From an uncultured Bartonella sp. (GTDB lineage Bacteria > Pseudomonadota > Alphaproteobacteria > Rhizobiales > Rhizobiaceae): DNA of 64,000 nt. Both the position numbers and the translations under genes were made by a program. Every line of letters starts with the position of its first letter. Position 1 is the stretch's first letter. The stretch covers positions 348,482-412,481 of the forward strand of contig NZ_CAMLFE010000002.1 in the NCBI RefSeq assembly GCF_946479275.1, read 5' to 3'. Positions 1 through 64,000 of this stretch are shown here, piece by piece. The notes under the pieces were generated by a model that saw nothing but the letters and a program-made list of their open reading frames with translations, was not told the origin of the DNA and did not search any database.

Positions 1-984
1 ATCGTCATAAAGCGGGCGAACGCCCGAATAAGCCCAAACGATAGATTCACGCAAAACCGGCTTGGTGAAATATTCACTTGCTGCCGAACAGATATAATCA
101 ATCTCTTCGTCACTGATATGAACCTTCGCCGGATCGCCTTTGTAGTCGCAATCGGTTGTTCCAATCAGCGTGAAATCTTCCTGATAAGGAATAGCAAAAA
201 CAATCCGGCCATCCTTGTTCTGGAAAATAAAAGCGCGGTCATGTTGATAAAGTTTTGGTACAACAATGTGCGATCCTTTAACCAGACGAACCGGCGGATG
301 ACCTTTAAAGCCCAAAGCATCCTGCAAGACGTGATTAATCCATGGACCCGCCATATTTGCCAGATAATCGGCAGTGACTGTCCACTCTTCACCATTCAAT
401 TTGTTTTTAAGGCCGATTTTCCATTTCTTGCCGTCGGCTTTGAGCGAGACAACTTCGGTGCGCACCATAATATCCGCACCAAGTCTTGCCGCATGACGGG
501 CATTGGCAACAACCAGACGCGCATCGTCAACGCGGGCATCGGAATATTCGAAACCTTTGACAAAACCCGGCTTCAGGGATTCGCTATAGTCTTTGGTAAG
601 ATCAAGAACCTTGGTGCGCCACAATTCCTGATGACGACTTCCCAGATGATCGTAAATGAATAAACCCAAACGCAGCATCCATGCAGGACGCAATCCTTTA
701 TTATAAGGCAATATAAAGCGCAAAGGACGAACAAGATGAGGTGCCATGTGCCAGATCACCTCGCGTTCCATCAATGCTTCTCTCACAAGACGGAAGGCAT
801 ATTGCTCGAGATAGCGCAAGCCACCATGAATGAGCTTGGTAGAAGCACTGGAGGTGCCCGACGCAAGGTCATTCATTTCTGCCAGACCAACGGAATAGCC
901 ACGGCCAACGGCATCTCGGGCGACACCACAACCGTTGACGCCACCACCTATAACAAAAAGATCATAGTGTTTTTCGTTTTTCAT
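1..984 (-). CDS. glpD: Glycerol-3-phosphate dehydrogenase, partial (C-terminus outside window)
   Basis: FAD-dependent, membrane-associated enzyme that oxidises glycerol-3-phosphate to dihydroxyacetone phosphate and passes electrons to quinone. Translating the minus strand from the ATG at 984 gives 328 open codons to the window edge; the ORF track omits it because no stop is present. Residues 5-30 form a Rossmann FAD-binding motif (VIGGGVNGCG), followed by the GlpD signature GTSSASTKLIHGGLRYLEQ. Near the visible end lies TLIGTTDCDYKGDP, typical of the FAD-binding/substrate region. Roughly the last third of a usual ~500-residue protein is missing, which is a window effect and not a lesion. No glycerol transport or kinase gene is visible beside it. 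Confidence 0.93.
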   Translation of the reverse strand, partial: MKNEKHYDLFVIGGGVNGCGVARDAVGRGYSVGLAEMNDLASGTSSASTKLIHGGLRYLEQYAFRLVREALMEREVIWHMAPHLVRPLRFILPYNKGLRPAWMLRLGLFIYDHLGSRHQELWRTKVLDLTKDYSESLKPGFVKGFEYSDARVDDARLVVANARHAARLGADIMVRTEVVSLKADGKKWKIGLKNKLNGEEWTVTADYLANMAGPWINHVLQDALGFKGHPPVRLVKGSHIVVPKLYQHDRAFIFQNKDGRIVFAIPYQEDFTLIGTTDCDYKGDPAKVHISDEEIDYICSAASEYFTKPVLRESIVWAYSGVRPLYDD

Positions 985-1843
985 TTAACCGACTTTCGAC
1001 AAGGATGGTTTTCGTTATTCTAAGGATAGAATATGGAAGAAAACAAATGTCAACCGTAAAGCAAAAAAAATCACCAAATCTCCGCATCTCGAAGAAATTG
1101 ATTTCTGATTGAAATCAAAAAACGAAAATATAATGCCGCAAACGCATTATTTTCCAACTACAGATTTAATTCAAGTTGATGTGTTTTAAAACAGAACAAT
1201 TTAAAATTGTATAACAAATTACTTTCGCTTGTCGGTAAGACTCGAAAGCCGGCAAAGTTTATAAAACCATGCGTTGATGCTTCAAAATTTTTTGGCATCA
1301 AACGTTTTGTCCCCCGTTATCCCTCAATGGCATGTGGACAACAACCAACCACGATTTAGCGGAATTTTTATTCTCATTCGGTTTTCAAAAATTCGAAAAC
1401 ATTTTCATATTTTTAAAAAAAGTTCCGACCTCTGGTGAGGCTTCCCCAATAACAAAAGACAGAGGCGGCAATTATCGTGCCGCAGTATTATCTACAAATG
1501 TTGTTGACATTTTTGCATTTGATTAGCGTAAGTGAACAACCACAAGCACCCGTTCAATTCTTGTTTGTCGGACAATTGCGCAAGCGGGTGCTGCGCTTCG
1601 TGTTTTTGGCAACGCAGTCAAAACTTTTTTGCCAAAACAGAAATATCCGGTGTGAGCTTGTTTTTAAATAAAACCGGATGGCCGACAAATTTTCATAACC
1701 GGATATTGGTCGCTCAAGACAGAAAATATCGGATTTATATTGCCGACACTTTTGACAATGGTTTAAAAAAATAAAGGGGCAAATCAGCTTTGCCCCTCAA
1801 TCGTTTTACAAAACTCTTCTCTTTTCCTTTGAGATCAGAAAAA
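985..1843. other. Long intergenic region between glpD and pheT with several inverted repeats
   Basis: About 860 bases without a convincing gene. The short ORFs at 1332-1774 overlap each other, lack good ribosome binding sites and resemble no family I know. The stretch 1545-1710 holds three inverted repeats: AGCACCCG/CGGGTGCT (1545-1552, 1585-1592), TTTTTGGCA/TGCCAAAA (1603-1611, 1630-1637), and a roughly 10-base AATATCCGGT repeat with its complement near 1643-1705. It could be an untranslated RNA, a decayed gene or only spacer. The region contains the putative glpD promoter and, at its right end, the pheT terminator. Confidence 0.4.
1762..1797 (-). terminator. Rho-independent terminator after pheT
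   Basis: On the minus strand a 9-bp perfect stem (AGGGGCAAA / TTTGCCCCT, 1775-1783 and 1789-1797) with a 5-base loop is followed by a T-rich run (TTTATTTTTTT). It lies about 45 bases past the pheT stop and ends the rpmI-to-pheT transcription unit. Confidence 0.85.
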
Positions 1844-4258
1844 CTACTGACGCAATGTTGCTCCAGTCGATTTTGCAACATTCTCAATAATTTTTTTTGC
1901 CAGAGCTTCGATATCTTCGTCAGTCAAAGTGCGTTCATGAGGCTGGATTGCCACTTCGATCGCAATTGATTTCTTGTCTTCACCAAGACTTGCACCCTCG
2001 AAGACATCGAATATCTCGACAGACTGGATCAGCTTTTTATCGGCTCCGCTTGCCGCACGAATGACCGTGGCAGCATTCACAGATTTATCCATAACAAAAG
2101 CAAAATCGCGCCGTATCATCTGATATGGCGACAGCACCAAAGGCGGGCGTGTTTTGGTTGCCTTCTTGCGCGGTTCGGGAATACGGTCAATATAGACTTC
2201 AAAACCGCACAATGGTCCGGCTACATCGAGTTCCTCAAGCGTATCGGGGTGGAATTCGCCAAACGTACCAAGAATAATCTTCGGCCCCAATTTGATAACG
2301 CCCGAACGCCCCGGATGATACCATTCAGGCGCACCCGCTTCTATCTGCACCTTTGAAGCATCAAGTCCGCAAGCGTCGAGCACACAAAGTGCATCGGCCT
2401 TGGCATCAAACACATCAACCGGTTTGGCAGAACCGGCCCAAAAACGTCCTGAACCGTCAAGCTTGTAAGTACCACGGCGGATACCGCCAGCAACGCGTCT
2501 TTGTGTCTCGGGCGTATTGCCTTCAAAGGTTGCCGAGATTTCAAATAGGCCGAGATCGGGAATGCCACGATCGGCATTGCGCTGGGCAGCCGCAATCAAT
2601 CCGGGAAGCAGTGAAGGACGCATATCCGACATATCGGCAGCAATCGGGTTCAAAAGTTTCAATTCGGGCTTGCCGCCGCCAAATGCCTTGGCCTGTTTTT
2701 CCGAAATGAAAGACCATGTGATTGCTTCCATCAAGCCCCGACAAGCCAGAGCACGACGTGCGGAACGCTGCCTGATCTGGATTGTCGTCAAAATCTGCCC
2801 GCTCACAGAAGACGGCCGTTCCAAAGGTTCCGGCTTGATATTGTTCAAACCATGAATGCGCATAACCTCTTCGACGAGATCGGCCTTGCCATCGATATCG
2901 GGTCGCCATGTTGGTACTTTCACCGTGACAACATCACCTTTGCCTTCCACAACAAAGCCGAGGTGCTGCAATATGGTTGTTGCAGCTTCATGGCTTAATT
3001 CCAGACCGGTCAATCTCTTGATTTCGGCAAACGGGAAGCGGATCACCTTTTTTTCGATACTCTGCGCGCCGATTGTATGGGCTTTTGAAGGCTTGCCACC
3101 AGAAAGTTTCATAGCCATTTCGGTGGCAAAGGCAAGTCCCGGTTCCATAAATTCCGGATCGACACCACGTTCAAAACGATAACGTGCATCCGAAACAATG
3201 CCGAGAGAGCGCCCCGTTGCAGCAACATTGCGCGGATCCCACAAAGCCGATTCAATGATAACATTTTTCGTGTTTTCATCGCATCCTGTTGCCTCGCCGC
3301 CCATTATGCCACCGATAGATTCAACACCATTGTCATCGGCAATAACGCAATTATCCGGCCCCAAATCATATTCTTTGCCGTTAAGGGCAAGGAGTTTATC
3401 ACCCTTGCGCCCACGACGGACGGTGAGTTTTCCTTTTACTTTATCGGCATCAAAAACATGGAGCGGACGGCCGAGATCGACTGTGATGTAATTGGTCATG
3501 TCGACAAGCGCATTGATCGGGCGCAACCCGATAGCAGTGAGACGGCGTTGCATCCATTTGGGTGACTGGACATTGTTAACATCGCGAATTTCACGCCATG
3601 AAAAGCCGAGACAGAAAGGTGCTGTATCACCAAAATCAAGCGACACGGTTACCGATGGCTCTCCTTCGCCGGAAATAGAAGGAACTTGAAGCGGCTTCAA
3701 TTTGCCGATGCCACTTGCTGCAAGATCGCGGGCAATGCCATAAACACCTGTACAATCCGGCCGGTTCGGCGTGAGGCCGACATCAATAAGCGGGTCGTTC
3801 AGACCATAAAAGGCTGCAAATGATTTGCCGACAGGTGCATCGGAGCCGAGTTCGATAATGCCGTTATGTTCATTTGAAAGTTCAAGCTCGCGTTCGGAAC
3901 ACATCATGCCGAAACTTTCGACACCACGGATTTTTCCGACCGACAAAGTAACATCAAGCCCCGGAATATAAGCTCCCGGAGGAGCGAAAACCCCGATCAA
4001 CCCCGCTTTTGCATTCGGTGCACCACAAACCACCTGAAGTGGCTTATCCCCGCCAGTATCAACGGTCAAAATCTGTAAATGATCTGAATCCGGATGTTTT
4101 TTAGCTGTCAAAACTTTGGCAATTACAAATACATCAAAGCTTTTACGGTCATCGACGCTATCAACCTCAAGGCCGATATCGGTAAGCCGGTCACAAATCT
4201 CGCCGAGCGATGCGTCTGTCTCCAGATGATCCTTCAACCAGGACAAAGTAAATTTCAT
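1844..4258 (-). CDS. pheT: Phenylalanine--tRNA ligase beta subunit
   Basis: Beta chain of the cytoplasmic alpha2-beta2 PheRS that charges tRNA-Phe. At 804 aa it has the normal bacterial length. Domains in order: an EMAP/OB-like tRNA-binding domain at about residues 39-150 ([18 protein letters not shown]), the B3/B4 editing domain at about 210-370, the B5 domain at about 400-475, the catalytic-like core, and a C-terminal FDX-ACB anticodon-binding domain from about 705 ([16 protein letters not shown]). The start is an ATG 42 bases downstream of the pheS stop, consistent with co-transcription. The large ORFs on the opposite strand here are shadows. Confidence 0.98.
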
Positions 4259-4300
4259 TGTTCAAAACCTCTTTTCAAAACGCAAGACGCGGGTGTGAGT

Positions 4301-5386
4301 TTATGAATTGCTGAGACCGCCAAAAAGCGTCGGCACATCAAGCGGACGGAAACCATAATGTTCGATCCAGCGTATGTCAGCATCAAAAAATGCACGCAGA
4401 TCCGGCATGCCATATTTCAACATGGCGATACGGTCAATTCCCATTCCCCAGGCAAAGCCCTGATATTCATCCGGATCGAAACCGACATTTTTCAACACAT
4501 TCGGGTGCACCATGCCGCAGCCCAATATTTCGAGCCAGTCATTGCCCTCGCCGAATTTTACTTCTGTACCGGAGCGGTCACATTGAATATCGACTTCCAT
4601 AGACGGTTCGGTGAAAGGAAAGAACGAAGGGCGAAAACGCATCTTCAACGAAGGTACTTCAAAAAACGCCTTACAGAATTCTTCATGCACCCACATAATA
4701 TTGGCAATGGTCGACTTTTTATCGACAACCAGCCCTTCTACCTGATGGAACATCGGCGAATGGGTGGCATCCGAATCCATACGATAGGTTTTTCCCGGAA
4801 TGATAATGCGAATTGGGGGTTTTTGTTTTTCCATCGTACGAACCTGAACAGGCGATGTATGCGTGCGCAAAAGCCGCTTTTCACCTTTCTCGTCGGGATT
4901 GAAAAAGAAGGTATCATGCATTTCGCGGGCAGGATGGCCTTCCGGAAAATTGAGTGCGGTAAAGTTATAATAATCGGTCTCGATATCCGGCCCTTCGGCA
5001 ATGGAAAAGCCCATATCGGCGTAAATTGCGGTAATCTCGTCAATCACCTGCGAAATAGGGTGGATACGACCTCGCGCTTCAGGTGAAAGGCGAACCGGCA
5101 ATGTAACATCGACTGTTTCGTTTTTAAGCCGCGCCTCCGTTGCTGCACGCTTCAGTGCCGTGCGTTTTTCACCCAGAAGCTCTAAAACCCGATTTTTCAA
5201 ACCGTTTATCACCGGTCCGGCTTTCTGGCGCTCCTCGGCACTCATACCACCGAGGCTTTTAAGTTTTTCCGAAACACTGCCCTTTTTCCCGAGGGCGCTG
5301 ACACGCACTGCTTCCAGTGCCTGCTCGTCTTGTGCAGCGTCGATTGCCGCACAGATTTCTTTTTCCAGACTATCAATGTCGTTCAT
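4301..5386 (-). CDS. pheS: Phenylalanine--tRNA ligase alpha subunit
   Basis: Catalytic alpha chain of PheRS, a class II aminoacyl-tRNA synthetase. It is 361 aa: an N-terminal coiled-coil tRNA-binding region (about 1-90) followed by the catalytic core. Visible signatures are [10 protein letters not shown], the motif 2 region [20 protein letters not shown] and the motif 3 region [14 protein letters not shown] near the C-terminus. The gene follows the kinase-like gene by 15 bases and precedes pheT by 42 bases, so pheS and pheT are translated from one message and assemble together. Confidence 0.98.
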
Positions 5387-5401
5387 GTCTTTGCCTGTTC
5401 T

Positions 5402-6223
5402 TTAAAGTGGATGTCTGTTTTTCAAATTGGAAGAAAGAAACTCCGTTGCGCTTAACATACGTTTGCCATCACCACCAAGGTAAATAAACCGTGCCAATTT
5501 TAACGGAGTGATAAAAATAGAAAAAAACCGCACAATTTTTTCAAGCTGTTTCAAGGTCTCCGGTGAAACTTGCTTTTTCCACGCGTCAAAAGCAGCATTA
5601 TCGGTTTTGTTTTTTTCAAGTGATTGCGCCGACACTTGAAAAAATAATAACCACGCATCACGCGCCTGAGCTGTAGGAATTGGCATCACTGCTTCCGGTT
5701 CTTCCTCGAAATCGAAAAAACCAAGTTCATCTCCCGCCATAAACATATCACGCGGATGCGGCCTGCCGTGGACGAGTCCTGCGTGATGCACTTTGCCTAA
5801 AGCTTCACCGCATTGAACCAATAATTTTTCGTGTGCGTCAACATCGTTCTTTTTCAAAAAATCAAGGCGTTTTTGCACAGTTTGACCAACATCGGAAATC
5901 ATCAAAGCCGATCCATCGACAGCAAGAATTTCGGGAACAGCGATACCTGCCTTCCTGAACTTTTCAATTTTGCGTATTTCCTGCTCGTTCATGGCAAGGG
6001 CGTCACGCAATGGCGACGATTTCATGAAAGCTGCCGGTAATAAAAAAGATAAACTGCCATGAAGCCGCTTGCCCCATGGGCGTTTTTCAATTCCCTGTCG
6101 TTTGATCCAGACCTTTTTGCCCTCACGCATGGCACTGGCAATGCGCTTTCCCTCACAAGAATGAAAAAGCTTCTTGTCAGAATCGCTCAGTGGCTCAGTT
6201 GTGAAAGGTTTTATCTCGCTCAT
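5402..6223 (-). CDS. Kinase-fold (WaaP/RIO/APH-like) protein with degenerate catalytic loop
   Basis: 273-aa soluble protein that reads like a lipopolysaccharide-kinase or RIO-type fold: a basic N-terminus (KKVWIKRQG), a helix with NEQEIRKIEKFRKAGI, a hinge-like EILAVDGSALMISDVG, then a catalytic-loop equivalent VHGRPHPRDM and a metal-binding equivalent FFDFEEE. In active relatives the loop reads HGDxHxxN; here the catalytic Asp is replaced by Arg and the Asn by Asp. The gene sits between rplT and pheS on the same strand, 15 bases from pheS. A similar ORF in this position is, as far as I recall, common in related Rhizobiales. Function is unknown; a kinase with altered chemistry or a pseudokinase is possible. 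Confidence 0.7.
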   Translation of the reverse strand: MSEIKPFTTEPLSDSDKKLFHSCEGKRIASAMREGKKVWIKRQGIEKRPWGKRLHGSLSFLLPAAFMKSSPLRDALAMNEQEIRKIEKFRKAGIAVPEILAVDGSALMISDVGQTVQKRLDFLKKNDVDAHEKLLVQCGEALGKVHHAGLVHGRPHPRDMFMAGDELGFFDFEEEPEAVMPIPTAQARDAWLLFFQVSAQSLEKNKTDNAAFDAWKKQVSPETLKQLEKIVRFFSIFITPLKLARFIYLGGDGKRMLSATEFLSSNLKNRHPL

Positions 6224-6232
6224 AACGCCTCA

Positions 6233-6271
6233 AAAACAAAAACCCGCAACCGGCTTCAACCAGTGCGGGTT
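6233..6271 (-). terminator. Rho-independent terminator between rplT and the kinase-like gene
   Basis: Minus-strand hairpin AACCCGCA / TGCGGGTT (6241-6248, 6264-6271) followed by TTTTTGTTTTTG. It lies about 40 bases after the rplT stop and only about 10-18 bases before the ATG of the kinase-like gene, so rpmI-rplT can be ended before the kinase-like gene and pheST. Either pheST relies on read-through or another promoter exists that I do not see. Confidence 0.8.
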
Positions 6272-6310
6272 CCGAAAGAATGTTCTGTTTTTTAAAGGAA
6301 CGCGACCGGC

Positions 6311-6712
6311 TTACTTGACGGCGCCTTCAAAAGCATTCGGTGTGGTTTTCTTCAAATATTCCAACGCCTTTTTAGCCGAAGCAACAAGCTTGGAGAATGT
6401 TGCAGGCTCATGAATAGCAATATCTGAAAGAACCTTGCGGTCGATCTCGATTCCTGCCTTGGCAAGACCGTCAATGAAACGGCCATAGGTCAAGCCCTCA
6501 AGACGGACAGCAGCATTGATACGCTGGATCCACAATGCACGAAAACTGCGCTTGCGATTTTTGCGATCGCGATAGGCATATTGCCGTGAACGGTCGACAG
6601 CAGCTTTGGCTGTACGGATTGTATTTTTACGACGTCCGTAAAAACCTTCAGCAAGTTTGATAACTTTTTTGTGTTTGGCGTGTGCAGTTACGCCGCGTTT
6701 TACGCGTGCCAT
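6311..6712 (-). CDS. rplT: 50S ribosomal protein L20
   Basis: 133-aa basic rRNA-binding protein of the large subunit, needed early in 50S assembly. It starts [19 protein letters not shown] and contains the conserved core [14 protein letters not shown] and [18 protein letters not shown], at normal length with the extra C-terminal residues usual in alphaproteobacteria. It lies 26 bases after rpmI in the standard L35-L20 pair. infC, often upstream of this pair, is not adjacent here; ada is found instead. Confidence 0.98.
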
Positions 6713-6738
6713 GTCATAATCTCCTTAAGAGCTAACTT

Positions 6739-6942
6739 TTAAAGGCCGTTCGGCAAATAGTTTTTGATGATTTTCTTGGCGTCAGGAGCACCAAGAACCA
6801 TGGTGCCACGTGCATCACGCAAAAACTGGTTGGAACGTTTGATCATGCCATGCTGCTTGCCTGCGGCAGCTGCCTTGATTTTGCCTGTGGCGGTAATCTT
6901 GAACCGCTTTTTGGCAGCCGATTTGGTCTTCATTTTGGGCAT
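6739..6942 (-). CDS. rpmI: 50S ribosomal protein L35
   Basis: 67-aa basic protein of the large ribosomal subunit. The sequence [20 protein letters not shown] is the standard L35 N-terminus, and the C-terminal [10 protein letters not shown] fits the family. A GGAGAAGC ribosome binding site stands immediately upstream. It is the first gene of the rpmI-rplT unit and is preceded by a leader with two hairpins. Confidence 0.98.
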
Positions 6943-7030
6943 TTTGCTTCTCCATTGTTGTGATTAATGTTCGTGCTGACCAAAGTACGAACAAGCATAA
7001 AAGTCGTCACGGCATGCCCTGCCGGACGGC
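6943..7030 (-). promoter_or_regulatory. Structured 5' leader of rpmI-rplT (candidate attenuator/autoregulatory site)
   Basis: On the transcript strand there are two stem-loops before the rpmI ribosome binding site: a 9-bp stem with one bulge (CGTC-CGGCA / TGCCG-GACG, 7005-7028) followed by ACTTTT, and a 7-bp stem TGTTCGT/ACGAACA (6968-6974, 6987-6993). L20 operons are autoregulated by leader RNA in several bacteria. I cannot match this to a known class, so the role is inferred. Confidence 0.4.
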
Positions 7031-7079
7031 TTGAACTGAGCTCTCATAAAACACGGCCTCGCAAATAGCAAGCAGACTT

Positions 7080-8138
7080 TTATGTAAAAAACTTTTTTTC
7101 ATGGCGCAAAAGCCAGTCTTTGCGACATAAACCCCCAGCATAACCGGTAAGCGAACCATCCGCCCCGATTACCCTATGACAGGGGATGATAATTGCAATC
7201 TGGTTTTGTCCGTTAGCCCGCGCCACCGCCCGCATAGCTGTAGGTCTATCCAATGCGCGCGCCAATTCACTATAAGAGCGTGTCTCCCCCGCCGGTATTT
7301 GACGCAAAGCCTCCCAGACAAGCGGTGCAAAACCACCTGCAACTTTGGCAAGCGGTGTTTCAAAATGGCAGCTTTTTCCTTGATAATAATCGGCTAACTC
7401 AGCTTCTACCTTGTCGATCACGGCTGTTCTTTCAAAGCTGATGGACGAGCGGGTGACTGCCTGCAATTTCTTGAGCTCTGTCAACAGCCCCTTACGGTCG
7501 AAAAACTCCAACAGATGCAAGACATGTTGGTCACTAACGGCAAGCATTTCACCTATCGGTGTTTCAATCCATGCCGCTTTTAGAAGGGTACGGTTTTGTA
7601 TGGCTTTTGGTGGATGCCCGATGAGCTTAAGAATTGCTTCACGAAAACCGCTGCCCGAATCGTAACCGGCAGAAAGTTGTGCTTCGATTACCGGTTGACC
7701 GTGTGAAAGCAGCGCTGCACCACGGCTTGCTCTTTTCAAGCGCGCGAATTCGAGAAACGTCATGCCTATCTGGCGCTTGAAAATGCGCCGCACCGTGGAA
7801 GGGTCAAATCCCATCCGTACAATATCGTCTTCCGACCATATGTGATCGGGATTTTCATCAAGTCTTGCCATCAAATTACGAAAAAGCGGATCAACGTGAC
7901 CACCTGCTTCGAGCGGATGGCATTTCTGGCAAGGTCGATAGCCCTGTTCGAGACATGCCGCCGCACTGTCACAAAAAAAGACATTTTCTCGCTTGGGCTT
8001 TCGCGCCGGACACGATAGACGACAAAAAATACCTGTCGTTGTCACGCAAACAAAGACATGCCCGTCATAGGAGCGATCACGGTTGATCAGAGCTTCATAA
8101 AGCTGGTCTGTATTATTGGTTAGAAGTGTCATGGCCAT
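7080..8138 (-). CDS. ada: Bifunctional Ada: methylphosphotriester sensor / AraC regulator / O6-methylguanine-DNA methyltransferase
   Basis: 352-aa DNA alkylation repair and adaptive-response protein. Residues 1-80 form the Ada zinc domain: the Cys quartet is visible as FCRLSCPARKP (Cys39, Cys43) and YRPCQKCHP, one Cys accepting methyl groups from phosphotriesters. An AraC-type HTH follows (about 90-185, FDPSTVRRIFKRQIG). The C-terminal half is the methyltransferase with the active-site motif IIIPCHRVIG and GGLCRKDWLL. In the known system methylated Ada activates its own gene and alkB-type genes; an alkB homologue lies elsewhere in this window (38.6 kb). It is a single gene here, separated from nth by about 200 bases. 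Confidence 0.95.
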   Translation of the reverse strand: MAMTLLTNNTDQLYEALINRDRSYDGHVFVCVTTTGIFCRLSCPARKPKRENVFFCDSAAACLEQGYRPCQKCHPLEAGGHVDPLFRNLMARLDENPDHIWSEDDIVRMGFDPSTVRRIFKRQIGMTFLEFARLKRASRGAALLSHGQPVIEAQLSAGYDSGSGFREAILKLIGHPPKAIQNRTLLKAAWIETPIGEMLAVSDQHVLHLLEFFDRKGLLTELKKLQAVTRSSISFERTAVIDKVEAELADYYQGKSCHFETPLAKVAGGFAPLVWEALRQIPAGETRSYSELARALDRPTAMRAVARANGQNQIAIIIPCHRVIGADGSLTGYAGGLCRKDWLLRHEKKFFT

Positions 8139-8337
8139 TTATATAAGCCCAAAAAAACAATTGTGCGCCGAAAAACGGGCGTCCATTTTATGCAATCTAA
8201 AAACGTGAACCGGCCAAGACTGTCTGCCATTTAACCGGCATTTCAAACGATCCCGATCAACTAAAGAGATAATATATAGTTTTTGTCTTTTCATCGGCTA
8301 TCCGGATTGCCCCGTTGCCGAATTAACTTTTTGGCCG

Positions 8338-9078
8338 TTAAACGGGAACCGGAGCACCATTGCCTTTCACTTCAACAAGTGGTGCAGGAATAGAACTTGT
8401 TTTAATGGCTGCTTTGCAAATATCGGCAATAATACAATGCACACAATCCGGTTTACGGGCTTTACAGATGTAACGCCCATGTAAAATCAGCCAATGATGG
8501 GCGTGGCGCATATATTTTTCGGGTATTATTTTGACAAGTTTTTTTTCTACCTCTTCGGGGGTCTTCCCCGGTGCCAGTTCTGTCCGGTTAGAAAACCGGA
8601 AAATATGGGTGTCGACAGCCATGGTCGGCTGGTTGAAAGCAACATTAAGCACAACATTTGCAGTTTTACGCCCGACACCTGGAAGTGACATCAGGGCTTC
8701 TCTGGTATCAGGCACTTTGCCGCCATATTTTTCGTTCAATATTTTTGAAAGTGCATAGACATTTTTGGCTTTTGCCCGCCACAGGCCGATCGTGCGGATA
8801 TAGCGGGCAATCCCGTCTTCTCCGAGAGCAGCCATTTTTTCGGGCGTATCGGCAACAGCAAAAAGCGGCTTTGTTGCTTTGTTCACGCTTGCATCTGTCG
8901 CTTGTGCCGACAAAACCACCGCCACAAGCAAAGTGAACGGACTTTCATAGACAAGATCGCTTCTCGGATTTGGTCGCTGAACCGAAAAACGGCGAAAAAT
9001 TTCTTTGATTTCCTCGGCTTTATAAGCAGTTCCCGCTATTTTCCTAACTTTTGACCTTTCAGCCTTCACACCCGTCAT
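8338..9078 (-). CDS. nth: Endonuclease III (DNA glycosylase/AP lyase)
   Basis: 246-aa base-excision repair enzyme that removes oxidised pyrimidines and nicks AP sites. The helix-hairpin-helix reads LPGVGRKTANVVLN with the catalytic Lys, the catalytic Asp follows in AVDTHIFR, and a C-terminal [4Fe-4S] loop (CKARKPDCVHCIIADIC) is complete with spacing C-x6-C-x2-C-x5-C. About 20 residues longer than E. coli Nth at both ends, which is usual in Rhizobiales. It is transcribed toward ada and divergent from the Hsp20 operon. Confidence 0.96.
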   Translation of the reverse strand: MTGVKAERSKVRKIAGTAYKAEEIKEIFRRFSVQRPNPRSDLVYESPFTLLVAVVLSAQATDASVNKATKPLFAVADTPEKMAALGEDGIARYIRTIGLWRAKAKNVYALSKILNEKYGGKVPDTREALMSLPGVGRKTANVVLNVAFNQPTMAVDTHIFRFSNRTELAPGKTPEEVEKKLVKIIPEKYMRHAHHWLILHGRYICKARKPDCVHCIIADICKAAIKTSSIPAPLVEVKGNGAPVPV

Positions 9079-9096
9079 TCGCTTTTAAAAACCTGT

Positions 9097-9125
9097 CTTG
9101 AACTTCGATCTTGAAATTTCCATAT
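9097..9125 (+). promoter_or_regulatory. Sigma-32 (RpoH)-type promoter for the Hsp20 operon
   Basis: CTTGAA at 9097-9102, a 17-base spacer, then CCATAT at 9120-9125. This fits the RpoH pattern known in alphaproteobacteria (CTTG ... C-C/T-ATNT). The predicted transcript would start near 9132, leaving about 60 bases of untranslated leader before the ATG at 9194. Confidence 0.65.
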
Positions 9126-9136
9126 AACAACTAAAG

Positions 9137-9193
9137 ACAGAAAATGCCAAAACGGGTTTTCTGTTCAATAGTCGCTTCGAAGAGGACTACCTT
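9137..9193 (+). promoter_or_regulatory. ROSE-like RNA thermometer candidate in the Hsp20 leader
   Basis: Two stem-loops fill the leader. The first is an 8-bp stem ACAGAAAA/TTTTCTGT (9137-9144, 9157-9164). The second (9170-9188, AGTCGCTTCGAAGAGGACT) pairs the Shine-Dalgarno AGAGGA with TCGCTT while leaving one G bulged. ROSE thermometers of rhizobial small heat-shock genes use exactly a U-U/C-GCU anti-SD with a bulged G. Motif, position and gene type agree; melting behaviour is not shown. Confidence 0.6.
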
Positions 9194-9622
9194 ATGACAC
9201 GCATGACACCTTTTTCCAACCCGTTGCTGTTAGGCTTCGAAACAATGGAAAAGACGCTCGACCGTTTGAATAAATCGGGCGATGGCTATCCTCCTTATAA
9301 CATTGTGCGTTTGTCCGGTGAGGAACCAAATGAACGACTGCGAATTACGTTGGCAGTCGCCGGTTTCACGCCGGAAGACCTTGATGTTACTGTAGAGGAT
9401 AATCAGCTTATTATCCGCGGTCGGCAAGCTGACGATGAGGAATTCGAATATCTGCATAGAGGTATTGCCTCACGCCAATTCCAGCGGGCTTTTGTGCTGG
9501 CAGATGGAATAAAGGTAGGGGCTGCAGAGCTTAAAAACGGCTTGCTTTCGATAGACCTTGAAAGACCGGCTCCAGAGAAGCGCGTCAAACGCATTACGAT
9601 CAGTGCCATAGACGACGAGTAA
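9194..9622 (+). CDS. Small heat-shock protein, Hsp20/alpha-crystallin family
   Basis: 142-aa ATP-independent chaperone that holds unfolding proteins. It opens with MTRMTPFSNPLLLGFE, then an alpha-crystallin domain at about residues 35-130 (RITLAVAGFTPEDLDVTVED, ending ELKNGLLSIDLERPAPE), as in IbpA/HspA-type rhizobial sHSPs. The ATG at 9194 follows AGAGGAC. Its stop overlaps the first in-frame ATG of the DUF1150 gene, so the two are one operon under the heat-shock promoter and leader described upstream. Confidence 0.95.
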   Translation: MTRMTPFSNPLLLGFETMEKTLDRLNKSGDGYPPYNIVRLSGEEPNERLRITLAVAGFTPEDLDVTVEDNQLIIRGRQADDEEFEYLHRGIASRQFQRAFVLADGIKVGAAELKNGLLSIDLERPAPEKRVKRITISAIDDE

Positions 9623-9639
9623 TGCGACAGGAGAAGAAA

Positions 9640-9888
9640 ATGAAAAACGAAAAATCTTTGTCCATGCAGGAATTTGCTTTACTGGGTGAAGGCGAACTCG
9701 CCTATCTGCGCAAAATTCGTACTGATGAATTAAGCAAAAAATTTCCTAATATGCCACCAATGACACCTGGCATCTCTTTATGGGCTTTGTTCGGAGCAGG
9801 CGGTGAGCCAATTATCCTTTCTGATGTCCGCGCCAAGGCTCTGGAGGGCGCAAACGATCAGGAATTGAAAACGGTTACTTTGCAATAG
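9640..9888 (+). CDS. DUF1150 family protein
   Basis: 82-aa small protein of unknown function. The ORF track begins at an ATG overlapping the hsp stop (9622), but the ATG at 9640 has a proper AGGAG seven bases upstream and is preferred. The sequence (MQEFALLGEGELAYLRKIRTD ... GISLWALFGAGGEPI) matches the DUF1150 family, which in Rhizobiales usually follows an Hsp20 gene. Co-regulation with the chaperone is therefore likely, though no biochemical role is known to me. Confidence 0.85.
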   Translation: MKNEKSLSMQEFALLGEGELAYLRKIRTDELSKKFPNMPPMTPGISLWALFGAGGEPIILSDVRAKALEGANDQELKTVTLQ

Positions 9889-10723
9889 AACTCTTCTTCA
9901 GAGAATGTTTTTATTTTTTGAAGCTGAAAAATCGGAATCGGGTCTGTTCATCTGTTTTGGCAAAATTTGAATTTTGCCATATAACTTGAAAGAATTGTGC
10001 CCGATTTTTCGTTATTTGTTCAAGAACTGATAGCGAATGGTCTTCCAATTCAATCCGTTTTGCCTGTCCAATTCATTAGGTTTCATGAATCCTATTTTTT
10101 CGTTGCTGGTCTTGTTTTGGCCGCCCAAGGCACTCGCTCTTCACCGTTAAAAGCTCCCTTCGGTCGGAGTTAAAATGGAACGGGAAGCATTTGATAAATG
10201 CCTTCCAACGGGAAAATTCATCTCGAATCGGAAGATATATTTATGTATATACATTTCCTTAACACAAGAATAACAAATTTAAATTTAACATATAAATATA
10301 TTTAATATAAATTTATTCATGATTTTAAAATTATTATACATAATTTAAATTTATAAATAATTTAACATTTTAATTATTTAATTTTTAAAATTTATATTTA
10401 TATAATTAATTTTATCATATAAAAATTCGTATAATTATTTTTTATATTTAAATACGAGATATAATTATTTTGTTTTCTGGAAGATTTTAGCACCCCTTTA
10501 TCAAAACCGTTTTCTACTTGGCACGAAGGATTTTTCCTCTTTCAATATTTGTGAGAAGTGTTTAATGATAAAGACGTTTCTAGCGCTTTTCATTTAATGT
10601 AGTAAATTTTTCTCTACTTTATAGAATAACAGCTATTATGAAAAACGTTAAAAATGCGATTTATCAGCTTACAGCACGGTGCGAGATGCCTTTTATAAGC
10701 GGAATCGTGACGAGGGGGTCGTT
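9889..10723. other. Intergenic region with hairpins and an extremely AT-rich 240-base tract
   Basis: About 830 bases with no supported gene. A perfect 9-bp inverted repeat TGGCAAAAT/ATTTTGCCA lies at 9958-9979, and a hairpin GGAAGCATTT/AAATGC-TTCC at 10183-10206. From about 10240 to 10480 the sequence is almost pure A/T with many overlapping TTTAAAT and ATATAA words. Such tracts act as bent or silenced DNA or UP-elements in other genomes; here it stands just before the unrecognised membrane-gene block. Confidence 0.5.
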
Positions 10724-11185
10724 TTGCGAAAACAAGCCATTGTAGCTTTTCTTATTTTTACTGTAGTCGGTGGTATCGGGTTATGCGTTTGTCGTTGTAT
10801 GACAAACTATTTTTTATATTCACGTTTTTTCAATGACCGTTTTATTCTCGATATGATGGAAAATTTCAGTAGTATCGCGGCCATATTATTCTATCTTGCG
10901 GAAAATCTTTTGGAAGCTGCCGTTTTTTCGATTTTTCCCGTGGTCTATCTTTACCAGTTAAAAAGATTGCCGATAGTATTTGTAATGTCCTATTCGGGAG
11001 CTATTTATCTGATCGGTGCAATTGGCGTTGCTTTCTATCTTAATCTTGCGCGTGTTACATTGCCGCTCAATTCAATTCTCGTTTACGTGTTACTGACGCC
11101 ATTTCTTTATATTATTGTGCCAATCTGGTTTGCATATTTGGTCTATTATATTTATTGGCTTGCACGCACCGAAATGAAAACTTAA
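10724..11185 (+). CDS. Polytopic membrane protein of unknown function (four predicted TM helices)
   Basis: I do not recognise a family. The ORF opens with GTG at 10679, but that codon has no ribosome binding site; TTG at 10724 stands five bases after GAGGGGG and starts directly with a hydrophobic helix, so I use it (about 153 aa). Hydrophobic segments: VAFLIFTVVGGIGLCVC, IAAILFYLAENLLEAAVF with a following helix, VMSYSGAIYLIGAIGVAFYL, and a long C-terminal stretch LLTPFLYIIVPIWFAYLVYY. The C-terminal tail is short and charged. It is the first of three consecutive plus-strand membrane genes, 34 bases before the next. Confidence 0.6.
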   Translation: MRKQAIVAFLIFTVVGGIGLCVCRCMTNYFLYSRFFNDRFILDMMENFSSIAAILFYLAENLLEAAVFSIFPVVYLYQLKRLPIVFVMSYSGAIYLIGAIGVAFYLNLARVTLPLNSILVYVLLTPFLYIIVPIWFAYLVYYIYWLARTEMKT

Positions 11186-11219
11186 AAGTCATCTTACAAT
11201 TTGATGACTTGTGAGCGTT

Positions 11220-11705
11220 ATGACAGACCATAATAAATCGACTCTTTATAGCTACCCCATGCGTGGCTTTGGCGTTATTACAATTTTTCTGTTGCTTGGG
11301 CCAGCCGTCCAGACAATAGTGGGAGTCTACCTCCTTCATCATTGGGTTGGCGGCACAAATCTGCTCGTAGAGATTTTTGATGTTTTCAGCAATGACGTGC
11401 GGCCGAGATTTTTGTCCGGCTATTCCTATTACATGCCTTCGGTGTTTTTAAGTGGTGTATTTTGTTCTCTTCCTCCCTCACGCGGATTGGGGCTTTCACT
11501 TTCAACATCCATTTGGCGCACAATTCTTGTCAGTCTATGTGTCGAAATATTCTATCTCATCATGTCACGCCCCTATATGGAGCATATGACAAGTGAAAAT
11601 ATTCTTCGGGGCCTGTCCTACGGCTTCATCCAATGGATCTTTGTCGGCTGGGTTTGCTGGATTCTCGCAACCGGTTTCCGACTTGATAAACCGGTTAATG
11701 ATTAA
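11220..11705 (+). CDS. Polytopic membrane protein of unknown function
   Basis: About 161 aa from the ATG at 11220 (an upstream GTG at 11211 is also possible). It carries three or four hydrophobic segments: GVITIFLLLGPAVQTIVGVYLL, a short YMPSVFLSGVFCSL, TILVSLCVEIFYLIMS and FIQWIFVGWVCWILATGF. No catalytic motif, signal peptide or known domain is seen. Size and topology resemble the preceding gene, so the two may be distant paralogues or partner subunits, which is inference from context only. Confidence 0.55.
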   Translation: MTDHNKSTLYSYPMRGFGVITIFLLLGPAVQTIVGVYLLHHWVGGTNLLVEIFDVFSNDVRPRFLSGYSYYMPSVFLSGVFCSLPPSRGLGLSLSTSIWRTILVSLCVEIFYLIMSRPYMEHMTSENILRGLSYGFIQWIFVGWVCWILATGFRLDKPVND

Positions 11706-11951
11706 TGTTCGAAGGTCAAAATAACATCCTTATTAAAACAGATTGATACCTACTTGTTAAAACCTGAAAACCTGATTTTTTAAAAAACCATAAAGCAAGC
11801 GCGAGCGAGACACTTTAAAATAATATTCGGAAGATCTGAACGTCTTGGAAGATCTCTCTTTCGTTTATTAAGCAAAAAACCAGAACTTGCTGCGTGATAA
11901 AACTATGCTGTGACAGTTATCTGTATTTGAGGATAAAGGATATTTTCTTCC

Positions 11952-13307
11952 ATGAGTAAAAATGCCGACATAACATCTCGTCCCGTCGGTTTTTTGCTAG
12001 CACGCTTTCTTCAAGCTGTGCTTGTCTTTGTTGCTGGGATTATCATTCTGCCTACGGCATGGTCTTTCTTTTTTCTCCTGTTCGGCGGATGGTTCAAAAC
12101 ATTCGGTTTTTCACTGACCATTGCTTTCTTCCGGCCTTATCAAATCTATCTGCCAAGTTTTATAACCTCCTGTCTTATTGCTTTTATATTAGCAGCGAGA
12201 AGCGCTAGCTGGGGAAGTATTTCCCTGCGATTTACATTGATAACTTCTGTCTTGATGGCGCTTCTGTTTGACGGTGCCATTCGTACTTTCAAATTCCTGT
12301 TTCCTACACTTTTTGCCAGTGTGGGCATCCAGAATGAAGCATTCCTTTATTGGACAATTGCCTGGATTTTTGCCGGTTTCTTGTTCTTTATAATTCTGAA
12401 CTTGAGCGGCCTTACCTTGCGTTACAAAGAAATGGAACGGCCTCGGCTTGTTGATGCCATGAAATTTGCAATCGTCTACGCAATTTACGGTCCGGTACTT
12501 TATATCATCATCACATTGTGGATCATGGTAGGCGATAGTTTGAGCTATCTTGGCGCGCGCGGCACGGTCTCCGGAGAAATAAACACCGCCGGTCTTATGC
12601 TTGTAAGCCTTACCGTTTTCTGCGGCGTGCGCAGACTGCGCCTTCAAGGTTTTCTCTCCTGGCGTTGGCTTTTTACCGTAACAATCTCTATTTCTCTGGT
12701 TTTCTGGATTGTTGACAGTATTTTTGTATCGAAATCGGATTGGCAGCTCACCGGACTTTATGTTTTGGCTGTTTATCTTTTGACTGCTATCAGCCTTTCT
12801 TTAATCGGCGGCAGTCTATTATATTTACTAGGTGTGCCATTTAACGGGAAACGCTTTCAAAAAATCATTCGGCCATCACCCCGTTTCCACCATGGAAGCC
12901 GGTTCTTTTTTGCACTTTTTCTGTTCATTATCTTTTTTGTTTCTGCACCACCTTTATGGCAATCGGGAACGATCTTATGGCGGGCATTGCTCTTTTCTTT
13001 TCCGCCGGCTTCGTTTTTTACCGCCAGTCTTTCGCTTGCTTATCTCAATGCAGGCCTAATTTTCGGAGGTTTTGTCGCAATTATTGCGTTCCTGAAACGC
13101 CAGGTAGACTTCGTTTCCATATTTTTGGCGGCCTTTATTTGTGCTCTTTGTAGCCTATTTCTGCCAATAAGCTATCTTGGCGTCAATTTCGGCCTTGTTT
13201 TCAATTCAATCGGCTGGTCAATGCTGCTTCTTGCCCCTTGTGCAGCATTCGGATTTTACATTGCAAGTCTTTGCAAGCAGGTTGTTGCGAGTTCAGGGAA
13301 ACTTTGA
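11952..13307 (+). CDS. Large polytopic membrane protein of unknown function
   Basis: 451 aa, starting at ATG 11952 after AAAGGA (a spacing of about 11). Roughly ten hydrophobic helices cover the whole length, for example FLQAVLVFVAGIIILPTAWSF, GLYVLAVYLLTAISLSLIGG and FFFALFLFIIFFVSAPPLW, with short basic cytoplasmic loops such as RLRLQG and GKRFQKIIRPSPR. No transporter signature, ATPase or enzyme motif was found. It follows the two smaller membrane proteins with a gap of 246 bases. Conserved-domain search would be needed to place it. Confidence 0.6.
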   Translation: MSKNADITSRPVGFLLARFLQAVLVFVAGIIILPTAWSFFFLLFGGWFKTFGFSLTIAFFRPYQIYLPSFITSCLIAFILAARSASWGSISLRFTLITSVLMALLFDGAIRTFKFLFPTLFASVGIQNEAFLYWTIAWIFAGFLFFIILNLSGLTLRYKEMERPRLVDAMKFAIVYAIYGPVLYIIITLWIMVGDSLSYLGARGTVSGEINTAGLMLVSLTVFCGVRRLRLQGFLSWRWLFTVTISISLVFWIVDSIFVSKSDWQLTGLYVLAVYLLTAISLSLIGGSLLYLLGVPFNGKRFQKIIRPSPRFHHGSRFFFALFLFIIFFVSAPPLWQSGTILWRALLFSFPPASFFTASLSLAYLNAGLIFGGFVAIIAFLKRQVDFVSIFLAAFICALCSLFLPISYLGVNFGLVFNSIGWSMLLLAPCAAFGFYIASLCKQVVASSGKL

Positions 13308-13637
13308 AAATTTATGTATTTGTCTTAACGACACCGGAGACTTGAAAACTCCTGATATTTTATTCCCTCTATCTACAGTTCCATTTTCCTTCTACTGGCG
13401 GTCGATTTTCGTAAGTTAAAAACGCGCAATATTTTATATCGTTCGTCGGGCTCTTCATAATATTGACCGGTTAAGACACAAAAATGGAAGACAAATCCAT
13501 ATTCGCATTCATATTTTTATGATTAATTCAATAATCCGATTGAAAGCACTTTACTCATCTTTGCCGAACATTGCAGAAGATTGGGACCAGTGATACAAAT
13601 TAACAGATTATTAATATTCTCAGGCGGAGTGGTGTTT
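13308..13637. other. Intergenic region, no gene seen
   Basis: 330 bases between the large membrane protein and the COG3904-like gene. I see no hairpin terminator with a T run and no RNA gene. A ribosome binding site AGGCGGAG at about 13622 belongs to the next gene. Confidence 0.5.
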
Positions 13638-15023
13638 ATGAAACCTGTTGTGGCTGCGTTCATTATGTGTCTTACCCTGTGCTCTTACGCTTTCGCTCAG
13701 GAAGGCCAGAATAATGATAAGACAGTAACAGCCCCGGCGGAAGCAACAGCGACAGCACCAACAGAACAAACGAAAGCGCCTTCAGAAGCAGCAACAACGC
13801 CCGTTGAAGCACCTAAAGTCGAAAGCAACCAACAAACTGAACATCCTTCTCCGACACAGAATACACCGGCTGAACCGTCGGGAAAGCCCATGAGCTTTTC
13901 CCTTCATACAAGCAATGAAGGCCAATGTCCCACATGTCGCTGGATCAGCGCGGAAGGCAATATCGTTCCCGATACGCCCGCATCGTTCAACCGCTTTCTT
14001 GAAGAAAACAAGCTTTCCGATCCGCTTTCGACCCCCAATGGCTTGTTGATATCTTTTCACTCCAACGGAGGGGATATCCTTGCGGCAATTGCGTTAGGCA
14101 GAGAAATCAGGAAACATGATTTTGATACAACTGTCGGCAATACAATTGTTAGACCGTTGGAAAGTGAAAAACCGGCAAATCAGGATGATGACAAATCTGC
14201 CGATAAAGCAGACAGCAAAGCCTACGATAAAGATAAAAATGACAATAACCCTGCTTCCGAAACACAAGAAGCTAAAACCGTTTCGGAACGGACGGAAGGA
14301 ATATGCCGGGAAGCTTGCATATGGGCATTTCTGGGTGGTAGAGCTCGCAATGTCAATAACGGTAAACTGGAATTACGTACCTACCGTCCGCCACTTGACG
14401 GAGCTGGCACCACCTCTGGTCAGGAGGTTAGCGTGCGTCAACAACAACTCGCCGATATTGCCTATATAGCAGATTATTCGGAAGAAATGGGTTTTAATCC
14501 CGTCATTGCTTTCATAAATTGGGATAATGCCGATTCACATATATTTTCAAGTGATGAAATCCGGAACTATTCGATCGATTTTTCACCTGATGTCATCGGA
14601 AAATGGCAATTGGCGCCAATTAACGAAACCCTCGTCGCCATAGCTTCAAGCAATGACAAAAAGACCTCGGCACGTCTTTATTGTGATAGTCATAAAACTA
14701 TGTTTCTCGAAATAAGTGGACCAACACGCTACAGTGCAGAGAGCTACCAGAATTATCAACAAACCGTGCAAACGTTACAAATCTGGGGAATGAGCGTGGG
14801 GATAAACCAAGTGCAGACCAACTTGTCTGAAGGGCGGGTCGTCTACACAATCGAGCTTCCGAAAAGTCCTCTACAGGATTGGCATGTCGACGCGCCCTTT
14901 CTCAAAGGAGATAACGTAGCTGAACCGTTAAAGGGAATTTTCAATATCGAATTTTCCGATATGCCGGGTCTGAAACAAGCTGCACGCTTCGTTATGAACA
15001 ACTGTCCTTCAGCATCACGCTAA
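13638..15023 (+). CDS. Secreted ClpP-fold protein, COG3904-like, probable pseudoenzyme
   Basis: About 461 aa from the ATG at 13638 (the track's TTG at 13581 lacks a ribosome binding site and would bury the signal peptide). Signal peptide MKPVVAAFIMCLTLCSYAFA, then a Thr/Ala/Pro/Glu-rich linker (about 20-90). The core resembles COG3904 periplasmic ClpP/SppA-like proteins: LLISFHSNGGDILAAIALGREIRK followed, after a highly charged Asp/Lys insert (about 190-235), by GICREACIWAFLGGRAR. In relatives the second motif reads C-A-S-A-C with the presumed nucleophile Ser; here it is C-R-E-A-C, so the Ser is replaced by Glu. The remaining C-terminal half is not recognised. Confidence 0.6.
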   Translation: MKPVVAAFIMCLTLCSYAFAQEGQNNDKTVTAPAEATATAPTEQTKAPSEAATTPVEAPKVESNQQTEHPSPTQNTPAEPSGKPMSFSLHTSNEGQCPTCRWISAEGNIVPDTPASFNRFLEENKLSDPLSTPNGLLISFHSNGGDILAAIALGREIRKHDFDTTVGNTIVRPLESEKPANQDDDKSADKADSKAYDKDKNDNNPASETQEAKTVSERTEGICREACIWAFLGGRARNVNNGKLELRTYRPPLDGAGTTSGQEVSVRQQQLADIAYIADYSEEMGFNPVIAFINWDNADSHIFSSDEIRNYSIDFSPDVIGKWQLAPINETLVAIASSNDKKTSARLYCDSHKTMFLEISGPTRYSAESYQNYQQTVQTLQIWGMSVGINQVQTNLSEGRVVYTIELPKSPLQDWHVDAPFLKGDNVAEPLKGIFNIEFSDMPGLKQAARFVMNNCPSASR

Positions 15024-15040
15024 CGGGTCTCTCCCGCCTT

Positions 15041-15409
15041 TCATTTTTCCAACTTGAAAAAGAGTTCGAGAATCGCAAAAGGCACAAAAACGCCCAAGAG
15101 GAAAAACACAATCGAGACGGGCAATCGATCCAATATTTCGCTCACCCAACCTGTCTCGTTCACAGGCGCCTGCGTTAGCATGAACATTTCGGCCATTGTC
15201 GTCAGATGGAAAACACCGGCTTTCAGATAGACAATCAAATCCGACAAACCATAGAGCCCTGAAATAATAAAAAGCGGAACGCAGAAAACGAGCGCTGTCA
15301 AACACACGACGTTTTCCTTTTTTTCTCGCTGTTCTTCGGAAACATCCGTCTCATCATAGATGACGGGGTTGCCGAAATTATCATTCTCGTAGAGATCCAG
15401 TTTGACCAT
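15041..15409 (-). CDS. Small membrane protein of unknown function (two TM helices)
   Basis: About 122 aa. The track starts at a TTG (15415) and an ATG follows two codons later; GAGG upstream fits either, and I use the ATG. An acidic N-terminal tail (YDETDVSEEQREKKEN) is followed by two hydrophobic helices, VVCLTALVFCVPLFIISGLYG and LPVSIVFFLLGVFVPFAILELFF, separated by a loop of about 40 residues. No known family. It converges with the COG3904-like gene, their ends 17 bases apart, so a shared function is not implied. Confidence 0.5.
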   Translation of the reverse strand: MVKLDLYENDNFGNPVIYDETDVSEEQREKKENVVCLTALVFCVPLFIISGLYGLSDLIVYLKAGVFHLTTMAEMFMLTQAPVNETGWVSEILDRLPVSIVFFLLGVFVPFAILELFFKLEK

Positions 15410-15482
15410 TTTCAATAATTACCTCGCAACGTTGATAACGCTTCTTTTAAACGCCCAAACTTGCGCGAGGATGGCGCAAATA

Positions 15483-15516
15483 AAAAGCGGCCGGTTAATA
15501 TTGACCGACCGCTTTT
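15483..15516 (-). terminator. Hairpin terminator after the DUF992 gene
   Basis: Long stem AAAAGCGG-CGGT / ACCG-CCGCTTTT (15483-15495, 15503-15516) with one mismatch and an A/T-rich loop. On the minus strand it runs into TTTTTATTTGCG, suiting termination of the DUF992 gene, and could work in both directions. Confidence 0.7.
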
Positions 15517-15626
15517 AAACCTGAAATTAATTTTCGAATGTTAATTGATAAACGAATGTTCGGGAATTGCGATTAAGCTATTATGATTGGCCTATACTGT
15601 CGCAACCCCGTAAAAATCAAACTCTA

Positions 15627-16220
15627 TCAGTGCTTCTTGTGATGAGCGGCAACGCGTTTATGATGCACATTGGCTTTCTTGTGATGAACCACGGCTTTCT
15701 TATGGTGATAAACCGCATGTTGTTCAGCATAAGCAGGAGCCAACGACATTTTCGATACACCAAGGGCAAGGTTCAAGCCTTCATGGGCATCAACACTCAA
15801 AGGCTGCAATGTGAGACCATTGGCTGGACCGAAGCCAAGAAGCTGGCTACCGGCACCGGCTGCAAGGCTGATGCTTGATCCAACACCACCATAATTACCT
15901 GCAAGCGATCCATTGGAATGGGCATTAGGCGAAGTTGCAAGAACCCACCATGTCATTTTGGTGCGGCCTGTTACACCGAGGTCAAGACCGTAATTTTCGA
16001 TACGGCCGACATAATGGTCGTTGATCGAATGACCGTTAATCGGGATAAATTCGCAATCAAGCGCTTTTGAAGAGCTTACAAATTGTCCAATACCGCCCTT
16101 GCTGTCGCAGGTAAGCGTACCTGATACCAAGCCCGTTGCACCAGCTTGTGTTTGCAGGGATAAAAGCGCAGTAGCAGCAAATGCCAAGGATGCAAAAAGT
16201 GTTTTCTGATGTTTCATCAT
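15627..16220 (-). CDS. DUF992 family secreted protein with His-His-Lys-Lys repeat tail
   Basis: 197-aa exported protein. Signal peptide about 1-27 (LFASLAFAATALLSLQTQAGA). The body is a DUF992 domain: VSGTLTCDSKGGIGQFVSSSKALDCEF and RIENYGLDLGVTGRTKMTWWV through LTLQPLSVDAHEGLNLALGVSKMSL. DUF992 proteins are common in Rhizobiales, and their function is unknown. Unusual is a C-terminal tail of about 30 residues made of five near-repeats of (Y/V/A)HHKK, giving ten or more His and many Lys. Such a tail could bind divalent metal, anionic polymers or nucleic acid; this is inference. A His-rich LTXXQ protein is the next gene upstream. Confidence 0.85.
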   Translation of the reverse strand: MMKHQKTLFASLAFAATALLSLQTQAGATGLVSGTLTCDSKGGIGQFVSSSKALDCEFIPINGHSINDHYVGRIENYGLDLGVTGRTKMTWWVLATSPNAHSNGSLAGNYGGVGSSISLAAGAGSQLLGFGPANGLTLQPLSVDAHEGLNLALGVSKMSLAPAYAEQHAVYHHKKAVVHHKKANVHHKRVAAHHKKH

Positions 16221-16382
16221 TTACGTTCCTTCCTAAATGCTAAACTCGTTCAACAACGAAAGTTCCAAAACGTAGTTTCGACTGGAATATAAGCTCTCGA
16301 ACGCCGAAACACTAATGAATTAATAAATTATTACAAATGTGTGATTTTAAATAGGCCTTTTTTAAAAAAGACAAGACAAGAA

Positions 16383-16413
16383 AACCGAAAACCCCGGCCT
16401 TGCGACCGGGGTT
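16383..16413 (-). terminator. Terminator after the LTXXQ protein gene
   Basis: Perfect 8-bp stem AACCCCGG/CCGGGGTT (16390-16397, 16406-16413), extendable by CCGAA/TTCGG; on the minus strand it is followed by TTCGGTTTTCTTGTCTTG. It lies about 55 bases after the gene. Confidence 0.75.
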
Positions 16414-16466
16414 CGGAACTCTTCATTTAATATGATTGAAAGTATTAAGCTTATAAAAGCTGTCCA

Positions 16467-17051
16467 TTATGGATGGGGGTCTGCAGGAGGTTCCGGCGCA
16501 TCAGGCCCTTTCGGACCTTCAGGGCCATCTTTCGGCCCCGGATGCGGCAAAGCATAGCGTTCCAGTTTTGCTAGCTGGTCGGCGTCCAGAACTTTACGCA
16601 GTTCACTTGCGGCTTCCTTGAATTTTTTAGCTTTTTCAGCACGATCAAAAGCGCGATCAGCAATCGGTTCACCGAAAATCGGTTTTACCGCATCGGGAGC
16701 CGGTTTTGCATCCGGAGCTGGTGGAGGCGGCGGGGTAAGGTCAACCAGATCAACAAGGCTTGAAGTATATTTACGCCATGCATCAAGCTGGTTTGAACGA
16801 ATACCAACAGCGGTTTCCATTGCTGAAAGCTTTTCAGCCATATGCATTCCGGCATGAGGCCCTCTGAAATGTTCATGTCCCTTTTCCGGCCCCTTCGGGC
16901 CTTTATCGTCGGGCCCGTTATGGTGATGAGGCGGCTTTTGATGATGTTCACCATGTGCAGGCGGTGGTGTCGGCTCTGCCAAAGCAGATGAAACAACAGC
17001 CGGGGCAAGCAATGATGAAGCAAATACTGACGCAAGCAGTAATTTTTTCAT
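16467..17051 (-). CDS. His/Pro-rich periplasmic LTXXQ (Spy/CpxP-like) protein
   Basis: 194 aa from the ATG at 17051, which follows GGGAG; the track's longer start lacks support. Signal peptide MKKLLLASVFASSLLAPAVVSSALA. A His/Pro/Gly-rich segment follows (HHQKPPHHH, then KGPEKGHEHFRGPHAGMHM), then a helical core with two LTXXQ-type repeats (NQLDAWRKYTSSLVDL and LRKVLDADQLAKLERYA) separated by a proline linker, and a Gly/Pro/Asp-rich tail. Relatives (Spy, CpxP, zinc-responsive ZraP-like proteins) are periplasmic chaperones or metal sensors. The role here is inferred; the His clusters suggest metal contact. Confidence 0.75.
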   Translation of the reverse strand: MKKLLLASVFASSLLAPAVVSSALAEPTPPPAHGEHHQKPPHHHNGPDDKGPKGPEKGHEHFRGPHAGMHMAEKLSAMETAVGIRSNQLDAWRKYTSSLVDLVDLTPPPPPAPDAKPAPDAVKPIFGEPIADRAFDRAEKAKKFKEAASELRKVLDADQLAKLERYALPHPGPKDGPEGPKGPDAPEPPADPHP

Positions 17052-17232
17052 TTTTTTACTCCCTTTTATAGAACAGCTAATATAATTACTGTTATTAAAC
17101 AAATTTCTTGATCAGTAATCTGGTCACACAAAAGGGCGAAATTGCGGTAAAAATCGAGCAAATATGAGGCCTTTGATTAATTCATGGCAATGTTTGACTA
17201 ATCCCGTTTCAACGAGCCCCGACGAAAATGGC

Positions 17233-18153
17233 TTATTGTTTGATACGGGCAATATCCTCTTTCGGAATTTTATGATCAACCACTTGTTTGCGGTGAAAAA
17301 TGAAAAGCCCTGCGAAAATGATAATTGCCGCCCCGATGATGATATAACGATCGGGATAATTGTTGAAAAATATTATTCCGAAAATAATGCCCCATAGCAG
17401 CAGCGTATATTGCAAAGGAGCAAGCACCGAAGCCGGTGCAAGCTTTAATGAACGGGCAATCAAAAGGTGTCCACAGCACGATACGACACCAAGAAGTGCC
17501 ATAGCTCCCCATTGTAACATTGTGGGCTCTGTCCAATGATTGATTGTCAAAACCAGTCCGACAAGAAGTGCACCGATTGTTTGCCAGGTAACAAGGACAG
17601 TATCGGTGACATCTTTTAAAACACGACTTAAAACGATAACCATCGAAAAGCCGAAACTGCCCAGAAGCGCAAAAATTGATGGCCATGAAAGCATAGCCGA
17701 TGAAGGACGAAGCGCAATAATAACGCCGATAAAGCCTACAAAGATTGCAAGCCAACGGCGCCAACCGATGCGCTCATTCAGGAAAAAGTGCGAAACGGCT
17801 GCCACATAGATCGGCCCGGCCATATAAAATGTCACGACATCTGCCAGAGGCAAATAGGCGACAGCTGCATAAAACAGCCCCGTATCCATTGTGGCGAAAA
17901 TCACCCGCAGCAAAATAAGAAACGGTTTTTTGGGCTTAAACAAATTTTGTGGCGTGACAGTGGTAAGCATCGGCCCCAAAATCAGAAACGCGCCAATCGA
18001 ACGCAGCATTAAAACTTGTCCGACCGAAAATGTCGCTACCAGCCACTTGCCCATGGCATCATTGGCTGCAAACATGAAGTCGCCCAGAAGCATCAACAAC
18101 ATGCCCATTAGCACGATGTGATCGGACATTTTTACTGCTTTAAACCAATTCAT
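17233..18153 (-). CDS. EamA/DMT-superfamily transporter
   Basis: 306-aa inner-membrane protein with ten predicted helices in two EamA repeats: the first about 10-145 (MLLMLLGDFMFAANDAMGKWLVATFSVGQVLMLRS), the second about 155-290 (PSIFALLGSFGFSMVIVLSRVLKD to APLQYTLLLWGIIFGIIFFN). The DMT pattern of a Pro-rich fourth helix (ADVVTFYMAGPIYVA) is present. Members export amino acids, metabolites or act as S-adenosylmethionine carriers; the substrate cannot be read from sequence. It stands alone, with the His-rich gene upstream-facing the same way. Confidence 0.88.
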   Translation of the reverse strand: MNWFKAVKMSDHIVLMGMLLMLLGDFMFAANDAMGKWLVATFSVGQVLMLRSIGAFLILGPMLTTVTPQNLFKPKKPFLILLRVIFATMDTGLFYAAVAYLPLADVVTFYMAGPIYVAAVSHFFLNERIGWRRWLAIFVGFIGVIIALRPSSAMLSWPSIFALLGSFGFSMVIVLSRVLKDVTDTVLVTWQTIGALLVGLVLTINHWTEPTMLQWGAMALLGVVSCCGHLLIARSLKLAPASVLAPLQYTLLLWGIIFGIIFFNNYPDRYIIIGAAIIIFAGLFIFHRKQVVDHKIPKEDIARIKQ

Positions 18154-18619
18154 AAAACCAGTCTCACGAAGCCAAATTATTTATAGAATCGCAATTCAGA
18201 AACGAGGATTGACAGATAAGTCAAATTTTGTCCATTGTATTTTCTTCCACGCTAAAAAGTAGTCAAACCCTTAACCGGATAAAACGGCCACGCCTTTTAA
18301 AAACTTTGTTAGGCGAGGTAGGCATATTGCGATGCGCCGATTGAGTTATGTTTCGTCATAGTCCCTAAGGATGGAAAAGACGTAAAACACTGCCGAGCTT
18401 TATATAGTGGTACTATCGTCAATTATTACGATTTGTCTCCGGTTTTAATAAAATGACGATGACATATTATAATTGCACCCATCCACATAACAAAATCATA
18501 GTAAATAAAGAGAGACAGCTTTATAACAATTTTATGACTACCAGAAAATATAGCTAACGCGTCATTTTAAAAATTGAAAATTATGGCGCAGATTCCGGCT
18601 TTAAAATTGGGAGAAAAAA
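18154..18619. other. Intergenic region, nothing recognised
   Basis: 466 bases between two divergent genes (EamA transporter and the PH-like membrane protein). It must hold both promoters. I see no RNA gene, strong inverted repeat or remnant ORF. Confidence 0.5.
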
Positions 18620-19237
18620 TTGGCCGATAAAAAACTCGAAGAAACCCACCTTATCAGCGATGTCAAACTTCCGAATGATGATAAAAGCCTTAAAGCTATA
18701 ATCAATGAGGCGAACGGCCGAATTACCGTTTGGGAAGGTGGGGTATTTATTCCGCTTGCCTTTCTGGTATTGGGAATTGCGCTCATTGGCACGGCCTATC
18801 AGAATTTTCAAATAGGAAAGATGATGACAATGGTCATTCTTGGTGCCTTGGCGTTGTTATTATTTGTCATTCTGATCCGCACGATGATGCGTCGCCGTAT
18901 CCCCTATATGGTACTTTCCCCGGAAGGGTTGGAAACCACAGTGTTCAAAACGCCTGTACCATGGCGCGGAATAACTGATTTCCAGATTAATTCTTCAAAA
19001 AGCAATTCGATGAACATCGCCGTAGGTATGGAATTTGTTATTGACGACAAATTTTTACCTGAAGAAAACGCGAAATGCCGTGGCGGCTCCTATTATGACA
19101 AGGCAAAAAAGAAATTGATGATTTCCGGTTTCAATTTCCGTCTTGAAACCAATCGGGATAAATTGATCAACGAGCTTGATACATATCGCAATGCAGCTCT
19201 CGCCCGCCATAAACTTGAAATGAAAAAGTATAAATAA
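18620..19237 (+). CDS. Membrane protein with two TM helices and a PH-like C-terminal domain, unknown function
   Basis: 205 aa, initiated at TTG 18620 seven bases after GGGAG; no ATG is available in a sensible place. A charged N-terminus (about 1-45) is followed by two helices (GVFIPLAFLVLGIALIGTAYQ and MTMVILGALALLLFVILI), then MRRRIPYMVLSPEGLETTVFKTPVPWRGITDFQIN, the typical layout of bacterial PH-like (bPH) domains in which a membrane hairpin precedes the beta-barrel domain. The C-terminus is basic. No neighbour suggests a role. Confidence 0.65.
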   Translation: MADKKLEETHLISDVKLPNDDKSLKAIINEANGRITVWEGGVFIPLAFLVLGIALIGTAYQNFQIGKMMTMVILGALALLLFVILIRTMMRRRIPYMVLSPEGLETTVFKTPVPWRGITDFQINSSKSNSMNIAVGMEFVIDDKFLPEENAKCRGGSYYDKAKKKLMISGFNFRLETNRDKLINELDTYRNAALARHKLEMKKYK

Positions 19238-19275
19238 TTCCGCTAGGCTTTTCCCTCTTGGCAAGCTACATAAAA

Positions 19276-19312
19276 AGGCGCATGTGCCTGTCCGGTCATG
19301 CGCCTGATTTTT
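19276..19312 (+). terminator. Rho-independent terminator after the PH-like membrane protein gene
   Basis: Perfect 9-bp stem AGGCGCATG/CATGCGCCT (19276-19284, 19297-19305) followed by GATTTTTTT. It lies 38 bases after the stop codon. Confidence 0.88.
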
Positions 19313-19370
19313 TACCCGACTTTATATCAATAGGCCAAATTCTGCTTTTACAGATAACAGCATTTCTTAT

Positions 19371-19958
19371 TTAACGGCGTCCGCAACGGCGCAATTGCTG
19401 GTCATAACGGCGTGCCATCTGATCGGTTCTTTCGGCAGCCGATAAAATGGCGCTACTTGCGCGCCCGCCGGTACGGGCATAAGCACTATGTCCCATATAA
19501 TAATTAAGATAAAGAGCATAGGCGTTATTAGGGTTGATACCATTAAGTTTTACACTTTGGCTGTGATACCAGCCGATAAAATCGGCCGCATCTGCAAAAT
19601 TGGTGCGTTTTGCTCCGCGATTACCGGTAGCACGGATATAATGTTCCCATGTTCCGTCAAGAGCCTGCGAATAACCATAGGCTGAAGACCGACGCTTCCA
19701 CGGAATAAAGCCGAAGAGCTTTTTGCGCGGCGGACGGGCATTATGTTTATAGCCGGATTCGGTATTCATTGTTGCCATGATAATCGGCATCGGTATGCCG
19801 TAACGGCTTTCTGCCTTTTTGGCTGATTTTTCCCAATTATTGAAAAAACCATCCTTTTGGTCAAAGACGGCGCAAACATTGTTTGTATGTGTAGGGGCTC
19901 TTGATGCACAACCACCCAGCACCGCTACAAGCGCCACGAGAAACACTATGCGCTTCAT
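19371..19958 (-). CDS. Lipoprotein lytic transglycosylase (SLT-like domain)
   Basis: 195 aa from ATG 19958, with AGAGG eight bases upstream (the track's TTG start adds two codons). A lipoprotein signal ends in the lipobox LGGC. The mature part begins a lysozyme-like fold: KKAESRYGIPMPIIMATMNTESGY places the catalytic Glu in NTESGY, followed by SAYGYSQALDGTWEHY and a Tyr-rich third motif YALYLNYYMGHSAYAR, all of the SLT family. It should cleave peptidoglycan glycan strands at the outer-membrane face. Monocistronic, convergent with the PH-like gene. Confidence 0.88.
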   Translation of the reverse strand: MKRIVFLVALVAVLGGCASRAPTHTNNVCAVFDQKDGFFNNWEKSAKKAESRYGIPMPIIMATMNTESGYKHNARPPRKKLFGFIPWKRRSSAYGYSQALDGTWEHYIRATGNRGAKRTNFADAADFIGWYHSQSVKLNGINPNNAYALYLNYYMGHSAYARTGGRASSAILSAAERTDQMARRYDQQLRRCGRR

Positions 19959-20142
19959 GATCAATACCTCTGTTTTAACTAACGAGGATATAGTGGTCGT
20001 CTTAACAGATTGTTAAGATGTTTGTTAACCATGTTTCCAGCTTTTACCCTGTTAGCGTGTTAGCCGGTTCAAATTTCAACTATTTGTTTAGAGTTGAAAA
20101 AGAGAATTGCCCGCAATGATATTCATTCTAAGGACATTTCTC

Positions 20143-22674
20143 ATGAAGTGCTTACGTCTAAAACTTCACTCGAACTGGTTGGGAGCCACGGCACTCGCAG
20201 GAACCTTGGGAATTGGCATTTTGTCCCTGACAGCTATTCAACCGGTTGTCGCACAATCGATTTTTCTTTCCGGCGGTGGTGGTGGCGGCGGGTCGCTAAC
20301 TGGACTTGGCGGCTATGGTGCGGGTGCTCTTATCACTTCTACTAAACCTGACGTTCCAAATTATGGTGGTTCCGGAAACGGAATTACCGGCGGCAAAGGC
20401 GGATTAGGAGGCTCTGACAGTATTTCGGGAAAAAACAATCTGACTCCGGAAGAAGCTGAATCGCTCGGAATTACAATGTCCTCCCCTACAAAAGGTTCAA
20501 ATGATCAAGACAATAATGGCAAAGGCGGACTAGGCGGAACAATCACAGCAACGTTATCAAAAGATATAACAGTTGAAAGTATTATTCTTGAAGCCGGTAA
20601 CGGTGGCGAACCAGGACATGCCCAAGACAACACAACGGGTGCTTTAGGCATCGGCGGGGACGGCGGCGATGTGATATTAACCGGTGACGATAGAACAATT
20701 ACTATCAATGATACTATAAGCCTCACGAGTGGCCGTTCCGGTGGTTCCGGTGAACAAAAAAGCAATGGCGGTAATGTTCGTTTTAGGACGGATAAAATTA
20801 TCGTAGGTGCGGACAAAGAAGCGAAGATAAATCTTGAACGCAACGATGGACAACTCTTATTCAGAACTGGGGAATTTGACGCAACAAAGGGCGATGCAAC
20901 TATAAATCTGACTAACACCGAAGCAGCGGGAAACAATAATAATTATGGCGTCAGATTAGGCAATCTGAAAATCGGCATGGGACGTCAAGTCACAATAAAT
21001 GGAAACGGTGATTATAACATTTCATCTTTGATAATCGGAACTCCGGTAAACGAAGCGGTTATAGGAGATGGAAGCGATAACACCATTATTGCACCTGCCA
21101 AATTTTCAACTGAAAAAGATTTGAAATTAGATTCGTCATCAAAGTTAATTTTCTATCTGCCTGAAAACGTGAACAATGGCAGTTCATTATTGAGGATAAC
21201 GGGAAAAGGTAACATTGCCATCAATGATGCTTCGGTGGAGCTAAGGCTTGCCGGAACTGATTTACGTAATTTACAGCCCGGCGATCAAGTCCGATTGATT
21301 GAAGGTCAAGTCATTGGAAATTCTCACAATTCAGATGCGAGCGTCTCTAATGGCGCTAAAACTTGGAATTTCGGAATTGCAACTTCGCAAGATCGGAATT
21401 TGATTGCAGCGCTTAAAGGGCCGACACCTCCTTCAAATACCGGTGATGAAACGGGTAAGGGGAATAATTCGGGAATAAATGATCAATCCGGAAGTAATAG
21501 TGATTCGGGTAAAAACAATAATTCCGGCGATAATAACACTAACGAAAATAATTCCGGAAAAGGAAATGATACCGATAAGCACACCGATAGCGGTTCCAGC
21601 GACAACAGTTCGAATAACCAAAATACCAATTCCGATAATAACAATCAGAATAATGCCAAAGGAAATAATCAAACCCAACCGAATCTTATCGGAAAAGATG
21701 ATGGCAAGGGCAATATTTATACCGATAACTATGGTGCGGTAACAATTAATCGCGCCAAAGCCAATGCCTATTTCCAGAGCAACGCGGCAGCACTCAACGC
21801 TCTTAACTACGGTGCTGACCAGATTGCTTCGATTGACGATTATGTTCTACCGATGGAAGTCAAAAAATTCGGTCAAACTGTTGAAGGCGTTGTTTTCCTA
21901 CAAGGCAGTGGTTTCCGGCAAAAAGTCGAAACGGGAAGCCATATCAAGAATGACGGCTACCATTTGATGGGCGGCGGCGGTATCCGCTATCATGAAGACC
22001 AGGGCAATCTTCTTGCCACCGTCTTTATTGAGCATGGCGATGGTGATTTTGATACCTACCATCAGAGTATTCATGGAAAAGGCGACTTCAGTTACACCGG
22101 CGGTGGCCTTTATACAAAACAGACGTGGGATAATGGCTGGTTTATCGACAGTTCGGGACGCGCCGGACGGGTTAAACGCGACTTCAAGAGTGGCGACATC
22201 GAGAATGGCGGCTTTGATGATAAAAGCTCCAACTATTACGGCTTCCATATCGGCGGCGGTAAGGAACTCGAAGTTTCGCCCGACAACAAACTTACTTTAA
22301 ATGGTCGTTTGTTGTGGACAGAAATCGAGAATTTCTCGACATTGTCAAAGGCTCAAGAACATTTGGGCTTTGATAGTGCCCGCTCTGTTCGCACACATTT
22401 GGGTGCCCGCCTTGACCATAAGGTTACGCAAGAGGCAAAACTTTATGCAGGTGCCGCCTGGGAACAGGAACTTGATGGCGAGATCGAAGGTAAACTCGAC
22501 AGTTACCACGTCGACAAGCCCGACTTCAGTGGTGCAAGTGCCGTCTTTGAAGTGGGCGGCAAATACGAGCAAAATCAGGGAATGCAAGGCTGGGTGGCCA
22601 ATGCAGGTATCAAAGGCGTTGCCGGCAAACGTGATGAAATTGCAGGTAAAGTCGGCGTCGGTTACCGCTGGTAA
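20143..22674 (+). CDS. Autotransporter outer-membrane beta-barrel protein
   Basis: 843 aa from ATG 20143 with AAGGAC upstream; the track's TTG start adds 12 unlikely residues. Signal peptide about 1-35 (LTAIQPVVAQS). The passenger opens with a seven-Gly run encoded by a GGT/GGC repeat, then Gly/Asn-rich beta-helix-like repeats (IGGDGGDVILTGDDRTITI) to about residue 430. A low-complexity Asn/Ser/Asp/Gly linker covers about 435-520. The last ~280 residues form the barrel (LLATVFIEHGDGDFDTYHQ, KLYAGAAWEQELDGEIEG) and end in GVGYRW, a terminal aromatic as required by BamA. Probably a surface adhesin; the target is unknown. Monocistronic, with its own terminator. Confidence 0.9.
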   Translation: MKCLRLKLHSNWLGATALAGTLGIGILSLTAIQPVVAQSIFLSGGGGGGGSLTGLGGYGAGALITSTKPDVPNYGGSGNGITGGKGGLGGSDSISGKNNLTPEEAESLGITMSSPTKGSNDQDNNGKGGLGGTITATLSKDITVESIILEAGNGGEPGHAQDNTTGALGIGGDGGDVILTGDDRTITINDTISLTSGRSGGSGEQKSNGGNVRFRTDKIIVGADKEAKINLERNDGQLLFRTGEFDATKGDATINLTNTEAAGNNNNYGVRLGNLKIGMGRQVTINGNGDYNISSLIIGTPVNEAVIGDGSDNTIIAPAKFSTEKDLKLDSSSKLIFYLPENVNNGSSLLRITGKGNIAINDASVELRLAGTDLRNLQPGDQVRLIEGQVIGNSHNSDASVSNGAKTWNFGIATSQDRNLIAALKGPTPPSNTGDETGKGNNSGINDQSGSNSDSGKNNNSGDNNTNENNSGKGNDTDKHTDSGSSDNSSNNQNTNSDNNNQNNAKGNNQTQPNLIGKDDGKGNIYTDNYGAVTINRAKANAYFQSNAAALNALNYGADQIASIDDYVLPMEVKKFGQTVEGVVFLQGSGFRQKVETGSHIKNDGYHLMGGGGIRYHEDQGNLLATVFIEHGDGDFDTYHQSIHGKGDFSYTGGGLYTKQTWDNGWFIDSSGRAGRVKRDFKSGDIENGGFDDKSSNYYGFHIGGGKELEVSPDNKLTLNGRLLWTEIENFSTLSKAQEHLGFDSARSVRTHLGARLDHKVTQEAKLYAGAAWEQELDGEIEGKLDSYHVDKPDFSGASAVFEVGGKYEQNQGMQGWVANAGIKGVAGKRDEIAGKVGVGYRW

Positions 22675-22706
22675 TCGTGACACCACTTATTCCTGAATTG
22701 ATAATG

Positions 22707-22757
22707 AAGGTTGCGGCGCAAAATTGTTTTATGATGCGTCGCAACCTTTTTATTTTC
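22707..22757 (+). terminator. Terminator after the autotransporter gene
   Basis: 9-bp stem AAGGTTGCG/CGCAACCTT (22707-22715, 22740-22748) followed by TTTATTTTCTTT, 32 bases after the stop. Confidence 0.8.
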
Positions 22758-22876
22758 TTTGATAGATGAATTCGCCGTCGATTTTCGGTGTAAAGACCAG
22801 ATTAAGAGTTGAATCCTTTTTACTTACAGATTGCTTCGCCAAACTGCATTTTTTAGCTATACGTTTTAACTTCAAA

Positions 22877-24067
22877 CTATTTTTGAATATCCAATCCCAG
22901 TTGCTGGGCGGACTTGGTTGGTGGCGTATCGGTTTTTGCAGGCTCTTTCAAATCGAGTTGCTCGATCCTGTCTCCACGATTTTTGATTTTTCCGGTCGTC
23001 GTAAGGATATCCTCGACATCTTTGGACGTGCTTTGAAAATGACTATGCAGTTTCTTCACCCGATCATCAAGGCGCACAACCTCTTCCATCAGACGCCCGA
23101 CTTCGGTTTGTATCAAATGCGCTTGTTCGCGCATGCGGGCATCTTTCATAATGGCTTGCACCACCTGAATCGATAACATCAGAAGAGATGGTGAAACAAT
23201 GATGACACGCGCGCGATTGGCTTTTTGAACAATTCCTTCGAAATCTTCATGAATCGTTGCAAAAATTGATTCAGAAGGCACAAACATGAAGGCTGTATCC
23301 TGCGTTTCTCCGGGAATGATATATTTTCCCGAAATCGCCTTTATATGCGTATCCATATCGGTCTGGAACTGGCGTTCGGCAGCCTGCTTTTCCTGAGGTG
23401 TCGGTGCCTCGCGCATATTGTTCCACGCTTCCAGCGGAAATTTTGCGTCAATAACCAATGACGGGGCATGATTTGGCATAAAAACCAGACAATCCGGCCG
23501 CGTTCCATTGGAAAGGGTCGCTTGAAAAGCATAAGCATTAGGTGGCAAACCATCGGAAATAATGGCTTCCATTCTTCCCTGCCCGAATGCACCGCGGGTT
23601 TGCTTGTTGCTCAAAATAGCTTGCAACTGGACAACTTGGCCGGCAAGCGACTGGATGTTGTTTTGCGCCGTGTCAATAACGGCCAATCTTTCCTGTAATT
23701 TGGCAAGATTTTCATGCGTCGATTTTGTCTGCGCATTGATTGTCTGGCCGAGATTATTGCTCATGCCGGTCAACTGTTCACGAATCGATTGATTGAGTTC
23801 GGCTTGCCGGCGGCCGAAAATTTCCGCCATTGTTTGCATGCGGCCTTGCATTTCGGCTTGCGTTTTCAAAAGTTCGTTCATATGGATTTCGGCGTCTCTC
23901 GCCCGTTCTGCAACCTGTGTGTCAAGGACAGAGCGGCGCCGGTTGCCAATGATGATAACAATGATCATGACAAGGAGCATAGCCGCAAGGATTATGAGCA
24001 GCCAGTCCATCATATTGAAAGAAAAGCCGGCAACGGGAATGAGAGGATGGGACGACGAATCAAACAT
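22877..24067 (-). CDS. rmuC: DNA recombination protein RmuC
   Basis: 396-aa nuclease-fold protein thought to limit rearrangements at inverted repeats. An N-terminal helix (DWLLIILAAMLLVMIIVII) anchors it; a coiled coil follows at about 50-150 (ERARDAEIHMNELLKTQAEMQ), then the RmuC domain (about 155-350) with the hallmark SLVIDAKFPLEAWNN, and AFMFVPSESIFATIHEDFE and ARVIIVSPSLLMLSIQ. Length is normal for alphaproteobacteria. Divergent from def. Confidence 0.95.
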   Translation of the reverse strand: MFDSSSHPLIPVAGFSFNMMDWLLIILAAMLLVMIIVIIIGNRRRSVLDTQVAERARDAEIHMNELLKTQAEMQGRMQTMAEIFGRRQAELNQSIREQLTGMSNNLGQTINAQTKSTHENLAKLQERLAVIDTAQNNIQSLAGQVVQLQAILSNKQTRGAFGQGRMEAIISDGLPPNAYAFQATLSNGTRPDCLVFMPNHAPSLVIDAKFPLEAWNNMREAPTPQEKQAAERQFQTDMDTHIKAISGKYIIPGETQDTAFMFVPSESIFATIHEDFEGIVQKANRARVIIVSPSLLMLSIQVVQAIMKDARMREQAHLIQTEVGRLMEEVVRLDDRVKKLHSHFQSTSKDVEDILTTTGKIKNRGDRIEQLDLKEPAKTDTPPTKSAQQLGLDIQK

Positions 24068-24168
24068 TTTTCAAGATTAGCGGTTTTCCGGTCACAAAGC
24101 GATCAAAAGGCTGCGAAAATCAACATTATCACATTGACGTATGAAATGTGATTGATTACCTCTTCTTT

Positions 24169-24699
24169 ATGTCAATAAAACCATTAGTTATTCTTCCCGA
24201 TCCTATTCTGCGCAAGGTTTCAAAACCGATCGAGCGCGTTGATCAATCGTTGCAAAAACTGGCCGATGATATGCTGGAGACAATGTATGAAGCCCCCGGC
24301 ATCGGACTGGCAGCAATCCAGATCGGAGAACCGTTACGCCTGTTGGTGATTGATGTTGCCGGTAAAGACGAGCCCAAAGAACCTCGGGTCTTTATCAATC
24401 CACAAATTTTGTGGCGCTCCGACGAACCGAATGTTTATGAAGAAGGGTGCCTTTCCATTCCCGACTATTACGCAGAAGTCGAACGGCCGAAACGTGTACG
24501 CGTAAGCTATCTTGATCGCGAGGGTAAAGAGAGTGAAATCGAGGCAGACGGATTGCTGGCAACCTGTTTGCAGCATGAAATCGACCATCTCAACGGCGTT
24601 TTGTTTATAGACCATATATCCAGATTGAAACGTGATATGGTTATTCGCAAATTTAAAAAACTGGCCAAAGAAAAAGCGCAAAGCGGGGCACGATTATAA
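24169..24699 (+). CDS. def: Peptide deformylase
   Basis: 176 aa from ATG 24169 ([20 protein letters not shown], the conserved alphaproteobacterial start); the track's GTG at 24148 adds seven unlikely residues, although neither start has a strong ribosome binding site. It removes the formyl group from nascent N-termini using a metal held by Cys and two His. All three motifs are present: [16 protein letters not shown] and QHEIDH. The stop overlaps the fmt ATG by one base, so def, fmt and truA form one unit. Confidence 0.97.
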
Positions 24700-25628
24700 T
24701 GTCTTTGCGGCTTGCCTTTATGGGAACGCCGGAGTTTTCGGTTCCCGTCCTTGAAGCACTTCATCAGGCAGGCCACCAGATTGTGGCCGTTTATAGCCAG
24801 CCACCACGACCTGCAGGCCGGCGTGGATTGGAGCTTACCCCTACACCGGTTGCCTCTGCTGCCGAAAGATTGGGAATTCCGGTACTTACTCCGAAAAGTT
24901 TGAAAGACCGGCAAGAGCAAGAACGTTTTTCATCATTCAAGATTGATGCGGCGATTGTCGTGGCTTATGGGCTTTTATTGCCAAAAGCCATTCTTGATGC
25001 ACCGCGTTTTGGCTGTTTTAATGGTCATGCTTCGCTTTTGCCGCGTTGGCGCGGCGCTGCCCCCATCCAGCGGGCAATTATGGCTGGCGATAAAAAAACC
25101 GGTATGATGATTATGAAAATGGATGAAGGCCTTGATACCGGCCCTATCGCACTTTCAAAATCAATCGACATTACCCCTGAGATGACCGCAGGCGAACTTT
25201 ACGACGAGTTGGAAAAAATTGCCGCCCCTCTCATGGTAAAAACCATGGAGAAGCTGGAAAAAGGTGATCTGACACTGACCCCGCAGAAATCGGATGGTGC
25301 AACTTATGCCAAAAAAATTACCAAGGATGAAACCCGCATTGACTGGTCAAAACCGGCAAAAGAGCTGCAAAAACGTATATGCGGGCTTTCGCCTTTTCCG
25401 GGAAGCTGGTGCGAAATGGAAATTTCCGGCAAACAGGAACGGGTCAAGTTATTAAAAGCAAAACTTGTTGAAGGTTCTTCCCTTGGCGCAGGTCATATCG
25501 ACCCTGAAACCTTGACAATCCATTGTGGCGAAGGTCGTTTGCAAATTACACGGCTGCAAAAAGCCGGTGGCAAGGCCATGGATGTTGAAACTTTCTTGCA
25601 TGGTTTTCATGTAACCAAAGTCTATTGA
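24699..25628 (+). CDS. fmt: Methionyl-tRNA formyltransferase
   Basis: 309-aa enzyme that formylates initiator Met-tRNA with 10-formyl-THF. N-terminal Rossmann domain [21 protein letters not shown]; the catalytic Asn-His pair is in [19 protein letters not shown], with the Asp in [11 protein letters not shown]. The C-terminal beta-barrel tRNA-binding domain starts near residue 205 ([15 protein letters not shown], then [10 protein letters not shown]). Translationally coupled with def through a one-base overlap and followed after one base by truA. Confidence 0.98.
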
Positions 25629-25629
25629 T

Positions 25630-26373
25630 ATGGCGCGCTTCAAATTAACAATCGAATATGACGGGACAAATTATTGCGGTTGGCAACGACAAGATGGCTT
25701 AAGAACTGTTCAAGCAGCCATTGAAGAGGCTGTTTTTGCTTTTTCCGGAGAAAAAGTAACCGTTTTTGGAGCCGGACGCACCGATGCAGGCGTTCATGCG
25801 ACAGGACAAGTTGCACATGTCGATCTTCAAAAAGATATGCGTGCCGACAAGGTGCGCGATGCTATCAATGCACATTTAATCCTTAACAAAGAAAATGTTG
25901 CAATTTTGAAATCCGAAGAGGCCACCGCTGATTTTGACGCACGTTTTTCTGCCCGAAAACGCCATTATCATTTTGTCATTTTGAACAGACGCGCACCGGC
26001 GGTTCTTGAAGCAAACCGTGTTTGGTGGGTACCTAAAAAACTTGATGCGGAAAAAATGGATGAAGCGGCAAAACGACTTTTGGGACTTCATGACTTTACT
26101 ACTTTCCGCTCAAGCGAATGCCAGGCCAAAAGCCCCGTAAAAACCCTTGACCAGCTTGATGTCAAACGTGTCGGCGAAGAGATTCATATTTATGCAAGTG
26201 CCCGCTCGTTTCTTCATAACCAGATACGGTCTTTTGCCGGAAGCTTGATGGAAGTCGGCATCGGCCGTTGGAGTGCGGATGATCTTGAAGATGCACTTAA
26301 CGCCAAAGACCGTCGCCGTTGCGGTATGGTTGCTCCCCCGTCGGGCCTTTATCTCACACAAGTGGATTATTAA
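25630..26373 (+). CDS. truA: tRNA pseudouridine(38-40) synthase
   Basis: 247-aa enzyme that converts uridines 38-40 of the tRNA anticodon arm to pseudouridine. The catalytic Asp sits in [18 protein letters not shown]; other family signatures are [39 protein letters not shown] and [18 protein letters not shown]. It starts with ATG one base after fmt. Last gene of the def-fmt-truA unit; no clear hairpin terminator was found in the 295 bases that follow. Confidence 0.97.
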
Positions 26374-26668
26374 TTTTAATCGCTGGTGAAGCGGGACACA
26401 AAATTCCGATAAAATATTATTATCCCCGATTTCTCGGAGAATTCAGCTAATTCAAACAAGGGGCTGATATTTTTAGGCAAAAGAATAGAAAAGCCATTTT
26501 CTTTTTTGAAGATGAAGTTTTATAGTCGTCTTATCGGGTGGTATTTTTGTGCCCTGCACAACGCGCTCAGAGGGATTTTATTTTGGACAAAGCTTCCAGC
26601 CACTTTCAATAACTGGTTTTTAAAAATCCGGTGTTTGAAAATGGTTATTTATTGATAAGGGATTTATT

Positions 26669-27601
26669 GTGGCTCAAAAATCAAAAAAAACAAATCAGTC
26701 AAAACATGAAAAAGAAGATGTCGGCATCAAATTGACAGTCGCGGGGAAAAAGCGCGTTTTTGATATTAACGAACCGAAACTTCCCGAATGGGTCCAGAAA
26801 AATGCTTTGACATCGGGAAACTATCCTTATGACAAAAAAATGCCGCGTAAGGAATATGAAGAAACATTGCAGGATCTGCAAATCGAGCTGGTCAAATTGC
26901 AATCCTGGCTTCTTGAAACGGGCGAACGGGTTGTTGCTTTGTTTGAAGGGCGAGATGCTGCCGGTAAAGGTGGTACAATTTTTACACTCCGCCAATATAT
27001 GAACCCGCGTACCGCCCGCAACGTTGCTTTGCCGAAGCCGGACGAAACAGAAAGTGGCCAATGGTACTTCCAGCGCTATGTGCGTCATTTTCCCACCCAT
27101 GGAGAGTTCGTCACATTCGACCGCTCGTGGTACAACCGAGCAGGCGTTGAAGCAGTGATGAAATTTGCAACACCTGCGCAAGTTGAAACATTTCTTGCAG
27201 AAGCGCCAACATTTGAAAAATTGATTGTTTCCGATGGCATAAGATTTTTCAAAATCTGGCTTGATATCGGGCAGGAAATGCAATTGAAGCGTTTCCATGA
27301 ACGCCGTCATAGCCCGTTGAAACACTGGAAATTTTCCAAAATGGATGAAGCGGGAATTACCCTTTGGGATGATTATGGCAAGGCTGCCGACCGCATGATC
27401 GAGCGCACGCACTCGGCTATGGCACCTTGGACAATTGTCAAATCCAATGACAAGAGGCGTGCACGGCTTGCGGTAATCCGCCGTGTGCTTCTGTCTATTC
27501 CCTATGCCGACCGCAATATTTCGGCAATCGGTCCGGAAGACGAAAAAATTATCGGCACAGGACCGGACTTCTTACGCAATGCAAGCGAGAACTTGATCTG
27601 A
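26669..27601 (+). CDS. ppk2: Polyphosphate kinase 2
   Basis: 310 aa, starting at GTG 26669 after AAGGGA. PPK2 enzymes transfer phosphate between polyphosphate and nucleoside diphosphates. Walker A reads LFEGRDAAGKGGTI, Walker B FVTFDRSWYNRAGVE, and a lid motif RFHERRHSPLKHWKFSKMD follows; the end has SIPYADRN. A lysine-rich N-terminal extension of about 45 residues precedes the core. Monocistronic with its own terminator. Nucleotide preference (ADP or GDP) cannot be read. Confidence 0.94.
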   Translation: MAQKSKKTNQSKHEKEDVGIKLTVAGKKRVFDINEPKLPEWVQKNALTSGNYPYDKKMPRKEYEETLQDLQIELVKLQSWLLETGERVVALFEGRDAAGKGGTIFTLRQYMNPRTARNVALPKPDETESGQWYFQRYVRHFPTHGEFVTFDRSWYNRAGVEAVMKFATPAQVETFLAEAPTFEKLIVSDGIRFFKIWLDIGQEMQLKRFHERRHSPLKHWKFSKMDEAGITLWDDYGKAADRMIERTHSAMAPWTIVKSNDKRRARLAVIRRVLLSIPYADRNISAIGPEDEKIIGTGPDFLRNASENLI

Positions 27602-27609
27602 ATAAAAGC

Positions 27610-27646
27610 AGGATAGGTATTTACAAAACGATACCTATCCTTTTTA
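27610..27646 (+). terminator. Rho-independent terminator after ppk2
   Basis: Perfect 11-bp stem AGGATAGGTAT/ATACCTATCCT (27610-27620, 27631-27641) followed by TTTTTAC, just 9 bases after the stop. Confidence 0.92.
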
Positions 27647-27674
27647 CTAATATTGATATACAAATCTTTATGCT

Positions 27675-28550
27675 ATGCGGATAACCGTCATGCTGCATCA
27701 CAAACTGTCTTTATCCGCATTGGTTGCTTTTTCCTTCATCGCTCTTTATCCGACAACAAGTGAGGCTGTCGATCCCTCAACGTCGGGCTTACCGCATTTT
27801 TTCGATTCTCAGGAACGATTGAACCATCCCAATCTCGGAACCCTTCCGAGGCTTAGATTTTTAACCACTGTCGATTTTCCGCCTTTCAATTTTATTGATA
27901 AAACCGGACGACTTTCCGGATATAATATCGATCTATTGCGTGCCATTTGCATGGAACTGAAGCTGGAACAGGTTTGTGAAGTGGAAGCGGTTCCCTGGAA
28001 TGAGCTGATCTCTCACATGAATGAACATGGTGGAGAAGCAATCATTGCCGGTATGAACGAAACACCGGAGACTGCCAAAAGCCTGATTTTTACGCAAAGC
28101 TACTTAAGGTTTCCGGCTCGCTTTGTAAGTTCGGGAAATATCGCGCTCACTGAACCTGTGGAAAAAGACTTGAAGAAATACAAAATAGGCATTGTAAGCA
28201 AAAGTGCTCACGAAGCACTTTTTTCCGCCTATTTTCCGGAAGTGAAATGGCAGCCATTTAAAAATGATGAAAGTTTGCGAGAGGCACTGAAAGCCAAAAA
28301 CATTGATCTCGCATTCGGCGACGGAATGGCATTTTCCCAATGGTTGAATGATCCTCAATCACAAAATTGTTGCCAATTTGTGGGGGGAGCATATATTGCC
28401 CCGCAATTTTTACAAAGCGGCCTTAGAATTGCTGTTCCAAAAGACAATCCGCAACTGGTTGAAGCCTTGAACTACGCATTGAAATCACTGGAACGCAAAG
28501 GAAAGCTCACCGAGCTTTATCTGCGGTATTTTCCGATCAGCTTTTATTGA
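27675..28550 (+). CDS. Periplasmic solute-binding protein, family 3 (amino-acid type), orphan
   Basis: About 291 aa from ATG 27675 (ATG 27690 is also possible). Signal peptide LSLSALVAFSFIALYPTTSEA. The SBP_bac_3 signature is clear: LRFLTTVDFPPFNFIDKTGRLSGYNIDLLRAI, then the hinge region and GKLTELYLRYFP at the C-terminus. Ligand probably an amino acid or related compound, by family. No permease or ATPase gene lies beside it, so it either serves a distant transporter or has another role. Confidence 0.88.
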   Translation: MRITVMLHHKLSLSALVAFSFIALYPTTSEAVDPSTSGLPHFFDSQERLNHPNLGTLPRLRFLTTVDFPPFNFIDKTGRLSGYNIDLLRAICMELKLEQVCEVEAVPWNELISHMNEHGGEAIIAGMNETPETAKSLIFTQSYLRFPARFVSSGNIALTEPVEKDLKKYKIGIVSKSAHEALFSAYFPEVKWQPFKNDESLREALKAKNIDLAFGDGMAFSQWLNDPQSQNCCQFVGGAYIAPQFLQSGLRIAVPKDNPQLVEALNYALKSLERKGKLTELYLRYFPISFY

Positions 28551-28598
28551 GGGCTCGCCAAAACACTTTTCCGACGAGCCCCTCTATAGTTACGATCA

Positions 28599-29618
28599 CT
28601 ATAAACGGATAATGACTTTACCGAAATTTTTACCCTGAAGAAGGCCGATAAAAGCTTCCGGCGCATTTTCCAGACCTTCGATAATATCCTCGCGATATTT
28701 GAGATGTCCCTGACGCAACCACTCTTGTGCCTGGACAATGAATTCGGGTCTTTGTTGTTCGAATTCCCGTTCGATAAAACCGCGAACAAGCATACTTTTT
28801 ATCAAAATGGCATTCATCAATTCCGGCAAACGGTCAACATCGTGTTTTACATTGTTAAAGCCGTTATATTGGGCGATCAAACCACAAACAGGTATACGGG
28901 CAAAAGGATTTAAAAGGGGAAATACTGCGTCCCACACCTTGCCACCGACATTTTCATAATAGACATCAATACCTTCTGGACAAGCCTTGGCGAGGCGTTC
29001 GGCAAAATCGGTGCTTCTGTGGTCGAGCATGACATCAAATCCAAGCACATCACGACCAAAGGAACATTTTTCCGGCCCGCCGGCAATGCCGACCGCTTTG
29101 GCTCCGGCAATTTTTGCGAGTTGCCCCACCATTGATCCAACGATTCCGGTTGCTGCCGCGACAACCACTGTCTCGCCCTTTTTCGGTTTACCAATGTTGC
29201 GCATTCCGGCATAGGCAGTAAAACCGGGCATACCAAGAATACCCAAAGCAGTTGATAGTGGCGCGTCAAAATTGTCGAGTTTTTTTAAGTTTTCACCTTT
29301 TTCAATGCTGTAACTTTGCCAACCGCTTGCCGAGAGAACCTTATCGCCCTTCTTGAAGTCTTTGTGGTTCGAGCTGACAACTTCCCCCACAGTTCCACCG
29401 ATCATCACATCACCGATTGCGACCGGTTTGTCATAGGATGGCGCGTCCGACATGCGTTGACGCATATAGGGATCCAATGAAAGATAAAGGATCTTTATCA
29501 ACACTTCGCCACTCTTCGGCTCCGGCAATTTGACTGTTTCGAATGCGAAATTTTCTTTAACAGGCACTCCATGCGGACGGGATGCGAGCACGACTTGTGT
29601 TGAACGGATTTCTTCCAT
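28599..29618 (-). CDS. NADP-dependent oxidoreductase, MDR family (CurA/YncB-like)
   Basis: 339 aa from the ATG at 29618, which has AAAGGA nine bases upstream; the track start adds nine residues. It belongs to the zinc-free medium-chain reductases that reduce double bonds of enones such as curcumin or leukotriene-like compounds. Seen: ASRPHGVPVKENF, YLSLDPYMRQRM, the NADPH-binding AAATGIVGSMVGQLAKIAG and YYENVGGKVWDAVFPLLN. Monocistronic. Physiological substrate unknown. Confidence 0.9.
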   Translation of the reverse strand: MEEIRSTQVVLASRPHGVPVKENFAFETVKLPEPKSGEVLIKILYLSLDPYMRQRMSDAPSYDKPVAIGDVMIGGTVGEVVSSNHKDFKKGDKVLSASGWQSYSIEKGENLKKLDNFDAPLSTALGILGMPGFTAYAGMRNIGKPKKGETVVVAAATGIVGSMVGQLAKIAGAKAVGIAGGPEKCSFGRDVLGFDVMLDHRSTDFAERLAKACPEGIDVYYENVGGKVWDAVFPLLNPFARIPVCGLIAQYNGFNNVKHDVDRLPELMNAILIKSMLVRGFIEREFEQQRPEFIVQAQEWLRQGHLKYREDIIEGLENAPEAFIGLLQGKNFGKVIIRL

Positions 29619-29717
29619 TACTGTTTTTCCTTTCATATTTTCCAATCAAAAGATGGACTGAAGAAAGGCAGCTGTCAACAAACGTAAAGTTGGAATTTCC
29701 CTAAGCCTTCACAAGAC

Positions 29718-30341
29718 TTATTTCGGGCGGTTTGGCGTTTTCAATGTGATGGGAGGAAGATTGATCTGATAATGGATAGAGATAATGCGGATAAAGGTGC
29801 AAACCGCAATTGCGCTCCATATTGCGATTGTCGGAGATATGAGCCGGGCAGACCCCAAAAGAACGATAGCGGAGCCGACAATAGATGCACTCGCATAAAT
29901 TTCTTTGCTGAAGATTATCGGCGTACGACCGGTCAGAATATCGCGTACGCACCCCCCTCCTACAGCGCTCGCACATCCAAGTATGATTGCAATCTGGATA
30001 TTACCTGTCATTTGATAGGCTTTATCCGAACCGAAAGCCGCAAAGAAGCCGAGCCCCAAAGCATCAAGCCAAAGGGTGGGTTTTTCCATCCGCATAATCA
30101 AACCCTGACAAAAAATACCAAGCAACACGGCTCCGATAATCGCAATCATGTATTCGATATTGGTGAGGCCTACAGGCGGCGTTGCCCCCAAACACAAATC
30201 GCGCATAATACCGCCACCGCAGGCAGTTGCCATTGCAACAACAAAAACACCAAAAAAATCAAAACCGCGCCGGATACCTGCACTGGTACCGCTTAAAGCA
30301 AAAACAAAAGTTCCAATCACATCAATCGAATGAAGAAGCAT
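29718..30341 (-). CDS. TRIC/UPF0126 family membrane protein
   Basis: 207 aa from ATG 30341, seven bases after AAAGGA; the track's start is nine codons upstream. Two homologous three-helix repeats plus a seventh helix, each with the Gly-rich hallmark: VVAMATACGGGIMRDLCLG and CASAVGGGCVRDILTG. Prokaryotic TRIC proteins form trimeric monovalent cation channels. Function here is assigned by family only. Monocistronic. Confidence 0.9.
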   Translation of the reverse strand: MLLHSIDVIGTFVFALSGTSAGIRRGFDFFGVFVVAMATACGGGIMRDLCLGATPPVGLTNIEYMIAIIGAVLLGIFCQGLIMRMEKPTLWLDALGLGFFAAFGSDKAYQMTGNIQIAIILGCASAVGGGCVRDILTGRTPIIFSKEIYASASIVGSAIVLLGSARLISPTIAIWSAIAVCTFIRIISIHYQINLPPITLKTPNRPK

Positions 30342-30873
30342 TCGTGTTCCTTTAAAATTTCCAACCACGTCTGCGGTGATTTTCTAACTATTTTCATTTA
30401 ATGCAAGGCCACGTGATGTCAGAGAAGAGAATCTTCGAAACCGGATAGTATCGCAAAAAGAATACTCTAAATCTCACCTTCGCCATCTTTCAATTGGTCG
30501 ATTGGCTATTGTCTCGGCCAGATAGCTTCGCTGTCATGATGATTATTTTTGTTCAGCAAATTCGCTCACTTGCATCTTCTAATTTTTGTTTGATTTTGTT
30601 TGTTCGAAGATTGAAAGATAATGAAGAAAAACAGATTTTTCGATAAGATATAATAGGGATAAAGTCAGATAGAAAACCGGCACGCCCGTAAAACCCTATG
30701 CCGATTGTTATACGGGAAAAACTTTTTTTGAACTGCCCGTGATATGAAAAATATTGCATATCTTTCGTTTCAATATAGCGGTTGATTATTGTGTGTCGAT
30801 TGGCTGGATACCGCACAGATAGCTGAATTGTCAGCGCCCTCAATCCCTCATAGAAAACCGGATTTTTAACATC
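30342..30873. other. Intergenic region between ptsH and the TRIC gene; possible synteny breakpoint
   Basis: About 530 bases with no supported gene. A 96-codon ORF (30553-30843, minus) has no family match, ribosome binding site or plausible composition. In rhizobia I recall ahcY close to ptsH; here ahcY lies near 59 kb, so this gap may mark a rearrangement. No repeat or mobile element remnant was found. Confidence 0.4.
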
Positions 30874-31152
30874 CTAGCTTTCTTCGTCGAATTTATTGTT
30901 CACGAGTTTTTCGAGGGCATCAAGCACTTCGCTTGCTTCTTTACCTTGCGCAGTAACATCAATATGGCTTCCTTGGGAAGCTGCCAACATCATCAATCCC
31001 ATGATCGAGTTGCCGCCAACTGTCTGTCCATCTTTTTCCACTTCGACGACAGCATCGAAACTTTCGACAGTTTGCACAAATTTTGCCGATGCCCGTGCAT
31101 GAAGGCCTCTTTTATTTGAAATAATCAATTGCCGCTTTAAAAGACTATCCAT
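30874..31152 (-). CDS. ptsH: Phosphocarrier protein HPr
   Basis: 92-aa phosphocarrier. The phospho-accepting His lies in NKRGLHARASAKFVQ and the regulatory Ser in GGNSIMGLMML, the residue a kinase of the HprK type modifies. In alphaproteobacteria HPr with EIIA and HprK acts as a regulatory relay rather than sugar uptake. It is 21 bases downstream of the EIIA gene and is last in the chvI-chvG-hprK-EIIA-HPr set. Confidence 0.96.
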   Translation of the reverse strand: MDSLLKRQLIISNKRGLHARASAKFVQTVESFDAVVEVEKDGQTVGGNSIMGLMMLAASQGSHIDVTAQGKEASEVLDALEKLVNNKFDEES

Positions 31153-31173
31153 TTTTTCTTAAATAGAAGTTTT

Positions 31174-31581
31174 CTATTCATCCGACAACAGCATGCTTGG
31201 AACATTGATGTATTTACGCCCCGCATCCTGCGCGGCTTTCAAAGCATCGACCAGTCCGATATCATTTGATTGTCGCACGGATGTAAGTTTGATAAGCATC
31301 GGCAAATTGACGCCGGCGATCACTTCTGTTTTGCCTTCCTGCATAATTGAAATAGCAAGATTGGAAGGTGTGCCGCCAAACATGTCGGTAAGAATGATGA
31401 CACCCTGTCCATCTTCGACCGAATTGACAGCTGCAACAATATCCTTACGACGTTGATCCATATCATCTTCAGGGCCAATACACACTGTGGCAAATTTTTC
31501 CTGAGGACCCACAACATGCTCCACCGCATGTAAAAACTCTTCAGCCAATCTGCCGTGCGTTACAAGCACGAGTCCGATCAT
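31174..31581 (-). CDS. manX: PTS EIIA component, mannose family
   Basis: 135 aa, the EIIA-Man fold. The phosphorylated His is in LVLVTHGRLAEEFLHAVE; other family marks are VIILTDMFGGTPSNLAISIM and VIAGVNLPMLIKL. No EIIB, EIIC or EIID is present, as is usual for this regulatory locus in Rhizobiales. It receives phosphate from HPr and may tune ChvG/ChvI or other targets; that link is known from related bacteria in outline and is inferred here. The gap to hprK is 131 bases, to ptsH 21. Confidence 0.94.
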   Translation of the reverse strand: MIGLVLVTHGRLAEEFLHAVEHVVGPQEKFATVCIGPEDDMDQRRKDIVAAVNSVEDGQGVIILTDMFGGTPSNLAISIMQEGKTEVIAGVNLPMLIKLTSVRQSNDIGLVDALKAAQDAGRKYINVPSMLLSDE

Positions 31582-31712
31582 TCAACAATGCTCCTGTCAC
31601 CAGCGCCCCGGCCGTCTTGTTTCATGAAAATCAACAGTGAGTTTTGTATTCTGGCAGGTGAATTCATCTGTGCCAAGAAAAATCTTTGCCGGATATATAA
31701 AAATATTGTTTT

Positions 31713-32204
31713 TCAACATGATTTGAATTGGAAATTGCCTTTTTTCCAAGGTGTTTTTAGTGCCAATGCTTCAATTGCCTGACAAATTGTCAGGCTGTCA
31801 GCAGTATTCAAATCAGGAAGAATATAAAGCGGCAGTTCAATGCCACAATAAGTTATTTTATCATCCTCGGGATAACGTTTTGGCTCTTTCGATAGGCTAA
31901 CAACAAAGTTGATTGCAACTTCGGGCTCGAACGCCATCCGGTATAGACCCGCCCCCCTGATCTCGATGCCGCCGGAGAGTGTCTTCGGCACCCGTCCATA
32001 GAGCTTTCCCTGCTTTGCAAACAATTCTGTATAGTCATCACTGACAAGACAACCACGCTTGCCGCACCACGATGCACGTTCAACAAGTGCCAGAGTAAGC
32101 GCCGATTTACCGGAAGCCGATGCACCGGTGAGCAAAACACCCTTATTCCCGAGGATAAAACAGTTTGCGTGAAGTGTGAGAGGGTATTCAGAGCTTTCAG
32201 ACAC
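31713..32204 (-). CDS. hprK: HPr kinase/phosphorylase, short alphaproteobacterial form
   Basis: 163 aa, corresponding to the C-terminal catalytic half of Gram-positive HprK; the N-terminal domain is absent, as normal in alphaproteobacteria. The P-loop is LLTGASASGKSALTLAL, preceded by LHANCFILGNKG; GGIEIRGAGLYRM corresponds to the HprK signature. It phosphorylates or dephosphorylates HPr on Ser. It follows chvG by 29 bases, tying carbon-state signalling to the ChvGI system. Confidence 0.93.
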   Translation of the reverse strand: MSESSEYPLTLHANCFILGNKGVLLTGASASGKSALTLALVERASWCGKRGCLVSDDYTELFAKQGKLYGRVPKTLSGGIEIRGAGLYRMAFEPEVAINFVVSLSKEPKRYPEDDKITYCGIELPLYILPDLNTADSLTICQAIEALALKTPWKKGNFQFKSC

Positions 32205-32233
32205 AGCTTCGTCCTTGTTTTAAAAGCAAATTG

Positions 32234-34021
32234 CTATTTCTCGAGTGGCAGAACAATGATGAAACGGGCACCCAGTTTTTTATCCGGTTCCTTGTCGGAA
32301 TAGATATTTTCTGCTGTCAAAGTACCATTATGGGCTTCAATAATCTGCCGGCTGATCGAAAGCCCGAGACCCGAATTTTTCCCGAACGATTCAGCACCTG
32401 GCCGATCAGTATAAAAACGTTCGAAAATCCGGTCTATCTTTTCGGCACGAATTCCCGGGCCGTTATCTTCCACTGTGAGAATAAGCTTGGAACCTTCCGC
32501 ATGCATGGCTAATTTTATCTTCCCGTTTTCATGCGGAATGAACGAACGGGCATTTTCAATCAGATTGGAGACGACTTGTCCGAGTCTCAAATCATGACCG
32601 GCAACAATATATTTTCTACCACCGCTGCGCGGTTTTATTTCGAGTTCGATTGTTGCCGAAACCTTGTTGCGACGAACCTCCCGCGAGGCTCTTACAATAC
32701 TTTCAAGCATGGCAACCATGTCAACCTTGTCGGATGTCTCGCGTGCAAGTTCTGCGTCAAGGCGTGATGCATCGGAAATATCGGTAATGAGACGATCAAG
32801 ACGGCGCACATCCTGCTGGATAATATCAAAGAGCCGTTCGCGCGCTTCATGCGTTTTGGCAAGCGGCAATGTTTCAACGGCACTTCTGAGCGAAGTTAGC
32901 GGATTTTTCAATTCATGGCTGACATCGGCTGCAAATTGTTCAATCGCCTCGATACGTGTATAGAGCGCATCAGTCATATCACGGATTGATGTTGACAAAT
33001 GCCCCACTTCATCTTGCCTATCCGAAAAATCAGGAATTTCGACACGCTTGTTGGTGCCATGACGGACACGGTCAGCCGCTGCCGACAATTTTCGCAAGGG
33101 ATTGGCAATCGTATAAGCAAGAAACAGCGAGAGAACCAGAAGAACAGCGGCAACAACCGCAAAAACTTTGAAAATTGCGAGCCGTTCAGCTGTTACAATA
33201 TTGTCGATATCGGATCCGGCTGTCGACAATAACAAAACACCGACCACGGAATGATAACGCTGCACCGGAACAGCAACAGAAACAACCAGTTCGCCTTGCG
33301 AATTACGCCTTTGTGCTGTTGCCAGAATTCCGTTCATGGCTTTGACAACTTCCGGATAGACAGCACCGTTTCCGCCCAGTTGGTCTTTGTCAACAGCGAT
33401 ATCATTGCCGTAAATCGTGTTGGTGAGCCAGTTTCTGAACCGTTCGATAAGACCGGGCTTATCTTCGGCAATAGGCGGAAGATTGTAACTTAAAACCTGA
33501 CCACTCGAATAGAGCACCATTGAATCAAGAAGCAGGTTGGCATCCCGGTCATAAATGCGGGCACGCGTTGTCTCCGGTGAAATGACATTGCGCAACAGCG
33601 GCGCAACACGTTCCGGATTAATCGGAAAATCCCAATTATCTGTCGATTCCGCTTTCGGCGTTATACTTTCGCCTGCCTGCAACTCCATGAGTTTTTCCGG
33701 ATCAATCAGAATAGAGTTGGTGTCAACCGTTGCCGAAGCGGCAATTGCACCGGCAATAATCTTTCCTTGTGTGCGCAATGATTCGATCTTGGCGTCGATC
33801 AAACCGTCCCGAAACTGGTTGAGATACATAATGCCCGCAACAAGCACACAAAGTGCCGCAAGGTTGAGAATAACGATACGGCGAGTCAAACTTGAGAAAA
33901 GAAGCTGCTCGAACAGATAATGGCCGCGCCTGCGCAAGCGCCCGAAACGGGTCGTCTTGCGGGAATGCTGCCCTTTTTCTGTTTTTCCCTCTGTGCCCGC
34001 TGTTGCTTCCTCGGAAACCAT
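32234..34021 (-). CDS. chvG: Sensor histidine kinase ChvG (BvrS/ExoS)
   Basis: 595-aa inner-membrane kinase of the two-component system that in rhizobia and Brucella controls acid response, envelope and host interaction genes. A basic cytoplasmic N-terminus precedes TM1 (IVILNLAALCVLVAGIMYL), a large periplasmic sensor domain (about 75-275), TM2 (VFAVVAAVLLVLSLFLAYTI), a HAMP domain, the H-box FAADVSHELKNPLTSLRSAV with the phospho-His, and a HATPase domain (NLIENARSF, VEDNGPGI, SGLGLSISRQI). All catalytic motifs are intact. Located 142 bases after chvI. Confidence 0.96.
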   Translation of the reverse strand: MVSEEATAGTEGKTEKGQHSRKTTRFGRLRRRGHYLFEQLLFSSLTRRIVILNLAALCVLVAGIMYLNQFRDGLIDAKIESLRTQGKIIAGAIAASATVDTNSILIDPEKLMELQAGESITPKAESTDNWDFPINPERVAPLLRNVISPETTRARIYDRDANLLLDSMVLYSSGQVLSYNLPPIAEDKPGLIERFRNWLTNTIYGNDIAVDKDQLGGNGAVYPEVVKAMNGILATAQRRNSQGELVVSVAVPVQRYHSVVGVLLLSTAGSDIDNIVTAERLAIFKVFAVVAAVLLVLSLFLAYTIANPLRKLSAAADRVRHGTNKRVEIPDFSDRQDEVGHLSTSIRDMTDALYTRIEAIEQFAADVSHELKNPLTSLRSAVETLPLAKTHEARERLFDIIQQDVRRLDRLITDISDASRLDAELARETSDKVDMVAMLESIVRASREVRRNKVSATIELEIKPRSGGRKYIVAGHDLRLGQVVSNLIENARSFIPHENGKIKLAMHAEGSKLILTVEDNGPGIRAEKIDRIFERFYTDRPGAESFGKNSGLGLSISRQIIEAHNGTLTAENIYSDKEPDKKLGARFIIVLPLEK

Positions 34022-34094
34022 CCGGTCGCCCGCACCTTTCAGAGCAAAAGCATATGCCAGGACATACGCTTCTGCTAACTGTTAAAACCTGAAC

Positions 34095-34138
34095 TATCCC
34101 GCTACCGATAAAATAAACCGGCTTTGACGAGCGGGATA
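34095..34138 (-). promoter_or_regulatory. Inverted repeat between chvI and chvG
   Basis: Perfect 9-bp arms TATCCCGCT/AGCGGGATA at 34095-34103 and 34130-34138 with a 26-base A/T-rich centre, within the 142-base gap. No T run follows on the minus strand, so it is not an ordinary terminator; an RNA-processing, attenuation or protein-binding site between regulator and sensor genes is possible. Confidence 0.4.
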
Positions 34139-34163
34139 ATCGTTATTACACTTTACACCGGCT

Positions 34164-34886
34164 TTATACTTCGCGAAACCGATAGCCAACTCCGTAAAGA
34201 GTTTCAATCATTTCAAAATCGTTATCAACCTGCTTGAACTTTTTACGCAGCCTTTTGATATGGCTGTCAATGGTGCGGTCATCGACATAAACCTGATCGT
34301 CATAAGCAGCATCCATCAATGAATCACGACTTTTGACAACGCCTGGGCGTTGGGCAAGCGCTTGCAAAATAAGAAATTCGGTCACTGTCAAAATGACCGG
34401 TTCGCCTTTCCATGTGCAAGTATGACGCTCCTGATCCATAACAAGATCTCCGCGTTCAATAGAGGTTGCGGCCTGCGTATTGGCTTTAACAGGTTCACCG
34501 CGCGCTGCTGCACGCCTTAGAACCGCCTTGACACGTTCGACGAGAAGACGTTGGGAAAACGGCTTGGTAATAAAATCGTCCGCACCCATTTTCAAACCGA
34601 AAAGCTCGTCGATCTCGTCATCTTTCGAGGTCAGAAAGATCACCGGCAAATCCGATTTCTGGCGCAAGCGCCGCAACAACTCCATGCCATCCATACGGGG
34701 CATCTTGATATCGAAGATAGCAAGATTGGGTGGACGCGCCATCAAGCCTTCAAGGGCCGAAGCGCCATCCGTATAGGTCTCGACACGGTAGCCTTCCGAT
34801 TCCAAGGCTATCGACACTGATGTCAGAATGTTGCGATCGTCATCGACAAGTGCAATTGTCTGTGTCGTGGTTGCAATATCTTTCAT
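34164..34886 (-). CDS. chvI: Response regulator ChvI (BvrR), OmpR family
   Basis: 240 aa. Receiver domain about 10-125: acidic pocket LVDDD, phospho-Asp in [12 protein letters not shown] and Lys in [25 protein letters not shown] closes it. The winged-helix DNA-binding domain (about 140-238) ends in [15 protein letters not shown] and LYGVGYRF. It is phosphorylated by ChvG and controls envelope and carbon genes. Divergent from pckA across a 370-base gap, the usual arrangement in Rhizobiales. Confidence 0.97.
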
Positions 34887-35256
34887 AGTTTTCCGACTCT
34901 TTCTCGCGGTTTTTATTTTTTGAACGTTTCTTCAGAAGCTGACGAAACATCCACAGTGGTTATGAAGCATACATTTTCTTTATATGGGTGTTGCAAACGC
35001 TTTTGCAAAACAAATGTGGTACAAATTGTGGCAAAGGCATCGAAAGTCTTTGATTTACCGAGGAAAAACACCCTTTCCGTTTTTAATTTTGTAAACGCCA
35101 AACAGCGCTTGAAGTTTCATTAACCCAGTTTTTAAAAAAATTAAATTTTTTTAAATCGATTAAATATTTGATATTTAATGCGTTTTCTGATTTTTGGAGG
35201 GCACACTCACAATCGTGTGGGGCATTTTTGCTTCGAAAGGCAATAGCGGAGGTACT
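34887..35256. promoter_or_regulatory. Divergent chvI/pckA promoter region
   Basis: 370 bases holding both promoters. In the chvI leader, 34926-34948 forms an imperfect palindrome GTTTC-TCAG-CTGA-GAAAC, about 40 bases before the chvI ATG. The pckA side is A/T-rich (TTAAATTTTTTTAAATCGAT) before the ribosome binding site CGGAGG. I cannot place exact promoter boxes. Confidence 0.45.
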
Positions 35257-36852
35257 ATGAAAGAGACTGGTATATTCAATCCAAAGGCTTCACTCAAAAG
35301 CTTCGGTTTTAAAGATCTGGGCAATGTTTATTATAATTTTAAACCGCCCTTTCTTTATGAAGAAGCTATCCGTCGCAATGAAGCGAAATTGACAGCCGAG
35401 GGAGCGCTTGTTGCCTATACAGGCCAATTTACAGGCCGTTCAGCAAAAGACAAGTTCATCGTTCGCACAAAAGAAACCGAACCCAATATCTGGTGGGACA
35501 ACAACAAGCCGATGAGTCAGGAACATTTCGACCAGTTGTTTGCCGATTTTGTCGAACATGCAAAAGGCCGCGACCTGTTTGTCGAAGATCTTATTGGTGG
35601 CGCGGATTATGAAAACTCTATCAGGGCACGTGTTGCATCCGAATATGCATGGCATGCCGTTTTCATCCGCAACCTTCTCATCCGTCCGGATGAAAAAGCA
35701 CTGGAATCATACGTTCCGCAGATGACCATTATCAACCTGCCGTCTTTCCGCGCCGATCCGAAGCGCCATGGGACACGCTCCGAGACAGTCATTGCTTGTG
35801 ATCTTACACGGCTTATTGTTCTGATTGGCGGTACATCCTATGCCGGTGAAATGAAAAAATCGGTCTTCACCGCATTGAATTATATTCTGCCTGAAAAAGG
35901 CGTTATGCCGATGCACTCTTCAGCCAATGAAGGGCCAAAAGGCGATACTGCTGTTTTCTTCGGCCTTTCGGGAACCGGTAAAACAACACTTTCTGCCGAT
36001 GCAAGCCGCACATTGATCGGCGATGACGAGCATGGTTGGGGCAATGACGGCGTCTTCAACTTTGAAGGCGGTTGTTATGCCAAAGTCATCCGTCTATCGG
36101 CTGAAGCGGAACCGGTTATCTATTCCACAACCCAGCGTTTCGGTACTATTCTTGAAAACGTCGTTCTCGACAAAAATCGCGAGCCGGATTTCAATGACGG
36201 TTCTTTGACCGAAAATACACGTGCTGCCTATCCGATCTATTTTGTCGACAATGCAAGTAAAACCGGCAAGGGTGGACAGCCGAAAAACATCATCATGCTG
36301 ACGGCCGATGCTTTTGGCGTTATTCCGCCGATTGCCAAACTCACACCGGCACAAGCCATGTACCACTTCCTGTCCGGATATACCGCCAAGGTTGCAGGGA
36401 CCGAAAAAGGTGTAACCGAACCGGAAGCAACGTTCTCGACATGCTTCGGCGCGCCATTCATGCCGCGTCATCCTTCCGTTTACGGCAATCTTTTACGCAA
36501 GAAAATTGCCGAACACCATGTTGATTGCTGGCTCATCAATACCGGTTGGACCGGTGGTCCTTACGGAGTTGGCAGCCGTATGCCGATCAAGGCAACCCGT
36601 GCATTGCTGAACGCTGCATTGGACGGTTCGCTCAAAAATGTCGAATTCCGCAAAGACGAGAATTTCGGCTTTATGGTACCGAAGGCAGTTGCCGGAGTGG
36701 ATTCGAAAATTCTTGATCCGCGTTCGACATGGAAAGACAAAGCCGCCTATGACCAACAGGTCAAGAAGCTTGCAGGCATGTTCATCAAAAACTTCGAGAA
36801 ATTCATTCCGCATGTTGATGATGAAGTGAAAAATGCAGCCCCCAAGGCGTGA
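35257..36852 (+). CDS. pckA: Phosphoenolpyruvate carboxykinase (ATP)
   Basis: 531 aa from ATG 35257 directly after GGAGGTACT; the track's upstream start is not supported. It catalyses oxaloacetate + ATP to PEP + CO2, the entry to gluconeogenesis. Visible: [16 protein letters not shown], the P-loop [24 protein letters not shown] with the metal-binding Asp, and [15 protein letters not shown]. Full length. Adjacent to and divergent from chvI, which controls pckA in related bacteria. Confidence 0.98.
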
Positions 36853-36871
36853 ATTTAAAAATAATCAAATG

Positions 36872-36902
36872 AAAGCCCGGTTCTTGTAACCGGGCTTTTT
36901 TA
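36872..36902 (+). terminator. Rho-independent terminator after pckA
   Basis: Perfect 11-bp stem AAAGCCCGGTT/AACCGGGCTTT (36872-36882, 36888-36898) with a 5-base loop and a following T run, 20 bases after the stop. Confidence 0.95.
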
Positions 36903-36930
36903 TTGGCGTATCGACGTTATAATTGCACAA

Positions 36931-37368
36931 ATGAAAAGCGATACAGGCGAACTTTTTATCAGTGCGAAAATCCGCATACGCGAAAGCGATATAGCGGAAA
37001 GTTTCATTCGTGCTTCGGGACCTGGAGGGCAGAATGTCAACAAGGTTGCCACGGCTGTCCAATTACGTTTTTTTGCTTATCGGGCAGGCCTTCCCCACGA
37101 TATATTCACCCGCCTCATAAAATTGTCCGGACAAAAAGCAACGAAAGAGGGCGAAATTCTCATTGAAGCATCGCGTTTTCGTTTGCAGGAAAAAAACCGG
37201 CAAGATGCGCGTGCAAGACTTGTTTCACTTATTAAAAAAGCGGCTGAACCACCGCCGCCAAAACGGCGTAAAACCAAACCGACCAAAGGTTCGATTGAAC
37301 GAAGATTGAAAGCCAAAAACATTCGTTCGGAAGTGAAAAAGACTCGTTCAAAAGTAACTCCTGATTGA
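36931..37368 (+). CDS. arfB: Ribosome-rescue hydrolase ArfB
   Basis: 145-aa release-factor-like protein that frees stalled ribosomes by hydrolysing peptidyl-tRNA without a stop codon. The catalytic GGQ is in RASGPGGQNVNKVATAVQLRF. After the catalytic domain (about 1-105) comes a lysine/arginine-rich tail (PPPKRRKTKPTKG ... VKKTRSK) which in ArfB enters the empty mRNA channel. Full length. Monocistronic, just after the pckA terminator. Confidence 0.94.
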   Translation: MKSDTGELFISAKIRIRESDIAESFIRASGPGGQNVNKVATAVQLRFFAYRAGLPHDIFTRLIKLSGQKATKEGEILIEASRFRLQEKNRQDARARLVSLIKKAAEPPPPKRRKTKPTKGSIERRLKAKNIRSEVKKTRSKVTPD

Positions 37369-37486
37369 AATTTAAATTCCTGCTCTATGTCTTTCATTGA
37401 AAGACGGAACACGGGTTTCCGCTCTAACGATGTGCCGCTCCCCCTTCAAAAGGGCAAGACGCGCATTTTCTTGAAAGGAGAATGCA

Positions 37487-38014
37487 ATGGGACTTTTTAA
37501 TTTCGTAAAATCGGTTGGTGAAAAACTTGGCCTCGGGGAACAAGCCCCTGACGCGCAAAGCATTAAAACAGCTTTGGATGGCCTTAATCTTGGAACAGAA
37601 AACGTCAAAGTTGCGGTCGAGAATGGCAAAGCAATTCTGACCGGCGCTGTCAAAGATCAGGCAACACTTGAAAAAGCAATTCTTGCCGTTGGCAACCTTC
37701 ACAGCATTGAATCGGTCAATACCGATAATCTCAAAGTAGAGAATGGCCAAAAATCGGCAAGCAACCAAACGGCACAAGCGGGCACTTCGCAAACCTCTTC
37801 GGCCTCTCAACCGTCAGCTTCACAACCGGCAGAACCACATTTTTACGAAGTGAAAAAGGGTGACACTTTGTGGAAAATTGCTGAAGAAGTTTACGGAAAA
37901 GGTCATGGCGACAAAAACAAGATTATTTTCGAAGCAAATAAACCTATGTTGAAATCGCCTGAAAAAATCTTCCCCGGCCAAAAGCTTCGCATTCCCGACC
38001 TTAATCAGGCCTGA
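37487..38014 (+). CDS. BON-LysM domain protein (YgaU/Kbp-like)
   Basis: 175 aa. N-terminal BON domain at about 20-90 (AVENGKAILTGAVKDQATLEKAIL), a Ser/Gln/Ala linker, then a LysM domain at about 120-172 (YEVKKGDTLWKIAEEVYG ... ILPGQ-type end FPGQKLRIPDL). Starts at ATG 37487 after AAGGAG. E. coli Kbp of the same architecture binds K+ in the cytoplasm; there is no signal peptide here either. Role by analogy only. Confidence 0.9.
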   Translation: MGLFNFVKSVGEKLGLGEQAPDAQSIKTALDGLNLGTENVKVAVENGKAILTGAVKDQATLEKAILAVGNLHSIESVNTDNLKVENGQKSASNQTAQAGTSQTSSASQPSASQPAEPHFYEVKKGDTLWKIAEEVYGKGHGDKNKIIFEANKPMLKSPEKIFPGQKLRIPDLNQA

Positions 38015-38046
38015 TCATTTTTTTATCCACCACACCCCTCCCGCGC

Positions 38047-38143
38047 ATCCCGAAAAGTGTGAAGCGGTTTTCGGATAAGATGCGTGGGCACTCAAAACTT
38101 ATCCCGAAAAGTGTGAAGCGGTTTTTGGGATTAGACGCGTGGG
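38047..38143. repeat. Two tandem copies of a 42-43 bp stem-forming repeat
   Basis: Copy 1 (38047-38088) and copy 2 (38101-38143), period 54, both beginning ATCCCGAAAAGTGTGAAGCG and ending GCGTGGG. Each can fold (CCGAAAA/TTTTCGG), and the copies differ in a way that keeps the stem. The core resembles the CCGAAAACCGCTTCACACTTTTCGG-type words scattered between genes in Rhizobiales. A diverged copy may exist near 46873. Confidence 0.75.
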
Positions 38144-38204
38144 TAGTCTTCCCCCCTGCCCGACAAGTCTGTAAATCTTGTCGCACAGGATAGCCGGAGA
38201 CTAC
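38143..38204. repeat. Nested 62-base inverted-repeat element
   Basis: Three coaxial stems: GTAGTCT-CC / GGAGACTAC outside, CCTG/CAGG in the middle, CGACAAG/CTTGTCG around a 9-base loop. The element directly abuts copy 2 of the direct repeat and may be its third module. Could be a mobile intergenic repeat or a structured RNA; no T run follows. Confidence 0.6.
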
Positions 38205-38644
38205 AGGTGGAAAGCGTGGAGCGATTTTTAAAAAAGCTTTATGGAAATCGCACATCTTTAAAAAATTATCCAATCCAGTTTTTCAAAGATCGAGGCAAGC
38301 ATTCTCGCAAATTTTCTTAAGGCCAACAAAAGTTGGCCTTAATGATCAGTGTTGATAATTTGTTTTTCCCACACAATAGCCGGATTTTTTCCGTCATTTG
38401 CGACATGAAAATTTGCCTGACGTGGCGGGAAAATAGAAGGCTCTCATCAAGCGTATTTATTCAGACTTTATATCACTTTTACTATCCTTTGATTGCTTAT
38501 AAAAAACCTTACAAACAATTTGTCCGTTTGCTGCTCGGACCTTTATGCGGCGTTTTCGAAGAGACTATATCGGCCCGAAGATCGGGCAAGGCGAATTATA
38601 GTCACCATCTTGAAGAGCCGTCACAGTCCGTTTATTTTTAAAGG

Positions 38645-39256
38645 ATGGATTTTTATGGCTTTGATTATTTTCCGAACTATTTCGATCGCACCGATCAGGA
38701 AAAACTGATTGATGAGGTGAGAGAAATCGTCCGGCAAGCGCCATTATTTGTTCCCAGAATGCCTAAAACCGGAAAGCCGATGAGTGTCCGGCAAACCAAT
38801 TGCGGAAAACTCGGCTGGGTCACTGATAAAGAGCGCGGCTATCGCTATCAGGAAACACATCCTCAAACGCAAAAACCATGGCCGGAAATTCCCCGACAAC
38901 TCCGGGAGTTATGGCAAAAATTATCCGGATTTGACGCTCCGCCGGAAGCCTGCCTCATCAACTTTTATGCGCCGGACGCACGCATGGGAATGCATCAGGA
39001 CAAGGATGAGGGAGAACTTGCCGCTCCTGTCATCTCGATATCTCTGGGCGATACGTGTCTCTTTCGTGTCGGAACGCCAGTCAAAGGCGGAAAAACCCAT
39101 TCATTACGGTTGAATAGCGGCGATGTTATTTTATTTGGCGGCGATATGCGTCTTGCTTTTCATGGGGTTGACCGGATTTATCCGGAAACTTCTACACTTT
39201 TGAAAGTTCCCGGCCGTATCAATCTGACGTTACGGCGTATTACGCCTGTCGGGTAA
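38645..39256 (+). CDS. alkB: Alpha-ketoglutarate-dependent DNA repair dioxygenase AlkB
   Basis: 203-aa Fe(II)/2-oxoglutarate enzyme that removes 1-methyladenine and 3-methylcytosine. The iron triad is His-x-Asp in MGMHQDKDEGE and the distal His in LAFHGVDRI; the 2-oxoglutarate Arg motif is GRINLTLRRI. Ribosome binding site AAAGGA sits just before ATG 38645. Separated from ada by 30 kb, but functionally its partner in the adaptive response. Confidence 0.95.
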   Translation: MDFYGFDYFPNYFDRTDQEKLIDEVREIVRQAPLFVPRMPKTGKPMSVRQTNCGKLGWVTDKERGYRYQETHPQTQKPWPEIPRQLRELWQKLSGFDAPPEACLINFYAPDARMGMHQDKDEGELAAPVISISLGDTCLFRVGTPVKGGKTHSLRLNSGDVILFGGDMRLAFHGVDRIYPETSTLLKVPGRINLTLRRITPVG

Positions 39257-39386
39257 AATGGAAATATTGCTGGAAAGGCTTTTTTCCTGAAAGAAACCTC
39301 TTGCCTATCATGGAATAGCGTTTCACGTGAAAACTTTTCGCGGCAATGGCTTTAAAGGAAGTCAATCAAAAAGCTTTATAAACAAA

Positions 39387-39414
39387 AATGCGTGACGGAT
39401 TTCCGCCACGCATT
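39387..39414 (-). terminator. Terminator after the copper chaperone gene (bidirectional)
   Basis: Stem AATGCGTG-CGGA / TCCG-CACGCATT (39387-39399, 39402-39414) with a 2-base loop; on the minus strand it is followed by TTTTGTTT, and on the plus strand by TTATG, so it may also serve alkB. Confidence 0.8.
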
Positions 39415-39452
39415 TTATGTGTCTTCAGAACTTTAATTCTGAAAGCTGTTTT

Positions 39453-39992
39453 TTAATGATGATGTTCTTCATGATTGGCAGGCATTGAATCGGGTGCTTG
39501 TGCGCCAATGCCGGAAACAGTAAAGACAACATCGACAGTGCCGGCTTTCTCAAAAACCATTTTTGCCTTGAACTCGTCACCCTTGTTCAAGGTTTTATCG
39601 AGATCCATAAACATAACGTGGAAGCTGCCCGGTTTGAATTCGACTGTTCCACCGGCCGGAATGACCACGCCATCCGCCTGATGACGCATTTTCATGACAC
39701 CGTCAGCCATTTCCATGGAATGGATTTGTGCTTTGTCGGACAATTCCGATGATAGAGACACCAGCCTATCGGCTTCTTTACCATGGTTGACAATGGTAAA
39801 GAAACCACCTGCAACTTTTGCCCCGTTCGGGGTTGCGCGTGCCCACACATTGGTAATTTCGATATCACCAATTTTATAATCGTTGGCAAAAGCATTATTC
39901 ATTGAGACCGATAATAACAAACAGGCAAAAGCTGCCATAACAGCAAAGCTTGCCTTGACCAAAATCGAGCATTTTTGAAAAGCGTAAGACAT
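39453..39992 (-). CDS. Periplasmic copper chaperone PCu(A)C
   Basis: 179 aa from ATG 39992 after CAGGAG; the track's 253-aa version begins far upstream without support. Signal peptide ILVKASFAVMAAFACLLLSVSMNNAFA. The Cu(I) site H-x-M...M...H-x-M is visible as IHSMEMADGVMKMRH and GSFHVMFMDL. These proteins deliver copper to cytochrome oxidase. The tail NHEEHHH may add metal affinity. A Cys-rich small exported protein is 120 bases upstream. Confidence 0.92.
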   Translation of the reverse strand: MSYAFQKCSILVKASFAVMAAFACLLLSVSMNNAFANDYKIGDIEITNVWARATPNGAKVAGGFFTIVNHGKEADRLVSLSSELSDKAQIHSMEMADGVMKMRHQADGVVIPAGGTVEFKPGSFHVMFMDLDKTLNKGDEFKAKMVFEKAGTVDVVFTVSGIGAQAPDSMPANHEEHHH

Positions 39993-40111
39993 ATATAACT
40001 CCTGATATTTAAAATATGAATTCGTATTGAAGATGTTTATGGCCATTTGCCAACGATCTTTTCTCAGTTCGATGAACGGAATTGGAAATTGGCAAATGAT
40101 GGTAAATCGGC

Positions 40112-40477
40112 TCAGGAAATTATATGGGGCGGCGAGCGTGCATCGTAAACAAATGACGGTCGTTCGCAGGGTAGCAACAAAACCCGAATGAGAACCATCG
40201 CCTCGCTTGAACACTTGGATATTTCAAGAACAATATTAACCGGTGTTGATATTTGAAGTGCAGCAGAAAGAATACATCCGCCGATACAACAAGCAGGGAC
40301 ATGGAAATGACCTTGGACTGAACGATCTTTTCCTGCTGGGGACGCGCAAATAACGCCGCCGTAAGCATCACGAACAGCGTATTCACCAAGTACACCGGCT
40401 TTTGCCATGACAAGTGATTGAATTGTCATCACGGCAACGAGCACAAATATAAAAAATTGATGCTTTACCGACTGCAT
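40112..40477 (-). CDS. Small exported Cys-rich protein, possibly DUF2946-like
   Basis: 121 aa. N-terminal hydrophobic signal or anchor (FFIFVLVAVMTIQSLVMAKA), then AYGGVICASPAG and a Cys cluster HFHVPACCIGGCILSAA. This resembles the small DUF2946-type proteins often found beside copper chaperones, but the match is weak. The C-terminus is not recognised and may be unstructured. Same strand and just before the PCu(A)C gene, so a copper-related role is plausible. Confidence 0.5.
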   Translation of the reverse strand: MQSVKHQFFIFVLVAVMTIQSLVMAKAGVLGEYAVRDAYGGVICASPAGKDRSVQGHFHVPACCIGGCILSAALQISTPVNIVLEISKCSSEAMVLIRVLLLPCERPSFVYDARSPPHIIS

Positions 40478-40520
40478 CCGCTGACCCGGTGTTCCCTCGC
40501 CATCTTCATGGTTAAGAGGT

Positions 40521-40757
40521 CTAGAATGCAGTAAAAGTAAGCGTTGTCAAAGACCGCGTAATACCGGGTATATCAAGAATATTGTCATTGATGAATTTAC
40601 CTATATCCTTGCCTTCTTCGATGTAGATTTTTGCCAGAAGCTCGAATTCACCACTTGTGGAATAGAGTTCCGAAACGATCTCGCGCTCATAAAGTATGTC
40701 GGCAACATCGTAAGCTGTACCCGGCGCACACTGCAACTGGATAAATATTGGCTTCAT
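40521..40757 (-). CDS. Stand-alone AsnC/Lrp ligand-binding (RAM) domain protein
   Basis: 78 aa from the ATG at 40757, seven bases after GGAG (the track's ATG two codons earlier is too close to it). It matches only the C-terminal effector domain of Lrp/AsnC regulators: KPIFIQLQCAPGTAYDVADIL and GEFELLAKIYIEEGKDIGKFI, ending with IPGITRSLTTLTF. No DNA-binding HTH. Such proteins may bind amino acids and modulate full-length Lrp regulators by mixed assembly; this is inference. Confidence 0.85.
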   Translation of the reverse strand: MKPIFIQLQCAPGTAYDVADILYEREIVSELYSTSGEFELLAKIYIEEGKDIGKFINDNILDIPGITRSLTTLTFTAF

Positions 40758-41203
40758 GTTCATTCTCCTTTAGCCAAACAAACACATGAAATCGAGAAGA
40801 AATCAACATAGTTTCTTCATTCAGGGTATGAAAACGTGTTCATCAAGCGTCTCGCGCTGGAAAATGCGTCTGCGTGCGCTTCAATTTGCAAAAGGATAAT
40901 TTATTAAATGACTTTTTCCGGCTTTTATTGAATTAGATGGAAAAGAAAATAAATATTGTTACCTTTAAAATTTAACATAAATTCTAATATTCATTTTAAA
41001 TTTTAAAACTTATTTTTTATCGTGAAATCAATACAAATGAAATAAAAATTTATAAATAAACATATTTTATATAAATATTATTATGTTAACCGATTTTGAA
41101 TTCCCTATTCATAATTTATAATGAATATTAAAATTTAAAATCAATTGCACCTATTCCCACAATCGTTTATTCTTCGGCTTTCAATGCCGGATAGGGAATT
41201 GCC
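40758..41203. other. AT-rich intergenic region
   Basis: About 445 bases between divergent genes. From about 40920 to 41150 it is strongly A/T-rich, with many TTTAAAATTT-like words similar to the tract near 10.3 kb. No gene, RNA or clear inverted repeat seen. Confidence 0.5.
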
Positions 41204-41791
41204 ATGATACCACCCATTCCTGTGCAACTTTATGTCACGGTAGCAGCCGCCACAGAGCTGACCAACCGTCGTGCAAAAAATCTTGATGGTGATTCAAGTT
41301 CCGACACTCTTGCAGAAACATTCAATGCTGTAACACCAAGCACCTCTTCACAGGCCGAAAATGGCGCACGTCAAGTTGCCAGTCGTTTCAAACCTTTGGA
41401 TAACCGGAAAAGTGCCGAAGAAATCGAGGATGAAGAAGAAAAGCTTCTCTATGTGCTTTCCGAAAAATTCGGTCTTGAAAAACCGCATGGTTTGCCAATT
41501 CAGGAAGCTGCAGCCTATTTGAAAGAAATTCTCTATTCTCCCCGAAATAGTTATGATCTTCGGGCAGTTGAAAAAGACCTCGGATTTGACCTTATCGGTA
41601 TTTCACTCAAAGATTTTCTTGATGCTAGGATTGATAGCGACAGCGATGCAGCCGCGCGTGTAAGCATTGCTCTGAAAGCATTTCTGGACTCGCAAGAAAA
41701 AGAGTTCAAGCAAATGCGTATGAGCGACGACCTTACTGCCGATCCGGAAGACAATCAGGATCCGGGGATATATTCGCCATTCAGGAAATGA
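41204..41791 (+). CDS. Hypothetical protein, unknown family
   Basis: 195 aa starting at ATG 41204 without a strong ribosome binding site (GGGAATTGCC precedes it). An apolar N-terminus (MIPPIPVQLYVTVAAATE) is too short and polar for a clear signal peptide; a Ser/Thr/Ala-rich segment follows, then an acidic helical part (SAEEIEDEEEKLLYVLSEKFG) and helices ending DLIGISLKDFLDA. Codon usage resembles neighbouring genes, which argues that it is real. I do not recognise any domain. Confidence 0.55.
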   Translation: MIPPIPVQLYVTVAAATELTNRRAKNLDGDSSSDTLAETFNAVTPSTSSQAENGARQVASRFKPLDNRKSAEEIEDEEEKLLYVLSEKFGLEKPHGLPIQEAAAYLKEILYSPRNSYDLRAVEKDLGFDLIGISLKDFLDARIDSDSDAAARVSIALKAFLDSQEKEFKQMRMSDDLTADPEDNQDPGIYSPFRK

Positions 41792-41927
41792 TATTTGCTA
41801 ATCGACTAAAATAAATAAATTAAAGAGCCCATTTCGAAATTTCGGATTTAAATTAGGCCGGTATCAGCCGGAATGAATTTCAGCAAATTCAAGTGGTTCA
41901 GTACCCTTTTGGCTTGACCATGTTTCT

Positions 41928-42338
41928 TCAGCCTTTTCTGAAACGGATTCTGGCTGAACGTTCGATTGCCGCAACAGTCAAATCCTCAAGTTCGAACTGG
42001 TCGCGTAAAATTTGTAAGAACATCAATTCTTCCTGCCTGACATCAAGATCGCTTGCCGCAACTTCGACGGCGAGAGCATAAGCAGTATCCCGAAGCTTCG
42101 GAGAAAGTGCTTTGGCGGTTACTTCAAGTATTTGTTCAATTCCATCTTCAAGAGCGAGATAAGAACAACATTTTGCAGCCAGAAGGTCGAGCCGCTTCCG
42201 GTCGAACCCTCTAAAAACCGGAAAACGCGCAACAATTTCGCTCATCAATTCCAGCTCATTGTCGCTCACTGCCGCGTCAGCGGCAGAGGTTGTGACCATA
42301 ATATATATCAATGCTTCTTGTGCTGTCAGTTTTTCCAT
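41928..42338 (-). CDS. TerB-like (TerB-family) protein
   Basis: 136 aa from ATG 42338, which directly follows GGGAGGAAC; the track's longer start is not supported. All-helical with EALIYIMVTTSAADAAVSDNELELM, whose acidic residues match the metal-binding positions of TerB-like domains, and DTAYALAVEVAASDLDVRQEELMFL repeating the same pattern. Family members are linked to stress and tellurite responses, but the domain alone has no settled function. Divergent from lysS. Confidence 0.8.
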   Translation of the reverse strand: MEKLTAQEALIYIMVTTSAADAAVSDNELELMSEIVARFPVFRGFDRKRLDLLAAKCCSYLALEDGIEQILEVTAKALSPKLRDTAYALAVEVAASDLDVRQEELMFLQILRDQFELEDLTVAAIERSARIRFRKG

Positions 42339-42460
42339 CAGTTCCTCCCTTTTACTCTCTTCGTCTATGGTTTTTTCCGCTTTTTTTCTTACAATGATTG
42401 ACGAAAAGCTGTTTGAGCCATAGAGCTTTCTTAAACGATTCAAATTCAGGATAAAACCCC

Positions 42461-44125
42461 ATGGCAACAGACAATTTCGTGGCAGAAAATCTTAATCAGG
42501 ATGTCATTGATGCGGCAGCCGAATCCAGAGCATGGCCGTTCGAAGAAGCGCGCAAGATTGTCAAACGTTACGAAAAAAAGGGCTACCCTGATATGGTGAT
42601 GTTCGAGACGGGTTACGGGCCGTCCGGTTTGCCGCATATCGGCACTTTTGGTGAAGTCGCGCGTACCACAATGGTACGCCATGCTTTCCATGTGTTGACG
42701 GAAAACAAAGTCAAAACCAAACTGTTATGTTTTTCAGATGACATGGATGGATTGCGCAAAGTACCCGAAAATGTACCCAACCGTGCATTGATGGAGACTT
42801 ATCTTGGTAAACCTTTAACGCGGGTGCCCGACCCGTTTACGAAAGATTATCCCTCTTTTGGTGCCGCCAATAATGCGCGGCTTCGCGCTTTTCTTGACCG
42901 TTTCGGCTTCAATTACGAATTTGCCAGCGCGACCGATTATTATACTTCAGGACGTTTCGATGAAACGCTCCTTAAAATGCTTGCCAATTACGATAAGATC
43001 ATGGCTGTCATTGTTCCTACATTAGGTGAAGAACGGCGCGCGACCTATTCGCCATTCTTGCCGATTTCTCCTGTTTCAGGAAAAGTTTTGCAAGTTGCAA
43101 TGATTGCCCATGATGCCAAAAAGGGCACTGTTACCTATATCGAGCCGGAAACCGGTGAAAAAATTGAAACCGAAATCACCGGTGGCAAGGTCAAATGCCA
43201 ATGGAAAGCCGATTGGGCTATGCGCTGGACGGCTTTAGGCATCGACTATGAAATGGCTGGTAAAGATCTGATTGATTCAGTGGCTTTATCTTCAAAAATT
43301 TGTCGTATTCTTGGAGGAACACCTCCGGAAGGCTTTAATTACGAGCTATTTCTGGATGACAAAGGACAGAAGATTTCAAAATCGAAAGGCAATGGCCTGA
43401 CAATTGACGAATGGCTCACCTATGCCCCCACAACAAGCCTTGGCCTTTACATGTACCAGAAACCGAAAACTGCCAAGCGGCTTTATTTCGATGTCATACC
43501 GAAGGCTGTTGACGAATATTACAGTTTTCTTTCAGCCTATCCGAAGCAAAGTTGGAAAGACCGTCTCAACAATCCGGTCTGGCATATGCATAATGGCAAC
43601 CCGCCGGAAGTCGATTTACCCGTACCCTTTGCCATGTTGCTCAATCTGGTCAGTGCATCCAATGCGGAAAATGCCGATGTGTTGTGGGGCTTTATTTCAC
43701 GTTACGCCAAGGGTGCAACACCGCAAAACCAGCCTGAACTTGACAGCCTTGTCGGTTTTGCCATTCGCTATTTCAATGATTTTGTCAAACCGACGAAAAA
43801 ATTCCGTGCACCGGATGCTGTCGAGCGCGAAACTTTGGAAAAAATCGACAAAACGCTGGCAAACTTGCCGAAAGATGCCGATGCCCACACAATCCAGAAT
43901 GCACTTCTCGACATTGGCCGTGTGACAGAACGCTATCAGGACCACAACAAAAAAAGCCCTGACGGGGGGCCCGGCGTTTCTGTTTCATTTTTCCAAATGC
44001 TTTATGAAGTTCTGATCGGTCAGGAACGGGGACCGCGTTTCGGCTCTTTCATTGCTCTTTACGGTATTGATGAAACGCGGGGCTTGATTGCGAAAGCCTT
44101 GGCCGGAAAACTTGTTAACGAATAG
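42461..44125 (+). CDS. lysS: Lysyl-tRNA synthetase, class I
   Basis: 554 aa. This is the archaeal-type class I LysRS found in many alphaproteobacteria, unrelated to the common class II enzyme. The class I HIGH motif is [19 protein letters not shown] and the KMSKS motif [15 protein letters not shown]. Its C-terminal helical anticodon-binding region covers about 370-554. Starts at ATG 42461 after AGGATAAAACCCC. It charges tRNA-Lys. Monocistronic with terminator. Confidence 0.96.
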
Positions 44126-44139
44126 AAGAGGTCGAAACT

Positions 44140-44177
44140 CATCTTAAAAAAGGGGCTATTCACCCCCTTTCAAGATG
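44140..44177 (+). terminator. Hairpin terminator after lysS
   Basis: CATCTT/AAGATG outer arms enclose AAAGGGG/CCCCTTT, all within 44140-44177, starting 15 bases after the lysS stop and followed by ATTTTG. The weak T run makes the call moderate. Confidence 0.6.
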
Positions 44178-44372
44178 ATTTTGAAACAATCCGGTACAAT
44201 TCTCGCAGTCAAGTTTTAAGCTTGTCGCCAGTTTGTTGAAAATTTTAGACAAAGGACACAAATTCCTCACTCTTTTTTAAAAAAAGAGGTAAAAGAAGCG
44301 GAATTTTATTGTCGACCGGCCGGTTATAAAAATAAACGGGTCGCACGGATAACGAAGTAACAGGAGTGAGTT

Positions 44373-45947
44373 ATGAACGAGGCACAAGAGGTCGCGCGGC
44401 GCCGCACATTTGCTATTATCGCGCACCCTGATGCCGGTAAGACAACCTTGACCGAAAAATTGTTGCTGTTCGGTGGTGCCATCCAGCTTGCAGGTGAAGT
44501 CAAGGCCAAGAAAGACCGTATCCAGACGCGTTCCGACTGGATGAAAATCGAACGCGAGCGCGGCATTTCGGTTGTCACCTCGGTTATGACATTTGAATAT
44601 GAAGATCATATATTCAATCTGCTTGATACACCGGGGCACGAAGACTTTGCCGATGATACCTACCGCACACTGACGGCTGTCGATAGCGCTGTCATGGTTC
44701 TTGATGGAGCGCGCGGTATTGAACCCAGAACATTGAAGCTTTTTGAAGTCTGTCGTATGCGCGACATTCCGATTGTGACGTTCGTTAACAAAATGGATCG
44801 GGAGGCACTGGATCCATTAGAGATATTGGACGAGATTGAAGACAAGCTTGCGCTTGATACTGCCCCTATTACGTGGCCTATCGGCTCGGGTAAAAATTTC
44901 GCAGGAAGTTTTGATCTTCATAACAACCTTGTTCGCCAGAAAGACGAGGAAAAAACTCCGCGCTCTGTCAGCGGGCCTGAAGAAGCAGCCCTATTGCTGC
45001 CCGAACATGATCGTGCTGCTTTTGTCGAAGGCGTTGTTCTTGCGCGTGACGCATGTAAAAAATTTGACTTGAAATCGTTCCGTGAAGGCCAAATGACACC
45101 GGTCTATTTCGGTTCAGCGTTGAAGAATTATGGTGTGCGTGATCTTATCGACGCTCTGGTTGCCTATGGGCCAAGTCCGCGGGCGCAAGTTGCAGATACG
45201 CGCATTGTCGAGGCGACAGAGCCGAAAATGACCGGCTTTGTTTTTAAAATCCAAGCCAATATGGACCCAAATCACCGCGATCGCATCGCATTTTTACGTG
45301 TTTGTTCGGGAATTCTATCCCGCGGCATGAAAGCAAAACTTGTGCGCACCGGTAAACCCATGACGTTATCAACGCCACAATTTTTCTTTGCCCGCTCCCG
45401 CCAGATTGCCGATGAAGCCTATGCCGGCGATGTTGTAGGAATACCCAATCATGGAACATTACGCATTGGCGATACGCTGACAGAAGGCGAAGACATTCTT
45501 TTCAAAGGCGTTCCGAATTTTGCTCCGGAAATTTTGCGTCGTGTTCGTCTGGGTGACCCGATGAAGGCAAAGAAGCTTAAAGAAGCCTTGCAACAAATGG
45601 CCGAAGAAGGTGTTGTTCAGCTCTTTATGCCTGATGATGGTTCGCCGTCGATTGTCGGTGTTATCGGTGCTTTGCAAATTGATGTTCTGACCGAGCGTCT
45701 CAAAGTCGAATATTCTCTTCCCGTCGGTTTTGAACCGGCACGCTTTACTGTATGCCGCTGGATTTCGGCCGATAACAAAGAGGATCTCGAGAAATTTGTT
45801 GCGACACACCGTGATGCTATTGCATCCGATCTCGACGGCGATCCGGTATTTCTCGCAGAAAACAATTTTTCGCTCAATTACGAAGCGGAACGGTCTCCGA
45901 AAATCAAAATCGCAACAATTAAAGACTACCAGATACGCAGCAAATAA
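44373..45947 (+). CDS. prfC: Peptide chain release factor 3
   Basis: 524-aa translational GTPase that recycles RF1/RF2 after peptide release. G1 AIIAHPDAGKTTLTEK, G2 region RERGISVVTSV, G3 LLDTPGHEDF and G4 FVNKMDRE are intact; domains II and III follow (about 290-524), ending with YQIRSK. Start ATG 44373 lies a few bases after AGGAG. Stand-alone gene. Confidence 0.97.
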   Translation: MNEAQEVARRRTFAIIAHPDAGKTTLTEKLLLFGGAIQLAGEVKAKKDRIQTRSDWMKIERERGISVVTSVMTFEYEDHIFNLLDTPGHEDFADDTYRTLTAVDSAVMVLDGARGIEPRTLKLFEVCRMRDIPIVTFVNKMDREALDPLEILDEIEDKLALDTAPITWPIGSGKNFAGSFDLHNNLVRQKDEEKTPRSVSGPEEAALLLPEHDRAAFVEGVVLARDACKKFDLKSFREGQMTPVYFGSALKNYGVRDLIDALVAYGPSPRAQVADTRIVEATEPKMTGFVFKIQANMDPNHRDRIAFLRVCSGILSRGMKAKLVRTGKPMTLSTPQFFFARSRQIADEAYAGDVVGIPNHGTLRIGDTLTEGEDILFKGVPNFAPEILRRVRLGDPMKAKKLKEALQQMAEEGVVQLFMPDDGSPSIVGVIGALQIDVLTERLKVEYSLPVGFEPARFTVCRWISADNKEDLEKFVATHRDAIASDLDGDPVFLAENNFSLNYEAERSPKIKIATIKDYQIRSK

Positions 45948-46161
45948 ATATTCATAATTGCGAAGTTATTTATAGATAAAATGACCGTTCTCTGTTCTGT
46001 TTTCTAGTCGGTTACTTGTATTATTGAAATATAAATTTGGTAGCGGGATTTTTGTTCTGACGCCATTCGGGATTTCGTGTCACGCTTTACTGGATGGCTC
46101 TCCCGCAAAAACAATGTCAATCGAACGGAATGATTGGCATTGTCAGTCCTCTCTTAATAAA

Positions 46162-46530
46162 TCAGCGCCGATTGCAGTTTTTCATTGCTCTTATAAATTC
46201 TTCAAAATTGATATCCAGAAAGTCCAGAAGTGTCATCAGCCGTGAAACGGCAATGCGATCTGCTCCTTTTTCATATTTTTGAATTTGCTGCGGTGTGATA
46301 CCCGCAACGGCTGCCAATTCCGTTTGAGTTACGCCGTTTTTTTTACGGAATTGGCGTAACAACCCGCCTATTTTTTGGTCACTCTGGGTTTCATTAAATT
46401 TCAACGTTTGAATATTTTCAGAGGAAATGTTACCGCCATTTTCCATATGATTCACCATCAACTCATCCCAATAAATTTTTCTTTCAATCTCCTGTTTCGG
46501 GCAATCACACACAAGTTCTATAAAAAACAT
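46162..46530 (-). CDS. XRE-family helix-turn-helix regulator
   Basis: About 122 aa; the exact start is uncertain (internal ATGs near residues 25 and 29 are possible, none with a convincing ribosome binding site). The HTH_3 domain covers about 55-118: IGGLLRQFRKKNGVTQTELAAVAGITPQQIQKYEKG, then RIAVSRLMTLLDFLDINFEEF. The N-terminal half is low in recognisable structure. Targets unknown; the inverted repeats in the 570-base gap upstream could be its own operator. Confidence 0.85.
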   Translation of the reverse strand: MFFIELVCDCPKQEIERKIYWDELMVNHMENGGNISSENIQTLKFNETQSDQKIGGLLRQFRKKNGVTQTELAAVAGITPQQIQKYEKGADRIAVSRLMTLLDFLDINFEEFIRAMKNCNRR

Positions 46531-47098
46531 TGCCGAAACACTATCTTGTTGGAAAAGTCCCCCAAACGATCAACTCCCATATTGATCACCATTTTCTACG
46601 TCCCATCGAGCCAAGCCCGCTCTTTGCCCGCGCGTCGCTATTGGCATTGGCAGATTGAACCTGATTTAGCCAATAGCACATATTCTAAAATTGAGAAATA
46701 ATATATTTATTTTAAAATTATATAAATCAAATATGTTTGATCGATCATATAGTTTACACTATCCAGACCGAAGAAAAATCGGGACAGCTTTCCCGATATT
46801 GATGAATTATGAAAGAGGGACATGTTAAAACGTCTTTCATCTCATCCAAAGCTGTGAGAATAAACAGCATCAAAACGGGTCCGGACAAAAACCGTTTTCC
46901 ACGAGTTCCGGCACTAAGCGTTTTTGAATCGCTTTATTGGCAATCCTGATATTTTTTGAGAGAAAGCAAGCTCAACGTCGCTTGATAAAATGGATAATCT
47001 GTATGCAATAGCGCATCAAATGACGTATCTTTTTAAAGATATAAAAAACGGCACCAAACGAATTTGATGCCGTTTTTATTAAAATAAATTCTACAGAA
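46531..47098. other. Intergenic region with three inverted repeats and a diverged Rhizobiales repeat
   Basis: About 570 bases, no supported gene. A GC-rich patch near 46610-46640 abruptly meets A/T-rich DNA. Perfect arms GCTATTGGC/GCCAATAGC lie at 46637-46677; GATG-ATGAAAGA/TCTTTCAT-CATC at 46801-46845; and a word CCGGACAAAAACCGTTTTCCAC near 46875-46905 resembles the 38.05 kb repeat family. Might contain an sRNA or mobile-element scar. Confidence 0.45.
47044..47077 (-). terminator. Terminator after trxA
   Basis: Stem AAAAACGGCA/TGCCGTTTTT with an inner CAAA/TTTG pairing around CGAA (47044-47077); on the minus strand the stem runs straight into TTTTTTAT. About 20 bases after the trxA stop. 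Confidence 0.9.
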
Positions 47099-47422
47099 TT
47101 ATTTTACGCCGTCTTTAATCCAGTCTGACAAGCGGCTTTTCGGAGCAGCGCCGACCATATTGGAGACGATTTCTCCATTATTGAACAACAGTAATGTGGG
47201 GATTGAACGGACACCGAACTGCGTTGCAAGCTCGGGATTTTCATCAATATTGATTTTGGCGACCTTGACCTTACCCTGTAATTCGGTAGCAATTTCTTCA
47301 AGCGAGGGGGCTATCATTTTACATGGACCGCACCATTCTGCCCAGAAGTCTACAACAACAGGTTCTGCCGACTTTAGCACGTCATTTTCAAAATTGCTTG
47401 TATCGACTTTTACAGTGCTCAT
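47099..47422 (-). CDS. trxA: Thioredoxin
   Basis: 107 aa from ATG 47422, after AAAGGAAAGATCA; the track's upstream extension is not supported. The redox site is [12 protein letters not shown], with the conserved cis-Pro in [10 protein letters not shown]. It reduces disulfides of ribonucleotide reductase and other cytoplasmic proteins. Last gene after addA, 79 bases downstream, and probably partly expressed from its own promoter. Confidence 0.97.
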
Positions 47423-47501
47423 TGATCTTTCCTTTGTGATTCCAATTTGCCTAAATTTGGCGTGCTTGACCGGTTCCGTCAAGAGCAAGCTTTTTCACCC
47501 T

Positions 47502-50500
47502 TTATTGTTCCGGTGAATTAGTTTTTTCTTTATTGATCAGGAAATCGAGTTTTTTGCCGTCGAGTTCAAAAACTTTCGGCCCATCACTATAAATCAATAA
47601 TGTTCTGACGGCCTTATTCGGGTGAATGCTCATCAATAGCGTTCGATAAAGTGCCATTTGCAACATGTAGCTGTCAGGAATTTGCTGTTCACGTTTGGGA
47701 GCACGGCCGGTTTTGAAGTCTCCCAGAACAATCGTGTCATCACCATCATTGAGGCGGTCTATCTGTCCGGAAACGACGTATTTTTTACCCCTTATTGTGA
47801 CAGTTCCCATCAATGTCACTTCGGCACGAGCTTCTTTGGTAAACAAAGGGCGCAGTGCTTCATCATCCATAACCTTGAAGGTTTGTTCAAAAGCATCCTC
47901 TCTTTGTTCCTCACTCCATTCAGGTGCTGCTTTTTCAAGATAGGCACGGGCAAGCCTTTGCCGGTCTTCTTCCCGAATTTGTGGCAAATATTGCAAAAGC
48001 CGGTGAATGATTGTCCCCCGTTCGATAGCAAATGAAGAATTTGCCGGTTTTTCGCCCAGAACCGGCGAAATGGTAACAATGTTTTTTGCCGCCGGTGCAT
48101 TCTCGTCAATATCAAGTGAAGCACCTGAAGGGGTGAGGGGCTTAGGTAAATCGGTTTCCGGTTCCATACGTCTATGGAAATAGGAAGGAAGCGGAAAAGC
48201 CGGAACGACTGCTTCATCTTCCGCAGTTTTTGTTTCGACACTTGTGCGGCTGTCATCCACGCAATAACGCCATGCCTTGATGTCGGGTGAAGGGCCGGCA
48301 ATTTCTTCCGAAACCGGCTTCAATGCTTCACCGACAAGTTCACTCCATGTCCCGCCAACAGCATTCTTTCCCCGATAACCACAAACGATAAGGCGGTCTT
48401 CTGCCCGTGTCATGCCAACATAAAGAAGGCGCCTATATTCTTCTTCGGCTTTCAATTTTAACGTATTGATATAATTGTCACCGAATGATGTTTTGAACTC
48501 TTTTGCGGGCTGCCACAAAAAGCTCTTCTTGCCATGATCATCAATTTCGATGAATTTCGGTTCATGTTGCGCGTTCCAGATACGCGAACCGGAATCAACC
48601 AGAAAGACAATGGCGCTTTCAAGCCCCTTTGCCGCATGAACAGTCATAATACGGACTTCTTCACGATTCTGGTCGAGTTCACGTTTGATTTCCGGATCGG
48701 AAAGCTTGATTGTTTCCAGAAAAGCCTGCAAACCGGGTAAACCGGTTTTCTGGATCGACAAAGTATAATCCATGAACGCATCAAGGACATCGCTTGCTTC
48801 CGAACCCAATCGGGCGAGAATTTTTGCCCGTCCCTGATCTTCGCTCAATATATGGCTATAAAATTCATAGACAGGCGTTTTATCGGCGAGGTTTCTATAT
48901 TTTTTGAGTAAAGCCAGAACAGTTGCAAATTCGGGCTTCTCTTCACTATGAGCTTCAAGGCTATTAAACAGGCTTCCTTCACGGTTTATAGCAATCTTAT
49001 AAAGATCATCTTCATCAAGTCCGAAGAGCGGGCTTTTCAAAACAGATGCGAGAGAAAGGTCATCCTGCGGTTGCAGGACAAATCGTGCGAGTGCCGTTAA
49101 ATCACGCACGGCAATATGGCTTGCCAGACGCAAACGGTCGGCACCGGCAACCGGAACATTGCGGTTTTTCAAAGCGCGCGCCAAAGCGGGAACAAACTGG
49201 TCCCGTTTTCTCACCAGCACCATAATATCACTGGCTTTGACTTCTCTTCCCTGACCTTTAAGCATTTCATGATGATGAAGCCAATGGCTGATTGTCGTTG
49301 CCATCTCTTCGGCAAGGTGAACAGCCGGTGCATGAAGCTGGTCGACAGGTTTGCGCCAGTCTTCCGGCTCTTCCACATCTGTCGGCGCAATATTGTCCCA
49401 GATCACAACTTCACCGGGGTCATTGCGGCGAACCGCTTCATGCACAGTTTTGATATTTTCGGCTGAAAGACCTTTATAATTTTCAGGCTTTTCGAATACC
49501 CGATCAACACTTTTTAAAACATCGGCTGTCGAACGGAAGGAATAATTCAAACGTATGTGGCCGAAAGACTTGCCAACGGCTTCAGCTTTTTTTTCGATAA
49601 TGCGACCATTCGTTGCAAAATCTTCCGGCACTGCCCCTTGGAAAGAATAGATCGATTGTTTTTCATCGCCAACGGCAAAAACAGTGCGGTTGACCTCTCT
49701 TTGTCCTTCCCCGACAAAAAATTCCTGTGCAAGAAGCTGGATTATCTGCCACTGGGAAGGGCTTGTATCCTGTGCTTCGTCAACCAGAATATGGTCAATG
49801 CCCCTATCCAGCTTATATTGCACCCATTGGCCTGCACCATCGCGTTTCAATAGATTAAGCGCCCGCTCGATCAAATCGTCGAAATCAAGCAAACCTTCTG
49901 CTTTCTTCAAACTTTCATAGCGCGCCAAAAGCCGGTAACAGAGCTCGAAGGCCGCCAAATTGAGCGGTACCAGCCGTACACGTCGCAACTTGTCGAGATA
50001 GAGAACGAGTTTTTCCTGACGCATTAACAAATCGTCTTCGAGCCATGGCAAAGCTTCCAGAAGTTTTTTTGAAGCCAGCCTGCTTATTTTTCGTGGATTT
50101 CCACTGGTAAAATAAGCAAGTTCGATGAATTTTATGCTCTCGTTATTATCCGCCTTTTCTACAAGCTCCAATCTTTCAACAAATTCTTGGGTGAAAGAGT
50201 GGCCGAGACTTTTGAACACTTTAATAGTCTCATCGGTATGAAGCGCCGTTTTACGGATTTCATTAGTAAGATTTTCTTCCGTATCATCCGGAGATATTTG
50301 TAACGTTTTTTCCAGAATATGCTTGCCATCCGGTCCACTCACACGAGTAAGAAATGGACTTAAAGCTTGCCGTTTTTCAATTGCCTCGGATAACAGAGCA
50401 TCAAGTCCGCTTTCGCCCACGGTTTTTAAAACCAGCATCAATGCTTCATGAAGAGAACCATTTTTTTGTAAATAGGCTGTCTCGATCACATAACGACGCG

Positions 50501-50984
50501 CATCGGTTAAAAATTCGTCACGCTTGAGATCGTCCATCATCTCGAAATGGCCGGCAATATTGGCTTCCAAAGGAAATTGGTGAAGAAGACCTTCGCAAAA
50601 AGCATGGATGGTCTGAATTTTTAGCCCGCCCGGTGTTTCAAGAGCACGGGCAAAAAGTCTACGCGCTTCATCAAGCCTTTTTGTATCGGGTTTTTTGCCC
50701 TCAAGCGCGATCAACACCTCTGTCAATTTGTCATCATCAAGCTCTGTCCAGCCGGAAAGAGTCTGGAAAATGCGCGTTTGCATGACAGCAGCGGCTGCTT
50801 TGGTATAAGTGAGGCACAGAATCCGCGCCGGTTCGGTGCCATTCAATAAAAGTCTGATAACCCGAAACGTCAAAACATGGGTTTTACCGGAACCGGCATT
50901 GGCAGACACCCACGCACTGCTTTGCGGATTGGAAGCGGCCGTCTGATTTTTAATGGCATCCTCAGGAATTTCACGTTTGGTCAT
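47502..50984 (-). CDS. addA: Double-strand break repair helicase-nuclease AddA
   Basis: 1160 aa. UvrD-type SF1 helicase with the Walker A SANAGSGKTHVLTFRV, Walker B region LVDEAQDTSPSQWQII, VGDEKQSIYSFQGA, and motif VI LLYVGMTRAEDRLIV. The C-terminal PD-(D/E)xK nuclease is present: VVSGQIDRLNDGDD followed by LGDFKTGRAPKRE. With AddB it resects broken ends for RecA, the alphaproteobacterial substitute for RecBCD. Its start overlaps the addB stop by four bases. Confidence 0.97.
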   Translation of the reverse strand: MTKREIPEDAIKNQTAASNPQSSAWVSANAGSGKTHVLTFRVIRLLLNGTEPARILCLTYTKAAAAVMQTRIFQTLSGWTELDDDKLTEVLIALEGKKPDTKRLDEARRLFARALETPGGLKIQTIHAFCEGLLHQFPLEANIAGHFEMMDDLKRDEFLTDARRYVIETAYLQKNGSLHEALMLVLKTVGESGLDALLSEAIEKRQALSPFLTRVSGPDGKHILEKTLQISPDDTEENLTNEIRKTALHTDETIKVFKSLGHSFTQEFVERLELVEKADNNESIKFIELAYFTSGNPRKISRLASKKLLEALPWLEDDLLMRQEKLVLYLDKLRRVRLVPLNLAAFELCYRLLARYESLKKAEGLLDFDDLIERALNLLKRDGAGQWVQYKLDRGIDHILVDEAQDTSPSQWQIIQLLAQEFFVGEGQREVNRTVFAVGDEKQSIYSFQGAVPEDFATNGRIIEKKAEAVGKSFGHIRLNYSFRSTADVLKSVDRVFEKPENYKGLSAENIKTVHEAVRRNDPGEVVIWDNIAPTDVEEPEDWRKPVDQLHAPAVHLAEEMATTISHWLHHHEMLKGQGREVKASDIMVLVRKRDQFVPALARALKNRNVPVAGADRLRLASHIAVRDLTALARFVLQPQDDLSLASVLKSPLFGLDEDDLYKIAINREGSLFNSLEAHSEEKPEFATVLALLKKYRNLADKTPVYEFYSHILSEDQGRAKILARLGSEASDVLDAFMDYTLSIQKTGLPGLQAFLETIKLSDPEIKRELDQNREEVRIMTVHAAKGLESAIVFLVDSGSRIWNAQHEPKFIEIDDHGKKSFLWQPAKEFKTSFGDNYINTLKLKAEEEYRRLLYVGMTRAEDRLIVCGYRGKNAVGGTWSELVGEALKPVSEEIAGPSPDIKAWRYCVDDSRTSVETKTAEDEAVVPAFPLPSYFHRRMEPETDLPKPLTPSGASLDIDENAPAAKNIVTISPVLGEKPANSSFAIERGTIIHRLLQYLPQIREEDRQRLARAYLEKAAPEWSEEQREDAFEQTFKVMDDEALRPLFTKEARAEVTLMGTVTIRGKKYVVSGQIDRLNDGDDTIVLGDFKTGRAPKREQQIPDSYMLQMALYRTLLMSIHPNKAVRTLLIYSDGPKVFELDGKKLDFLINKEKTNSPEQ

Positions 50985-53900
50985 TCTTCACCTGCCGTGT
51001 CAGAACCGGCCGACCATTCAAGAACCCGCGCCAAATGGTCATAATCACCTTCATAAGTGGTCAAAGGTGGCATTGCCCGCGACAAATAGCCATGGGCGGG
51101 ATTTTGATAATATTCAACAAGTTCACCCAATCTTGCCCAAGCTTCTTCGGAAAGTTCGATTGCGGTTTTTTTGGCAGATAGAGAAATGCGCTCTTCTTTT
51201 ACTTCTCCGTGGGCATTCAAACGGATATAGGCAAGTTCGGTCGGTTTGATATTTTTAAGCGGAACAAAAGCATTGCGCGACAACAGAGCTGCTTCCAACG
51301 CCAATTGCGGTGCCATGAGTGTCGCCGCCTGCTTGACGGAAGGAGTCGAGCCGGTCTTGAAATCAAGAATTTCGGCGAAACGTCCATCCATCACATCGAC
51401 GCGGTCGGCACGCCCTGAAAGGGTTGCTCCTTCCGGCACAATATGAACGGGACGGGCCGAAATTTCGACATATCTTTCGCGTGGAGAAAGTCCTTTTTCC
51501 CATTCGATGATTGATGGTGCGAGAATTTCAAAACGCGGCCACCATATAGCTTCAACATCAAGTGGAAGTTGCATCCGGTCAAATTCAGCACGCGCAATTT
51601 CAAGAAATTTTTGCAATGCATCCGGTTTTTCCGGATCAATTTTCAGCAATGAAAAGCCCGCAACAATTGCATGATAAAGTGTGCCACGCTCGGCAACCGA
51701 TGGATCGTGGATAAGGTCATCAAGCGGCTTCAGGCGTAAAACTTTTTTGGCGTAAATTGCATAAGGGTCGCGGCGTAATGTTTCAATTTCGGTAACAGAA
51801 AAATGTTTCGGACGTTGCTTCAATGGGGGGGTGGGGCATGGGCGCGCAATAAAATCGACATTTTTGCGACGGTCGAGTTCCCGCGCCCAGTGGACAAAAA
51901 CTCCGCCACGTGCGCGCATATTGGCGCTCGCTTTGGCGCCAACAACTGTTTCCAGCCTTTGCAACCAGCGCGAAGGCACTGAAGGGGCATTATCAACTCT
52001 CAATGCCCTGCTCATAATCACTTTATCCATGCCCATAGCCATCTGGAAATCATGGGCAGCCAAACCGATCCGTCGCTCCGGTGGGTCAAGTGTCAATGTC
52101 ATTTTCATCGGCCGTGACATGAACGGGTCATTGCGTGCTGTTGCAGGCCAAGACCCTTCATTCAAGCCACCAATGACCATTGTATCAACCGTTTGCAATC
52201 GTGATTCCAATGCACCCCAGATAAAAAGACGGGGATGACCACCGGCAGAGGGGCTCACCGAGCGTGCAGCCATCAAAGCTTCAAGAATGGCCGGCCATTC
52301 GGAAATGTCAAACGTAAGGCCGGATTGATCGGCAACAAGATCGCGCAGCAAAGATATAATGGCTTTACCCGCTTCACCGGCATAAAGCGCGTGAAACGAG
52401 CCTTGCTCGTTTGCCCCGAAATTTTCCAAAACTTCAGTCGTGGCACGGGCAACTTCGTTCACCGACTGCGGTTCGCTTTTTGCCATCAATGCCACCAATG
52501 GCTGAACGGCTTTCACCAGTGAAGACGCAAGATTTCTTGCTTCCTCGATCATATCGGAATCAATATCGCTCGTCCCGTTTTCATCTGTTGTGAGAGCAAG
52601 AAGCCGCTCTTCAACAAACTGCTCACAGGTTGCAATATTTATTCTTCCGGTTCCGCCCCTTAATGCAAAGAGCTCGAAACGTTCGGCAATTTTTCGTAAA
52701 GATCCGCGTTCATATCCAAGTGACGTCAACGGGTGTTTCAGAAGCGAAAGGAAAGCCACCGGATCGCCGGGTTGAAACAAAGTTTGTAAAATAAGCCGCA
52801 ACAAAGTTGCCGGTAACACTTCGCTTAAAGGAACACCGCCGGAATCATTGGCCTCAATGCCGAAACGTTTAAGTTCGGCAACAACACGGCGGGCAAGATT
52901 TCTGTCCCCCGTCACAAGCGCGGCCGTTTTCTTTTTGTCTTCAATTGCTTGCCTTAGCGCAACTGCGATTGCCAAAGCCTCTTCACGCTCATTGGCGGCC
53001 TCTATCAACGAGACATCGGCAAAAATTTCATCAAAACCATCGCGTTTCAATTGTGACCATGTGTCGGTGGTCACTGCCGGTCGCAATGCTTCGGATAAAA
53101 TTGCAGCGCGTTTTTTCTTGTTTTCCGAAGGCGCCCCAATCTCGTCAACGACATTTCTTGCAAGTTTCATGCGGTCGAACAATTTTTTGAAGCTATATTG
53201 CGGATGGCCGAAAATGGAGGGGTCGTCATGCGTTTCATCAAGCGCCGCCCACTGGGCATCATCCATTGCAAGGTCGAGACCGGGCAAGACAACCGCACCA
53301 TTTTCCAATCCGCTTACCACTTTCAGCAAATCGGCAATGGCCGGAATCGAGCCATTGGAACCGGCCACAATAACGGGATCACGCGGTTTGTTACGCAAAA
53401 GCCTTTCAGTTTCCGCCCGAATGGCCTGATTGCGCCATTCGGCAGGATTTATTTTTTGCCGTTCGGCAAGAATATCAGGCCAGGTTTTTGTTACAATTTC
53501 CAGAAAATCAAGTGTCACCTGCCACCATTCGGCAACCATATCGGGTGCAATATCTTCAAGTTTTGCCCAGTCGGCGGACTCTGTCTCGACCTCGTCCATC
53601 AGGCGGGCGAGATCTTCGGCAAGCCAGATTGCATCGGCTGTATTGGCCGGTATGATAATATCTTCACTGCCGAAGAGCGAGCGCACATGGGCAGGCAAAT
53701 TCTCGCGCCACGGACGGATAAGGCGCGCCAATAACAAGAGCCGCTCGACATCGCCAATCTTCGGATTGAGCGACAAAGCTGCTGCACCATTATCAAGGAA
53801 AAAAGCCGTATCTTCATCAACATCGCCCAAAGGGCGAATTGTCGGCAGGAAGCTTGAATGTGTCTTGCTCATCTCCACAAAGCAAGAGCGCAGCGTACGC

Positions 53901-54067
53901 GCGGCACGCCGTGTCGGAACATAGATGAGCGTATCTGCCAAAGCTGTCTGGATATTGCCGCCTTTGCCGAAATCTTTAATCAAGTGTCCCGAAAGAAGTG
54001 CATCAACAAAAATTGGCAAAAACGGCGCACCGCTCGAAATCGAAAACAGCTTCGGCTTGTCTTTCAC
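50981..54067 (-). CDS. addB: Double-strand break repair protein AddB
   Basis: 1028 aa, alphaproteobacterial AddB length. N-terminal helicase-like part with YVPTRRAARTLRSCF; middle IWGALESRLQTVDTMVIGGLNEGSWPA; C-terminal nuclease SGRADRVDVMDG and ILDFKTGSTPSVKQA. The four-Cys iron-sulfur cluster of Bacillus AddB is not visible, as expected for this class. Works with AddA. Overlaps addA and murU by four bases on each side (ATGA), implying translational coupling. Confidence 0.96.
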   Translation of the reverse strand: MKDKPKLFSISSGAPFLPIFVDALLSGHLIKDFGKGGNIQTALADTLIYVPTRRAARTLRSCFVEMSKTHSSFLPTIRPLGDVDEDTAFFLDNGAAALSLNPKIGDVERLLLLARLIRPWRENLPAHVRSLFGSEDIIIPANTADAIWLAEDLARLMDEVETESADWAKLEDIAPDMVAEWWQVTLDFLEIVTKTWPDILAERQKINPAEWRNQAIRAETERLLRNKPRDPVIVAGSNGSIPAIADLLKVVSGLENGAVVLPGLDLAMDDAQWAALDETHDDPSIFGHPQYSFKKLFDRMKLARNVVDEIGAPSENKKKRAAILSEALRPAVTTDTWSQLKRDGFDEIFADVSLIEAANEREEALAIAVALRQAIEDKKKTAALVTGDRNLARRVVAELKRFGIEANDSGGVPLSEVLPATLLRLILQTLFQPGDPVAFLSLLKHPLTSLGYERGSLRKIAERFELFALRGGTGRINIATCEQFVEERLLALTTDENGTSDIDSDMIEEARNLASSLVKAVQPLVALMAKSEPQSVNEVARATTEVLENFGANEQGSFHALYAGEAGKAIISLLRDLVADQSGLTFDISEWPAILEALMAARSVSPSAGGHPRLFIWGALESRLQTVDTMVIGGLNEGSWPATARNDPFMSRPMKMTLTLDPPERRIGLAAHDFQMAMGMDKVIMSRALRVDNAPSVPSRWLQRLETVVGAKASANMRARGGVFVHWARELDRRKNVDFIARPCPTPPLKQRPKHFSVTEIETLRRDPYAIYAKKVLRLKPLDDLIHDPSVAERGTLYHAIVAGFSLLKIDPEKPDALQKFLEIARAEFDRMQLPLDVEAIWWPRFEILAPSIIEWEKGLSPRERYVEISARPVHIVPEGATLSGRADRVDVMDGRFAEILDFKTGSTPSVKQAATLMAPQLALEAALLSRNAFVPLKNIKPTELAYIRLNAHGEVKEERISLSAKKTAIELSEEAWARLGELVEYYQNPAHGYLSRAMPPLTTYEGDYDHLARVLEWSAGSDTAGEE

Positions 54068-54783
54068 GCTATTTCCCCCCTTTGGCGCATCAGCTCCTCA
54101 ACCTTGCTAATCATTGCAATTGTTCCGACAGTATACCAGTTGCCATCCAAAGGAAAACCATAAAGGCGACCACGGGCAATCGCTTCGTCAAAATAGAGGT
54201 TGAGCGATTGCGGTTCGATTTTTGCAAATGCAAATATTTTCGGATTAACAATAAGTGCACCACCATAAATAACTGCTTCCGATGCATTTGCAGGTGCGCG
54301 AACAAGTTTTTGACCTTCACCAATCAGGAAATCGCCTTTTTCCGGACCCGCTGCCTGCGTACGTTTAACTGTCATAAGCAGCATATCCATTCGATCAGGG
54401 TCAAAGCGGTTTTCCATTGCTTCGAGCGTTGGCGTGCCATGGTCGACCCAGAAAGTATCAGCGTTAAGAACAAAAAACGGATTTTCTCCCAAAAGCGGCA
54501 AAGCTTTCACCACGCCTCCGGCAGAATCGAGAAGTTCCACACGTTCATCAGAAATGGTTATATGCGGTTTTTTACGGCTTTCGACATGGCTTTCGATAGA
54601 ATCTGCAAGATAATGGACATTAACCACCGCTTCCTCGACACCGGCTTTTTCAAGGGCATCAAGAGCCCGGTTCAAAAGACTTCGACCGGCAATTTTTACC
54701 AGTGGTTTCGGTGTTTTGAACGTCAATGGCCGCATGCGGGTGCCAAGCCCCGCAGCAAGCACCATAGCATGTGTTATTTTCAT
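54064..54783 (-). CDS. murU: Sugar nucleotidyltransferase, MurU-like
   Basis: 239 aa from ATG 54783 (the track's upstream extension overlaps the preceding gene). NTP-transferase fold: MVLAAGLGTRMRPLTFKTPKPLVKIAG with signature G-x-G-T-R-x(4)-K, then VLNADTFWVDHGTP with the metal-binding Asp. Similar to MurU, which makes UDP-MurNAc from MurNAc-1-phosphate in peptidoglycan recycling. The preceding gene encodes an AmgK-like kinase domain, the matching partner, which supports this over a mannose-1-phosphate guanylyltransferase. Confidence 0.85.
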   Translation of the reverse strand: MKITHAMVLAAGLGTRMRPLTFKTPKPLVKIAGRSLLNRALDALEKAGVEEAVVNVHYLADSIESHVESRKKPHITISDERVELLDSAGGVVKALPLLGENPFFVLNADTFWVDHGTPTLEAMENRFDPDRMDMLLMTVKRTQAAGPEKGDFLIGEGQKLVRAPANASEAVIYGGALIVNPKIFAFAKIEPQSLNLYFDEAIARGRLYGFPLDGNWYTVGTIAMISKVEELMRQRGEIA

Positions 54784-54787
54784 TTTT

Positions 54788-56275
54788 TCACTCTTCAACC
54801 AGTTTCGAGGCAATATAGAATTGACGCAATGATGAAAGAGCCGGATGTTCAAGATTGCGCTTCAGATAATCGCGGCAATGCGGCAAATGTTTCAAATAAG
54901 CGGGCTTGCCGTCACGCTTGTCAAGACGAACAAAAATACCGAGAATTTTGGAAACGCGTTGCGCACCGGCAATAGCATAGATGAGTTTGAACTGTTCTTC
55001 ATCAAAGCCACGCGTACCCTTTTTGCGTTCTTCGCAATAGGCTTTGATGATACGCTTCTCAAGCGGGCGACTGATAGCAACACGCGCATCTTGGGCGAGT
55101 GATACAACATCATAGGCTGTCGGGCCAATTTGCCCGTCCTGAAAATCAATGAGGCCTATTTTTTTCAAACCCTGTTCATTCTCCCGCCAGATAATATTTG
55201 GCGAATGATAATCGCGCATAACAAAACTTTGTTCTGCCTGTTCAAAAATTTCAAAAAACGGCTCCCATAGCCGATAGAATTCCTCCTTCAGGGAATGACT
55301 TATTTCTGTTCCGGTAGAGTAAGGGAAATACCAGTCAAGAAGTAGGGAAACTTCAGCCTGCAAGACACCCCGATCATAAGCCGGTATATCAAGTGTCAAA
55401 TCATCGAATTTTTGATGTTCAGGCCACTCTTTCTGGTGAAACGAAGAAAGCAATTTCCCCGATTCGATATAACGGTTTTCAATTGGCTTCCTCTCTTCAT
55501 CAAGTACGCCTTCCCGCCCGAGATCGTCGGTAATGAGCAAACCGTTTTTTAAATCTTGTGCTAAAATTTTTGGCGCTACAAAACCATTTTTCAAAATCAG
55601 CCGGTCAATGCCGACAAATTGGCTAACCGATGTCGCAAGATGGGCAATTTTCCCGTAAGACTGGCCACTTTGTTCGGGCATTTCCATTGCCGGTGCATTC
55701 ATCAATATCTCATGACAGTCCTTGCCATAAATAATCTCGTAGGAACGCGCCGAAGCATCACCTGTGAAATAACGGCGTTTGACATTGTCGCGGTAATTGG
55801 ATTTTAAAAATTCTCTTATCTCCAGCGAACGTTGGAGTCGGTCGGCAGCGTGGCCTTCCGCCTCAATCGTTATTTTTCGACCACTTCCCTGATGCTCAAG
55901 GAAAATGGCAAAATCTGCTTTTCCTAATTCTCCTTCGGCTTTTTCCGGCCATTCGACAAGAACAACTCCGGCCTCTCGCGCCTCTTCAAAGCCAAGCTCG
56001 TCAATTTCTTCCGGTTCGTTAATGCGATAAAGATCGGCATGGGTGAGGTTGAATTTTGGCAAATCGTAAACTTGAACAAGTGTGAAGGTTGGACTTGGAA
56101 CATCCATCCCGTCATCATCTGCTAATGTGCGAACAATAGAACGGGAAAGCGATGTTTTCCCTGTTCCAAGGTCCCCTTCAAGTGTAACGAGATCACCCTT
56201 TTCAAGGGCTAGCGCAAAATCTTCGCCGAAGCGTTCGGTTGCTTTTTCATCTTCAAGAAATAAACTGAAAATCAT
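54788..56275 (-). CDS. tsaE: TsaE - AmgK-like kinase fusion protein
   Basis: 495 aa with two unrelated parts. Residues about 1-150 are TsaE, the ATPase for threonylcarbamoyladenosine in tRNA (LEGDLGTGKTSLSRSIVRTL; SPTFTLVQVYDLPKFNLTHADLYRI). Residues about 165-490 form an aminoglycoside-phosphotransferase fold as in AmgK, an amino-sugar kinase: catalytic loop VMRDYHSPNIIWRE and metal site GLIDFQDGQIGPTAYD, both intact. The fusion is widespread in Rhizobiales as far as I know. Start overlaps the divL stop by four bases, and murU follows after four bases. Confidence 0.92.
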   Translation of the reverse strand: MIFSLFLEDEKATERFGEDFALALEKGDLVTLEGDLGTGKTSLSRSIVRTLADDDGMDVPSPTFTLVQVYDLPKFNLTHADLYRINEPEEIDELGFEEAREAGVVLVEWPEKAEGELGKADFAIFLEHQGSGRKITIEAEGHAADRLQRSLEIREFLKSNYRDNVKRRYFTGDASARSYEIIYGKDCHEILMNAPAMEMPEQSGQSYGKIAHLATSVSQFVGIDRLILKNGFVAPKILAQDLKNGLLITDDLGREGVLDEERKPIENRYIESGKLLSSFHQKEWPEHQKFDDLTLDIPAYDRGVLQAEVSLLLDWYFPYSTGTEISHSLKEEFYRLWEPFFEIFEQAEQSFVMRDYHSPNIIWRENEQGLKKIGLIDFQDGQIGPTAYDVVSLAQDARVAISRPLEKRIIKAYCEERKKGTRGFDEEQFKLIYAIAGAQRVSKILGIFVRLDKRDGKPAYLKHLPHCRDYLKRNLEHPALSSLRQFYIASKLVEE

Positions 56276-58755
56276 TCTGATTCCTCTGATTGAAGCAACG
56301 CTGCGGATGAAGGGCGTTTAGCCGGAAAACGGCAAAAAACAGTTGTTCCTTTTGTATTCCCCGTTTCTATTTTTACACTGCCACCATGGAGCTCGACAAA
56401 GCTTTTGACAATCGAAAGGCCAAGCCCTGCTCCGGCGCGTGAACCATGATGGGCATGGGATGAAAACCGCTTGAAAACAGTATCAAGAATTTCTTCCGGA
56501 ATTCCCGCCCCGTCATCGTGAACAGAAAAGACAATGTCATTTCCGTCCTTTTTGGCAGAAAAGGTAATGACACTATTATCGGGAGCAAAATTGGCGGCAT
56601 TGCTCAACACGTTTACAAAAATCTGCCGTAGTCTTGCCTGATCTGCCGGAATCGTCGTGAGGCCGTTTTCTATTTTTTCTTCAATTTTTACCGGACGGGC
56701 ACCGAGACGCTCTTTCGTGCGTTCTGTTGCAAAAGTCATTGAACCGGCAATATCGACATCTTTGATATCAAGTTCCATAATGCCGGCATCAAGTTTAGCA
56801 AGGTCCAGAATATCATTGACGATATCAAGAAGCGCACCTGATTCAGAAGCGATGTGTTTAAGATATTCCTGCTGACGGGAATTGAGAGTGCCGAAAAGTC
56901 CGCTCTGCAAAATATCAGAAAAGCCGATAATGTTGGTAAGGGGCGTGCGCAATTCATAAGATACATGGCGAACAAATTCGCTGCGCAACGCATCGGCACT
57001 ACGCAATGCATCGTTCTTTTCTTGCAATGCACGGGTGATATTGACGGTATCTGTCACATTGACAAAGGTCATCATGGTCTGCGCATTTGGCAAAGGCACC
57101 AGAGCATAATCGAGAATAACGCCGTTTGTTAAATCCATACGTCCCGAAATAGCATCCCGATTTTCACTAAAACCGGTGATAAATGCACCAAATGTATCCC
57201 ATGCGTTACTCGTTGTCTTTTGCGCGCATTCGGCCTGAAGTTTTGAAATATGCGTTCCTTCAACTGTGAGTTCGGTGGGTAAAGACCATAATTTGGCTAG
57301 CGCCGGATTGGTAAGACGCACACGCCCGTCCGGACCAAACAAGGCAACGCCTTCTGAGAGATGGTCCAGCGTTTCACCTTGCATTTCAATGAGACTGTTA
57401 TAACGCCGTTCGAGATCGATTTTTTCAGTAAGATTTTCAAAAAGCCATGTCACGCCACCCTGCGGGTGCGGGCTTGCGAGAACCCTGAGTGTGCGACCAT
57501 CAGGCAAATTCCAGATTTGCTGGCTCGGTTCACCTGAACGATAAGCGGAAAAAAGTTCTTCTTTCCACCCCCTCCAATCCGGCTTTTCAGCAATGATGCC
57601 TTTCTCCCGCAAACGATCAAGAAGTAGGGTATGACTGGGTTCACTTTCAAGAAAAACCGTATCCAACGGCCAAAGCGTTGCAAAAGCCTGATTGGCAAAT
57701 TTCAGTTTTTGATCGGGACCAAAAATGGCTACCGCTGTTGAAATCTGGTCAAGTGTTTCGGAATGTCCGCGCGCCATGCGCTTCATCTCTTCCGACATTT
57801 CTTCCATGGCGCTAATATCGTGAGCAAAGGTCGCTACACCATCATCGGACGTCACTTGCGTGACTTCAAGGAGCCTCCGATCTCCTTCGACAATAGCATA
57901 GGCCGGTCCTTTGAAAAGCGGTTTACTTTCCAGAAGTTTCTGTCGTGTCGTTTCATTGAACAGTGAAACATCCTGTGCTTTCTCGGGGTCATAACCGCTG
58001 GCCTTCCGAAACGCCCGATTGGCATAAATAATTCTATTATCTTTATTGATAAGCCATACAGGCTCATCGAGTGCCTCGAGAAGAACATTGCGCATTGCAA
58101 GCATCGTCTTCGTGAAAGCCGCATCCTTCTCGATCTGAGCAAGCTCTTCCTGTTGGCCGGAAAGATCCTGAAAACGCAAAACTGCAGCAGTTCCGGCAAT
58201 GAGGCCGGTTGCTTCAATCAATGTTTTTTGCTTCGTTTTAAGATAAAGGCTGAACGGCTGTGCATCCTGCCGCAAATGGGTCAACGCATCATCCAGAACG
58301 CGCAATTCATTCTCATCAAGCCATTGGCCGAACCGTAATATATCTGCAGAATTGATACCTGCCTGATCAAGCGCAACCATACGGCCAATTATTTCGGGCA
58401 GAGCAACCGGCGTTTTCCAGATAACAGCGCATTGCCCGCTATGTTCAAGCAAGAGTTCATAATTATCGATTTCTTGCAGATAGTCGGTTTGAACGTTTTT
58501 CTCTTCGATCTGCTTTCTTGAAGAAGAACGATTGAAAATGCCAAGACAAACAATGAATGCCGCAACAATAACACCACCGAAAACGACTATTTGAAGGTTT
58601 AAACTGTCAAAATCTGAAAGTGCGTCAAGACCAGCAGCATGACTTGTAATAGACATTGCAGGAAAACAAAATAAAGCAGCCAGGACCGAGAAAATCCCCG
58701 ACAATAATTTGCTTTTATATCCACTTTTTGCCTGCAAAGTTGATTTCTCGATCAT
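56272..58755 (-). CDS. divL: DivL-like PAS-domain cell-cycle kinase with Tyr in place of the phospho-His
   Basis: 827 aa from ATG 58755. An N-terminal signal or TM and a second TM (LQIVVFGGVIVAAFIVCLGIF) precede three to four PAS repeats (about 115-580; examples FANQAFATLWPLD and LTNPALAKLWSLP). The dimerisation helix reads FVRHVSYELRTPLTNIIGFSDIL: the usual phospho-His of S-H-E-L-R-T-P is Tyr, the hallmark of Caulobacter DivL, which binds DivK and controls CckA. The HATPase motifs (NVLSNAANF, VHDDGAGIPEEI, GAGLGLSIVKSF) are complete. 132 bases downstream of ahcY, overlapping the tsaE fusion. Confidence 0.85.
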   Translation of the reverse strand: MIEKSTLQAKSGYKSKLLSGIFSVLAALFCFPAMSITSHAAGLDALSDFDSLNLQIVVFGGVIVAAFIVCLGIFNRSSSRKQIEEKNVQTDYLQEIDNYELLLEHSGQCAVIWKTPVALPEIIGRMVALDQAGINSADILRFGQWLDENELRVLDDALTHLRQDAQPFSLYLKTKQKTLIEATGLIAGTAAVLRFQDLSGQQEELAQIEKDAAFTKTMLAMRNVLLEALDEPVWLINKDNRIIYANRAFRKASGYDPEKAQDVSLFNETTRQKLLESKPLFKGPAYAIVEGDRRLLEVTQVTSDDGVATFAHDISAMEEMSEEMKRMARGHSETLDQISTAVAIFGPDQKLKFANQAFATLWPLDTVFLESEPSHTLLLDRLREKGIIAEKPDWRGWKEELFSAYRSGEPSQQIWNLPDGRTLRVLASPHPQGGVTWLFENLTEKIDLERRYNSLIEMQGETLDHLSEGVALFGPDGRVRLTNPALAKLWSLPTELTVEGTHISKLQAECAQKTTSNAWDTFGAFITGFSENRDAISGRMDLTNGVILDYALVPLPNAQTMMTFVNVTDTVNITRALQEKNDALRSADALRSEFVRHVSYELRTPLTNIIGFSDILQSGLFGTLNSRQQEYLKHIASESGALLDIVNDILDLAKLDAGIMELDIKDVDIAGSMTFATERTKERLGARPVKIEEKIENGLTTIPADQARLRQIFVNVLSNAANFAPDNSVITFSAKKDGNDIVFSVHDDGAGIPEEILDTVFKRFSSHAHHGSRAGAGLGLSIVKSFVELHGGSVKIETGNTKGTTVFCRFPAKRPSSAALLQSEESE

Positions 58756-58815
58756 AATTATCCGAATCAGGTTTAACCATACATGTCTATGCTTTTCAGG
58801 TGAAGTATCTTCAAA

Positions 58816-58847
58816 AAACAAAGGCCGGGCATTTTTACCCGACCTTT
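58816..58847 (-). terminator. Terminator after ahcY
   Basis: Stem AAAGG-CGGG / CCCG-CCTTT (58820-58829, 58838-58847) with one mismatch, followed on the minus strand by GTTTTTTG. It lies about 40 bases past ahcY and would separate ahcY from divL, at least partly. Confidence 0.82.
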
Positions 58848-58887
58848 AATAATGAATAAAGTTTCACTTCTTTCAGTAGTACCGAAT

Positions 58888-60285
58888 TTAGTAGCGATAC
58901 CTGTCAGGCTTGAACGGCCCATCAACCGATACACCGATATAGGCAGCCTGTTCTTCCGACAGTTTCGTGAGCTTAACACCAAGACGATCAAGATGCAGAC
59001 GAGCAACTTTCTCATCGAGATGTTTCGGCAGAACATAAACCTGATTTTTATAATTCTCGCCACGTGTGAACAATTCAATCTGGGCCAATGTCTGGTTGGT
59101 GAAAGACGCCGACATAACGAAAGAAGGATGCCCTGTTGCATTGCCAAGATTAAGCAAACGCCCTTCTGAAAGAAGGATAATGCGTTTACCATCCGGAAAT
59201 GTAATCATGTCGACTTGCGGCTTGATATTTGTCCATTTCAGGTTTTTCAGTGAAGCAACCTGAATTTCATTATCAAAATGCCCGATATTGCCGATAATGC
59301 ACATATCCTTGACGGCTCGCATATGCTCCAGGCGAACAATGTCACGGTTTCCTGTTGCGGTGATGATGATGTCGGCGGTCGGTGCTGCATCCTCGAGTGT
59401 TACAACTTCATAGCCATCCATGGCTGCCTGCAAGGCACAAATCGGGTCAACTTCGGTGACCTTTACGCGTGCACCGGCGCCCGAAAGCGAGGCAGCACAG
59501 CCTTTACCAACATCGCCATAGCCGCAAACAATGGCAACTTTACCAGCCATCATCACATCGGTACCACGGCGGATACCGTCAACCAGCGATTCTTTACAGC
59601 CATAACGGTTGTCGAATTTGGATTTTGTCACGCTGTCATTGACGTTGATTGCGGGGAACGGAAGCAACCCTTGTTCCTGCAAATGGTAAAGACGATGAAC
59701 ACCTGTCGTTGTCTCTTCGGTTACACCTTTGATGGCATCACGTTGACGGGTGAAGAAACCGGGCGTTTCTTTCATGCGTTTCTTGATTTGGGCAAAAAAG
59801 ATTGCCTCTTCTTCTGATTCCGGCTTTGAAAGAACATCTTCTCCATCTTCGGCGCGGGCACCGGTCAGGATATAAGCTGTTGCATCGCCGCCATCATCAA
59901 GAATCATATTTGAAGGCTTGCCGTCCGGCCATTGGAAAATGGCATCGGTATAGCTCCAATATTGTTCAAGCGTTTCGCCCTTGACCGCAAAAACCGGTGT
60001 ACCACCTGCAGCAATTGCTGCGGCAGCATGGTCCTGCGTTGAAAAAATATTGCATGAAGCCCAGCGCAAATCTGCACCGATCATTTTTAACGTTTCGATA
60101 AGAACGGCTGTCTGGATTGTCATGTGCAGCGAACCGGAAATGCGGGCGCCACGCAACGGTTGAGAGGAGCCGAATTCCTCACGGCAGGCCATTAGACCCG
60201 GCATTTCAGTTTCGGCAATATCGAGTTCTCTGCGACCGTAGTCGGCAAGGCCGATATCCTTGATAATATATTCTTTGGCAGCCAT
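58888..60285 (-). CDS. ahcY: Adenosylhomocysteinase
   Basis: 465-aa NAD-dependent enzyme that splits S-adenosylhomocysteine to adenosine and homocysteine, keeping methylation going. Visible: [30 protein letters not shown], the NAD-binding [30 protein letters not shown] and the C-terminal DRYRY. Full length including the insert usual in bacterial enzymes. ATG 60285 follows AAGGAGTGCATA. A 10-bp inverted repeat about 64 bases upstream may be its operator. Confidence 0.98.
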
Positions 60286-60646
60286 TATGCACTCCTTGAA
60301 GATTTTTAGCTTCCGGTGATTTAGCAGATGTCGAAACGCAGCGCAACCTGATATAAAGGATGCTTTATATCACCAAACCAAAAATAGCTGCTATAACTTA
60401 CAGTTCATTCAAATCAGTTTGAATAAATTACATATTTATAGAATAAGACCGATTTTTTAATTATTTTCATTTGAATTAATATAAAAATTCAATAATTTAT
60501 ATATATAATATTGTTTTTATGTTTTAAACATAAAAATTTTATTAAATTCTCGATTCTGTTATTGTAAATAATTATTTCATTTAATTTGCGATAAAATACC
60601 CACACTCCTAATAATTAATAATACTGATAACGGATATCGTTCCATT
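60286..60646. other. ahcY upstream region, A/T-rich
   Basis: 361 bases between ahcY and the FkbM gene remnant, both on the minus strand. The left part has the ahcY operator-like repeat; from about 60400 to 60620 it is strongly A/T-rich. No terminator with a clear T run was identified for the FkbM gene, and no RNA gene was seen. Confidence 0.45.
60349..60372. promoter_or_regulatory. Perfect 10-bp inverted repeat upstream of ahcY (candidate operator)
   Basis: TGATATAAAG/CTTTATATCA with a 4-base centre, 64 bases before the ahcY ATG. The palindrome looks like a dimeric repressor site. ArsR-type SahR/SamR regulators control SAM-cycle genes including ahcY in other proteobacteria, so a similar regulator is a reasonable guess; I cannot confirm the motif. 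Confidence 0.5.
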
Positions 60647-61600
60647 TTACTTTTTCTTAAAAAACAGGTTTTCACCTTTCGTCGGAAGTTCATCAAAGCG
60701 GTCGTTCAATACTTTGCGTACCATAGTTTCCGAATTCGGTTTGAAGCGATCATGTGTTTCGATGATGATCAAGCCAACTTTATCAATCCAACCTTCATAC
60801 TTTTTCTCGAAAAGCTCGTATTCGGCGCCCTCGATATCAACCTTCAAAATATCAACAAAATCCATATGATATTGTTTCATGATGTTAGGGATACTCACCG
60901 CTTTAACAGAAAGTGCCGACTTTCCGTTTGAAGCTTCGGTGCGATACCCCCAAGCACCAAGAGAAGCATGATTATCATCCTCTTCAACCGATGAAACTTC
61001 GCCATCAGTAGGCCAAATTGCAGCTTGCAAGAGCGCTATGGATTTCGGAAATTTATCAAGATTTTTTTTCATAATCGAGAAGTTGACAGCATCGGGTTCA
61101 ACCGCAACGATGCGGGCATCCGGAAATTTCTTTATGAAGAAAAGTGCGGAGAGGCCAATATTGCCCCCCCCCCAAATCAATAATTGCTTTTGCTGTCTCG
61201 GGAAGATTTAAACTGTCATATTCGTTATCCACGACTATCTGCTTGAACACACGAATATCCGAATCATCGATTCGAAGCGATAAATCTGTTCCTTAAAATC
61301 CATATTGAGTACAATATGTTGTGCACGTTCATCTTTAATAATATTTTTTATAATCTCTATTCCATCATCATTGATGACATATCCTTTCTTATTTACGTCA
61401 TTATCAAGAGATGTAATTTTATTGAATGTTTTATCCGGTTTTTGATTTTTATAATTCGTTTTGTTAATGTTTAGAAATTTATCCATATAATTTATGTGTA
61501 CTTCATATATTGTAATGAACATTATAGGAAACAATATAAATATTATTAAATATAATCTATTAAGTTTACGTATGTACGTCTTTATTAGACGTATTTTCAC
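60647..61600 (-). pseudogene. FkbM-family methyltransferase, frameshifted, with a 10-base homopolymer tract
   Basis: Two track ORFs are parts of one gene. 61235-61600 gives the N-terminus: a membrane anchor (LYLIIFILFPIMFITIYEV), a variable stalk, and VLNMDFK. The next piece is in another frame (GTDLSLRIDDSDIRVFKQ to AIIDLGGG), and 60647-61180 returns to the first frame (NIGLSALFFIKKFPDARIVAVEP, VDILKVDIEGAEYELF). The lesions are one missing base at TTTTAAGG (61291-61298) and one extra G in a run of ten (C-run 61164-61173), which lies in the SAM-binding glycine motif. Nine Gs plus one extra A upstream would restore a full FkbM protein. Confidence 0.8.
61164..61173. repeat. Homopolymer C10 (G10 on the coding strand)
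   Basis: Ten consecutive C on the plus strand inside the FkbM methyltransferase gene. It is the longest G/C homopolymer I noticed in the window. Such tracts change length during replication and are used for phase variation of surface genes in other bacteria. Confidence 0.9.
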
Positions 61601-62261
61601 CTATCAATCTATGATGAATACAATTATCGTCTGAAATCATGAAAAAACATTTCAAGTTAATTTAGAAAATGTTTTTCTCTACTTATATTTTTATACAAAA
61701 TTAGAATTTTTTAAAAAATATCTGAATTTTTATTATGATATATTATAAATATAAGTTATTTAAATGTAATAAAAATTTTATATGAAGAAGTTATCATTGC
61801 TATTAAGTTGTTATATTTTTATAAAACCGTGATTTAATAATATGTACTGTATATTGAAAGAATCAAAACACGTAAAAACCGGTAAATTCTCTCATCGACT
61901 TTAAAATATAAAAAAATCGGATATTTTTTAAAATTTTATCTAGCTTATCAGAACGAATTTAAATTGCTTATTTTAAATTTATTAGATATAATCTATAAAT
62001 ATTTTATCGTAATTTTATATACAAATATAAAAAATATTTATATTTAATAAATGAATAAAAAATCTGTTGATAATAATATTATCCTTTTATTCATAAATTG
62101 TGATCTTTATCTTATCCCTCCGCATTGGTTTTTCATAGATACCACATAAAACTTTATATATAAAGAGTATCCTTAAGCTTTTGATAAAAAAACATGAAAT
62201 GGCATCTTGCCAATTGTTAAAGCCAGATGACTTCGAGCAGTTTAAATTAATTTATTGAAAC
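61601..62261. other. Very AT-rich intergenic stretch in the polysaccharide locus
   Basis: 661 bases without a supported gene, made mostly of A and T between about 61620 and 62110. Both flanking genes run on the minus strand, so this holds the promoter of the FkbM gene and the 3' end of the glycosyltransferase unit. No hairpin terminator with a T run was clear. Composition suggests foreign origin. Confidence 0.5.
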
Positions 62262-63182
62262 CTAACCGGCTAAAAAGCCAGTACGTTGCAATGCATATCC
62301 CAAATCATACAACTCGCTCAGTCGCTGTTCAAAATTGGAGTCCGGCAATGAATTGAACATAGAAGCCCATGTTTGCATATCGGTCGGCAACTGCAAATCA
62401 CGCCATTCTTGATTCGTACCGTTGAAATCTATTTTCTGTCTCAAATATTCTTCAACTGCTCCTTGAGTTACCCCTTGCCAAAAAATACGTTTAGCCAACC
62501 ATTTTGGCGACAATTGTCCCTTTGAAATATGATGATCGACGACAGAAGTAGGAGAGAAAACTGCTTTCATTCCGTTATAACGGATGACATCAATTACCGC
62601 TCTATCCCCCGAAAGAAGAACAGACCCAATCCGCCCCAATTTTACCGGAAAACGACCTGCTTGATCCAGAGCACTCTTCCAAAATGCTATATTACCTAGG
62701 CAAAGCCACTCATTACTTTCAATTTCTTTAGTTTGACTGAACCAGTTCAAACATACTGAATAATTTCTGAGATAATGATCGCTAAGCCAATCAGGACGTG
62801 GTCCTTCCCAAATAGGCAATAGCTCTCCGCCAACTACTCCAACATCATTATGCCCGAACGGATGAAGAAGATTTTCAAGCCAACCAGGTCTGAAAGTTAC
62901 ATCGTCATCAACAAATATGGCAATATCGCGATCCATATGTTCCAAACCGGAATTGCGGGCATGAGACACCCCTACTACAGGCTGGAACAAATATTTCACA
63001 CCTTGGGGTTCATAGCCCAGACATATGTCCTTTGTGTCGTCTGTCGAATTATTGTCAACAACAAGAACCTCAACAAGCAGTTGTCTATAAATAGAAAAAA
63101 AGGAATCTAATGTACGCTTCAAACTTCTTGCACGATTGCATGTGCATATAATGATAGTCGCTTTCTTTTCTAAATCAGTCAT
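62262..63182 (-). CDS. Glycosyltransferase family 2
   Basis: 306-aa cytoplasmic or membrane-associated GT-A enzyme. N-terminal donor-binding start ATIIICTCNRARSLKRTLDSF, VLVVDNNSTDD, and the metal-binding AIFVDDDVTFRPGWLENL; GVVGGELLPIWEGPRPDWL follows. No TM helix. It would add a sugar to a surface glycan; donor and acceptor cannot be read. Its ATG lies inside the last codons of the upstream glycosyltransferase (8-base overlap), so they are translated together. Base composition is more A/T-rich than the housekeeping genes. Confidence 0.92.
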   Translation of the reverse strand: MTDLEKKATIIICTCNRARSLKRTLDSFFSIYRQLLVEVLVVDNNSTDDTKDICLGYEPQGVKYLFQPVVGVSHARNSGLEHMDRDIAIFVDDDVTFRPGWLENLLHPFGHNDVGVVGGELLPIWEGPRPDWLSDHYLRNYSVCLNWFSQTKEIESNEWLCLGNIAFWKSALDQAGRFPVKLGRIGSVLLSGDRAVIDVIRYNGMKAVFSPTSVVDHHISKGQLSPKWLAKRIFWQGVTQGAVEEYLRQKIDFNGTNQEWRDLQLPTDMQTWASMFNSLPDSNFEQRLSELYDLGYALQRTGFLAG

Positions 63183-64000
63183 GTGGACGTAACTTTCTCA
63201 AAAGCTTGCGTATAGTTCCTTCAAGCCGCATTATCGGTTTAAAAAATTTCCACGTAATTGTAGATTTTGCATTTTTATACTTGTAGTAGCCTTCTTCAAG
63301 TACTTTGTATGTCACTCCGATAGGAGACACAAGCTCATCCAAGTCATACGGGATGGGAACTTTATATTCATGTGGAATAACATTCTCCCCTTCACTTGCA
63401 ACACAATCTCCATCAGGGAATATGCGTATGTATCGTTCTTTGTAAATTGGTAGGCTTTCCGGTGATGTTATACGTTCTTTATGCCGTTTACCCGACAAAT
63501 AAGAACTCATATTACGCAAGCCATATCCGAATTCCAGATGTTGTTCTATTCCCCATTTTTTTCCGAATTCCAGCCACCCTTCCTGTCGATCCCTCAATCT
63601 TACATAAGTAGAATTACCCAAATGTTCATGATCGCAACAAAATTCCGGAGTATAAGCAACTTTCCAGTTACTGTTGTATTTCAAATTCAAGTAAAAATCT
63701 TCGTGTTCACCATTACATTTGAAGCGACTATCCCATTTATTATTATCTTCAAAAATATCTTTACGCATAACAGCGAAGTTCAAGCCTATGTCACATTGAT
63801 AGAAGGTGTGCCCGGGTGTTTCATATATTCGCGGTTTTAGATAAGAAATTGGAACAGAACAAAGTGCTTTTCTTTCTTTGTCAAGATACAAGAATTTTTC
63901 ATAATAACGTTTCTGAAAATATACTTCGCTACCCGATTTATGATGATCAATAACAGCACCCGTGACAATTCCGATTTCGGGATATTTTTTCAGCGCTTGA
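63175..64000 (-). CDS. Glycosyltransferase (GT2-like), partial at the window edge
   Basis: The frame stays open to the window end, so the true start lies beyond 64000; the track's start (TTG at 63891) is internal. 274 visible codons plus a stop. Seen: KYPEIGIVTGAVIDHHKSG, QCDIGLNFAVMRKDIFED, the acceptor or catalytic-loop motif FKCNGEHEDFYLNLKY and FCCDHEHLGNS, as in the C-terminal half of GT-A glycosyltransferases of the GalNAc-transferase-like type. The N-terminal donor site is outside. The C-terminus is basic (RLEGTIRKLLRKLRP), suggesting membrane contact. Overlaps the next gene by 8 bases. Confidence 0.8.
   Translation of the reverse strand, partial: QALKKYPEIGIVTGAVIDHHKSGSEVYFQKRYYEKFLYLDKERKALCSVPISYLKPRIYETPGHTFYQCDIGLNFAVMRKDIFEDNNKWDSRFKCNGEHEDFYLNLKYNSNWKVAYTPEFCCDHEHLGNSTYVRLRDRQEGWLEFGKKWGIEQHLEFGYGLRNMSSYLSGKRHKERITSPESLPIYKERYIRIFPDGDCVASEGENVIPHEYKVPIPYDLDELVSPIGVTYKVLEEGYYKYKNAKSTITWKFFKPIMRLEGTIRKLLRKLRPHD

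Follow-up and report, generated by a model that had tools for sequence, protein, structure and literature searches.

The window, which is the whole 64,000-nucleotide stretch of DNA analysed here, comes from a Bartonella genome of 2.57 Mb; at the DUF992 gene the nearest named match is Bartonella apis PEB0122. Two neighbouring genes on the minus strand of the window encode a DUF992 protein of 197 residues (15627..16220) and a 194-residue protein (16467..17051) that appears to be a divergent secreted member of the LTXXQ (Spy/CpxP-type) family. The DUF992 domain (residues 22-160, 15741..16157, minus strand) is matched over its full length by Pfam PF06186 (model positions 6-142 of 143) with an E-value of 1.4e-37 and 129.2 bits (cut-off 22.7), and it also shows a weak match to EipA. 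The domain follows a probable signal peptide with a Met/Lys start, a hydrophobic core and an AxA-like end, for which we provisionally place the boundary after residue 26 (residues 1-26, 16143..16220, minus strand).

Beyond the domain the DUF992 protein continues into a tail of 35 residues (residues 163-197, 15630..15734, minus strand) with the sequence AYAEQHAVYHHKKAVVHHKKANVHHKRVAAHHKKH. The tail contains 10 histidines and 8 lysines or arginines, with a single acidic residue and no cysteine, and its histidine content is far above the background of 2.13% (P ~2e-9). On the minus strand it carries the units HHKK (residues 172-175, 15696..15707), HHKK (residues 179-182, 15675..15686), HHKR (residues 186-189, 15654..15665) and HHKK (residues 193-196, 15633..15644), spaced at exactly 7 residues and followed by a final histidine. 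Hence there are only four HHK(K/R) units plus the last histidine, and not the five (Y/V/A)HHKK units counted in the preliminary description. A search of the whole genome for the pattern CAYCAYAARAAR found 27 sites, with two or more within 100 bp only at the DUF992 tail; other HHKK-rich proteins in the genome were rejected, as no second cluster within 100 bp occurs among these sites. Downstream of the gene, a GC-rich hairpin followed by T's can be seen by eye at 15486-15520 and is absent from the terminator-scan list.

The 194-residue neighbour has no Pfam or NCBIfam match at E<=1, and a PF07813 search of the genome gave no match at this gene. However, a profile built from its orthologues finds a gene in genome G026 with an E-value of 7.9e-35, and because this same gene passes the PF07813 threshold (30.7 bits against a cut-off of 24.3) we regard the neighbour as a divergent LTXXQ protein; a gene in G037 provides a second, weaker bridge. 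The earlier assignment of this protein to the LTXXQ family is thus upheld only by way of an intermediate, although the window protein itself falls below the Pfam cut-off. Its two-part helical layout resembles that of the family (Spy, CpxP and ZraP), as does the motif LDADQ (residues 155-159, 16575..16589, minus strand), where relatives have LTPEQ. The AlphaFold model was too poor for use (pLDDT 48.4, pTM 0.18). The histidines of the neighbour lie in a His/Pro/Gly-rich linker (residues 26-68, 16848..16976, minus strand) containing 9 of them. Among 39 non-overlapping ORFs of the window the DUF992 tail has the highest histidine density per 35 residues and this linker the second highest, and both N-termini look like signal peptides, which bears out the earlier description of two adjoining His-rich secreted proteins. 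Across orthologues the linker holds 6-11 histidines; the form HHQKPPHHH is found in the window only, with HHPKPPHHH in G154, and low-complexity His/Pro/Gly flanks are common among the relatives of this protein.

Between the two genes, the terminator scan places an intrinsic terminator of the LTXXQ-like gene at 16389..16414 (minus strand), a position where five species share a hairpin. A five-species alignment further shows a conserved block and leader preceding the DUF992 gene (16221..16341, minus strand), in which we see a candidate promoter. On the same strand the block includes a conserved AT-rich palindrome, TAATAATTTATTA (16321-16333), and TATATT (16286-16291), and in several species the long conserved leader extends to the DUF992 start codon. 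The conserved terminator makes an operon of the two genes unlikely; they are probably transcribed separately, and with a terminator and a promoter-like block between them, operon structure gives no ground for assuming that they work together. Control of the locus by ChvI/BvrR was considered, and no site was assigned. Rfam gave no match anywhere in the window.

DUF992 is present in 232 of the 398 sampled genomes of the order. Most of about 190 DUF992 proteins end no further than about 10 residues past the domain, in a sample that is non-random, with many best-scoring hits and some loci from metagenome bins with doubtful labels. Apart from one outlier (L183), tails longer than 12 residues are confined in this sample to two groups: this Bartonella clade, with His+Lys tails of 33-49 residues, and Bradyrhizobium/Afipia relatives, with His+Arg tails of 13-21 residues. 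The earlier statement that proteins of this family normally stop at the domain consequently describes most of them and is not a defining rule of the family, since it fails for the other tailed lineage, for the outlier and for the window protein with its 35 additional residues. All the long tails pair histidine with strong positive charge, charge being the steadier feature. In the Bradyrhizobium/Afipia relatives the domain is likewise followed by a C-terminal tail of histidine plus basic residues; in contrast to the Bartonella tail it is Arg-based, shorter and usually found beside a tail-less tandem copy, and by sequence comparison it is a convergent feature of independent origin. Tandem DUF992 genes are seen in these relatives in loci L076-L095 (e.g. 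L080:7983-8510 and L080:8763-9242), where the His/Arg tail usually belongs to the first copy, the second stopping at ELRPGR.

Of the 71 Bartonella genomes in a genus sample, 13 carry orthologues of both genes. The 85%-complete genome G211 carries a DUF992 paralogue only, and no DUF992 gene was found in the sampled small-genome Bartonella, presumably the blood-borne group. The gene order EamA, LTXXQ-like, DUF992 is preserved even in G208 and G212, and apart from G212 the other sampled Bartonella lack the genes of the tail locus. Bee-group genomes have the four-unit tail, which is eroding in G206 and G207, whereas G208-G210 have a longer one with 12-14 histidines, and the number and spacing of units vary across G206-G210. 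All tailed orthologues retain 7-13 Lys/Arg, while histidine falls to 6 in G207, which has 10 lysines. In G212, the most distant carrier, the syntenic DUF992 orthologue lacks the tail and ends in ...VYAEK followed by TAA. No tail-like sequence lies past this stop, and we rejected on that ground a break within a pre-existing tail. This genome nevertheless keeps the His-rich neighbour; the LTXXQ-like gene is a separate gene whose histidine content varies independently of the DUF992 tail.

A single-gene phylogeny based on PheT, including eight tailed genomes, sets all Bartonella apart from five outgroup genomes (support 100/99) and unites the eight in a single clade (100/99) that excludes G212. 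The simplest history would be that the tail was gained once, on the stem of the tailed clade, which includes honeybee-gut species; an older gain followed by loss in G212 is a possible alternative. The DUF992 paralogue in the window's own genome also stops at the domain. The proposal that the tail is a lineage-specific addition is therefore borne out, the tail being missing from the G212 orthologue, from the paralogue and from most other DUF992 proteins, while in the sister species it is neither absent nor random and is conserved at the amino-acid level.

We compared B. apis, B. choladocola and the B. apihabitans group for evidence of selection. Synonymous sites in this set are at or close to saturation. 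Per site, nonsynonymous differences amount to 0.067 in the HHKK codons, 0.192 in the tail spacers and 0.015 in the DUF992 domain, figures that serve as effect sizes and not as tests because the pairwise counts are non-independent. With synonymous sites saturated, HHKK codons that change about threefold less than the spacers imply that the histidines and lysines of the tail have been kept by selection. The histidine and lysine codons are mixed (CAT/CAC and AAA/AAG), and for this reason a recent tandem duplication of the units at the DNA level was rejected. We consider the tail to be real and, on these codon comparisons, under selection.

As to the domain that bears the tail, sequence searches found no solved relatives of either the DUF992 protein or its neighbour, and Pfam showed no PF06577 (EipA) match in the DUF992 protein at E<=1. 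The sole match of a DUF992 profile to the PDB was 5UC0 (EipA; PF06577, DUF1134) with an E-value of 0.39, and Foldseek ranked EipA fifth and seventh using a poor DUF992 model (pLDDT 54.7). The hhalign comparison of DUF992 with EipA gave 76% when signal peptides were included and 70% when they were left off, both below the usual certainty; the score of 34.3 exceeds those of all 60 column shuffles, which reached 24.2 at most, and of reversed profiles, which scored about 13. In the untrimmed shuffle test 2 of 20 controls were implausibly high, which is unexplained and did not recur after trimming. EipA is periplasmic and needed for envelope integrity, is tied to LPS and has a structure like that of a lipid-binding SYLF protein (PMC10787603). 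Both proteins would be secreted alphaproteobacterial beta-barrels, and they align over a Gly-rich C-terminal half. In contrast, the similarity is remote, no tail was noted in EipA, and the window genome has a separate copy of EipA, the one other gene found in an EipA search (G000:C5:48689-49165). The match, weak but repeated by three methods, makes it likely that the beta-rich DUF992 domain is a distant relative of EipA. Furthermore, the Brucella suis DUF992 protein BR0708, which has the same domain over its whole length and is likewise secreted, is among listed outer-membrane proteins (PMC6377625).

The reading that we take as most likely, and hold only tentatively, is that of an EipA-like periplasmic protein anchored to the anionic envelope, in the acidic bee gut, by its pH-titratable polycationic tail. 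In this model the DUF992 protein is secreted to the envelope and probably resides in the periplasm; the tail would carry about +8 at all times from its lysines, and its 9-10 histidines would roughly double the charge between pH 7.4 and 5. In acid, the tail would thus clamp the domain more tightly to anionic components of the envelope (LPS phosphates, peptidoglycan, acidic lipids). The computed net charge of the tail is about +8 at pH 7.4 and about +16 at pH 5, with an assumed histidine pKa of 6.3. In the bee gut the relative abundance of Bartonella is greater at lower pH (PMC8105395), and it is this coincidence with the doubling of charge by pH 5 that leads us to prefer the pH-tuned tether. 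Both envelope binding and its pH dependence are our suppositions. They are consistent with the selected HHKK codons, the EipA match, the BR0708 listing and the restriction of the tail to one Bartonella clade, as well as with the retention of basic charge in all tailed orthologues, in which histidine is less steady, and with the combination of charge and histidine in the independent His+Arg tails. Against this reading, the EipA match is below the usual certainty, the structure model of DUF992 is poor, the tailed Bradyrhizobium/Afipia relatives are not gut bacteria, and the conserved HH pairs would be needed equally by a metal site.

Metal buffering, as the preliminary description suggested, would have periplasmic Zn, Ni or Cu bound by the HHKK tail, possibly together with the His-rich linker of the neighbour. 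Selection has maintained the paired histidines, the stretches ranking first and second in histidine density in the window lie next to each other, and ZraP, an LTXXQ relative, binds zinc. The His-rich metal-buffer tails of SlyD, HypB and Hpn likewise have paired histidines at the C-terminus; they are, however, rich in Asp, Glu, Gly or Cys, whereas the DUF992 tail has lysine beside each histidine pair and almost no acidic or cysteine ligands. No metal gene was recognised next to the two genes, which have separate transcription signals with the conserved terminator between them, and the histidine clusters of the neighbour drift, with G212 having the neighbour without the tail. Joint metal buffering is thus neither supported nor refuted, and we judge a metal-buffering role rather unlikely, if by no means negligible. 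Cationic His-rich peptides can serve both envelope tethering and metal binding, and a pH-tuned envelope patch fits somewhat better than metal storage.

The acid-shock protein Asr of E. coli is a small, secreted, free and disordered protein that also has His/Lys repeats, and by analogy the tail might protect or chaperone other envelope proteins in acid instead of tethering its own domain. The bee gut lowers the pH and the tail charge rises with acid, in keeping with such a role, but the DUF992 repeats form a short tail on a folded-domain protein; we claim no homology and regard this role as improbable. A neutral origin, in which the old stop codon was lost and the read-out grew by slippage, could account for the G212 protein stopping exactly where the tail begins and for the variable units of G206-G210. 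This seems decidedly improbable given that, with synonymous sites saturated, the HHKK codons are conserved and the spacers vary about threefold more, that the mixed codons do not reflect a recent DNA repeat, and that similar tails arose independently elsewhere. Very improbable indeed is capture of heme or another host ligand: His-rich repeats of other proteins do bind heme, but the putatively blood-borne small-genome Bartonella are without the gene and no heme gene was recognised nearby.

Collectively, the tail is a real, selected and lineage-specific addition to a known family, for which the tether mechanism is a proposal. DUF992 is widespread in the order yet named in only one paper of the literature searched, and its probable kinship with EipA offers a first role that can be tested, that of maintaining envelope integrity. 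A selected, clade-specific tail may be a Bartonella adaptation to the acidic insect gut. It is conceivable, if doubtful, that DUF992 and EipA form one envelope superfamily, in which His-plus-basic tails added at least two times independently act as envelope tethers switched by pH, which Bartonella would have gained in the clade with bee-gut species.

Two further features of the region vary between the genomes. In G208 (L255, 170-3625) the window gene at 18620-19237 has four relatives in tandem, against one match in the other compared loci. A large autotransporter-like gene forms one open frame in the window (20107-22674) and two ORFs in B. choladocola (L075:1526-4083), where, judging by its reading frames, it may be broken.
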